From positions 1 to 34,449 of the forward strand of contig JAGATW010000002.1 of NCBI GenBank assembly GCA_017621085.1: a DNA stretch of 34,449 bases, written 5' to 3'. The notes beneath the pieces are model-generated. The model was not told the DNA's origin and searched no databases. It saw only the letters and a list, made by a program, of their open reading frames with translations. This DNA is from Clostridia bacterium. Its GTDB lineage: Bacteria > Bacillota > Clostridia > Oscillospirales > CAG-272. The translations under genes and the position numbers were made by a program. Of the stretch, positions 1-34,449 are shown piece by piece; position 1 is the first letter of the stretch; the number at the start of each line of letters is the position of its first letter.

Positions 1-81
1 CATTCAAAATTAAATGAGCGAGATGTTTTCTTAGGTTTTGAGGGCAGGCTTACTGACGTAAGGCAACTGAAAAAGCTATGA
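1..81 (+). CDS. C-terminal tail of an unidentified protein (partial)
   Basis: An open frame enters from the left edge and ends with TGA at 79-81, giving 26 residues that end in DVFLGFEGRLTDVRQLKKL. The composition is protein-like (amphipathic, ending in a basic helix). The stop lies 14 bp from the converging stop of the next gene, a spacing usual for convergent bacterial genes. I do not recognise the family, and there is too little sequence to name it. It could also be a chance open frame. Confidence 0.4.
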   Translation, partial: HSKLNERDVFLGFEGRLTDVRQLKKL

Positions 82-95
82 AAATAGCCGTTCAT

Positions 96-2117
96 TTAGT
101 TTTCAATGCACATCGGTTCGAGCCCGGTGTGGCATAGATAGTTGGCAATTCGTAGCCACACGTAGCGAGAAAGTCCACAGTCGGGGATATTCGGTAAGCG
201 TGGTGCTATTTCAAAGCGCACGCATTCTGCCTTGTCAGAAAAGCCACCTCCGGGGATTTCGTCAGGGCTGTAAATTGCGTATGTAACTCCATTTTCTCTG
301 ATTTTAGAAATGTTAGTCATAAAGCCGTTTGTTGCTTTTGTAAGGTGACAGTTGTCATTTGTTAAAAGATAATAGAGTAAATCAGCCTCTGCACGCCAAA
401 TGGACCAGGCGTGACCTGCACAAATGGCAGGACCATCGGCATCTCCCTCCCATTGCGTTTCCCACCAGCGGAGAGAAGAGCCGTGCATTTGACAAATCGG
501 CGTCTTAATTACCCAGCTATCATGAAGGTCAAGGATTTCCTTGGCCTTCTTAATATATTTTTCCTCTTTGCTTACATATTTGCAATAGTAAAGCAAGCAA
601 AGCGCCGTACAGGAAATTGAGCCATCCTCCATTTCCTCTTCGACTAAAGATGATTTCGCGCCCTCTGTTGGGAAGGAAAGGCCACGATTAAATAAAAATT
701 CTGCCATTTTATAAGCGCTATTAAAGCACTTGCTCGAAAAATCCTTGTCGATGTTTATAAAATAAACAGCCATATCTACAATAGGTATCATAGGACAGCA
801 CACGGTTGTGTAGTCCTCCTTGGAATTTCCCCAATCCACCTCTATGCGCCCGTCGTCCTTTTGGTAGTGAGATAACAGACACTCCGTCGCCCCTTTTGCA
901 TAAATCAGGTATTTTTTATCTCCAAAATACTTATATGCATCAAGCAAAATGGTAATGCCGAAAAACAGCTCCTGAACACGTTGAGATTTATATACATTAT
1001 AGGCGGGGAAATTAAGGTGTGGCTTATTTAGTATTGTTCGATGCTCTGTGGCTTTTTCCTCTTTCTCCTCGGTAATTATGTCAAGCAAGGATAAAGTCTT
1101 ACTTTCAAGGGCAGTTATTTCCTCATAAGATAGCTTATCCTTGTATTTTGATAAAAAACGCAAGGTGGCACCTGCCCAGCATTGATGCTCACATAAGTTT
1201 CCGTCGGTGTGCTTTTTGATTATGTCAAGATCAACGCTGTTCATTGATTTTTTGTACAGCTCAAAAAGACTATTGTAGCCATAAACTGTAATATCGCCAC
1301 CCAGCTTGTCACCCTTTTTAAGAGTTAAACGCACCTCGCCTTCGTGCTTGATTTTGTATTTTTGGCTAAACGGAAGTTCCCTTACTTTTCCCTTATGCTC
1401 CTCTATTAATACATCATACTCGCCATAAGGGTAAATTTCTATTTCATCACCTATTTTGCCACCACTAATATTGTAATCCAAAAATGGCACATCATATACA
1501 TTAGTTAATTCTTTCAAGCAAGAATTAAAGCTGTCAACGGGCAAAATCACAAATTCGAGAGATTGTCTGCCCTGTGGTGTATTATAGGCTTTATCGTATG
1601 TGGCAAGGAGTTTTAGGTTAACAAAATAATGCCCCCAAGAGAAAGGTGAATAGTCCATTTTCCACCCTTGTGCCACTCCTTTTATAGCAATTAAAAGGTT
1701 ATTTTCACAAGGGCTTGTTAGGTAAAAGTAAATTATATCCTTGTTTCTTGACATGTATGGAGAATTAAATAGGTATTGATTTTTCCATCCACCACCATTT
1801 AGCTTGCCCATAAAATTCAAGGGCAAATTAATTCCGAATTCACTTAAATTGTTTGCTTTTGTTTCCATATGGAATAAAAGTCCGTTTTTATATGTAGTGG
1901 CTGTAAGCGTTGTTTTAGTGTTGGTGGCATACCATTTATCTCCTATGAATATGAGCTCGTCGTGCCTATCAGCATATGGAGTTTGTGGTGGCTTTTTGCC
2001 CTTTGTTATATCGTCAGTATTTAAGGTGTAGCACACGCTTAATGGAGTTTTATCTAAAATTTCTCTGTTTGTGCGTGTTTCAAAAATAATACCATTCTTA
2101 TCAAAAATAATACTCAT
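96..2117 (-). CDS. Large unknown protein, possible (alpha/alpha)-barrel glycan-active enzyme
   Basis: 673 residues without a signal peptide, so probably cytoplasmic. The first ~290 residues look beta-rich (many aromatic and G/N-rich strands). The rest is helical with repeating aromatic, His and Cys clusters such as HQCWAG, YTTVCCPM, MHGSSLRWW and AICAGHAWSIWRAEADLLYY. A beta-sandwich followed by an (alpha/alpha)6 toroid is typical of several glycoside hydrolase and polysaccharide lyase families, but I cannot assign one and see no catalytic motif I can name. It sits 124 bp downstream of the GH36 alpha-galactosidase on the same strand, which suggests a role in the same oligosaccharide pathway. 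The ribosome site ahead of the ATG is weak (GAAG). It could instead be a non-enzymatic barrel protein. Confidence 0.7.
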   Translation of the reverse strand: MSIIFDKNGIIFETRTNREILDKTPLSVCYTLNTDDITKGKKPPQTPYADRHDELIFIGDKWYATNTKTTLTATTYKNGLLFHMETKANNLSEFGINLPLNFMGKLNGGGWKNQYLFNSPYMSRNKDIIYFYLTSPCENNLLIAIKGVAQGWKMDYSPFSWGHYFVNLKLLATYDKAYNTPQGRQSLEFVILPVDSFNSCLKELTNVYDVPFLDYNISGGKIGDEIEIYPYGEYDVLIEEHKGKVRELPFSQKYKIKHEGEVRLTLKKGDKLGGDITVYGYNSLFELYKKSMNSVDLDIIKKHTDGNLCEHQCWAGATLRFLSKYKDKLSYEEITALESKTLSLLDIITEEKEEKATEHRTILNKPHLNFPAYNVYKSQRVQELFFGITILLDAYKYFGDKKYLIYAKGATECLLSHYQKDDGRIEVDWGNSKEDYTTVCCPMIPIVDMAVYFINIDKDFSSKCFNSAYKMAEFLFNRGLSFPTEGAKSSLVEEEMEDGSISCTALCLLYYCKYVSKEEKYIKKAKEILDLHDSWVIKTPICQMHGSSLRWWETQWEGDADGPAICAGHAWSIWRAEADLLYYLLTNDNCHLTKATNGFMTNISKIRENGVTYAIYSPDEIPGGGFSDKAECVRFEIAPRLPNIPDCGLSRYVWLRIANYLCHTGLEPMCIEN

Positions 2118-2241
2118 AATTACTTCATTTACAAAAATTAATTACTAATTGTCAAATAGTAATAACAAATTGTTTTTATCTTTCCTTTAAATTATGCATA
2201 GGTTATGTGCATTTTCAATAAAAAGTCATTTTTTGATTGAA
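2118..2241 (-). promoter_or_regulatory. Possible promoter and imperfect palindrome between the two glycan genes
   Basis: On the minus strand a TTGAAA element (2219-2214) is followed after 16 nt by CATAAT (2197-2192), a fair sigma-A match upstream of the 673-aa gene. The imperfect palindrome ATGCATAGGTTATGTGCAT (2194-2212) fills the spacer. That is a place where a LacI/GntR-type repressor could act, but no such regulator is seen nearby. Read-through from the GH36 gene is equally possible. Confidence 0.35.
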
Positions 2242-4104
2242 TTACAATTTTTTAAGGGTAAAGCTATCTGAAATATGTAAATAATTTGCAAGCACGCAAA
2301 CACCGTTTTCATTTAATTCCTCGGTGCTTACAGCCTTGTCATCACATCCTGTTTTTATAAGAGTGTAGTTGCCATTCCCCTCTATAAATGGGTAAATTGT
2401 CGCGTATTCCTGCACGGGATGCTCGGTATATGAATAAATCTTGATTTCATTATAGTTCTTATCGTTAAATTGCAAAACGGTAAGGGTAGGAGTGTTGCAA
2501 AGAATATGGCACTCACTATTTGCCCAAAACTCTCTTTCCCCCTTATACGTGTCGATAAAACATGCTAAATCCTTAATTGTGGCGTTTGAAACCTGTGTCA
2601 AGTCACAGCTAAAACCGATAGGACCACCCACAAGAGCATTTTTAATAAAATCAAGGCTTGCTTCCTCGGCTCTTTGCCAGTTAGCAGTAGAGCTTAAAAG
2701 TAGCTTTTCCTGTGTTCCTCCCACAGGATAAGTCGGTGTAAATCCCTCAACGGAACGAATAGTAGCCCATCTTTCAAGCATTGATGAGGGCATACGAATA
2801 AGTGCATTTTTGAAAATTTCGAGTTGAGTATAAATGCCGTGGCTGTCACTCATCCAAAACGAGTCAAAATACGGGGCATTGGAAAGCGACATTCTGCCGC
2901 CGCCACTTGCACAGCATTCCAAGTGCAAATTAGGGTAATCTGCCTTTATTCCGGAAAGTAAATAATTGTAGCCCTCATAATACTTAACAAAGCTACATCT
3001 TGTCTTATCATAATATAAAGGAGCATTTAAATCGAACTTTATAAACTCAACACCGTACTTATCAATGTTTTTCTTCAAAATATCATAAATAAAGTCGCAA
3101 GCTTCTTTATTTGCAAAATCTATAAAGCAATGCTCCCCTTCGGTTAAATAATATTCAGGATGAGCTTTAACGTTTTCACATTTTGGATTTGCCCTTTCAA
3201 TTTCAAACCAAAGTCCGAATTTAAGACCCTTTTCACGTACTCGGTCAGCAAATTCCGAAAGCCTTCCTCTCATAGCGCTTTCATTTGATTCCTGCCAATC
3301 TCCCACAACATCCCACCAAAGCTGAGTTTTGCCAAACCAACCCGCATCAACGGTAAAATATTCACAGCCAAGCTCCTTAGCTTTTTCTAACTGACATACA
3401 AGATTATCAAAATCAATATAATCAAAATGGCTCATCCATGTGTTATAAACAATAGGCAAGGAATGAGGCTTTTTTTCATTCCAGTATCTATGTAGCTTGT
3501 AAGCGTCCATATCAAGCTTGGATTTAAAGGTGTAATAGAGAATTGTGGGAAGGCTTAATTCCTCGCCGGGATTAAGAACGTATCTGAAATCCTGACTCTT
3601 TATACCTAATTCAACCGTTACAACCTTGTGGTCTAAAAATTCACCGTGACGGCTAACTCTATATTCAAAGCAAGAATTTGACATTATATGAAAAGCAATT
3701 CCTCTGCTGTTTTGCTCGTTATAAATTGCCACAAAGGGATTTACATCTTGATTTGTGCGTATTTCATCACTCATTCCAAAAACACCGCTTACAAGAGGCT
3801 GCCATGCACCAATGCCCTCCTTTATGTGCTTGCTTGTTTGAGTGTAAACCTGATATTCACCGCCATTTAATGTGAATTTAGAAAGAATAGTGCTAATTTC
3901 AATATCTCTGCCTGATATATTTTTAATAGTGTCGCATCTTTCAAAAACCCCTGAGGAGTGTTTGTTAATTACACTTTTTAGCTCAATTTCGTCATTTTTA
4001 TAGTCAATTGTATCTCCGTTTTTTGTAGCAAATCCGATAGCTCTTTCAAAATCACCGTAAACGGTAAACAAATCTGTAATTTTTTCGTTGTACATAAAAT
4101 TCAT
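2242..4104 (-). CDS. GH36 family alpha-galactosidase
   Basis: 620 residues, cytoplasmic (no signal peptide). GH36 enzymes remove terminal alpha-1,6-galactose from raffinose-type sugars, melibiose and galactomannan fragments. The (beta/alpha)8 catalytic half is clear: YNTWMSHFDYIDFDN opens the barrel, YFTVDAGWFG follows, the nucleophile motif is FIKFDLNAP (Asp near residue 358), then ECCASGGGRMSLSNAPYFD and the acid/base motif FWMSDSH (Asp near 420). The N-terminal ~200 residues correspond to the family's beta-sandwich. The protein is shorter than the ~730-aa GH36 enzymes of bacilli. AAAGGAG (4120-4114) lies 9 nt before the ATG, and a consensus promoter lies just upstream. Substrate specificity (alpha-galactoside versus alpha-N-acetylgalactosaminide) is not decided by sequence alone. 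Confidence 0.93.
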   Translation of the reverse strand: MNFMYNEKITDLFTVYGDFERAIGFATKNGDTIDYKNDEIELKSVINKHSSGVFERCDTIKNISGRDIEISTILSKFTLNGGEYQVYTQTSKHIKEGIGAWQPLVSGVFGMSDEIRTNQDVNPFVAIYNEQNSRGIAFHIMSNSCFEYRVSRHGEFLDHKVVTVELGIKSQDFRYVLNPGEELSLPTILYYTFKSKLDMDAYKLHRYWNEKKPHSLPIVYNTWMSHFDYIDFDNLVCQLEKAKELGCEYFTVDAGWFGKTQLWWDVVGDWQESNESAMRGRLSEFADRVREKGLKFGLWFEIERANPKCENVKAHPEYYLTEGEHCFIDFANKEACDFIYDILKKNIDKYGVEFIKFDLNAPLYYDKTRCSFVKYYEGYNYLLSGIKADYPNLHLECCASGGGRMSLSNAPYFDSFWMSDSHGIYTQLEIFKNALIRMPSSMLERWATIRSVEGFTPTYPVGGTQEKLLLSSTANWQRAEEASLDFIKNALVGGPIGFSCDLTQVSNATIKDLACFIDTYKGEREFWANSECHILCNTPTLTVLQFNDKNYNEIKIYSYTEHPVQEYATIYPFIEGNGNYTLIKTGCDDKAVSTEELNENGVCVLANYLHISDSFTLKKL

Positions 4105-4133
4105 TTTAATAATCTCCTTTGAATGTTACACTA

Positions 4134-4162
4134 ATTTTAACACATTGAAAAAATAATGTCAA
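4134..4162 (-). promoter_or_regulatory. Sigma-A promoter of the GH36 gene
   Basis: On the minus strand TTGACA (4162-4157), a 17-nt spacer and TAAAAT (4139-4134) lie about 30 bp before the GH36 start. This shows the gene has its own promoter downstream of the small-RNA unit at 4230-4301. Confidence 0.8.
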
Positions 4163-4229
4163 TTGTTGTTTTGAAAAGCAATCAAGACAAGATTTGAAAA
4201 AAACTCAAATTATGAAAGCCGAGGCTATA

Positions 4230-4301
4230 AAAAATAAAAAGACCGAGGTCGTTAAGACCCCAGCCTTGCAAATGCAGACTCCGGAAGCCTCTTTCTCGGT
4301 C
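4230..4301 (-). ncRNA. Candidate small RNA with its own promoter and terminator
   Basis: A promoter at 4336-4308 (TTGACA, 17 nt, TATACT) places the start at about 4301. The transcript begins GACCGAG (4301-4295) and ends CTCGGTC (4247-4241) followed by a U-rich tract (4240-4229), so its two ends pair in a perfect 7-bp stem that also works as the terminator. Inside are CTTCCGGAG, TGCATTTGCA and GGTCTTAACGACC, each able to form a short hairpin, giving a compact multi-branched fold of about 61 nt before the U-tract. The GH36 promoter lies downstream, so this is probably a free RNA and not a leader. There is no ORF with a ribosome site. I do not match it to a known RNA family. Confidence 0.65.
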
Positions 4302-4307
4302 ATATTT

Positions 4308-4336
4308 AGTATATTACTTATTTAATTGTTTGTCAA
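4308..4336 (-). promoter_or_regulatory. Sigma-A promoter of the minus-strand small RNA
   Basis: TTGACA (4336-4331) and TATACT (4313-4308) on the minus strand are separated by exactly 17 nt. The predicted start is 6-7 nt downstream, at the first base of the closing stem of the small RNA. Confidence 0.8.
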
Positions 4337-4366
4337 TGGGAAATAATGATGTTCTTAAATAAGACT

Positions 4367-4392
4367 AAAAGGGCAGAATTTTCTGTCCTTTT
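4367..4392. terminator. Bidirectional hairpin in the non-coding island
   Basis: AAAAGGGCAGAA pairs with TTCTGTCCTTTT (one G-U pair) around a 2-nt gap, with T-rich sequence on both sides. It is the best candidate terminator for the deoR transcript coming from the right, and insulates the two divergent mini-transcripts on either side of it. Confidence 0.5.
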
Positions 4393-4402
4393 ATTTTAGG
4401 TT

Positions 4403-4431
4403 GACAAATTGCGTTTTGTGGTATATAATAT
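4403..4431 (+). promoter_or_regulatory. Consensus sigma-A promoter with no downstream gene
   Basis: TTGACA (4403-4408), a 17-nt spacer and TATAAT (4426-4431): both hexamers match the consensus perfectly. It fires rightwards into a terminator about 50 nt away and then into the antisense strand of deoR, so it serves no protein gene. Confidence 0.8.
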
Positions 4432-4437
4432 AAACAG

Positions 4438-4491
4438 CCAAAAGAAAATATTCTTTCAACCCTGCACAAGATTGGCAGGGGCTTTTCTTTT
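4438..4491 (+). ncRNA. Candidate ~50-nt small RNA
   Basis: From the predicted start near 4438 the transcript can form a weak A/U hairpin (AAAGAA-AATA-TTCTTT, 4441-4456). It then forms a strong terminator (CCCTGC 4460-4465 with GCAGGG 4475-4480) followed by GCTTTTCTTTTTC. The promoter-to-terminator distance is only ~50 nt and no ORF fits. It may be a regulatory RNA, or a decoy transcript protecting deoR from antisense transcription. If the terminator leaks, it would make RNA antisense to the deoR 3' end. Confidence 0.5.
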
Positions 4492-4509
4492 TCTTGACAG
4501 ATGTCAAGA
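4492..4509. promoter_or_regulatory. 18-bp perfect palindrome beside the deoR 3' end
   Basis: TCTTGACA-GA-TGTCAAGA, two perfect 8-bp arms, lies immediately after the plus-strand terminator and 36 bp beyond the deoR stop. It could be a protein-binding operator or an RNA hairpin at the end of the deoR mRNA. No U-tract follows it on the minus strand, so it is not a standard terminator. Confidence 0.35.
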
Positions 4510-4544
4510 TTACGTCTTTTTTAGTAATTCAATTAAATGAGAGA

Positions 4545-5285
4545 TTATACAAATTTATCTTCATACCCTTTAAAGTGGTCGGAAATATCCTTTTCGCACA
4601 CTATAAGGTCTATGTCGTCGATGGTGCAAAGGTTGTTCATGCAAGATTTACCAACCTTTTCGGAATTAAGCATCAAAACCGTTTTCTTTGACTGTGACAT
4701 CATCACCTTTCGTATAGAGTTTTCATCTATTGCATTATCGGTAAGAATACCCTCAGGCGTTAGTGTTCTAACTGAAAAAAAGCAAATATCTGCATTGAAT
4801 GAACGCAGAAATGATTCTGCATAGCTGCCAACATAGACATATGCATCCGAGGCAAGCTCGCCACCTGTTACAAAGGCTTTAACCTTTGTTTTGGCAAGAA
4901 CCATTGGAGCCTTAGCACTGTTTGTAATTACGACCACGGATTTCTTACCACAAAGCTCCTGTAAAAGAGCAAGTGATGTTGACGAGCCGTCAACCATTAT
5001 TGTGTCTCCGTCGTTAATTAGCTCAAGGCATTTTCTGCCTATTATTGTCTTAGCCTCGGGGCTTTCCTTTTCACGCATCGGCAGTGGTAGATTTTCGCCA
5101 AGCTCCTTTCGATGCGCTGCACCACCGTGAGTTCGTATTATCTTTCCCGACATGTTTAGCTTTGTAAGGTCACGACGCATAGTAGGCTCACTAACGAAAA
5201 GCACTGAGCAAAGCTCAGGAATGCTTGCCTCATTATGCTTACGCAAATATTCAAGAATGGCTGATTCTCGTTCCTTAAACGCCAT
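4545..5285 (-). CDS. DeoR-family transcriptional regulator
   Basis: 246 residues, full length for the family. The N-terminal ~60 residues hold the DeoR helix-turn-helix (SIPELCSVLFVSEPTMRRDL followed by GKIIRTHGGA). The remainder is the sugar-phosphate-sensing DeoRC domain, with DGDTIMVDGSSTS, VVVITNSAK, FVTGGEL and the C-terminal IDLIVCEKD segment. DeoR proteins are usually repressors of sugar or central-carbon operons that respond to phosphorylated intermediates. A strong GGGGGG ribosome site (5301-5296) precedes the ATG. The gene is divergent from the malate dehydrogenase/malic enzyme operon and shares a 160-bp region with an inverted repeat, so that operon and deoR itself are the likeliest targets. 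The GH36 genes are another possibility. Confidence 0.92.
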   Translation of the reverse strand: MAFKERESAILEYLRKHNEASIPELCSVLFVSEPTMRRDLTKLNMSGKIIRTHGGAAHRKELGENLPLPMREKESPEAKTIIGRKCLELINDGDTIMVDGSSTSLALLQELCGKKSVVVITNSAKAPMVLAKTKVKAFVTGGELASDAYVYVGSYAESFLRSFNADICFFSVRTLTPEGILTDNAIDENSIRKVMMSQSKKTVLMLNSEKVGKSCMNNLCTIDDIDLIVCEKDISDHFKGYEDKFV

Positions 5286-5345
5286 TTATGTAATCCCCCC
5301 TGTGTGATTATTTGGTCATTAAATATTTTGATATTTATCATTCAC

Positions 5346-5394
5346 TTGAGCGCACCACTCAATATTTGCTAATATAGTTGACAACTACGCTCAA
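5346..5394. promoter_or_regulatory. Split inverted repeat flanking the mdh promoter -35 element
   Basis: TTGAGCG (5346-5352) and CGCTCAA (5388-5394) are perfect 7-bp inverted copies with centres 42 bp apart, about four helical turns. They bracket the -35 hexamer of the plus-strand promoter in the deoR/mdh divergent region. This fits a DeoR operator pair, but binding is inferred only from position. Confidence 0.45.
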
Positions 5395-5406
5395 ATGGAT
5401 TATAAC
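5378..5406 (+). promoter_or_regulatory. Sigma-A promoter of the mdh-malic enzyme operon
   Basis: TTGACA (5378-5383), 17-nt spacer, TATAAC (5401-5406); predicted start near 5413. It excludes an ATG at 5395 as the translation start, because that codon lies in the spacer. Confidence 0.8.
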
Positions 5407-5445
5407 ATAATTAACAGTAAAAAGCAAGTAAAAGGAGAATTTGTT

Positions 5446-6558
5446 ATGGCAAAAATGAATCTTGATTGGAAAACAGCATATGCCTTTATTACCGATGCAT
5501 TTGTAGGTGCCGGTGTTCCACGCAAGGACGCTGAAATATGCACCGATGTCCTGCTCGAAAGTGATAAGCGAGGAATTGAGTCCCACGGCTGTAATCGTTT
5601 TAAGCCTATATACATAGATAGAATAAAAGCAGGAATTCAACAGCCCGTTACTGATTTTGAAATAGTTAAGGAAACTCCCACAACTGCCGTTATTGACGGA
5701 CATAACGGTATGGGACAGGTAATTGGCTATAAAGCAATGAGCTTAGCTATTGAGAAGGCTAAAAAATTTGGTATGGGTATGGTTGCTGTACGCAATTCCT
5801 GTCACTACGGTATAGCAGGCTACTATGCAACTATGGCAACTAAGGCAGGATGTATCGGTATGACAGGTACTAATGCAAGACCCTCGGTAGCTCCTACTTT
5901 TGGCGTTGAGGGAATGTTTGGAACAAATCCTTATACAGTAGGAATACCAACCGATGAGGCTTTTGATTTTATTTTTGACTGTGCAACATCTATAACACAA
6001 AACGGTAAGGTTGAATATTACGAAAGAATAGGCGAGCCTGTCCACCCGGGAACAATTATAGATAGCGAGGGAAATGCTGTTGAGGGTGATGCAGGAGTGG
6101 CTCTGAAAAAAATCAGAAACGGAACAGCTGCCTTAACTACTCTTGGTGGCATTGGCGAAGCGCTTGGAGGATACAAGGGCTACGGATTTGCGCTTGTTGT
6201 TGAAATGCTTTCCTCTGTATTGCAGGATGGTATGTATGGTAAGGACCTTGACGGAAAGGACGAAAACGGAAATATTCGTCCCTACCATTTAGGACACTTC
6301 TTTATAGCAATAGATACAGAGCATTTTATGGGTGAGGATATTTGCCGTAAAAAGGCAGGAGATATTCTTCGTGCCATAAGAGCATCAAAAAAAGCGCCTG
6401 GAGAGGACAGAATTTACACAGCAGGCGAAAAGGAATACGAAATATGGCTATCACGTAAGGACACAGGAGTGCCTATAAACGAATCTGTTCAAGCTGAGAT
6501 GATAAAAGTAAGAAATGAGCTTGGACTTACACAATACGTGTTCCCTTGGGAGGAATAG
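5446..6558 (+). CDS. Malate/L-lactate dehydrogenase family protein (Ldh_2 fold)
   Basis: 370 residues from the ATG at 5446, which has AGGAG (5433-5437) 8 nt upstream. An in-frame ATG at 5395 lies inside the promoter and is rejected. The protein belongs to the MDH2/YlbC/AllD-type NAD(P)-dependent dehydrogenases, which are unrelated to classical Rossmann-fold MDH. It shows the family motifs IESHGCNRF, VRNSCHYGIAGYY (active-site His), GTNPYTVGIPT, FDCATS and GGYKGYGFALVVEMLSS. Members oxidise malate, lactate, ureidoglycolate or other 2-hydroxyacids. The malic enzyme gene starts 3 bp after the stop, which argues for malate/oxaloacetate. The malic enzyme ribosome site (GGGAGGA) is embedded in this gene's last codons, so the two are translationally linked. 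Confidence 0.88.
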   Translation: MAKMNLDWKTAYAFITDAFVGAGVPRKDAEICTDVLLESDKRGIESHGCNRFKPIYIDRIKAGIQQPVTDFEIVKETPTTAVIDGHNGMGQVIGYKAMSLAIEKAKKFGMGMVAVRNSCHYGIAGYYATMATKAGCIGMTGTNARPSVAPTFGVEGMFGTNPYTVGIPTDEAFDFIFDCATSITQNGKVEYYERIGEPVHPGTIIDSEGNAVEGDAGVALKKIRNGTAALTTLGGIGEALGGYKGYGFALVVEMLSSVLQDGMYGKDLDGKDENGNIRPYHLGHFFIAIDTEHFMGEDICRKKAGDILRAIRASKKAPGEDRIYTAGEKEYEIWLSRKDTGVPINESVQAEMIKVRNELGLTQYVFPWEE

Positions 6559-6561
6559 ACA

Positions 6562-7734
6562 ATGAATTACGCAGAAGAATCTCTTAAAAAGCATTATGAG
6601 TGGAAGGGCAAAATTGAGGTAAATGCAAGAGTAGAGGTAAAGACCAAAGAGGATTTATCCCTTGCATATACACCGGGCGTTGCTACCCCTTGTCTTGAAA
6701 TACAAAAGGACGAGAACAAGTCATTTGAGCTAACTCGCAGATGGAATACCGTGGCAGTTATTACCGACGGAACAGCGGTGTTGGGACTTGGAGATATAGG
6801 CCCTGTTGCAGGAATGCCTGTTATGGAGGGTAAGGCTCTCCTCTTTAAAGCATTTGGTGACGTTGATGCAATCCCTCTTTGCATAAAAACCAAGGATGTT
6901 GACGAGCTTGTACGAACTATATATCTTATTTCGGGAAGCTTTGGCGGAATAAATCTTGAGGATATTTCAGCCCCTCGTTGCTTTGAGGTTGAAAGACGCC
7001 TTAAGGAAATATGTGACATTCCTGTTTTTCACGATGACCAACACGGAACAGCTATTGTTTTAGGTGCTGCACTTATTAACGCACTTAAGGTAGTAAATAA
7101 GGAGCTTTCCTGTGCACATATAGTTATTAACGGTGCAGGAAGCGCAGGCATAGCCATTGCTAATTTCCTTATAGGAATGGGCGCTGAAAATCTTATTGTT
7201 TGCGACAAGGCAGGCACTTTGTTTGACGGTAAGGAGGGAATGACTGAGCCTCAAGGGGAGCTTGCAAAAATTACAAATAAGGAAAAATTAGATGGCTCGC
7301 TGGCAGATGCAATGAAGGGCGCAGATGTATTTATTGGTGTTTCTGCACCGAATATTGTAAGTGAGGAAATGATAAAATCAATGGCTAAGGGCTCGATTGT
7401 ATTTCCTATGGCAAATCCCGTACCGGAAATTTCCCCTGAGCTTGCTATTTCTGCAGGAGCTACGGTTGTTGGCACAGGCAGAAGTGATTTTAATAATCAA
7501 ATAAACAATGTTCTTGCATTCCCCGGTATATTCCGTGGTGCGCTTGATGCAAGAGCAACAGAAATAAACGAGGAAATGAAAAAGGCAGCAGCCTATGCCA
7601 TAGCATCCCTTGTAAGTGATAATGAGCTTTGCACCGAATACATAATTCCTAAAGCGTTTGATGAGCGAGTAGGAAAAGCAGTAGCAAGTGCAGTATATGA
7701 TGCAGCCGTTAAAACGGGAGTATCAAGAAAATAA
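6562..7734 (+). CDS. Malic enzyme (NAD(P)-dependent, short bacterial form)
   Basis: 390 residues, the length of compact bacterial malic enzymes lacking the phosphotransacetylase domain. It decarboxylates malate to pyruvate with reduction of NAD(P). Visible motifs are LAYTPGVATPCLEI (active-site Tyr), DGTAVLGLGDIGPVAGMPVMEGK (active-site Lys), FGGINLEDISAPRCFEVE (metal ligands), HDDQHGTAIV and the dinucleotide fold INGAGSAGIAIANFLIGMG. It is the second gene of a two-gene operon with the malate dehydrogenase-like gene. Together they can convert oxaloacetate to malate to pyruvate (a malate shunt, as described in clostridia using PEP carboxykinase) or shift reducing power to NADPH. The cofactor cannot be fixed by eye. 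Confidence 0.93.
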   Translation: MNYAEESLKKHYEWKGKIEVNARVEVKTKEDLSLAYTPGVATPCLEIQKDENKSFELTRRWNTVAVITDGTAVLGLGDIGPVAGMPVMEGKALLFKAFGDVDAIPLCIKTKDVDELVRTIYLISGSFGGINLEDISAPRCFEVERRLKEICDIPVFHDDQHGTAIVLGAALINALKVVNKELSCAHIVINGAGSAGIAIANFLIGMGAENLIVCDKAGTLFDGKEGMTEPQGELAKITNKEKLDGSLADAMKGADVFIGVSAPNIVSEEMIKSMAKGSIVFPMANPVPEISPELAISAGATVVGTGRSDFNNQINNVLAFPGIFRGALDARATEINEEMKKAAAYAIASLVSDNELCTEYIIPKAFDERVGKAVASAVYDAAVKTGVSRK

Positions 7735-7741
7735 TTAAATC

Positions 7742-7780
7742 AGCCATTTGATAAAGGACATTTGTCAAGTGGCTTTTTTT
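7742..7780 (+). terminator. Rho-independent terminator after malic enzyme
   Basis: A 14-bp stem with two G-U pairs (7742-7755 with 7761-7774), loop GGACA, followed by a run of T (7774-7780). It ends the mdh-malic enzyme operon. Confidence 0.9.
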
Positions 7781-7783
7781 GTG

Positions 7784-7812
7784 TTGAATTTTGCAATATG
7801 ATATGTTATAAT
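7784..7812 (+). promoter_or_regulatory. Sigma-A promoter of the first BspA-like gene
   Basis: TTGAAT (7784-7789), 17-nt spacer, TATAAT (7807-7812), directly after the preceding terminator. Confidence 0.75.
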
Positions 7813-7845
7813 AAATTAACGAATATTTTACATAAGGAGATTTTT

Positions 7846-9537
7846 ATGAAAAAGCGTATTTTAATGACCTTTGTTATTGCTACCGTGCTTTTCTGCCTTT
7901 TTGCAGTTGGCGCATCCGCTGTAACAATTTATGATGACTTCGATGTAAATAATCTTGAAAACATTGAATATAGGGCAGATGACATTGTTGTTTTCGATGA
8001 TGGCTTTAGCTGTCCGTCTGTTTATGTGTTTAAGGACACTAAAACAATAGGTCGGGGGGAATGGTCATCTCCGGAGGGGCTTAAAAAGGTTCTTGATTTT
8101 ACCTACATTAATTCCAAGGTTGCACCAAATAAGGAATATGGCTTTGACGATATCGATTCCCTTGATATACCACAGGGCGTTACATCAATAGGCAGTTATG
8201 CGTGCAATGGCTTAAAAACCATTAGAATAATTTCAATACCGGACACGGTAGTCACCTTTAATGGACCGACCTTCCAAAATGCATCAGGTCTTGAGTATTG
8301 CATTATGGAGCACGGTGAAAGCTCAAGCCTTACAACCCTTCCCGGCTCAATGTTCAGAGACACAGGACTAAAATCATTTTCTATGCCTGACTGCATTACA
8401 ACCTTAGATTCCGGAAATGAATTTGCAAATTGTAAAAGCTTGACAGCTGTATATCTTTCCAAGAACTTAACATCTATTGCCGGCAGCAATCCTTGCTTTG
8501 ATTATTGTGGAAAAATGTATCTTGTAAACGATTCCTTTGTGGCTACAAGTGAAGGTCAAATACCAACAGAGCCATCGGTATATTATTTCCCAAGTAATTT
8601 GACCACATTTGGTGCGTCCGGCACCTTTAGAGGCTCAAATAGTATTAATGATGTTTTAGTATTTGGCACAAAATTTACTGCCACTACAAGTGCAGTTGCA
8701 TTTCAAAACTGTCCTGCGAACACAGTTGTTTTTCTTGGAGATATGACAAATGTTGATTCATCGGGAAAGTACGGTTGGGGTACTGTGAATTTCATTTTTG
8801 CTAATCCTAACGATAAATCTGCAAGCGACCTGAATCTTGCTTTGCTATCAAAGCAAAAAGCAAGCTTCTGCTATGGAGAGGGTAACACAACCCACATAAA
8901 GGAGCTGTCAAAGAAAACAGATGCAACCTGCACACAGGCTGCTATGATAGCGGACTATTGCTTCTGTGGTCAGCTTATCTCGGGTACAGAAGCAACTGAC
9001 GGTGATGCACTTGGACATAGCCACACAATCTATCTTGGTATAGCTTATGAAAACTATATGGTACAGGGCAGTAAGCAATATAAGTGTGAAAGATGTGATG
9101 ATGTAAATAATGATGAAAAGGCAGATGCACTGTTTACATGGAAGGGCTATTCATATTCCCAGTTTGCTGATATGAACAATGCATTTTCAATTGTACAAAG
9201 CTACTATATCAACAAAGAGGCTATTGCTGAATACGAGGCTGAAAAGGAAATTACTATTAATTTTGGCTTTATTGCAACAGGAAATAAGTCTGAAAATGGG
9301 CTTAAGCCTACAATTGGTGAAGATAAGGTAGTTTCAACGGACCTTACAAATCTTATTCACGACTATTTCGATATTAAGATAAGTGGAATTTCAGATGCTT
9401 ACATTGATACAAAGTTTATATTCTGTGCTTATATGATAATTGATGATACGATGTATTATCTTGACGCAGAAGAAACAAAGACAGAGGTTATAGGCGTTTC
9501 CTATAACGATGTTGTAGAAATCAAAAACGCAGAATAA
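7846..9537 (+). CDS. Secreted BspA-like leucine-rich-repeat protein 1
   Basis: 563 residues from the ATG at 7846 (AAGGAG at 7834-7839); a longer reading that starts upstream overlaps the terminator and promoter and is rejected. Residues 1-25 are a signal peptide (MKKRILMTFV...VGASA). Residues ~30-345 hold degenerate LRR_5/BspA repeats, recognisable as LDIPQGVTSIGSYAC, ISIPDTVVTF and FSMPDCITTL. A Cys/His-rich segment follows (~350-425: TC...DYCFCG...ALGH...CERCD). The last ~135 residues are a domain shared with the proteins at 17455 and 19314. There is no LPXTG motif or C-terminal membrane anchor, so it is secreted or held non-covalently. BspA-type LRR proteins often bind host or matrix proteins or glycans; that role is not shown here. 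Confidence 0.88.
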   Translation: MKKRILMTFVIATVLFCLFAVGASAVTIYDDFDVNNLENIEYRADDIVVFDDGFSCPSVYVFKDTKTIGRGEWSSPEGLKKVLDFTYINSKVAPNKEYGFDDIDSLDIPQGVTSIGSYACNGLKTIRIISIPDTVVTFNGPTFQNASGLEYCIMEHGESSSLTTLPGSMFRDTGLKSFSMPDCITTLDSGNEFANCKSLTAVYLSKNLTSIAGSNPCFDYCGKMYLVNDSFVATSEGQIPTEPSVYYFPSNLTTFGASGTFRGSNSINDVLVFGTKFTATTSAVAFQNCPANTVVFLGDMTNVDSSGKYGWGTVNFIFANPNDKSASDLNLALLSKQKASFCYGEGNTTHIKELSKKTDATCTQAAMIADYCFCGQLISGTEATDGDALGHSHTIYLGIAYENYMVQGSKQYKCERCDDVNNDEKADALFTWKGYSYSQFADMNNAFSIVQSYYINKEAIAEYEAEKEITINFGFIATGNKSENGLKPTIGEDKVVSTDLTNLIHDYFDIKISGISDAYIDTKFIFCAYMIIDDTMYYLDAEETKTEVIGVSYNDVVEIKNAE

Positions 9538-9556
9538 AAACAAATAATATTTAAAT

Positions 9557-9613
9557 GGGGGCTGTTGCAAATAACTGATTTTTAAAAAATCAGTTAAGAG
9601 CAACAGCCCCTTT
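9557..9613 (+). terminator. Terminator of BspA-like gene 1
   Basis: A nested hairpin: the outer GGGGCTGTTGC (9557-9567) pairs with GCAACAGCCCC (9600-9610), and an inner A/T-rich stem AACTGATTTTT/AAAAATCAGTT is stacked inside. Only TTT follows, so the U-tract is weak, but the stem is very strong. Confidence 0.75.
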
Positions 9614-9622
9614 GATATAAGT

Positions 9623-9771
9623 AAACTAAGTCTGTAAGCTGGCGACAAGGGAGAAAACAATTGAGTATTGTTTTCTTTGCAGGAGCTCACTCAAAACAAG
9701 GAGAGTGACGAGCCAAGTGTATCGAGGCGAAATCAATCGACTATGTTTTAGTGCGTGGTACAGAACACGGC
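9623..9771. repeat. Structured repeat cassette bordered by rnpB 3'-end fragments
   Basis: AAACTAAGTCTGTAAGC (9623-9639) is an exact 17-bp direct copy of 9828-9844 in rnpB. ACAGAACACGGC (9760-9771) is an exact inverted copy of 9843-9854. Between these borders are strong hairpins: AGAAAACAAT with ATTGTTTTCT, GCTC-ACTC with GAGT-GAC-GAGC, and CGTG with CACG. There is no intact ORF. It looks like a rearranged rnpB-derived or mobile intergenic repeat. Whether it is multicopy cannot be seen from one window. Confidence 0.5.
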
Positions 9772-9795
9772 GTGAAAATAAGGCAAAAGAAAAAG

Positions 9796-9820
9796 CCAAG
9801 CTTTAGGCTTGGTTTTTTCA
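9796..9820. terminator. Bidirectional terminator at the rnpB 3' end
   Basis: CCAAGC (9796-9801) pairs with GCTTGG (9807-9812). On the plus strand TTTTTTC follows. On the minus strand, where rnpB is transcribed, the stem is followed by CTTTTTCTTTTG. It terminates rnpB. Confidence 0.8.
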
Positions 9821-9825
9821 TATTT

Positions 9826-10197
9826 GCAAACTAAGTCTGTAAGCCGTGTTCTGTCATTAAAGACGGTCATCTATCTTTGCCTTGTGTCACCACAAGGCTC
9901 CGCAAAATGCGTGCCACCTGAAAGGACGCCAAATGGCTTGTCGGGCAAACAAAAATCCCTTCCTACGGTGTTGCTTCGAATAGGGTTTACACCCACCCTG
10001 TGTTACCATAGGGTGTCGTGAGCTCTTACCTCACGTTTTCATCCTTACATAGCAATTCTATGCGGTAATTTTCTGTTGCACTTTCCCTGAGGTCACCCTC
10101 GGCTGACGTTATCAGTTATTCTGCCCTGCGAAGCACGGACTTTCCTCACCATAATACCTTTCGGCAACATATGGCGCAACCGTCCAACTTAGTTCGC
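9826..10197 (-). ncRNA. rnpB: RNase P RNA, bacterial type A
   Basis: The RNA component of ribonuclease P, which cleaves 5' leaders from pre-tRNAs. On the minus strand the conserved core GAGGAAAGTCCGTGCT is followed by AGGGCAGA, GGGAAAGTGCAACAGAAA and AAACCC, and the 3' strand ACAGAACACGGCTTACAGA is present. The ends pair as helix P1: GCGAACTAAGT at the 5' end and ACTTAGTTTGC at the 3' end, with one G-U. These pairing ends set the boundaries and give about 372 nt, normal for this RNA. A perfect promoter lies upstream and a terminator downstream. Open frames reported inside it are not genes. Confidence 0.97.
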
Positions 10198-10202
10198 TTT
10201 AC

Positions 10203-10231
10203 ATTATAATAAAAAAAATTCATTTTGTCAA
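10203..10231 (-). promoter_or_regulatory. Consensus promoter of rnpB
   Basis: On the minus strand TTGACA (10231-10226), 17-nt spacer, TATAAT (10208-10203); predicted start at about 10197. Perfect hexamers fit a constitutively strong stable-RNA gene. Confidence 0.9.
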
Positions 10232-10238
10232 GAAAGAA

Positions 10239-10269
10239 TTACCACCAATAATTTTTTATCATATGATAA
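10239..10269 (+). promoter_or_regulatory. Probable promoter of the 61-aa gene with an overlapping palindrome
   Basis: TTACCA (10239-10244), 17-nt spacer, TATGAT (10262-10267). The -10 element is embedded in the perfect 14-bp palindrome TTATCATATGATAA (10256-10269), which may be an operator or may be fortuitous. Confidence 0.45.
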
Positions 10270-10302
10270 GAATAGTAATATAAACTTAAAACGGGGTAAT
10301 TT

Positions 10303-10488
10303 ATGAAGGATTCAATACCGTCTATGCCATTAGGGCTACAAATGGCGCTATCGCACAATGTAAGCGCAATGAACGCATTTTTAAAGCTTGACAACAAGAC
10401 ACAGGACGACCTGATAGAAAAAGCAAAAAACACTCAAACCAAAAGAGAGCTACAACAAATAGTTGACAGCCTTCCCAAAATGATATAA
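10303..10488 (+). CDS. Small conserved-type protein, 61 aa, function unknown
   Basis: MKDSIPSMPLGLQMALSHNV opens the protein, followed by an amphipathic helical region (AFLKLDNKTQDDLIEKAKN, then TKRELQQIVDSL). The pattern PLG-x-x-x-A-L-x-x-N-x-x-A-M followed by two helices resembles a family of ~60-residue cytosolic proteins that I recall from other Clostridia, with no known function. The start is preceded by ACGGGG (a modest ribosome site), and the gene has a promoter and a strong terminator of its own. It is divergent from rnpB. No membrane segment, signal or metal motif is visible. Confidence 0.75.
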   Translation: MKDSIPSMPLGLQMALSHNVSAMNAFLKLDNKTQDDLIEKAKNTQTKRELQQIVDSLPKMI

Positions 10489-10490
10489 TA

Positions 10491-10522
10491 AACGCAGACT
10501 TACACAGTAGTCTGCGTTTTTA
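10491..10522 (+). terminator. Terminator of the 61-aa gene
   Basis: AACGCAGACT (10491-10500) pairs perfectly with AGTCTGCGTT (10509-10518), with loop TACACAGT and a T-rich tail. Confidence 0.9.
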
Positions 10523-10534
10523 GTTTTTGTTTTA

Positions 10535-10563
10535 TTGACACTTGAATGTTTATGTGATACAAT
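10535..10563 (+). promoter_or_regulatory. Promoter of the ABC transporter-U32-uppP operon
   Basis: TTGACA (10535-10540), 17-nt spacer, TACAAT (10558-10563). Confidence 0.8.
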
Positions 10564-10598
10564 ATATAATGTAAAATTATGTGCGCGAGGTAAAATAA

Positions 10599-11339
10599 AT
10601 GCTTAAAATACTTAATTTAACAAAAACCTATGGAGATAAAAAGGCAGTTGATAATCTAAGCCTACATATTAAGGCAGGAGAAATGTTTGCCTTTATAGGC
10701 CATAACGGTGCCGGAAAAACAACAACCATTAAATCCTGTACAGGACTTTTAAATTTTGATAACGGTGATATTTATATAGACGGAGTATCAATTAAGGACG
10801 ACCCTATCGCTTGCAAGAAAAAGCTTGCGTATATTCCTGATAACCCCGATTTATATGAATTTATGTCAGGCATAAAATATCTTAACTTTATAGCCGATAT
10901 ATATGGAATTTCCACAGAGGAAAGAAACGAAAAAATAAACAGGTATGGCGATATGTTTGGGCTTACCTCTGACCTTGCCCAAAGCATTTCCTCATACTCC
11001 CACGGAATGAAGCAAAAGCTTGCTATAATATCAGCCCTTATTCATTCCCCTAAGCTTCTTATAATGGATGAGCCCTTTGTGGGACTTGACCCACGCGCAG
11101 CCTTCCTTTTAAAAGAGGAAATGAGAAAAATTTGTGACGAGGGTGGAGCAATTTTCTTTTCCACACACGTATTGGACGTTGCGGAAAAAATATGCGACAA
11201 CATAGCAATCATTAAGGATGGACGACTTGTTATAAGTGGAAAAATGAGTCACGTTAAGGGAGATAGCAGTCTTGAAAGCGTATTCCTTGAATTAGAGGAC
11301 AAGGACAGCACCTTCGGAAAGGAATGGGACAATGCTTAA
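10599..11339 (+). CDS. ABC transporter ATP-binding protein
   Basis: 246 residues, one complete nucleotide-binding domain. Walker A is GHNGAGKTTT (near residue 35-44), the signature loop is YSHGMKQKL (a SxG variant of LSGGQ), Walker B is LLIMDEPFVGLDP, and the H-loop is FFSTHVLD. The sequence is of the exporter/DRA type that partners ABC-2-like permeases. The stop overlaps the start of the permease gene by 8 bp, so the two form one transporter. The substrate is unknown; lipid, peptide or antibiotic export are all possible. Confidence 0.92.
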   Translation: MLKILNLTKTYGDKKAVDNLSLHIKAGEMFAFIGHNGAGKTTTIKSCTGLLNFDNGDIYIDGVSIKDDPIACKKKLAYIPDNPDLYEFMSGIKYLNFIADIYGISTEERNEKINRYGDMFGLTSDLAQSISSYSHGMKQKLAIISALIHSPKLLIMDEPFVGLDPRAAFLLKEEMRKICDEGGAIFFSTHVLDVAEKICDNIAIIKDGRLVISGKMSHVKGDSSLESVFLELEDKDSTFGKEWDNA

Positions 11340-12927
11340 AACCCTTATTAAATCAAGAATTTCGGCAATGTTTGCCTCTATGACCCAAGGAAAGAAAAAC
11401 AAAAAGCAGAAAAAGCTGGCAACAGGACTATTAATAGCACTTTTTGTTTTCTTAATTGCTTATTTTCTTTTCGCAATGGGCGCTATGTCATATGGCTTAT
11501 GCTATATGGGGCTTCAAACAGGGGACACATATGCTGTATTTACAATGGCAGTTATAATTTCAAGCGCCCTTTGCTTGTTTGGTAGTATTTTTGCTACAAA
11601 AACGCAAATATTTGAGTCTAAGGACAACGAGCTTTTACTCTCAATGCCTATACCACCAAAATACATTTTCATTAGCAGAATGATTGCCTTGCTTATGATA
11701 AATTATCTTCTTGAAGCAGTTGTTATGCTTCCTTGTATGGTAATGTACGGTGTAGTAATCGGCTACGAGCCTCTTGGCTTTATCTTTAGTGTGGTAGTAT
11801 TTTTACTTTTACCATTTTTAACCCTTGCACTATCTTGCTTAATCGCTTGGGTGATTTCTGAAATTGCATCAAGAATAAGAAACAAAACCTTTGTAACAGT
11901 GTTCCTTTTCATAGTATTTTTCCTTGGATATATGTATCTTTGCGGAAGCATAGGCATGTATGCGGGGGAGATCGAGGATGCTATGGTGGATTTAAGTGGA
12001 CTTAAAAACACAGCTCTGTTTTATTGGGCAGGTGATGCTATGGCAAACGGTAGCATATTATCACTTTTGCTCTTTGCTCTTTGCGTAATAGTGCCTGCAT
12101 TTTTAGTGTATTTTGTTCTTGATAAGCGCTTTATCTATATTATCACCACTAAAAAATCAAAATTAAAGGTAGAATACAAGGGAAATAGCGAAAGGAAGCT
12201 AAGTGCATATGGCTCTTTAGTTAAAAAGGAGCTACGTCGCTTTTTCTCATCCTCCGCATATATAATGAATGCAGGACTTGGCAACGTGCTATGCGTAGCC
12301 TTTGCGATTTTCATTGCAATTTCATCACAGGACTTAATAGCTGAGTTAGGTGGAGATTATGAAGCACTAAAACGTTTTGTACCATTTATTGCTTCTTGCG
12401 TTTGCGTATTTATGGGCTCAATGAACCTTGTAAGCACTCCATCAATTTCCTTAGAGGGTAAAAGCCTATGGATTCTTCAATCTGCTCCAATAAACCCAAA
12501 GGACATTTTAATGGCTAAGCTTTCCTGCCATTTAATTATATGCACACCTCTTTCCGTAATTAGCGCAATAATTCTTTGCGTTGCCCTCGGTGTAAATGTC
12601 GGTTATTCACTCCTTGTCATTTTGGCAGTTTTAAGCTCCGTTGCCTTTACAGGCTATTGGGGACTTTTCTTAGGTCTTAAATTCCCAAAATTCGATTGGC
12701 AAAACGAAAACGTTGCAGTAAAGCAAGGCTTTGCAGTATTCGGCTCAATGTTTGGCTCAATGCTTTTCTTTATGATTTTATTGGGAGTTGGCTTTATTTT
12801 AACAACTATAAGCACAATTTTAGGACTTTTGGTCCTGATAGCACCACCTGCAATATTATCTGCTATAATCCACAGCTACTTAGTAAACGGTGGATGCGTA
12901 GCCTTTGAAAATTTAAAGGATAGATAG
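11332..12927 (+). CDS. ABC transporter permease (multi-pass membrane protein)
   Basis: 531 residues with about a dozen hydrophobic segments in two halves, separated by a charged cytoplasmic stretch around residues 265-300 (KKSKLKVEYKGNSERK). Both halves carry similar cytoplasmic-then-membrane patterns (TQIFESKDNELLLSMPIPPKYI and TPSISLEGKSLWILQSAPI-NPKDILMAKL). This is typical of the large putative ABC-2-type exporter permeases of Firmicutes that work with a single ATPase. It overlaps the ATPase gene by 8 bp and is followed after 8 bp by the U32 gene. Substrate unknown. Confidence 0.88.
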   Translation: MLKTLIKSRISAMFASMTQGKKNKKQKKLATGLLIALFVFLIAYFLFAMGAMSYGLCYMGLQTGDTYAVFTMAVIISSALCLFGSIFATKTQIFESKDNELLLSMPIPPKYIFISRMIALLMINYLLEAVVMLPCMVMYGVVIGYEPLGFIFSVVVFLLLPFLTLALSCLIAWVISEIASRIRNKTFVTVFLFIVFFLGYMYLCGSIGMYAGEIEDAMVDLSGLKNTALFYWAGDAMANGSILSLLLFALCVIVPAFLVYFVLDKRFIYIITTKKSKLKVEYKGNSERKLSAYGSLVKKELRRFFSSSAYIMNAGLGNVLCVAFAIFIAISSQDLIAELGGDYEALKRFVPFIASCVCVFMGSMNLVSTPSISLEGKSLWILQSAPINPKDILMAKLSCHLIICTPLSVISAIILCVALGVNVGYSLLVILAVLSSVAFTGYWGLFLGLKFPKFDWQNENVAVKQGFAVFGSMFGSMLFFMILLGVGFILTTISTILGLLVLIAPPAILSAIIHSYLVNGGCVAFENLKDR

Positions 12928-12935
12928 GAATAAAA

Positions 12936-14171
12936 ATGAAAGAGCTTCTTTGCCCGGCGGGCAATTTTGAAAAAATGAAATCGGCAATCCTATACGGCGC
13001 TGATGCTGTATATCTTGCCTCTGATATGTTTGGAATGAGAGCAGCAGCTGACAACTTTACCTTAGAGGAGCTTGACGAGGCTGTAAAATATGCTCACCAA
13101 AGAAATGTAAAGGTTTACGTAACAGTAAATACAATGCCTCACACCTGTGAATATGAAAGACTAAAAAAATACCTAAAATCATATGATGAAATAGGAGTAG
13201 ATGCTCTTATTATATCGGACTTAGGAGTTTTAATGCTTGCCAAGGAAACAATACCCAATATGGAAATACATATTTCCACACAGGCAAGCATAGTTTCAGG
13301 TGCTTCTGCCACATCATACTACAATTTAGGCGCAAAGCGTGTTGTTCTTGCAAGAGAGCTTTCCTTAAAGGAAATACAGGAAATAAGAAGAACAACCCCA
13401 CCCGACCTTGAATTAGAATGCTTTATACATGGCTCTATGTGTATTTCATATAGTGGAAGATGCCTTTTGTCTAACTACTACACGGGCAGGGATGCAAACA
13501 GAGGCGCTTGCGCTCAACCATGCAGATGGAATTACAAAAATGCAAATCCAATTTCCTTTGCTGAGGAAAAAAGACTTGAGGACACTCTTTCCATAGAAGA
13601 ATACAAGGAAGGCTCATTTATAATGTCATCTAAGGATATGTGTATGATTGAGCATATTCCCGAGCTTATGGAAAGTGGTATTGACAGCTTTAAAATCGAG
13701 GGACGAATGAAGAGCGCTTATTACACAGCCATTTGTGCAAATACCTATAAAATGGCTATGAATGAGTATCTTAAAAATCCAAACGAGTATAAGTACGACC
13801 CACGCTGGCTTCGTGAGCTGGAAAGTGTAAGCCACAGAGAGTATGCAACAGGCTTTTACTTTGATAACCCAATGGATAACCCACAAACAGTTACTCAAAA
13901 CGGTTATTTAAGAGAAAAGGCATATCTTTGCGTTGCCACAGGTGAAAGAGAGGGCGAATTTGCTTATTTTGTTCAAAGAAACAAAGTTTGCGAAAACGAC
14001 CCTTGCGAAATAATCACCCCCGGTGAGTGTGGCAAGAAATTTACAGCCCTTGAATTATATAACGAAAAGGGCGAAAAGATTGAAAGCGCTCCGCACCCAT
14101 CAATGAAATTTAAAATGAAGGTGCCCTATGACGTTAAGGAAGGCGACATAGTGCGTTCAAGCGAGAGGTAA
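12936..14171 (+). CDS. U32 family protein, probable tRNA 5-hydroxyuridine (ho5U34) enzyme, TrhP-like
   Basis: 411 residues. The U32 signature ECFIHGSMCISYSGRC lies near residues 160-176, followed by SNYYTGRDANRGACAQPCRW, which contributes further conserved Cys residues thought to bind a metal or Fe-S cluster. The N-terminal half (ELLCPAGNFEKMKSAILYGADAVYLA) is the typical TIM-like start. Although named peptidases, characterised relatives hydroxylate RNA: TrhP/YegQ forms ho5U34 in tRNA and RlhA modifies 23S rRNA. The length matches the longer of the two bacillary TrhP proteins. It is in an operon with ABC transporter genes and uppP, a context that gives no further clue to function. Confidence 0.88.
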   Translation: MKELLCPAGNFEKMKSAILYGADAVYLASDMFGMRAAADNFTLEELDEAVKYAHQRNVKVYVTVNTMPHTCEYERLKKYLKSYDEIGVDALIISDLGVLMLAKETIPNMEIHISTQASIVSGASATSYYNLGAKRVVLARELSLKEIQEIRRTTPPDLELECFIHGSMCISYSGRCLLSNYYTGRDANRGACAQPCRWNYKNANPISFAEEKRLEDTLSIEEYKEGSFIMSSKDMCMIEHIPELMESGIDSFKIEGRMKSAYYTAICANTYKMAMNEYLKNPNEYKYDPRWLRELESVSHREYATGFYFDNPMDNPQTVTQNGYLREKAYLCVATGEREGEFAYFVQRNKVCENDPCEIITPGECGKKFTALELYNEKGEKIESAPHPSMKFKMKVPYDVKEGDIVRSSER

Positions 14172-14175
14172 TTTA

Positions 14176-15021
14176 ATGGAGACATTTATTGAAATACTAA
14201 AAGCAATATTTATCGGTATTGTTCAAGGCATTACCGAGTGGTTGCCTGTTTCAAGCACAGGACATATGATAATTGCTAACGAGTTTATAAATCTCAAGGT
14301 AAGCGAGGGCTGTTGGGATTTGTTTGAGGTTATAACTCAGCTTGGCTCAATTTTGGCAGTTGTTATTTTGTTCTTTGATAAGCTTAACCCTTGGTCAAAA
14401 AACAAGGACGAAGCAATGCGCAAAAAAACATGGTCACTTTGGTTCAAAGTGGTAGTAGCAGTTCTTCCTGCCGCTCTTATAGGTCTTATTTTTGAAGACT
14501 GGCTTGATAAAACCTTTTATAAATTTGTTCCCGTTGCTATTGCACTTGTCGTTTACGGTGTTTTGTTTATTGTTATTGAAAGAATTAATAAAAATAAGCA
14601 AATGAAGTACAATGATGTTTATGACATAGACTACCCAACAGCACTTAAAATCGGTTGCTTTCAGGTTTTGTCACTAATACCGGGTACATCACGCTCAGGC
14701 TCTACAATTCTTGGAGCGTCCCTTGTGGGAGTATCAAGAACAGCAGCTGCTGAATTTTCCTTTTTCCTTGCAATTCCCGTTATGTTAGGAGCTTCAGCCT
14801 TAAAGGCATTTAAGGCGTTTGTTCTTGATGGAATTACCCTTTCCTTAACGGAAATTGTGGTATTAATAGCAGGAACACTCACCGCATTTATTGTATCTAT
14901 GGTAGTTATCAAGTTCTTAATGAGCTTTGTAAGAAAGCATAGCTTTGAAAGCTTTGGCTGGTACAGAATTGCATTAGGTATCATTCTTGTGATATACTAC
15001 ATTGTCAAAATTAATATATAA
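14176..15021 (+). CDS. uppP: Undecaprenyl-diphosphatase (UppP/BacA)
   Basis: 281 residues, integral membrane, full length. It dephosphorylates undecaprenyl pyrophosphate so the lipid carrier can be reused for peptidoglycan and other wall polymers; extra activity gives bacitracin resistance. The two catalytic motifs are present: GIVQGITEWLPVSSTGHM near residues 15-32 (acidic E plus SSTGH) and IPGTSRSGSTILGASL near 168-183 (the PGTSRSG motif). It starts 4 bp after the U32 gene and ends the operon. No terminator hairpin is obvious before the pgk promoter, so some read-through into pgk is possible. Confidence 0.95.
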   Translation: METFIEILKAIFIGIVQGITEWLPVSSTGHMIIANEFINLKVSEGCWDLFEVITQLGSILAVVILFFDKLNPWSKNKDEAMRKKTWSLWFKVVVAVLPAALIGLIFEDWLDKTFYKFVPVAIALVVYGVLFIVIERINKNKQMKYNDVYDIDYPTALKIGCFQVLSLIPGTSRSGSTILGASLVGVSRTAAAEFSFFLAIPVMLGASALKAFKAFVLDGITLSLTEIVVLIAGTLTAFIVSMVVIKFLMSFVRKHSFESFGWYRIALGIILVIYYIVKINI

Positions 15022-15038
15022 TAAATTGAAAAAAACTG

Positions 15039-15067
15039 TTGATAATGGAATAAATTTGTGATATACT
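15039..15067 (+). promoter_or_regulatory. Promoter of pgk
   Basis: TTGATA (15039-15044), 17-nt spacer, TATACT (15062-15067). AGGAG precedes the ATG at 15112. Confidence 0.75.
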
Positions 15068-15111
15068 ACAATTTGGTAAAAATAAAAATTAAAATATAGG
15101 AGTAAACAAAA

Positions 15112-16407
15112 ATGACTTACAACAAGAAAACTATTGAAGACGTTAACGTAAGCGGCAAAAGAGTTCTCGTAAGATGTGACTTCAACGTTCCACTAAAGGA
15201 TGGCGTTATCACAAGTGATAAGAGAATTATCGGTGCTTTGCCAACAATCAAGTATCTTCTTGATAATGGTGCAAAGGTTATCCTTTGCTCACATATGGGT
15301 AAGCCACATAATATCTTTACAGAGGGCTTTGGCTTAACAAAGAAGGAAAAGAAAAAGGTTGAGGAATTACCTGAAAACGAACAGGCAGCAGCAAAGGCTG
15401 AGCTTCTTAAGAAGGCTCTTGACGACAAGAAGAAGTTCACACTTAAGCCTGTTGCAGACAGACTTAATGAGCTTTTAGGCGGTGTTGTTACATTTGCTGA
15501 GGATATCGTAGGCGAGGATGCAAAGGCTAAGGTTGCAGCTCTTGAAGCCGGTAAGGCTGTTCTTTTGGAAAACGTTCGTTTCGACGCAAGAGAGACAAAG
15601 AACAATCCTGAGTTTGCAAAGGAGCTTTCCGAGTATGCTGACCTTTATGTAAATGACGCATTCGGTACAGCACACAGAGCACACGCAACAACAGCAGGCG
15701 TTGCTGACTATCTCCCTGCAGTTTGCGGTTACCTGATTCAAAAGGAAATCGGCATTATGGGTAAGGCATTGGCTGACCCTGCACGTCCATTCGTTGCTAT
15801 TCTTGGTGGTGCTAAGGTTTCTGACAAGATTGGCGTTATTGAAAACCTAATTGATAAGGTTGACACACTTATTATCGGTGGTGGTATGGCTTATACCTTC
15901 TTCAAGGCAAACGGTTATAGCGTTGGTACATCACTTTGCGAGGATGACAAGGTTGAGCTTGCTCGTGAAATGATGGCAAAGGCAGAGGCTAAGGGCGTTA
16001 AGTTCTTAATTCCTGTTGATAATAAGCTTGGTCGTGAGTATGACGAAAATACAGAGTCTATGTACTCTGATTCTGATAAGATTCCGGATGGCTGGATGGG
16101 TCTTGACATCGGTCCTAAGACACAAGAGCTCTTTGCTGACGCAATTAAGGGCGCAGGTACAGTAGTATGGAATGGTCCTATGGGTGTTTCTGAGTGGAAG
16201 AACTTTGCATCAGGTACTGAGGCAGTAGCTAACGCAGTTGCTGAAAGCGGTGCTATCTCCATTATCGGTGGTGGTGACTCTGCCGCTGCAGTTGAAAAGC
16301 TTGGCTTTGCTGACAGAATGACACACATTTCAACCGGTGGCGGTGCTTCCCTTGAGTTCCTTGAAGGAAAGACACTTCCGGGTATAGCTTGCTTGCAGGA
16401 CAAATAA
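15112..16407 (+). CDS. pgk: Phosphoglycerate kinase with an N-domain insertion
   Basis: 431 residues. It makes ATP from 1,3-bisphosphoglycerate in lower glycolysis. Motifs are [21 protein letters not shown] (position 60-65), [64 protein letters not shown] and [13 protein letters not shown]. Most bacterial Pgk proteins are 390-400 residues. The extra length here is a Lys/Glu-rich insertion at about residues 66-108, between the HMGKP loop and the usual LKPVADRL helix. Codon choice is cleaner than in neighbours, as expected for a highly expressed gene. tpiA follows after 125 bp containing a terminator. Confidence 0.97.
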
Positions 16408-16420
16408 TAGTTTAAAATAG

Positions 16421-16449
16421 TGTCCGTAAGCTAAGTCTTACGGACATTT
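16421..16449 (+). terminator. Hairpin terminator after pgk
   Basis: TGTCCGTAAG (16421-16430) pairs perfectly with CTTACGGACA (16437-16446); a moderate T-rich tail (TTTATT) follows. It may be partial, letting some transcripts reach tpiA. Confidence 0.7.
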
Positions 16450-16466
16450 ATTAAGCAAACTTGAGC

Positions 16467-16496
16467 CATATGAACGTATTTACATTTGTTCATATG
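16467..16496 (+). promoter_or_regulatory. Inverted repeat in the tpiA leader
   Basis: CATATGAAC (16467-16475) and GTTCATATG (16488-16496) are perfect 9-bp inverted arms around a 12-nt loop, 36 nt before the tpiA ATG. It could be an operator or an mRNA-stabilising hairpin. No clear separate tpiA promoter was found, so tpiA may depend on read-through or processing of the pgk transcript. Confidence 0.4.
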
Positions 16497-16532
16497 AATG
16501 AATATGAATATAAAAACAGGAGAATAAAGAAA

Positions 16533-17288
16533 ATGAGAAGAAAAGTAATTGCTGGTAACTGGAAAATGAATATGACACCTTCACAGGCTAAGGCTTTAAT
16601 TGAGGAAACAAAGCCACTTGTTGCAGGTAAGGACAACTGTGACATTATTTTCTGCGTACCATTTGTTGATATCTATGCGGCACAAGAGGCAGCTAAGGGC
16701 TCTAACATTAAAATCGGTGCTGAAAACGTTCACTTTGCACCTAAGGGCGCTTACACAGGCGAAATCTCCGCTGAAATGCTTAAGGAATGTGGCATTGAGT
16801 ATGTAATCATCGGCCACAGCGAAAGAAGACAGTACTTTGGCGAAACAGACGAAACTGTTAACCTAAGAACAAAGGCAGCTTTAGAGGCTGGCTTGAAGGT
16901 TATCCTTTGCTTAGGTGAGGTTAAGGACGAAAGATTAAACGGAATTACAAACGAGGTTGTTTCTATGCAGACAAAGCTTGACTTGTTAGGTGTTACAGAG
17001 GAACAGCTTAAGAATGTAATTATTGCATACGAGCCGGTATGGGCTATTGGTACAGGCTTAACAGCAACACCTGAGCAGGCTGACGAAACCTGTGGTGTTA
17101 TCAGAAGCACAATTAAGTCCTTGTATGGCGAAAAGGCTGCCAATGAAATCACTATTCAATACGGTGGCTCTATGAACGCAGGTAATGCTAAAGAGCTTTT
17201 GGCTAAGGAAAACGTTGACGGTGGTCTTATCGGTGGCGCTTCCTTAAAGGCTAAGGATTTTTCAATTATTGTTGAGGCTGCACAGTAA
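16533..17288 (+). CDS. tpiA: Triose-phosphate isomerase
   Basis: 251 residues from the ATG at 16533, which has AGGAG at 16518-16522. An upstream in-frame start would run through the leader hairpin and give an atypical extension, so it is rejected. It interconverts dihydroxyacetone phosphate and glyceraldehyde 3-phosphate. Catalytic residues are visible: Lys11 in GNWKMN, His95 in IIGHSERR and Glu167 in AYEPVWAIGTG, plus the phosphate loops IQYGGSMN and GGLIGGASL. Length is standard. Confidence 0.97.
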   Translation: MRRKVIAGNWKMNMTPSQAKALIEETKPLVAGKDNCDIIFCVPFVDIYAAQEAAKGSNIKIGAENVHFAPKGAYTGEISAEMLKECGIEYVIIGHSERRQYFGETDETVNLRTKAALEAGLKVILCLGEVKDERLNGITNEVVSMQTKLDLLGVTEEQLKNVIIAYEPVWAIGTGLTATPEQADETCGVIRSTIKSLYGEKAANEITIQYGGSMNAGNAKELLAKENVDGGLIGGASLKAKDFSIIVEAAQ

Positions 17289-17304
17289 TTTTAATTAAAG
17301 CTTA

Positions 17305-17332
17305 GGCATCGCTCTTGGGCGATGCCTTTTTT
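17305..17332 (+). terminator. Rho-independent terminator after tpiA
   Basis: GGCATCGC (17305-17312) pairs with GCGATGCC (17319-17326), loop TCTTGG, followed by TTTTTT. Confidence 0.93.
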
Positions 17333-17360
17333 ACTTATAAACGTGCAAAAGAAAATTATC

Positions 17361-17425
17361 TTGTTTTTTATGTTTATATATGCTAAAATTAAATTGGTAA
17401 ACAGTTTTTGTAAATAAGTTACCAA
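17361..17425 (+). promoter_or_regulatory. Promoter and leader inverted repeat of BspA-like gene 2
   Basis: TTGTTT (17361-17366), 17-nt spacer, TAAAAT (17384-17389). Around the start of transcription, TTGGTAA (17394-17400) and TTACCAA (17419-17425) form perfect 7-bp inverted arms, which may be an operator or a 5'-end hairpin. Confidence 0.6.
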
Positions 17426-17454
17426 AATTTACAACTTAAAAAAGGAGAACACTA

Positions 17455-19131
17455 ATGAAAAAGAAAATCTTTTTAATGCTAACCTTAGTATTAATGCTTT
17501 CTTGTCTGTTCGTTATTACTGCAAATGCAGAGCTTACAACCTATGACGACGCACCATCAAAGACAAATATTCAGGTTAAGCTTGACGACGTTGTTGTTTT
17601 TGATGACGGCTTTAGCTGTCCGTCAGCATACATCTTTAAGGACTCGGATAAAACTCAGGATGGCTCATATTGGAAATTAAACATTCCAAATTCAATGGAC
17701 TTTTCCTTCATCAACTCAAAGACAGAAAAAACCTATAAGTTTGAAAATATTGTTGAGCTTGATATTCCACAGGGCATAACTTATCTTTGCAGATATGCTT
17801 TTTATGGTTGCTCTACAATTAAAAAGGTATCTATACCTGACTCTGTAACAACCGTTGGTGCCTGTGCGTTTGAAAATGCTTCCTCACTTGAGGAGTGCGT
17901 ATTTGAACACGATGAGAAGTCCGCACTTACATCCTTGCCACAATATATCTTTTCCAAAAATGTAAGCCTTAAATTTTTCAGTATGCCTGATTGCATAACA
18001 ACCCTAACAGGTGAGGGATCTCACTTTGCAGGCTGCACTAATTTAGGTGCTGTTCATCTTTCAAAGAACCTTACAACTATTCAAGGTACAAGAAATGACC
18101 GTCCTTCGTTTGATGGATGTACAAATTTGTACTTTGTAAATGAAGCCTTCACACCCGATAAAATTCCGGAAAAGCCAACTGTTTATTATTTTCCAAGCGG
18201 TCTTGGAAATTTTGCAAATCAGTGCGTATTCAGAAACTGTACAAGCTTAAATGATGTTTTGGTGCTTGGAACACAAATTACAGAAATACAAAACGGATAT
18301 ATATTCCAACACCTACCGAATAGCACCATTGTATTCCTTGGGGACATGACAAAGGTATCTGTTACTGACTGGGGCGTTAGCAAAATATTCTTTGCAAACG
18401 AGAATGATATTGATGCTTCAAGTGCAGGCTATTCAGGAAAAATCAGCGCAGTTTACTGTAATGCCGAGGGTAACACAGAGCATTTAACAGAAAAGACGCT
18501 TTCTACCGAGGCAGATTGCATAAATCCAAAGATGACCGCCGATTACTGCTTCTGTGGCAGCATTATAGGTACACCCAAAACCGTTGGAGATGCACTTGGT
18601 CACGACCTGACAGGCACACCGTATTACGCATTTGAAAGCCTTTTGGTAGCAGGTAAAACCTGTGTGGATTGTGGAAGATGTGACTACACAGAGGAAACAA
18701 CACACGAAAAAGCAATAATTGTTGCAATGGGCTACTCTGCAAAAACCTATGGCACCGAAAAAACCTTCTCAACAGGCTACACTGTTGATAAGAAAATGCT
18801 TAAAAACTATGAAAGCACAAAGGACGTTAAGGTAAGCTTTAGCTTTGGCTTTAATGCACAAGCATCATTTAATTATGATGGCACGCTTGAAGGCTCCTTT
18901 GCGGTTTTAGTACCAATTAGCAATATTGGCTCAATGGAAGAAAATTTCTCTGCATTTTCATACAGAATGAAATATGAAAATGACGACCATATTGACGACC
19001 CTATTGTAATTGCTGCATTTGCTATTGAAAAGAGCGAAAATGGTGAAAGTGCAGTTCTTCTAAATGGCGTTGATGGCGAATTTGAAGCAATATGCTATAA
19101 TTCAATCTTGGAAAAGGTAAATAATCAGTAA
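17455..19131 (+). CDS. Secreted BspA-like leucine-rich-repeat protein 2
   Basis: 558 residues with a signal peptide (MKKKIFLMLTLVLMLSCLFV, cleavage near ANA-EL). It is a clear paralogue of the protein at 7846: both have VVFDDGFSCPS, LDIPQGITYL/LDIPQGVTSI, a SMPDCITTL motif, LSKNLT, VYYFPS and VFLGDMT in the same order. LRR_5 repeats are best seen at ~100-140 (RYAFYGCSTIKKVSIPDSVTTVGACAFENASSLEE). Residues ~342-415 hold the Cys-rich segment (ADC...DYCFCG...ALGH...CVDCGRCDY), and the last ~140 residues the shared C-terminal domain starting MGYSAKTYGTEK. There is no sortase motif or membrane anchor. AAGGAG precedes the ATG, and the gene has its own promoter and terminator. Confidence 0.88.
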   Translation: MKKKIFLMLTLVLMLSCLFVITANAELTTYDDAPSKTNIQVKLDDVVVFDDGFSCPSAYIFKDSDKTQDGSYWKLNIPNSMDFSFINSKTEKTYKFENIVELDIPQGITYLCRYAFYGCSTIKKVSIPDSVTTVGACAFENASSLEECVFEHDEKSALTSLPQYIFSKNVSLKFFSMPDCITTLTGEGSHFAGCTNLGAVHLSKNLTTIQGTRNDRPSFDGCTNLYFVNEAFTPDKIPEKPTVYYFPSGLGNFANQCVFRNCTSLNDVLVLGTQITEIQNGYIFQHLPNSTIVFLGDMTKVSVTDWGVSKIFFANENDIDASSAGYSGKISAVYCNAEGNTEHLTEKTLSTEADCINPKMTADYCFCGSIIGTPKTVGDALGHDLTGTPYYAFESLLVAGKTCVDCGRCDYTEETTHEKAIIVAMGYSAKTYGTEKTFSTGYTVDKKMLKNYESTKDVKVSFSFGFNAQASFNYDGTLEGSFAVLVPISNIGSMEENFSAFSYRMKYENDDHIDDPIVIAAFAIEKSENGESAVLLNGVDGEFEAICYNSILEKVNNQ

Positions 19132-19157
19132 CTAATTTATAATTTAGTTAAAAATAG

Positions 19158-19193
19158 GCTACCCTGTGTGAATTAACGCAGGGTAGCTTCTTT
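19158..19193 (+). terminator. Terminator of BspA-like gene 2
   Basis: GCTACCCTG (19158-19166) pairs with CAGGGTAGC (19179-19187), followed by TTCTTTTATTT. Confidence 0.85.
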
Positions 19194-19244
19194 TATTTGT
19201 ATCTTGATTTGGTTAAAATGCACTATAAATGATATTGGTGTATC

Positions 19245-19273
19245 TTGACAAATGTATAATATGATGATATAAT
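19245..19273 (+). promoter_or_regulatory. Promoter of BspA-like gene 3
   Basis: TTGACA (19245-19250), 17-nt spacer, TATAAT (19268-19273): perfect hexamers, so this secreted protein is potentially strongly expressed. Confidence 0.8.
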
Positions 19274-19313
19274 TATTATGTATATTTATGAATAACAATA
19301 AGGAGTAGTATAG

Positions 19314-20936
19314 ATGAATAAAAGAAAGGTAATGCTAACCTTAGCCCTTGTTTCGATTTTGGCGCTAATATTTGCCATAACTGCATTTGCCGCAGATAAT
19401 ACACCTGTTAAAGTTAAGGTGCAAACCTCGGTCGGTGTGCGTGATATTACAACAACCGTTGGAAAAATCTTTACAACAACACCATCGGGCTCAGGCTACG
19501 TGATTACAGGCGTTAAAAATTTTGATAACTATTCTGCAAGCTCCATAAGAGAGCTTCACATTCCGTACGATGCAACCGAGGTTAATTTTACTACCTCAAA
19601 CGCATACATAAAAACAATTGTTTTTGACGATTATAGCAAGGCAAAGATAACAAGCCTATCAGGTCTTACAGGACTTAAAACCGTAACGGTAAACGGTAAC
19701 GCAACAATTAGCTTTGGTGCAAGCTGTCTGTCTAACTCGGTTACTGACCTTGTGTTTGCCGGTTCAGGTGGAAATATTATCTTTTCTGCAAGCTGCTTTA
19801 AGGACAAAACAACACTTAAAAATGTAACATTTAGTAAGGGCTGTAAATATAGCCTTGGTGCTAATAGCTTTCAAAATACAGGCTTAACCGATTTAAGCTT
19901 AGTTGATGATTCGAGCTTCACATTTGCAGGTGCAGGTGCTTTCTATGGCTGTAAATCACTTAAAAATGTTTATATTGGAAACGAAGTAAAAACAATTACA
20001 AATACACCGTTTGATAACTGTGGCAGCTTGGAGATTGTGTATGTTGCGGCAGCAACTAACATAGCAGATTATAGTTTCCGTGTAGCTTCCAGCGGTGAAG
20101 GGGCTGAAAAGTGTCAATTAAAGCTTTATATTCACACCCCATCTTCAGTTACCTTAGGTGCAAATATTTGTGCTTACAGAAGCAATTATGGTGTTATTGT
20201 GTGCGCCCTTTCTCCAAGTGCAACATCACTTAATAGCTGTAAGTATGAAATACACGCAGGAATACAACACGCATACACAGTAGCAAATGATGAACCAACC
20301 TGTTATAACACATATAAAACAGATTGTCCTTGTAAAAAGGTTCAAAATGCTTATTATAAGCTTTATATAAAGGGACAGAGCGAGAAAATAGTAGAGCTTA
20401 TCTCCGGCCCTAATCCAAGCGTTCCACACCTGTTTGATAGTGCTGTTTCAATTGACTATCCAAACGGAATTGATAAAATCGGTATAGTTGAGGCTAAATG
20501 TAGTGTTTGTGGCACACTTGAGGGCAAGGAAAAGAATGCTCCTGCAATTGTAGAGTTTTCAGGCTATTCAGTATCAACCACAGGTACAAAGGCAATTGCT
20601 ATTGGCATTAGCTTTAACTCTGTATCGATAAATCAATACAAAGAGGTATATGGAGTAGATATTGAATTTGGAATAGTTGCCGCATCAAAGCCAAGACTTG
20701 GTAATGTATCTCCACTTAAAGCAGATGGCAGTGCATATTCAAATGCAGTATTAAAGCACGATATGACTAATATATATGATGGTACGCTTAAGCTATCTAA
20801 TTTGTCAGCCACACTCCAAAAGCAAGAATTTATCTTGTCAGGCTATATTAAAATTGACAAGGATATATGGTATATTCAAGATGATGGAATTAGTAAAACA
20901 GCATCTACCGTAGTATATAATCAGTTAGTCAAGTAA
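19314..20936 (+). CDS. Secreted BspA-like leucine-rich-repeat protein 3 (divergent)
   Basis: 540 residues with a signal peptide (MNKRKVMLTLALVSILALIF, cleavage near AFA-AD). The repeats are more degenerate than in the other two paralogues, but keep the pattern SL-x-x-V-x-x...F-x-x-C (for example GAGAFYGCKSLKNVYIGNEVKTI and TPFDNCGSLEIVYV). The Cys-rich segment (from ~318: HAYTVANDEPTCYN...DCPC...CSVCG) and the C-terminal domain (from ~412: FSGYSVSTTGTKAI...DIEFGIVAA) correspond to those of the other paralogues. It directly follows BspA-like gene 2 but has its own promoter, terminator and AAGGAG site. No sortase signal is seen. Confidence 0.83.
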   Translation: MNKRKVMLTLALVSILALIFAITAFAADNTPVKVKVQTSVGVRDITTTVGKIFTTTPSGSGYVITGVKNFDNYSASSIRELHIPYDATEVNFTTSNAYIKTIVFDDYSKAKITSLSGLTGLKTVTVNGNATISFGASCLSNSVTDLVFAGSGGNIIFSASCFKDKTTLKNVTFSKGCKYSLGANSFQNTGLTDLSLVDDSSFTFAGAGAFYGCKSLKNVYIGNEVKTITNTPFDNCGSLEIVYVAAATNIADYSFRVASSGEGAEKCQLKLYIHTPSSVTLGANICAYRSNYGVIVCALSPSATSLNSCKYEIHAGIQHAYTVANDEPTCYNTYKTDCPCKKVQNAYYKLYIKGQSEKIVELISGPNPSVPHLFDSAVSIDYPNGIDKIGIVEAKCSVCGTLEGKEKNAPAIVEFSGYSVSTTGTKAIAIGISFNSVSINQYKEVYGVDIEFGIVAASKPRLGNVSPLKADGSAYSNAVLKHDMTNIYDGTLKLSNLSATLQKQEFILSGYIKIDKDIWYIQDDGISKTASTVVYNQLVK

Positions 20937-20940
20937 TACA

Positions 20941-20974
20941 AAGGGAAGAAGAGCAAAATCTTCTTCCTTTTTTT
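20941..20974 (+). terminator. Terminator of BspA-like gene 3
   Basis: AAGGGAAGAAGA (20941-20952) pairs with TCTTCTTCCTTT around GCAAAA, followed by TTTTT. Confidence 0.85.
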
Positions 20975-21037
20975 ATGTTGTAGTATAAAAAAAGAAAAAA
21001 CAGCCAAAATATATAAAAAGCAGTTATGGAGGCTTGA

Positions 21038-21304
21038 ATGAAGGAATTTAAACATATAATAAAGGACAAAAATGGCTTACACGCACGTCCTGCTGGAATG
21101 CTTGCAAGCGTGGCAAGGACCTTTGAAAGCGAAATAAGAGTAGAAGCCAAAGGCAAGGAGGCAGACGGAAAAAGACTTCTTTCCTTAATGTCACTTGGAG
21201 CAAAATGCGGAACGGAATTACACTTTAAAATTGAAGGAAACGACGAGGACGTGGCTGTAAAAGCACTAATTGAGCATTGTGACACCAAGCTAAATGGAGA
21301 ATAA
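21038..21304 (+). CDS. ptsH: Phosphocarrier protein HPr lacking the regulatory Ser46
   Basis: 88 residues, standard HPr length. It carries phosphate from Enzyme I to EIIA domains of the sugar phosphotransferase system. The phosphorylation site is intact: NGLHARPAG with His15. In Gram-positive HPr the sequence around residue 46 is normally K-S46-I-M-G-V-M-S. Here it is K45-R46-L-L-S-L-M-S, so the Ser used by HPr kinase for carbon catabolite control is Arg. TATGGAGG precedes the ATG. It is followed, with its stop 1 bp before the next ATG, by ptsI. No clear promoter is seen in the short gap after the preceding terminator. Confidence 0.93.
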   Translation: MKEFKHIIKDKNGLHARPAGMLASVARTFESEIRVEAKGKEADGKRLLSLMSLGAKCGTELHFKIEGNDEDVAVKALIEHCDTKLNGE

Positions 21305-21305
21305 A

Positions 21306-22946
21306 ATGACAAAAAGCGTAAGGTTTGATGGAATAGGAATAACAAATGGTAAGGTTAGTGGAAAAATTAAAATTTTCCGAAGCTATGAGGGCAAAAATAA
21401 AGGTGCTTGTGTAGGAAGCATTGAGGATGAAAAACAAAGACTTGAGCTTGCAAGAAAATCGGCAATTAAGGAAACGAAGGCGTTAGAGGAAAAAGCACTA
21501 AAGGTTTTAGGAGAAAAGGAAGCGCAAATATTTGAAATACACGGTATGCTTTTGGAGGATGAGGATTTTCTTGATGCAGTATATAGTGAAATAGATAAGG
21601 GGAAAAGCGCACAAGAGGCAGTAACCTTAACAGCTAAGTCCTATGGAGAAATGCTAAAAGCCTTAGACGATGAATATTTATCTGCAAGATGTGCCGATAT
21701 AAACGACATTGCATCTCAATTAATTCGATTTTTGACGGGGGACGTGGATGAAAATGAGGAAAATGACACCGAGCCGTATATACTTGTAGCCTCTGATTTG
21801 ACACCCTCTGAAACAGTTAAGCTGGAAGCCTCCAAAATACTTGGCTTTGTTACCTTTGGTGGCACTCCCTCATCACACACGGCTATTTTAGCTCGTGCAA
21901 TGGGCATTCCGGCTCTTGTTGGCACAGGAACAATTGGAGAAATATATGAGGGAAAATACGCACTTTTAAATGCCGAAAGAGGAGAATTAATAATAAATCC
22001 AACCAAGGAACAAAAAAGTGAGTTTGAAAAGGAGCAAAGTGCCTACAATAAAATAGCAAAGGAGCACGAAATGTATTTGCGCTCGGTTATGAAAAAGCCT
22101 GCTGTAACAAGAAGCGGGCATAAGATAATGATATATGCAAATATAGGAAGTGATAGCGAGGTAGCCTCTGCCATTTCAAACGGAGCAGAGGGAATAGGAC
22201 TTTTAAGAAGCGAGTTTTTGTATCTTTCAAGGGACAAGTACCCAAGTGAGGAGGAGCTTTTTTCTGTCTATCGTGACATAGCCATCAAAATGCAAGGTAA
22301 AAGAGTGATTATAAGAACTCTTGATATAGGTGCAGACAAGCAAATACCTTATTTTTCCTTGCCAAAGGAGGAAAACCCTGCCCTTGGCTATCGAGCCATC
22401 AGAATTTGCTTAGATAGACAAGAGCTTTTTAAAACTCAATTAAGAGCCATATTAAGAGCCTCAGCCTATGGTCGGGTTTCTGTTATGCTGCCTATGATAA
22501 TCAGCTTAGAGGAAATTAAAGAGGCGAAAAAGCTTTTAGACGAGTGTATGACCGAATTATCCACACGTGGCGAGGGATATGACAGTAAAATAGAGCTTGG
22601 AATAATGATAGAAACACCATCCTCTGCCATAATGAGCGACACCTTGGCAAGGGAGGTTGACTTCTTTTCCGTTGGAACAAACGACCTAACTCAATATACC
22701 TTGGCAGTAGACAGGCAAAACCCAAAGGTTACACATCTTTGCGAAAGCAATATAGAGCCTATAATGAGGCTAATAAAAATGGCAAGTGAAGCCATTCACC
22801 ATCAGGGAGGATGGATTGGCGTGTGCGGAGAAATGGCAGCGGACCTTAGCCTGACACAAAAATTTGTTGATATAGGAGTTGATGAGCTTTCTGTTTCCGT
22901 TCCCTATCTTTTAGGAGTACGCGGTAAGGTAAGCGAGTGCAAATAA
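21306..22946 (+). CDS. ptsI: PTS Enzyme I (PEP-protein phosphotransferase)
   Basis: 546 residues from the ATG at 21306, preceded by GGAG (21296-21299); an ATG at 21294 overlaps the HPr gene and is less well placed. It takes phosphate from PEP and passes it to HPr in the cytoplasm. The N-terminal HPr-binding domain and swivelling His domain end in GGTPSSHTAILARAMGIPALVG, with the phosphorylated His at 191. The C-terminal PEP-binding barrel has EGIGLLRSEFLY, RTLDIGADK, GYRAIRI, SVGTNDLTQYTLAVDR and the catalytic Cys motif GVCGEMA. It is the middle gene of the ptsH-ptsI-EIIA operon. Confidence 0.96.
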   Translation: MTKSVRFDGIGITNGKVSGKIKIFRSYEGKNKGACVGSIEDEKQRLELARKSAIKETKALEEKALKVLGEKEAQIFEIHGMLLEDEDFLDAVYSEIDKGKSAQEAVTLTAKSYGEMLKALDDEYLSARCADINDIASQLIRFLTGDVDENEENDTEPYILVASDLTPSETVKLEASKILGFVTFGGTPSSHTAILARAMGIPALVGTGTIGEIYEGKYALLNAERGELIINPTKEQKSEFEKEQSAYNKIAKEHEMYLRSVMKKPAVTRSGHKIMIYANIGSDSEVASAISNGAEGIGLLRSEFLYLSRDKYPSEEELFSVYRDIAIKMQGKRVIIRTLDIGADKQIPYFSLPKEENPALGYRAIRICLDRQELFKTQLRAILRASAYGRVSVMLPMIISLEEIKEAKKLLDECMTELSTRGEGYDSKIELGIMIETPSSAIMSDTLAREVDFFSVGTNDLTQYTLAVDRQNPKVTHLCESNIEPIMRLIKMASEAIHHQGGWIGVCGEMAADLSLTQKFVDIGVDELSVSVPYLLGVRGKVSECK

Positions 22947-22958
22947 TAAGGAGAAAAT

Positions 22959-23429
22959 ATGAGTAATATCAGTAAAAAACAAACACTCCTCGCCACTTGT
23001 AGTGGTGAGGTGGTAAAATTAGAGGACGTGTGCGACGAGGTTTTTTCTTCCGGAATTTTAGGTAAGGGCTTTGCCATAATTCCAAGTGGAAATGACTTTT
23101 TCAGCCCTGTGTCGGGTACTATTACAAATGCTTACGATACGGGTCATGCATACATGATAACATCTAAGGATGGCTTAGAGGTTCTTGTCCACATAGGAAT
23201 TGACACGGTAGAATTAGACGGAGAATTTTTCTCTCCTGTGGTAAAAACAAATATGTCGGTTTCCCAAGGGGACAAGCTCGGTTATGCCGATACAAGCAAC
23301 ATTTTGTCCCGAGGCTATGACCCGATAACACCTATTGTAATAACTAATCCGGAAAAAATAGAAAATCTTAAAATCACCTATGGCAAGGTAAAGGCTCTTG
23401 ACGTGATAATGGAATATACCTTAAAATAA
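22959..23429 (+). CDS. Free-standing PTS EIIA component, glucose family
   Basis: 156 residues, a single EIIA-Glc (PTS_EIIA_1) domain with no fused EIIB or EIIC. The two active-site histidines are His63 (TGHAYMI) and His78 (VLVHIGIDTVEL), in the classic spacing. The rest of the fold is recognisable: GEVVKLEDVCDEVF, GKGFAIIPSGNDFFSPVSGTI and GDKLGYAD. It starts 12 bp after ptsI behind AAGGAG. A lone EIIA beside ptsHI can serve EIIBC permeases encoded elsewhere, or act as a regulator. It could be called crr by analogy with enterobacteria, but its regulatory role here is unknown. Confidence 0.93.
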   Translation: MSNISKKQTLLATCSGEVVKLEDVCDEVFSSGILGKGFAIIPSGNDFFSPVSGTITNAYDTGHAYMITSKDGLEVLVHIGIDTVELDGEFFSPVVKTNMSVSQGDKLGYADTSNILSRGYDPITPIVITNPEKIENLKITYGKVKALDVIMEYTLK

Positions 23430-23448
23430 ACAAAAAGTTAACTTGAAT

Positions 23449-23484
23449 AAAATACTCACAGGCATCTTTGCCTGTGAGTATTTT
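23449..23484 (+). terminator. Terminator of the pts operon
   Basis: A perfect 16-bp stem (23449-23464 with 23469-23484, loop TCTT) whose 3' arm ends in TTTT; strong and probably bidirectional. Confidence 0.9.
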
Positions 23485-23488
23485 AATA

Positions 23489-23517
23489 TTGACTTGAAGT
23501 TGGATTAGTGGTATAAT
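23489..23517 (+). promoter_or_regulatory. Promoter of the LRR lipoprotein gene
   Basis: TTGACT (23489-23494), 17-nt spacer, TATAAT (23512-23517), starting a few bases after the pts terminator. Confidence 0.8.
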
Positions 23518-23557
23518 GGTATTGTGGAAAAATGCGTTTATTTAAGGAGAAAAGAAA

Positions 23558-25870
23558 ATGCGTAAAATATATGGTTTTTTCTTATGCGTAATTTTGGCTT
23601 TATCATTACTTACCTTTACCGGATGTGATAAGCTGTTGAACTTTGGACCTTCAAGCCAAAGCTCAAAGAATAATGGAGAATCATCGGATGAACAGGATGA
23701 TTCCTTTGTTGTAAGCTTTGATTCCGACGGTGGTAGCTATACAGCCTCACAAACCATAAAGGGCGGCAGAAAGGCAAGGATGCCTGTTATGCCTCATAAG
23801 GATGGCTATACCTTTGAGGGCTGGTATTATGAAAACGAAAAGTGGAGCTTTTCTCAGAATGAAATAACTGAGGATATTACACTTAAAGCAAAGTGGAGCC
23901 CAAATGAAAATGTTATTGTTTTCGATGGCAACGGTGCTTTTGGTGAAATGTCAAACCTTAAATGCTTAGTTGGTGAAAGCGTTAGCTTAACATTAAATCA
24001 ATATACAAAGCCGGGCTATTCCTTCCTTGGCTGGTCTACAACCCAAAATGGTGGAGTTGAGTATACTGACGGCGCTACCTTTGAAATGGGCACGGAAAAA
24101 ATTAACGAGCTTTATGCTGTTTGGTCAACTGATGACTATGTAATTACATATGAGGTTTACGGTGGCAATAATAGTGTAAATACTAAATTTAGCTTTACCA
24201 CACACGACCTACCAATTAGCCTAAAGGCTCCATATAAGGACGGTTGCACCTTTGCAGGCTGGTACACAAGCGATGACTTCGAGGGTGGGGCTATTACAAA
24301 AATTACCGAGCCTGAAAATATTAAGCTTTATGCTAAATTTATTGAGGGAACAAGTGGACTTGAGTACAAAATTCATAGTGATTATGTAGAGGTAACCGGT
24401 TATAACGGAAGTGAAAAAAATGTAATAATTCCCGAATATTATGGTGGCGGACTTTCTGTTTCCGTAATTGGAGAAGGAGCCTTTTGGAAGAGCCCTATTG
24501 AATCTATTACATTTAGCAAAAAGGTGCTTACGGTAGAAAGAAACGCATTTAAGGATTGCACATCACTATCAAATGTAGTATATGGGGAAAACCTTGTTAA
24601 CATTGAATATAGTGCATTTTATGGTTGCACTTCATTAAAGAGCTTTAATGTACCGGAAAGAGTAGAAAAAATCGGCATTTCCGCCTTTGAGGGATGTACA
24701 CTTTTAGAGGATGTAACCTTTAATGATGCTCTTTTAGAAATAGGTGAGGGCGCATTTAAGGATTGTACATCACTTAAGAAAATTATAATTCCAAGCAAAG
24801 TAAAAACAATTGGCGCAGATGCATTCCATAACTGTTCAAGTGCCACAGAGCTTGTTTTAGGTCAGGGTATTGAGGTTATTGAAAAGAGTGCCTTTGAGGA
24901 TTGTATTCTTATTGAAGAGGCAATAATTCCAAACAGCGTTACCGCTGTTGGTGACTCTATATTCCGTGGTTGCTCCAAGCTACAAACAGTAGTTCTTGGT
25001 GACGAAATGACAATTATTAATTCCTTTACCTTTGAAAACTGTATTTCACTTAAAAATCTCACAATGGGCGCAAGCATAGAGGAAATATACGAATATGCCT
25101 TTAATGGCTGTGACTCCTTAGAAGCAGTTGAGCTAACGGGAAAAATCGAAAGCGTTGGTAAATATGCTTTTGGTAGCTGTGATGCCTTATTAAGCGTTAC
25201 AATGGGAGATAACCTAACATCTATTGGGGAGTATTCCTTTAGCAATTGTGAAAGACTTGAAAACATAACCTTTAATAGCGTAATAACAGTAATTCCAAAC
25301 TATGCATTTGGTGGTTGCGCTTCACTTACAGAGGTTATCTTGCCTGACAATATTGAAAAAATAGAAAAATATGCCTTTGCATATTGCCCATCTATAAAAA
25401 GAGTTGTAATTCCCAAAAATGTTAGCGAAATCGGGGAGCGAGCCCTATATTCCTGCCCGGCCCTTGAAAGCATTGAGGTAAGCTTGGAAAATAATAGCTT
25501 TAAGTCAATTGACGGTAGCTTGTACACAAAGAACGGACAAGAATTAATTCAATACGCAATCGGCAAAAAGGACACATCCTTTACAGTTCCAAGCCATGTT
25601 ACAAAAATAGCAGATAGAGCCTTTTATGATTGTGCATACCTTGAAGAGGTAACAATTGGCGCAAATGTAGTATCAATTGGCAGATATGCATTTGAGGGTT
25701 GCGTTAATATAAGAAGCGTAGTCCTTGAAAATCCAAATGGCTGGTGGTATTCATCAAAAGCAACTGCAACAAGCGGTACAAGCATTAGTGAAAATGAAAT
25801 GAAAAACACTCAGGACGCAGCAAAATACATAGCACATAACTACACTAACTACTACTGGAAGCGTGGATAA
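23558..25870 (+). CDS. Surface lipoprotein with InlB-type B repeats and BspA-like LRRs
   Basis: 770 residues. A lipoprotein signal peptide ends in the lipobox TFTGC (Cys near residue 23), so the protein is anchored to the outer face of the membrane. A Ser/Asn/Asp-rich linker follows. Next come three Listeria-Bacteroides (InlB B) repeats, about residues 48-112, 115-190 and 193-263, each with the GYTFEGWY/GYSFLGW/GCTFAGWY core and a closing L-x-A-x-W/F. About 14 well-kept LRR_5 repeats of ~23 residues run from ~290 to 740, with units like IGEGAFKDCTSLKKIIIPSKVKT. The C-terminus is aromatic (NYYWKRG). The role is probably adhesion or ligand binding. Unlike the three secreted paralogues, it lacks the Cys-rich segment and their C-terminal domain. 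Confidence 0.92.
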   Translation: MRKIYGFFLCVILALSLLTFTGCDKLLNFGPSSQSSKNNGESSDEQDDSFVVSFDSDGGSYTASQTIKGGRKARMPVMPHKDGYTFEGWYYENEKWSFSQNEITEDITLKAKWSPNENVIVFDGNGAFGEMSNLKCLVGESVSLTLNQYTKPGYSFLGWSTTQNGGVEYTDGATFEMGTEKINELYAVWSTDDYVITYEVYGGNNSVNTKFSFTTHDLPISLKAPYKDGCTFAGWYTSDDFEGGAITKITEPENIKLYAKFIEGTSGLEYKIHSDYVEVTGYNGSEKNVIIPEYYGGGLSVSVIGEGAFWKSPIESITFSKKVLTVERNAFKDCTSLSNVVYGENLVNIEYSAFYGCTSLKSFNVPERVEKIGISAFEGCTLLEDVTFNDALLEIGEGAFKDCTSLKKIIIPSKVKTIGADAFHNCSSATELVLGQGIEVIEKSAFEDCILIEEAIIPNSVTAVGDSIFRGCSKLQTVVLGDEMTIINSFTFENCISLKNLTMGASIEEIYEYAFNGCDSLEAVELTGKIESVGKYAFGSCDALLSVTMGDNLTSIGEYSFSNCERLENITFNSVITVIPNYAFGGCASLTEVILPDNIEKIEKYAFAYCPSIKRVVIPKNVSEIGERALYSCPALESIEVSLENNSFKSIDGSLYTKNGQELIQYAIGKKDTSFTVPSHVTKIADRAFYDCAYLEEVTIGANVVSIGRYAFEGCVNIRSVVLENPNGWWYSSKATATSGTSISENEMKNTQDAAKYIAHNYTNYYWKRG

Positions 25871-25882
25871 TTAACAAAAAAT

Positions 25883-25922
25883 AAAAAGCAAGAATAAGGT
25901 TTTTCCTTGTTCTTGCTTTTTT
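25883..25922. terminator. Bidirectional terminator between the lipoprotein and xre genes
   Basis: AAAAAGCAAGAATAAGG (25883-25899) pairs with CCTTGTTCTTGCTTTTT with one or two imperfections. T-tracts on both strands serve the two convergent genes. It begins with the same sequence (AAAAAGCAAGAATA) as the terminator at 33617. Confidence 0.85.
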
Positions 25923-25924
25923 AT

Positions 25925-26125
25925 TTAGTCAGTTAAGCCTATAAAGTAATCAGCGCTTACATTGTAAAACTTACATAAGCGAATAAGGTCATCAATTTTC
26001 AATTCAGCTCGTCCGTCCTCAATGTGACTATATCCCTGCTGAGATTTGTTAATTATTGCGCCAATCTCTCTTTGTGTAAGGTCGTTGTCCTCACGCAAAT
26101 TCCTCATTCTTACTCGATAATTCAT
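25925..26125 (-). CDS. Xre-family transcriptional repressor (66 aa, single HTH domain)
   Basis: The whole protein is one Cro/CI-type helix-turn-helix: MRNLREDNDLTQREIGAII, SQQGYSHIEDGRAELKIDDLIRLCKFYNVSADYFIGL. Such solo regulators bind short palindromes as dimers. GGGAGCG precedes the start. The gene is divergent from a small membrane protein gene whose promoter carries two matching palindromes (26238-26280). A weaker relative of the palindrome (ACTCAAATTTGA, 26189-26200) lies nearer its own start, suggesting autoregulation. No toxin or phage genes flank it. Confidence 0.92.
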   Translation of the reverse strand: MNYRVRMRNLREDNDLTQREIGAIINKSQQGYSHIEDGRAELKIDDLIRLCKFYNVSADYFIGLTD

Positions 26126-26237
26126 AATCGCTCCCTTGCTTGCCTAAAATAATATTTACATAAATCCTCTTTATTTGCTATAATAGGCACTCAAATTTGA
26201 CAAATTTTGTAACATATTTTGACGAACAAATTCTAAC

Positions 26238-26284
26238 ATACTCAAAAATTGAGTATTGACTTTTACTCAAATATTGAGTATAAT
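26238..26284 (+). promoter_or_regulatory. Promoter with twin palindromic operators, probably Xre-controlled
   Basis: The promoter is TTGACT (26256-26261), 17-nt spacer, TATAAT (26279-26284). Operator 1, ATACTCAA-AAA-TTGAGTAT (26238-26256), touches the -35 element. Operator 2, TACTCAA-ATA-TTGAGTA (26264-26280), fills the spacer almost exactly. Centres are 25 bp apart. Binding of a dimer at either site would block RNA polymerase. The shared half-site is TACTCAA. Confidence 0.8.
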
Positions 26285-26334
26285 AGCCTTGGCAATGGTG
26301 CAAATCGTTGACTATTTGAGAAAGGAGCACAATT

Positions 26335-26562
26335 ATGGACAATAACAATCTTATTCGTTTTCTTTTGACATTTTTCCTTGGCTGGATAGGAAGCATTGTA
26401 ATTAACCATACCTCTCTTAAGCCGGAGGGCTATAAGTCAAGAACCTTGGCGTACATCTTCTTAACAATTATTACCTTTGGTATTTATGGTCTTGTTGCAT
26501 CTATTTGCAATCTTACATTTGACCCATCAAAGAAGAAAAACATAGGCTACTTCAAGGCATAA
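26335..26562 (+). CDS. Small membrane protein, 75 aa, controlled by an Xre repressor
   Basis: Two hydrophobic segments (LIRFLLTFFLGWIGSIVI, residues ~6-23, and LAYIFLTIITFGIYGLVASI, ~38-57) flank a short loop with NHTSLKPEGYKSRT. The tail is FDPSKKKNIGYF. The pattern resembles TM2-like small membrane proteins that I recall from other Firmicutes, with unknown function. GAAAGGAGC precedes the ATG. The divergent Xre gene and the twin operators make it a single-target regulatory module. Confidence 0.85.
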   Translation: MDNNNLIRFLLTFFLGWIGSIVINHTSLKPEGYKSRTLAYIFLTIITFGIYGLVASICNLTFDPSKKKNIGYFKA

Positions 26563-26565
26563 GAA

Positions 26566-26602
26566 AAATAGCCACTTGGTTTTAATCACCAAGTGGCTAT
26601 TT
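26566..26602 (+). terminator. Hairpin after the small membrane protein gene
   Basis: A perfect 15-bp stem (26566-26580 with 26588-26602), loop TTTAATC, ending in TATTTAAATT. Confidence 0.8.
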
Positions 26603-26610
26603 AAATTAAA

Positions 26611-26640
26611 AATCTACCAAGAAAAAAGCCTTGGTAGATA
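26611..26640 (-). terminator. Terminator of the rsmA-DUF554 transcript
   Basis: ATCTACCAAG (26611-26620) pairs with CTTGGTAGAT (26631-26640). On the minus strand the stem is followed by TTTTTAATTT. Confidence 0.85.
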
Positions 26641-26644
26641 TAAG

Positions 26645-27391
26645 TCATAAGAATAAGCAAAGTAATATTGGTAAGAAAATTGCAGGGAGCATATTGGCAA
26701 TTTTAACCTTGGTTGCTCCTATCATATTTAAGCCAAGAGCGATAACAATTATTGACCCTGTGGCTGAAATTTCGTTAATAGAGCCTGTTAAAATGCCACT
26801 TAAAGCTCCTGCCCCCAATTCAATTATACCTTGGTAAAGGAAAACAGGGATTATGGATAGCATAGCACCGATTCCACCAAAGGCAGAGGAAAATACAAGT
26901 GCGGTTATAAAGTCAAGTATTGCTTTTGTGTATAAAAGCTCTTGGTCTTGACCCCCACTAAGACCACTGTTAAGCGCACCCATAATGGCAAGTGCTCCTA
27001 CACAGCAGGTAAGAGTTGTGGAAACAAAGCCCTTTGAAATGCTTTTTCCTTCTCTTGGTCCGTCAAGCTCCTCAAAGCCTGTTTTTTGTGGTTTGGCACG
27101 CACAAATTTTCTCTCAATAAATGAGCCGAATTTTTCAAGCAGCTCATCAATATTAATTATTGCTCCAATAACCGTTCCTATAACTAAGGAAAGGAGAACA
27201 ACAAGCGTTTTCTTGGTTTCCAAAGCGCCCTTTATACCAATGAAAATTACAAAAACGGAAATTGCCTTCATTGCAGCGTCCGGAATAGAGGCAAGCCTAT
27301 GGTGCTTGGAAAACAGCTTGGACAGTAGCATTCCTAAAATTGAGCCGCCAAGTATAGTTAGACAGTTTACAATAGTTCCAAGTAATGGCAT
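26645..27391 (-). CDS. DUF554 family membrane protein
   Basis: 248 residues with about six to seven membrane segments. It starts MPLLGTIVNCLTILGGSILG, the typical DUF554 (YdfK/YqgA) opening, and has AMKAISVFVIFIGIKGAL, VLLSLVIGTVIGAIINIDELLEKFG, FVSTTLTCCVGALAIMGALNSGLSG and IIVIALGLNM, all positions where the family is conserved. Function is unknown; relatives are proposed transporters. Its ATG overlaps the rsmA stop by 1 bp (TAATG), so translation is coupled. Confidence 0.93.
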   Translation of the reverse strand: MPLLGTIVNCLTILGGSILGMLLSKLFSKHHRLASIPDAAMKAISVFVIFIGIKGALETKKTLVVLLSLVIGTVIGAIINIDELLEKFGSFIERKFVRAKPQKTGFEELDGPREGKSISKGFVSTTLTCCVGALAIMGALNSGLSGGQDQELLYTKAILDFITALVFSSAFGGIGAMLSIIPVFLYQGIIELGAGALSGILTGSINEISATGSIIVIALGLNMIGATKVKIANMLPAIFLPILLCLFL

Positions 27392-28293
27392 TAGTTAATT
27401 TCTCCATAAAATTCATCTGCGAGGGCACAAAAATCCTTAATAGAAAGTCTTTCCCCTCTGATATTTATATCAAAGCCCAGCTTTTCAATGATTTCTCCAA
27501 TCCTTGATTTAGGTATATTTGTAATAACAGAGGAAAGAGAATTTACCATTGTTTTTCTGCGTTGAGCAAATGCGCCCTCGATAACCTTAAATAGCATTTT
27601 TTCGCTTTTTGTTTTATAAATCGGCTCATCATAAAGCTCAATTCTAATAACCGAGGATGTAACCTTAGGGGCGGGCAAAAAGTTTTCAGGCCCTACGTCA
27701 AAAAGGTGTGTTACTCTGCCATAGTAGTTAATAGATGCTGTAATTGCTCCATAGTCCTTGTCGGTTTCGTTGGCACACAGGCGGCTTGCCACCTCTTTTT
27801 GCACCATAACCGTAATAGAGCAAAGCTTACTTTTTCCGTTTTCGTCCCTTGCGCTCTCTAAAAGCTTCATAATGATAGGCGTGGTAATATAGTAAGGCAA
27901 ATTAGCGCAAACGGAAATAGAGCTGCCATCAAAGTATTTTGAAATAAGCTCATTTAAATCAAGCTTTAAGAAGTCATCATTAATAACCGTTACGTTATTA
28001 TGCTCACTAAGAGTTTCATCTAAAATAGGAATAAGTGTTTTATCAATTTCAATAGCTAAGACGGTGTCATAACAGCCACATAGCTCATTTGTAAGAGAGC
28101 CTATACCCGGGCCAATCTCCAAAACACCGCATTTTTTATTATCGCACTTGCTTTTGTGATAGGAGTAGCTTTCCTCTGCGATGCCCTCGGGTACGCTTGG
28201 ATTAATTAAAAAGTTTTGTCCAAAGCCCTTTTTAGTGCCTGTGCCGTATTTTGCCATTAGCTTTTTTACAAAACGGACATCACATAAGTTCAT
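27391..28293 (-). CDS. rsmA: 16S rRNA (adenine1518/1519-N6)-dimethyltransferase
   Basis: 300 residues from the ATG at 28293, which has GGGGG 8 nt upstream; the ATG two codons earlier (28299) is only 2 nt from that site. RsmA (KsgA) dimethylates two adjacent adenines in helix 45 of 16S rRNA during small-subunit maturation. Motifs are KKGFGQNFL, VLEIGPGIGSLTNEL (SAM-binding motif I), AIEID, DDFLKLDL, the catalytic NLPYYITTPI, and the C-terminal QRRKTMVNSL. The 300-residue length includes a small Cys/Lys-rich insertion near residues 45-58 (YSYHKSKCDNKKCG). It lies just downstream of a tRNA-Thr gene and upstream of a DUF554 gene. Confidence 0.95.
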   Translation of the reverse strand: MNLCDVRFVKKLMAKYGTGTKKGFGQNFLINPSVPEGIAEESYSYHKSKCDNKKCGVLEIGPGIGSLTNELCGCYDTVLAIEIDKTLIPILDETLSEHNNVTVINDDFLKLDLNELISKYFDGSSISVCANLPYYITTPIIMKLLESARDENGKSKLCSITVMVQKEVASRLCANETDKDYGAITASINYYGRVTHLFDVGPENFLPAPKVTSSVIRIELYDEPIYKTKSEKMLFKVIEGAFAQRRKTMVNSLSSVITNIPKSRIGEIIEKLGFDINIRGERLSIKDFCALADEFYGEIN

Positions 28294-28320
28294 AAGCATA
28301 TCCCCCTTTACACAAAAAAA

Positions 28321-28395
28321 TGGAGCTGACGATGAGATTTGAACTCACGACCTGCTGATTACGAATCAGCTGCACTACCACTGTGCTACGTCAGC
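28321..28395 (-). tRNA. tRNA-Thr (anticodon CGU)
   Basis: Read on the minus strand, the 75-nt sequence folds as a full cloverleaf: acceptor GCTGACG/CGTCAGC, D-arm GCAC-AGTGGTA-GTGC, anticodon arm GCTGA-TTCGTAA-TCAGC (anticodon CGT), T-arm GTGAG-TTCAAAT-CTCAT, discriminator T and encoded CCA. CGU reads ACG threonine codons. Confidence 0.97.
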
Positions 28396-28405
28396 ATATA
28401 CAATT

Positions 28406-28434
28406 AGTATATCACAAAATAATAGCAATTGCAA
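28406..28434 (-). promoter_or_regulatory. Promoter of tRNA-Thr, possibly also serving rsmA
   Basis: On the minus strand TTGCAA (28434-28429), 17-nt spacer, TATACT (28411-28406); start near 28400, five bases before the tRNA. Only 27 bp separate the tRNA from the rsmA start and no terminator lies between, so the tRNA and rsmA are probably co-transcribed. Confidence 0.75.
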
Positions 28435-28449
28435 CCACAAAATAAAAAA

Positions 28450-28480
28450 CGCCTATGTAAAATTACATTAACATAGGCGC
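28450..28480 (-). terminator. Terminator of the two-component operon
   Basis: The stem CGCCTATGT (28450-28458) pairs with ACATAGGCG (28471-28479). On the minus strand TTTTTTATTTT follows. Confidence 0.9.
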
Positions 28481-28486
28481 TTTAAA

Positions 28487-29962
28487 TTATAGCTTTTTTA
28501 ACTCAAACCAGAAGGTGCTACCCTTACCAAGCTCACTTGAAACACCGAAGCGAGAATGATGAAGAAGTAAAATGCTTTTTACAATGGAAAGTCCAAGGCC
28601 TGTACCTAAAATTGCACGCTTGTGTACCTTATCTACCTTGTAATATCTATCCCATACCAACGGAAGATGCTCCTCACTTATGCCCTCACCGGTATCAATA
28701 ACAGAAATTCTTACAGTATCATCAAGCATATCCTGTCTTATTGTAACCGTTTTGTCGGCCCCCGTGTAGTTAATTGCGTTATTAACAAGGTTGTAAATAA
28801 CCTGTAGCATTCTTGTTTCATCGGCAAGAACGAAAACTTCTTCCTTGTAATCAAATATAATCTTGTAGTCATTATGGCTATTGAGCTTAGAATACCTGTT
28901 TACAGTATCTAAAATAATTTTTGTAAGGCTGATTTTTTCCATCTTTACAATTTGTTCACCCGATTGAAGCTTAGAAACGTCTAAAAGGTCATTAACTAAG
29001 GAATTTAGTCGTGCTGTTTCATCAATAATAACCTGCATATTTTCGGAGGTGACCTCCTCAGGAAAATCACGCATGAATTCCGAATAGCCTGAAATCATAG
29101 TCAAAGGAGTTCGAAGGTCATGAGAAATATTAGCAATAAGCTCCTTTTGCAGCTTGTCCGAATTGTCAAGAGAGATTGCAGCCTTGTTAAGAGCTTTTGC
29201 AAGCTGTATAATTTCATTAGGACCGTTTTCCTCAAAGCGTACCTTGTAGTCTCCTGCACCGAATTCCTTAGCTGAGCTTGTTATTTTTTCAATTGGCTTA
29301 GATAACACTCTTGAAAGTGCATAAGAAATAATTATGGAAATTACGCAGAAGATTAAGGAAACAAATAAAAGAATTATTCTGATAGCTCTGGTTGTTGAAT
29401 GCATAGGCTCAATAGATGCATTCAAAATTAGCATATATTCCTGCCCGTCCTCGCCCTCTATAATACGCACGGAAATAACACAGTTTTCACTTTCCTCGTT
29501 ATTCGGAACGTCGCCTTCATAATTATCTACATTATAGTTAAAATCCCTAAACTTTTCACGAGGTAGAACTACTGTATATTCACCATCGTTGGCAATTGCC
29601 TCATCGTACCAGCTCTGAATAAGAAAATCATAGTTGGAAATTTTGTGCAAAATACAGTCATTTAAAAAATGCTTATCATAAAAGTCCGACCCTGTGTCTA
29701 AATTTATCACCTTTGCACAAATATCATACTCTATGGAAACCTGAGAAATTAAGGGGGTTACGTTGCCCGAATTAAAGTTATCGGTTATAAGATTTGATGC
29801 TCTTTTTAAATCGCTTTCCTTGGCAATTTTAAAAACTGAGTTTAAAAACATGCCTTGGAGTCCCCATATTAAAACGAGCATCATAATAGTAAGCACCATC
29901 ATTGTAGAGAAAATGTGAAATTTTATGGAAAAATCAGCGCTCTTTCTCTTGAATTTTTTCAT
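28487..29962 (-). CDS. Membrane sensor histidine kinase
   Basis: 491 residues. TM1 (~16-38) and TM2 (~192-213) enclose a ~150-residue extracytoplasmic sensor region with no recognised fold. A HAMP linker follows (SRVLSKPIEKITSSAKEFGAGD). The HisKA domain has the phospho-acceptor His at about 281 (ISHDLRTPLTMISGY). The ATPase domain shows NLVNNAINYT (N box), ISVIDTGEGISEEHLP (G1) and GTGLGLSIVKSI (G2). The gene overlaps the response regulator by 4 bp. The nearby HtrA gene on the same strand suggests envelope stress as a signal, but this is inference. Confidence 0.95.
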   Translation of the reverse strand: MKKFKRKSADFSIKFHIFSTMMVLTIMMLVLIWGLQGMFLNSVFKIAKESDLKRASNLITDNFNSGNVTPLISQVSIEYDICAKVINLDTGSDFYDKHFLNDCILHKISNYDFLIQSWYDEAIANDGEYTVVLPREKFRDFNYNVDNYEGDVPNNEESENCVISVRIIEGEDGQEYMLILNASIEPMHSTTRAIRIILLFVSLIFCVISIIISYALSRVLSKPIEKITSSAKEFGAGDYKVRFEENGPNEIIQLAKALNKAAISLDNSDKLQKELIANISHDLRTPLTMISGYSEFMRDFPEEVTSENMQVIIDETARLNSLVNDLLDVSKLQSGEQIVKMEKISLTKIILDTVNRYSKLNSHNDYKIIFDYKEEVFVLADETRMLQVIYNLVNNAINYTGADKTVTIRQDMLDDTVRISVIDTGEGISEEHLPLVWDRYYKVDKVHKRAILGTGLGLSIVKSILLLHHSRFGVSSELGKGSTFWFELKKL

Positions 29963-30648
29963 TTTTCTTCAAAACGATAGCCCATACCTCGAATTGTAAC
30001 AATAAAATCGCTGTATTTGCCAAGACTCTTTCTTAAAATTTTTATGTGAGTGTCAAGAGTTCTGTCATCCCCGAAGAAATCATAGCCCCAAACATCAGAC
30101 AAAAGCTTATCTCTTGACAGGGCAATGTTTTTGTTTTTGAGCATATAGAAGAATAGCTCATATTCCTTAGGTGACATTTCGATTCTTTCACCGTCTATGT
30201 AAACTATTCTTGCAGTAAGGTCAGCTACCAAGCCGCCGTTTGCTAAAGAAATAATTTCGTTTTTGTTTTCCTCTTTTTTCTCGCTTGATTTAGTTCGCTT
30301 CATAATGGCCTCAATGCGTAGCATAAGCTCCTTTGGTGAAAAAGGCTTGACCACGTAGTCATCAATTCCTATTTCAAAGCCGTTTATTTTGTCATACTCC
30401 TCGCCTCTGGCTGAAAGCATAATAATTGGCACATCGGAACTTTTTCTGATTTCTCTTGAGGCAGAAAAGCCATCAAGCTCAGGCATCATAATGTCCATAA
30501 TTATAATATCATAGCTACCGTTTTTGAATTTGATTACTGCATCCATTCCGTCAGTTGCCTCGGTTACAGTATGACCCTCAAATTCTGCATACTTACGTAT
30601 GAGCTTTCTTATCATGTCCTCATCGTCAACAATTAAAATATTGTACAT
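29959..30648 (-). CDS. OmpR/PhoB-family response regulator
   Basis: 229 residues from the ATG at 30648, which has AAGAGG (30662-30657) 8 nt upstream; the GTG and ATG codons just before it are too close to that site. The receiver domain has acidic residues DDED, phospho-acceptor Asp52 (IIIMDIMMPELDG), Ser79 and Lys101 (YVVKPF). The C-terminal winged helix (EYELFFYMLKNKNIALSRDKL...DTHIKILRKSLG...TIRGMGYRFE) binds DNA direct repeats. It is partner of the kinase encoded immediately downstream. Confidence 0.95.
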   Translation of the reverse strand: MYNILIVDDEDMIRKLIRKYAEFEGHTVTEATDGMDAVIKFKNGSYDIIIMDIMMPELDGFSASREIRKSSDVPIIMLSARGEEYDKINGFEIGIDDYVVKPFSPKELMLRIEAIMKRTKSSEKKEENKNEIISLANGGLVADLTARIVYIDGERIEMSPKEYELFFYMLKNKNIALSRDKLLSDVWGYDFFGDDRTLDTHIKILRKSLGKYSDFIVTIRGMGYRFEEK

Positions 30649-30666
30649 AGTCATCACCTCTTGTTT

Positions 30667-30695
30667 ATTTTACCATAAAAATTATTAAAAAGCAA
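30667..30695 (-). promoter_or_regulatory. Promoter of the response regulator-kinase operon
   Basis: On the minus strand TTGCTT (30695-30690), 17-nt spacer, TAAAAT (30672-30667), about 20 bp before the start codon region. Confidence 0.6.
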
Positions 30696-30713
30696 TATGC
30701 TACCATATGCTGA

Positions 30714-30800
30714 AAATGCAGCACATTTTTGTAAAATTGTGCTGCATTTCCAGTTATTTTGAAGGAGAGTGGCTACTTGAAAGGGGGCTTTCTCGTAGCC
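30714..30800. other. Two strong hairpins between htrA and the response regulator gene
   Basis: Hairpin 1: 12-bp perfect arms AAATGCAGCACA... (30714-30725 with 30738-30749). Hairpin 2: GGCTAC-TT-GAAAG / CTTTC-TC-GTAGCC (30771-30800), GGGG loop. Neither is followed by a proper T-run in the direction of htrA, so they may be weak terminators, mRNA 3'-end protectors or structured repeats. Confidence 0.5.
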
Positions 30801-30815
30801 TTGGATAGTATCTAA

Positions 30816-32066
30816 TTAAATATAAAACTCATAAACTTTAACGGTCACATATCCATTTTGGGCGCCACGTCGTACGTAGAGCTTAACCTCTTGACCGATT
30901 TCTAATGAGCTTATTATGCTATCAAGCTGTGAGGTTGAGGTAATATCTACTACCTTACCGTCAAGCTCAATACTGTAAATTCTGTCGTATAGCTGTAGCT
31001 TTGTGGAGTTATCTCCCTTTTCTCTTGTGAGTATTTTTGTAACATATACGCCATAGTTATAGGTCATATCGTATTCTACAAAAAGTGTGGGTCTGTTTTC
31101 AACATAGCCAAGATTTATAAAATCCTCGTATATGTCCTTTGCATCCTTTACAGGAATAGCAAAGCCTAAGCCCTCAATATCCGTTCCTGCAGATTTTGCA
31201 TTAACAATTCCCACAAGCTCGCCGCGAATGTTAAAAAGTCCGCCACCGGAATTTCCGGGATTAATAGGAGCGTCTGTTTGTAAAAGGTTCATTTTAATTC
31301 CGTCAATTGAAATTTCACGGTCAAGGGCACTGATGTAGCCGTTTGTAACAGTTCCACCTAATTGACCGAGAGGATTACCTATTGCAATAACCTCATCACC
31401 AACTCTCAATTGGTATTTCTCGTTTGCAAACGTTGCACAAACAAGTTCCTTGTCCTCTTGAATTTTTAAAATAGCAATATCGCCAATTTCATCAGAGCCA
31501 ATAACACTTGCACTATATTCGGTGCCGTTTGTTAAGGTAACGGTTATTGCAGATTTATCAGAGCTTACAGCATCCTCAATTACATGTGCATTTGTAATTA
31601 TATGGTAGCCCTTTTCAATAATTTCGCCGGTTTTTTCATCAGCAATCTGATAGTTGCCTACAATTACACCGCTTCCCGCACCACTTTGAATGTACTGGTT
31701 GTGTGAAACAACAGCTTGTGTTCTTATTTCAACAACAGAGTCCTTAATATCTGAAATTATATCGGCTCTTGATTTTGTGCCGCTTCCATTTGATAGACTT
31801 GTAGTGGAGCTGTTTGGACTATTATAAATGTTATTGGTGTGTACCTCGTTTGGCGTATCACTCTGGGAAGATGAACTGTTTACACTAAAATACCACCCGC
31901 CAAGCAGACAAAAGATAAACGCTACAATTAAAGAGCATAAAACACAGGACAAAACAACTACCCTTGTGCTAACACCATTTTTTTTAGGCTCGCCAAAATA
32001 AAAATGTATGGGCTCTTTGTTGTTATTGTTGTCATTAAAATTGTTGTTATATATGAAGTCTGACAT
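30816..32066 (-). CDS. HtrA/DegP-family membrane-anchored serine protease
   Basis: 416 residues from the ATG at 32066, which follows AAGAGG with good spacing; a longer upstream reading lacks a ribosome site and is rejected. An Asn-rich cytoplasmic head (NNNFNDNNNNKE) is followed by one membrane helix (~34-59), a Ser/Asn-rich linker, and a trypsin-like domain outside the membrane with His near 160 (HIITNAHVIED), Asp near 195 (GDIAILKI) and Ser near 272 (NPGNSGGGLF). The last ~95 residues form a diverged PDZ domain. The layout matches Gram-positive HtrA/DegP-like quality-control proteases that handle misfolded secreted proteins. It lies upstream of a two-component system on the same strand. Confidence 0.93.
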   Translation of the reverse strand: MSDFIYNNNFNDNNNNKEPIHFYFGEPKKNGVSTRVVVLSCVLCSLIVAFIFCLLGGWYFSVNSSSSQSDTPNEVHTNNIYNSPNSSTTSLSNGSGTKSRADIISDIKDSVVEIRTQAVVSHNQYIQSGAGSGVIVGNYQIADEKTGEIIEKGYHIITNAHVIEDAVSSDKSAITVTLTNGTEYSASVIGSDEIGDIAILKIQEDKELVCATFANEKYQLRVGDEVIAIGNPLGQLGGTVTNGYISALDREISIDGIKMNLLQTDAPINPGNSGGGLFNIRGELVGIVNAKSAGTDIEGLGFAIPVKDAKDIYEDFINLGYVENRPTLFVEYDMTYNYGVYVTKILTREKGDNSTKLQLYDRIYSIELDGKVVDITSTSQLDSIISSLEIGQEVKLYVRRGAQNGYVTVKVYEFYI

Positions 32067-32274
32067 TTGATACCTCTTTTTTTGAAAAATTGCTTCAATG
32101 TCTTTTCTTGTGATTTTATTGTACACTATAATTGTGACAGTTTTTTGAAGACCCTTAAAAGAGTATTTGAAAAAATTCAAACAAAAAACAGAAAAAAGTG
32201 AAAGCTTTGTTCACTTTGACTAAATTGTACATAAAAATATGGTTGAAAAAAATAAATTTTGTGTATTTTGCATA
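32067..32274. other. Intergenic region between htrA and the 59-aa gene
   Basis: Very A/T-rich. Contains a hairpin AAAGTGAA/TTCACTTT (32195-32217) and TTTGAA-AAAA-TTCAAA (32167-32182). I could not find a convincing htrA promoter here, although TATAGT on the minus strand near 32125 might be a -10 element. Confidence 0.4.
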
Positions 32275-32303
32275 TTTACAAATGGGTTTATTAGTGCTAT
32301 AAT
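32275..32303 (+). promoter_or_regulatory. Promoter of the 59-aa microprotein gene
   Basis: TTTACA (32275-32280), 17-nt spacer, TATAAT (32298-32303). Confidence 0.75.
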
Positions 32304-32351
32304 ATAGAAAAAGGAAATAGGTGTAATCTCTGCAAAAGGAGGAAATGCGAA

Positions 32352-32531
32352 ATGAAGTATACACATCCTGCTTATATCAATGAGAAAATTGAAACCGTTG
32401 ACGTTATTTGTGCATCATCGTTCACAATCATTCATGAGTCAATGAAGGATGAAGAAGGCAACGAGATAATGGAAGCTGGCAAGCCAGTTATGAAGACCGT
32501 TATCAAGGTTGACGTTAGCAAATTGTTCTAA
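32352..32531 (+). CDS. 59-aa microprotein, unknown function
   Basis: ATG at 32352 to TAA at 32529-32531, behind an unusually strong ribosome site AAAGGAGG (32335-32342) at 9-nt spacing. The protein begins MKYTHPAYINEKIETVDVI and continues CASSFTIIHESMKDEEGNE, then IMEAGKPVMKTVIKVDVSKLF. It has no signal or membrane segment, is acidic in the middle and has one Cys. The MKY-x-x-P opening and the DVI-x-A-S stretch recall families of short clostridial peptides, some suspected to be ribosomally made modified-peptide precursors, but no maturation enzyme is encoded nearby. A clear promoter, optimal ribosome site and perfect terminator make it a dedicated, probably well-expressed single-gene unit. 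Confidence 0.82.
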   Translation: MKYTHPAYINEKIETVDVICASSFTIIHESMKDEEGNEIMEAGKPVMKTVIKVDVSKLF

Positions 32532-32544
32532 CCAAAAATCAGTT

Positions 32545-32579
32545 AAAGGACTGTTGCGGCCGCAACAGTCCTTTTTCTG
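32545..32579 (+). terminator. Perfect 30-bp palindromic terminator of the microprotein gene
   Basis: Positions 32545-32574 form an uninterrupted palindrome centred on GCGGCCGC, the most GC-rich spot of this AT-rich region, followed by a T-run. A very strong terminator that should work in both directions. Confidence 0.9.
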
Positions 32580-32632
32580 TCCTTGCATGGCTTAACAAAG
32601 AAATGTGCAATTTTCGTTTTTCTCACTTTGTG

Positions 32633-32661
32633 TTGACAAAAGTCTTCCTTTATTATATAAT
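32633..32661 (+). promoter_or_regulatory. Promoter of the YitT-family gene
   Basis: TTGACA (32633-32638), 17-nt spacer, TATAAT (32656-32661): perfect hexamers. Confidence 0.85.
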
Positions 32662-32696
32662 AGATACGGATTAAATTGTTGTAAAGGAGCATAGCT

Positions 32697-33614
32697 ATGC
32701 CATTTAAGCCTAAGGAAATGCCTGATGTTAATAAGCCAAAAACTAAGGCTCAAAAAGTATGGGGCGAAATTCTTTCATATTTTATTATTACCATAGGAAC
32801 TCTTATTATTGCAGTTGGAATTTACTTTTTTAAATTTCCAAACCATTTTTCCGTAGGAGGAGTAAGCTCATTAGCGGTGCTTTTGTCAAAGCTCTTCAAT
32901 TACGTAGTTACAGAGTCGCAAATTATGGCTATTGCCAATGTTCTATTGCTTATTGTAGCATTATTTGTTTTTGGTAAGAATTTTGCTATTAAAACAATAT
33001 ATTCAACTATTTTGCTATCCGTGTCAACTCTTGTTTTTGAAAAGATAGTGCCTTTAGACGGACCAATTACCGACCAAAAGTTTTTAGAGCTTATTTTAAC
33101 CATTGGCGCTATTGCCATAGGAAGTGCTATTTTGTTCAGCCAAAACGCAAGCTCAGGTGGTACGGACGTTATTGCTATGATAATTAAAAAGTTTTCAGGA
33201 GCTGAAATTGGTACAGCACTTTTAATATCTGATGCCTTAATGGCAGTTTCAAGTGGATTTATTTTCCCTGATCAACCGGAAATTTGCTTATATTCAATAG
33301 TAGGACTTGTTCTTAAATCCTTTATTGTAGATAATGTAATAGACGGCTTTAATAGAAACAAATATTTTGTTATCGTAACAAATAAGGAAAAAGAGGTTTG
33401 CGAGTATATTAATGACTTTTTGCACAGAGGCGCTACAATTTCTAAGTGTATAGGCTCTTATACAGGCGAGGAAAAGAGTATGATTGCAACCGTTCTTAAT
33501 AGGTCACAGGCAGGAATGCTTAAAAAGTTTTTAAAGGAAACCGACCCAACCGCTTTTACAGTAATAACTAATTCAAGCGATATAGTAGGTAAGGGCTTTA
33601 GAATAGTAAGTTAA
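32697..33614 (+). CDS. YitT-family membrane protein (DUF161 + DUF2179)
   Basis: 305 residues. About six membrane segments (from ~25) form the YitT/DUF161 region, with the characteristic FPNHFSVGGVSSLAVLLS, FSQNASSGGTDVIAMIIKK and LKSFIVDNVIDGFN. The last ~80 residues are the cytoplasmic DUF2179 domain (VTNKEKEVCEYINDFLHRGATI...YTGEEKSMIATVLNRSQAGMLKKFLKETDPTAFTVI). Family function is unsettled, probably transport or its regulation. AAAGGAG precedes the ATG. The gene is monocistronic by its own promoter and terminator. Confidence 0.94.
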   Translation: MPFKPKEMPDVNKPKTKAQKVWGEILSYFIITIGTLIIAVGIYFFKFPNHFSVGGVSSLAVLLSKLFNYVVTESQIMAIANVLLLIVALFVFGKNFAIKTIYSTILLSVSTLVFEKIVPLDGPITDQKFLELILTIGAIAIGSAILFSQNASSGGTDVIAMIIKKFSGAEIGTALLISDALMAVSSGFIFPDQPEICLYSIVGLVLKSFIVDNVIDGFNRNKYFVIVTNKEKEVCEYINDFLHRGATISKCIGSYTGEEKSMIATVLNRSQAGMLKKFLKETDPTAFTVITNSSDIVGKGFRIVS

Positions 33615-33616
33615 TT

Positions 33617-33662
33617 AAAAAGCAAGAATAGAGAAGATTTACTTCTTTACTCTTGCTTTTTT
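33617..33662 (+). terminator. Terminator of the YitT-family gene
   Basis: A long stem with AAAAAGCAAGA (33617-33627) paired to TCTTGCTTTTT and an inner GAAG/CTTC pairing, followed by TTTTTTGTTTTT. Its first 14 bases match the terminator at 25883. Confidence 0.88.
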
Positions 33663-33713
33663 GTTTTTCAAAAACGCATCAATAAAAAAATCAAAAAAAT
33701 TTTAAAAAAGCTA

Positions 33714-33757
33714 TTGACAAATGGTGTACTTATGTGTATAATGATAATAGGAATTAT
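33714..33757 (+). promoter_or_regulatory. Promoter and possible PerR box of the perR gene
   Basis: TTGACA (33714-33719), 17-nt spacer, TATAAT (33737-33742). Just after the -10 lies ATAAT-AGGA-ATTAT inside a longer A/T-rich imperfect palindrome (about 33740-33757), comparable to Fur/PerR boxes. Autoregulation by the encoded regulator is likely but not proven. Confidence 0.65.
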
Positions 33758-33792
33758 TACTGATAAGCAAATCAGTAGAAGGGAAGGACAAA

Positions 33793-34161
33793 ATGAGAAA
33801 CACAACTCAGCGCAAGGAAATATTAGAGTTTCTTCGCTCGAAGCGTCATCATTGTAGCGCTGTACAGGTTTACGACGCTGTCCGAGAAAGAATTCCTAAT
33901 ATAAGCTTGGGTACAGTATATAGAAACTTAGGTCAGCTACTTGAATCTGGTGAAATAATATCGGTTGAGGCAGTTGATAAATGTATTTACTATGACGGCT
34001 TTATTGAAAATCACGCACACTTTGTTTGCAAGGAGTGTAAGGAAATATTTGATTTCCCAATCGAGCCTGAAAAGAGAAAAGCAATTAATGATGCAGGCTT
34101 TTGTGTAGATACAGAAAGAGTAGTATATTATGGTACCTGTAAGGCTTGCCAAAAAAATTAA
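33793..34161 (+). CDS. perR: Fur-family regulator, PerR-like peroxide sensor
   Basis: 122 residues, somewhat short for the family. The winged helix includes TQRKEILEFLRSKRHHCSAVQVYDAVRERIPNISLGTVYRNLGQLLESGEI. The dimerisation half has DKCIYYDGFIENHAHFVCKECKEIFDF, giving the His/Asp regulatory metal ligands and the first zinc Cys pair. The second pair (CKAC) closes the protein. The structural zinc site and the rubrerythrin gene 34 bp downstream favour PerR over Fur or Zur. PerR-type proteins de-repress peroxide and oxygen defence genes when oxidised. The assignment to PerR rather than another Fur subtype rests on context. Confidence 0.85.
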   Translation: MRNTTQRKEILEFLRSKRHHCSAVQVYDAVRERIPNISLGTVYRNLGQLLESGEIISVEAVDKCIYYDGFIENHAHFVCKECKEIFDFPIEPEKRKAINDAGFCVDTERVVYYGTCKACQKN

Positions 34162-34195
34162 AAAAGATAATATTTATTAAAGGAGATTTAAGATT

Positions 34196-34449
34196 ATGAA
34201 AAAGTTTGTTTGTCCGGTATGCGGTTACGTTCACGAGGGAGATAGCGCTCCTGAAAAGTGCCCAATTTGTAAGGTAAGTGGCGAAAAGTTTACAGAAATG
34301 GCAGAGGGTCTTACATGGGCTGCTGAGCACGTAATTGGTGTTGCTAAGGGCGCAAGCCAGGAAATTATCGACGGATTAAGAGCTAACTTTATGGGCGAAT
34401 GCACAGAGGTTGGTATGTACCTTGCAATGGCAAGAGTTGCTCACAGAGA
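34196..34449 (+). CDS. Reverse rubrerythrin (N-terminal rubredoxin), partial
   Basis: The first 84 residues of a gene cut by the right edge. It opens with a rubredoxin-type iron site ([24 protein letters not shown], two CxxC knuckles), then begins the ferritin-like di-iron domain ([14 protein letters not shown]...[22 protein letters not shown]) with the first Glu ligand. Having rubredoxin at the N-terminus instead of the C-terminus marks it as a reverse rubrerythrin, an NADH-linked peroxide and oxygen reductase of clostridia known to belong to PerR regulons. AAAGGAG precedes the ATG. It follows perR directly, probably in the same operon. Confidence 0.93.

What the first reader, a model, noticed from the sequence alone, without database searches (positions are those of the whole stretch)
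4229..4336. A free-standing ~65-nt RNA gene whose 5' and 3' ends pair, upstream of the GH36 gene
A consensus promoter (TTGACA, 17 nt, TATACT) starts transcription at the first base of GACCGAG. About 55 nt later CTCGGTC closes a 7-bp stem directly followed by U-rich sequence. Three further short hairpins can form inside. The downstream GH36 gene has its own promoter, so this is unlikely to be only a leader. No ORF fits. I know no RNA family with this layout.
Basis: partly seen in the sequence, partly recalled or inferred. Interest (0 to 1): 0.7.

Follow-up and report, generated by a model that had tools for sequence, protein, structure and literature searches.

The report
Orphan antisense RNA from phage nuclease genes
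This 61-nucleotide RNA gene looks like a stray copy of an undescribed kind of RNA gene that phages carry on the opposite strand of giant protein genes, usually just behind a predicted RNA-cutting domain, and it may be an antidote to that domain.

Summary
It folds as one rod. It is not tied to GH36: none of 11 orthologue upstream regions read has it. Fourteen related units were found; their stems covary, also between two tandem orphan copies. Ten of the 14 lie antisense in open sense frames (four in ORFs of 811-2834 aa); the six with enough sequence lie right behind an LPD3-type domain of phage-type "polyvalent" genes. The window copy is a linker relic whose similarity ends at the cassette edges. 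The layout is general: in 22 loci fetched by LPD3 alone, 13 promoter-rod-terminator units are antisense and none sense (synonymous-codon shuffles: 0.02). A second rod type behind MuF_C domains occurs in contigs of 28-61% GC. LPD3 is modelled as a fold resembling CdiA/RelE-type toxins (middling scores). No Rfam family matches and my paper searches listed nothing. Best guess: the RNA restrains the neighbouring nuclease-like domain, and orphan copies protect bacteria. Sequence-level constraint and placement are shown; transcription and function are inferred.

The parts
4308..4336 (-). Promoter TTGACA-17-TATACT of the RNA
   Evidence: 11 of 12; same 17-nt spacing in 12 of the 13 units aligned in A7 (L125/G059 lacks a -35 match)
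4241..4301 (-). 61-nt rod RNA: P1 arms 4301-4295 and 4247-4241; P2 around 4291-4281 with 4263-4254; apical P3 around 4276-4267
   Evidence: covariation
4229..4240 (-). U tract directly after P1 (terminator-like)
4212..4349 (+). Relic of a polyvalent-protein linker on the opposite strand (reads MKAEAIKNKKTEVVKTP...FSVIFSILLI*LFVNGK**); not a functional ORF
   Evidence: DNA similarity to the in-gene copies L180 and L121 spans window 4231-4343 only
4134..4162 (-). Separate promoter-like site of the GH36 gene (2242-4104); context, not part of the RNA gene

Best explanation
The window holds an orphan member of an undescribed class of small RNA genes. Class members are promoter-rod-terminator units on the antisense strand of phage-type polyvalent genes, usually directly behind a nuclease-like domain (LPD3, MuF_C or PBECR3). 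Transcription would start at the first base of the rod and stop in the U tract after its last base, giving a 56-88-nt RNA with paired ends. Shown by sequence: the units, their strand and place, selection at the nucleic-acid level, stem covariation. Inferred: the RNA is made; it binds the neighbouring RNase-like domain and keeps it inactive in the cell that carries the gene, as RNA antitoxins do; orphan copies like this one protect the cell against incoming elements.
Against: No transcript or binding data. 6 of 23 LPD3 domains lack the promoter and 12 of 22 LPD3 loci lack a strict unit. Two of ten contigs with the MuF_C-type core have another domain or none before it, L204 has no nuclease call. 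PBECR3 relatives in Rhodobacter, Helicobacter and Rhizobium phages show no unit. The window copy could be a decaying relic. An early terminator alone would also keep the stems paired. Foldseek gives no PDB match at E 0.001; row 4 is an unrelated designed NTF2-like protein; hhalign does not join LPD3, MuF_C and PBECR3.
Confidence: 0.4

Rival explanations
1. Cis control: the antisense promoter with its early terminator lowers expression of the polyvalent gene in the prophage state, by polymerase collision or sense-antisense pairing; the rod is mainly a terminator and orphans are decaying remnants.
For: In-gene copies are antisense by position; terminators need paired stems; the window copy still reads as a broken linker.
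Against: Orphans keep promoter, rod and U tract where no sense gene is left; the G269 pair has a compensatory change and one shared promoter and U tract; MuF_C rods share an apical core under very different closing stems (partly by selection of the search).
Confidence: 0.27
2. RNA partner other than an inhibitor: the rod is a guide, cofactor, substrate or packaged RNA of the polyvalent protein or its nuclease-like domain.
For: Same positional link; rods are compact and closed at both ends.
Against: Orphan copies without the protein gene nearby are less expected.
Confidence: 0.15
3. DNA-level element: the inverted repeat behind each domain is a recombination site that shuffles domains, and the promoter is incidental.
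For: Units sit at domain borders; polyvalent genes are mosaic (PMC5512222, passages).
Against: Promoter spacing of 17 nt and a U tract on one strand only; the tandem pair has one promoter and one U tract.
Confidence: 0.08
4. Coding artefact: a conserved linker peptide happens to read as promoter and hairpin on the other strand.
For: The -10 box lies in one codon phase in 16 of 17 units and 21 of 21 promoters.
Against: Synonymous shuffles abolish the units; the RNA 3' end lies in all three phases; same-codon use 210 of 302 inside against 673 of 1583 outside; orphans outside genes.
Confidence: 0.03

Closest known systems
Type III toxin-antitoxin systems (ToxIN, CptIN, TenpIN)
   Same: Small structured RNA, sometimes in tandem, paired by position with a (predicted) endoribonuclease
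   Different: RNA is antisense and inside the protein gene, behind the domain; mostly one copy; predicted rod, not pseudoknot; domains are LPD3, MuF_C, PBECR3 (type III features from passages of PMC5086642)
Type I toxin-antitoxin systems
   Same: RNA encoded antisense to the presumed toxin gene
   Different: Not a small hydrophobic peptide gene but a large multidomain gene; structure and orphans are conserved (type I features from abstract of PMC6563280, listing)
Polyvalent proteins and MuF toxins of phages (PMC5512222, PMC5576092)
   Same: They are the host genes: LPD3, PBECR, MuF-C, ART domains
   Different: Neither text contains the word antisense; MuF immunity was proposed to be small downstream ORFs (passage)
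Skipping-rope RNA (RF02924) and other small free-standing Rfam RNAs
   Same: Promoter, short rod-like RNA, terminator
   Different: No match of the window RNA to any Rfam family

Membership tests
Type III toxin-antitoxin | RNA gene upstream of the toxin gene on the same strand with a terminator between | tested here: not met
   units are antisense and behind the domain
Type III toxin-antitoxin | Tandem repeats of the RNA | tested here: inconclusive
   single in the window; tandem in G269, L239, L240, L242, L251
Type III toxin-antitoxin | Pseudoknotted antitoxin fold | tested here: inconclusive
   nested rod supported by covariation; pseudoknots were not searched for
Type III toxin-antitoxin | ToxN-like endoribonuclease | tested here: inconclusive
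   LPD3 model lists CdiA and RelE-type complexes; absence of ToxN rows proves nothing
Type III toxin-antitoxin | RNA binds and inhibits the toxin protein | not testable with these tools
   needs the bench
Type I toxin-antitoxin | Antisense RNA overlaps the toxin mRNA | tested here: inconclusive
   met by position for 10 of 14 units, not for the window copy
Type I toxin-antitoxin | Small hydrophobic toxin peptide | tested here: not met
   genes are multidomain, e.g. ORFs of 1052-2834 aa
Any Rfam 15 family | Match at the gathering score | tested here: not met
   window; 18 loci with units
GH36 leader or riboswitch | Conserved upstream of GH36 orthologues | tested here: not met
   not seen in 11 upstream regions read
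Kink-turn RNAs | NGA opposite a bulge followed by GA (consensus recalled) | tested here: inconclusive
   5' NGA in 12 of 14 and 3' GAC in 13 of 14 sequences, counted by eye; the window and G059 deviate, and the bases also encode linker residues

The most novel reading that the evidence does not exclude
Phages encode, antisense and inside the gene, an RNA antidote behind each injected nuclease-like domain of their polyvalent proteins, in hosts of very different GC content; bacteria keep orphan antidote RNAs as inherited immunity against such elements.
Probability: 0.33. Interest if true: 0.95.

Novelty: categorically new. Interest (0 to 1): 0.85.

Why it matters
If true, there is an overlooked layer of RNA genes inside what are annotated as giant protein-coding genes, and a simple answer to how carriers of MuF, PBECR and LPD3 domains avoid harming themselves. 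The pairs are compact and testable in laboratory strains. Gene finders and Rfam miss them because they sit antisense in coding sequence and their closing stems vary.

Tried and rejected
GH36 leader: not supported. Link to the DeoR gene: the RNA is not seen downstream of its four closest orthologues, 87-91% identical (L069-L072). Copies in the genus by blastn: 29 of 30 genomes, own included, had matches at E 1 or better; of the loci fetched I read 26, which look like promoters, terminators or coding sequence. Mobile repeat: the own genome has one exact copy and one diverged copy. Genome contigs pattern: 9 stretches; the 7 that I printed look like chance, L110 and L111 were not read. Phage and plasmid records by DNA: one weak partial match and none. 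Blastn in the family: 13 of 395 genomes at E 0.02; beyond the own genome I count G269, G059 and G280 as real, the rest were not all read. CM hits G375 and G571 judged chance on reading. A loose viral pattern gave 45 loci, one real by model score. PBECR3 relatives in Rhodobacter, Helicobacter and Rhizobium phages: no unit; a human faecal phage record (MT838554, L228): two units antisense to a 1256-aa frame. ART-PolyVal in 269 genomes of the phylum: nothing, and nothing in the controls, so it says nothing. No LPD3-type match in phages, ART part only in five records, none in plasmids. MuF_C protein query in viral contigs: nothing. hhalign between LPD3, MuF_C and PBECR3: not significant.

Limits of counts. 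The 19 MuF_C-type contigs were found by an exact 18-nt core, so the core's invariance there is by selection; several are near duplicates (L237/L241/L248, L236/L247, L243/L253); only 10 of 19 were scanned with Pfam. Several in-gene loci (L121, L122, L126, L180, L182, L209-L212) were fetched because the RNA was found; they are but not in 114, 119 and 142. L218 and L227 are two LPD3 domains of one contig. Alignment A7 was fitted to the model's structure and leaves out the second G269 copy. Of the 8 LPD3 linkers with a promoter but no strict unit, 5 have closing stems of 10 bp or more and 3 only 5-6 bp. In the GC-rich contigs the -35 box is weak by eye and only 2 of 19, the same unit twice, pass the strict descriptor.

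Full report
What is there. On the minus strand a sigma-70-type promoter (TTGACA 4336-4331, 17 nt, TATACT 4313-4308) is followed after 6 nt by 61 nt (4301-4241) whose ends, GACCGAG and CTCGGTC, pair over 7 bp, and by a U tract to 4229. Alone it folds as a rod P1-P2-P3 (-23.5 kcal/mol). With the downstream flank a 12-bp terminator hairpin re-using CTCGGTC is preferred, so the 3' arm can serve both. No Rfam family reaches its gathering score there, and the weak matches are below theirs.

Not a GH36 leader. GH36 orthologues of 60-92% identity occur in 12 other genomes of the genus. In the 11 upstream regions that could be read none has the RNA by eye; five have the promoter pattern of the window's GH36 gene. 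Downstream of the four closest DeoR orthologues the RNA is not seen either.

Homologues. Blastn in 395 genomes of the family gave clear copies in G269 (two in tandem) and G059. In the tandem pair only the first copy has a promoter and only the second a U tract, so the two read as one transcript; between them P1 goes from GACCGAG/CTCGGTC to GACAGAG/CTCTGTC, a compensatory change. A covariance model of four copies added G280, G214 and a second copy in the window's own genome (G000:C13:58012-58072); 6 of 395 genomes matched, G375 by chance. A model with promoter and tail added G605, G602, G734 and G684 (6 of 394 genomes of the order matched, the own genome included, G571 by chance). IMG/VR gave three more distinct units in five contigs. 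That makes 14 units. On 13 of them 14 of 20 pairs show a change on both sides, 37 cells against 14.5 in shuffles (0 of 500 reach it), and sliding the partners destroys the signal; RNAalifold on the same alignment predicts 14 pairs, 10 with such changes. On an alignment of 8 not fitted to the structure it is 7 of 20 pairs (5 of 500 shuffles).

Where they lie. Ten of the 14 lie antisense in an open sense frame: L121, L122, L126 and L180 in ORFs of 1052, 811, 2474 and 2834 aa, and L181, L131, L132, L129, L130 and G059 in frames of 124-407 aa that are fragments or cut by contig ends. Where the upstream part is present (L121, L122, L126, L180, L181, L131) it is an LPD3-type domain, by Pfam only for L122 above the cut-off and weakly for L121, by alignment for the others. 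An ART-PolyVal domain follows in L121 (1e-13). The window copy, the second own-genome copy and the G269 pair lie outside such genes. The plus strand of the window copy still reads as a linker relic with a stop inside, and its DNA similarity to L180 and L121 covers window 4231-4343 only. The G269 pair lies just downstream of a PARG-type gene (PF10021, 2e-39).

A general layout. A descriptor of the whole unit found 22 units in 258 kb of 22 polyvalent loci, 17 of them antisense in ORFs of 200 aa or more, against 3 in 788 kb of 148 control loci, one of these a copy of the G280 unit. Restricted to 22 loci fetched by the LPD3 profile alone (54 frames, 138 kb) there are 13 antisense units, in 10 loci, and none sense; 200 synonymous-codon shuffles give a mean of 0.02 and a maximum of 1. 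Of 23 LPD3 domains, 9 have a strict unit right behind them and 17 an antisense promoter with 17-nt spacing, none a sense one; 300 synonymous redraws give a mean of 0.34, maximum 4. Six have none. One viral frame of 2834 aa has three units. Of 10 domains before units scanned with Pfam, five match LPD3, two PBECR3, two MuF_C, one (L204) nothing useful; four of these nine are below the cut-off. Inside the LPD3-ART units 210 of 302 pairs of identical residues share the codon, against 673 of 1583 in the flanks (pairs are not independent). The promoter keeps one codon phase (16 of 17), as expected of units that descend with their linker, while the RNA 3' end is found in all three.

A second rod type. 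The MuF_C-linked rods of L206 and L232 share CUUGGGCAAUUGGAGCCC. A scan of IMG/VR for this core found 19 contigs of 28-61% GC; 18 have it antisense in frames of 610-3148 aa. In most of the 21 distinct rods listed the core is an apical GGGC-AAUUGGA-GCCC hairpin inside closing stems of 6-15 bp of very different sequence; for L239, L244 and L249 the stem picked is doubtful. Two cores in tandem occur in L239, L240, L242 and L251. In the 28% GC contig L253 the six codons over the core have a joint frequency of 6e-8 in their frame; the core was the search key, so this counts only as: such a match would hardly exist if the codons were free. Of ten contigs scanned, eight have MuF_C before the core (2e-17 to 9e-30), one InPase, one nothing.

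Reading. Class, place, strand and constraint on the nucleic acid are shown. Transcription is strongly suggested by promoter and terminator, also outside genes, but not shown. That the RNA binds and restrains the neighbouring nuclease-like domain is my best guess (0.4): most units sit behind such domains, rod types go with domain types, four orphan units persist outside the genes, the window's genome gave no LPD3 match (65% complete), and some rods are tandem. Cis-antisense control is the main rival (0.27). It may work like a type III toxin-antitoxin system but is not filed as one, since the gene order is different.

Noticed in passing
window 4401-4495 (+): A 12 of 12 promoter TTGACA-17-TATAAT followed by about 57 nt ending in a CCCTGC...GCAGGG hairpin and a U tract: a possible second small RNA gene, back to back with this one (22.5 bits with model R2).
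   Followed up: no
window 4134-4162 (-): The GH36 promoter overlaps an inverted repeat of the type ACATTG...CAATGT that recurs in several orthologues, perhaps an operator.
   Followed up: no
L124 8582-9709: The tandem RNA pair of G269 lies right behind a PARG/macro-type ADP-ribose glycohydrolase gene on the same strand, while several in-gene copies precede ART domains.
   Followed up: no
L019 1540-1620 (-): A skipping-rope RNA (RF02924) in a genome of the same genus, upstream of its GH36 gene.
   Followed up: no
L218 1837-1931 and L222 1828-1922 (-): Two LPD3-linked rods share an inner GAUG(N)GGCUAAGCU...UUGCUGAACC stretch under different closing stems: perhaps a third rod type.
   Followed up: no
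L045, L071 and L121 742-861 (-): Strict promoter-rod-terminator units outside polyvalent genes, unexplained; possible further orphans.
   Followed up: no
L197 14390-14740 and tRNA genes in L121, L182, L205, L207, L218: tmRNA or tRNA genes lie in several of the loci that hold such units, as expected near integrated elements.
   Followed up: no
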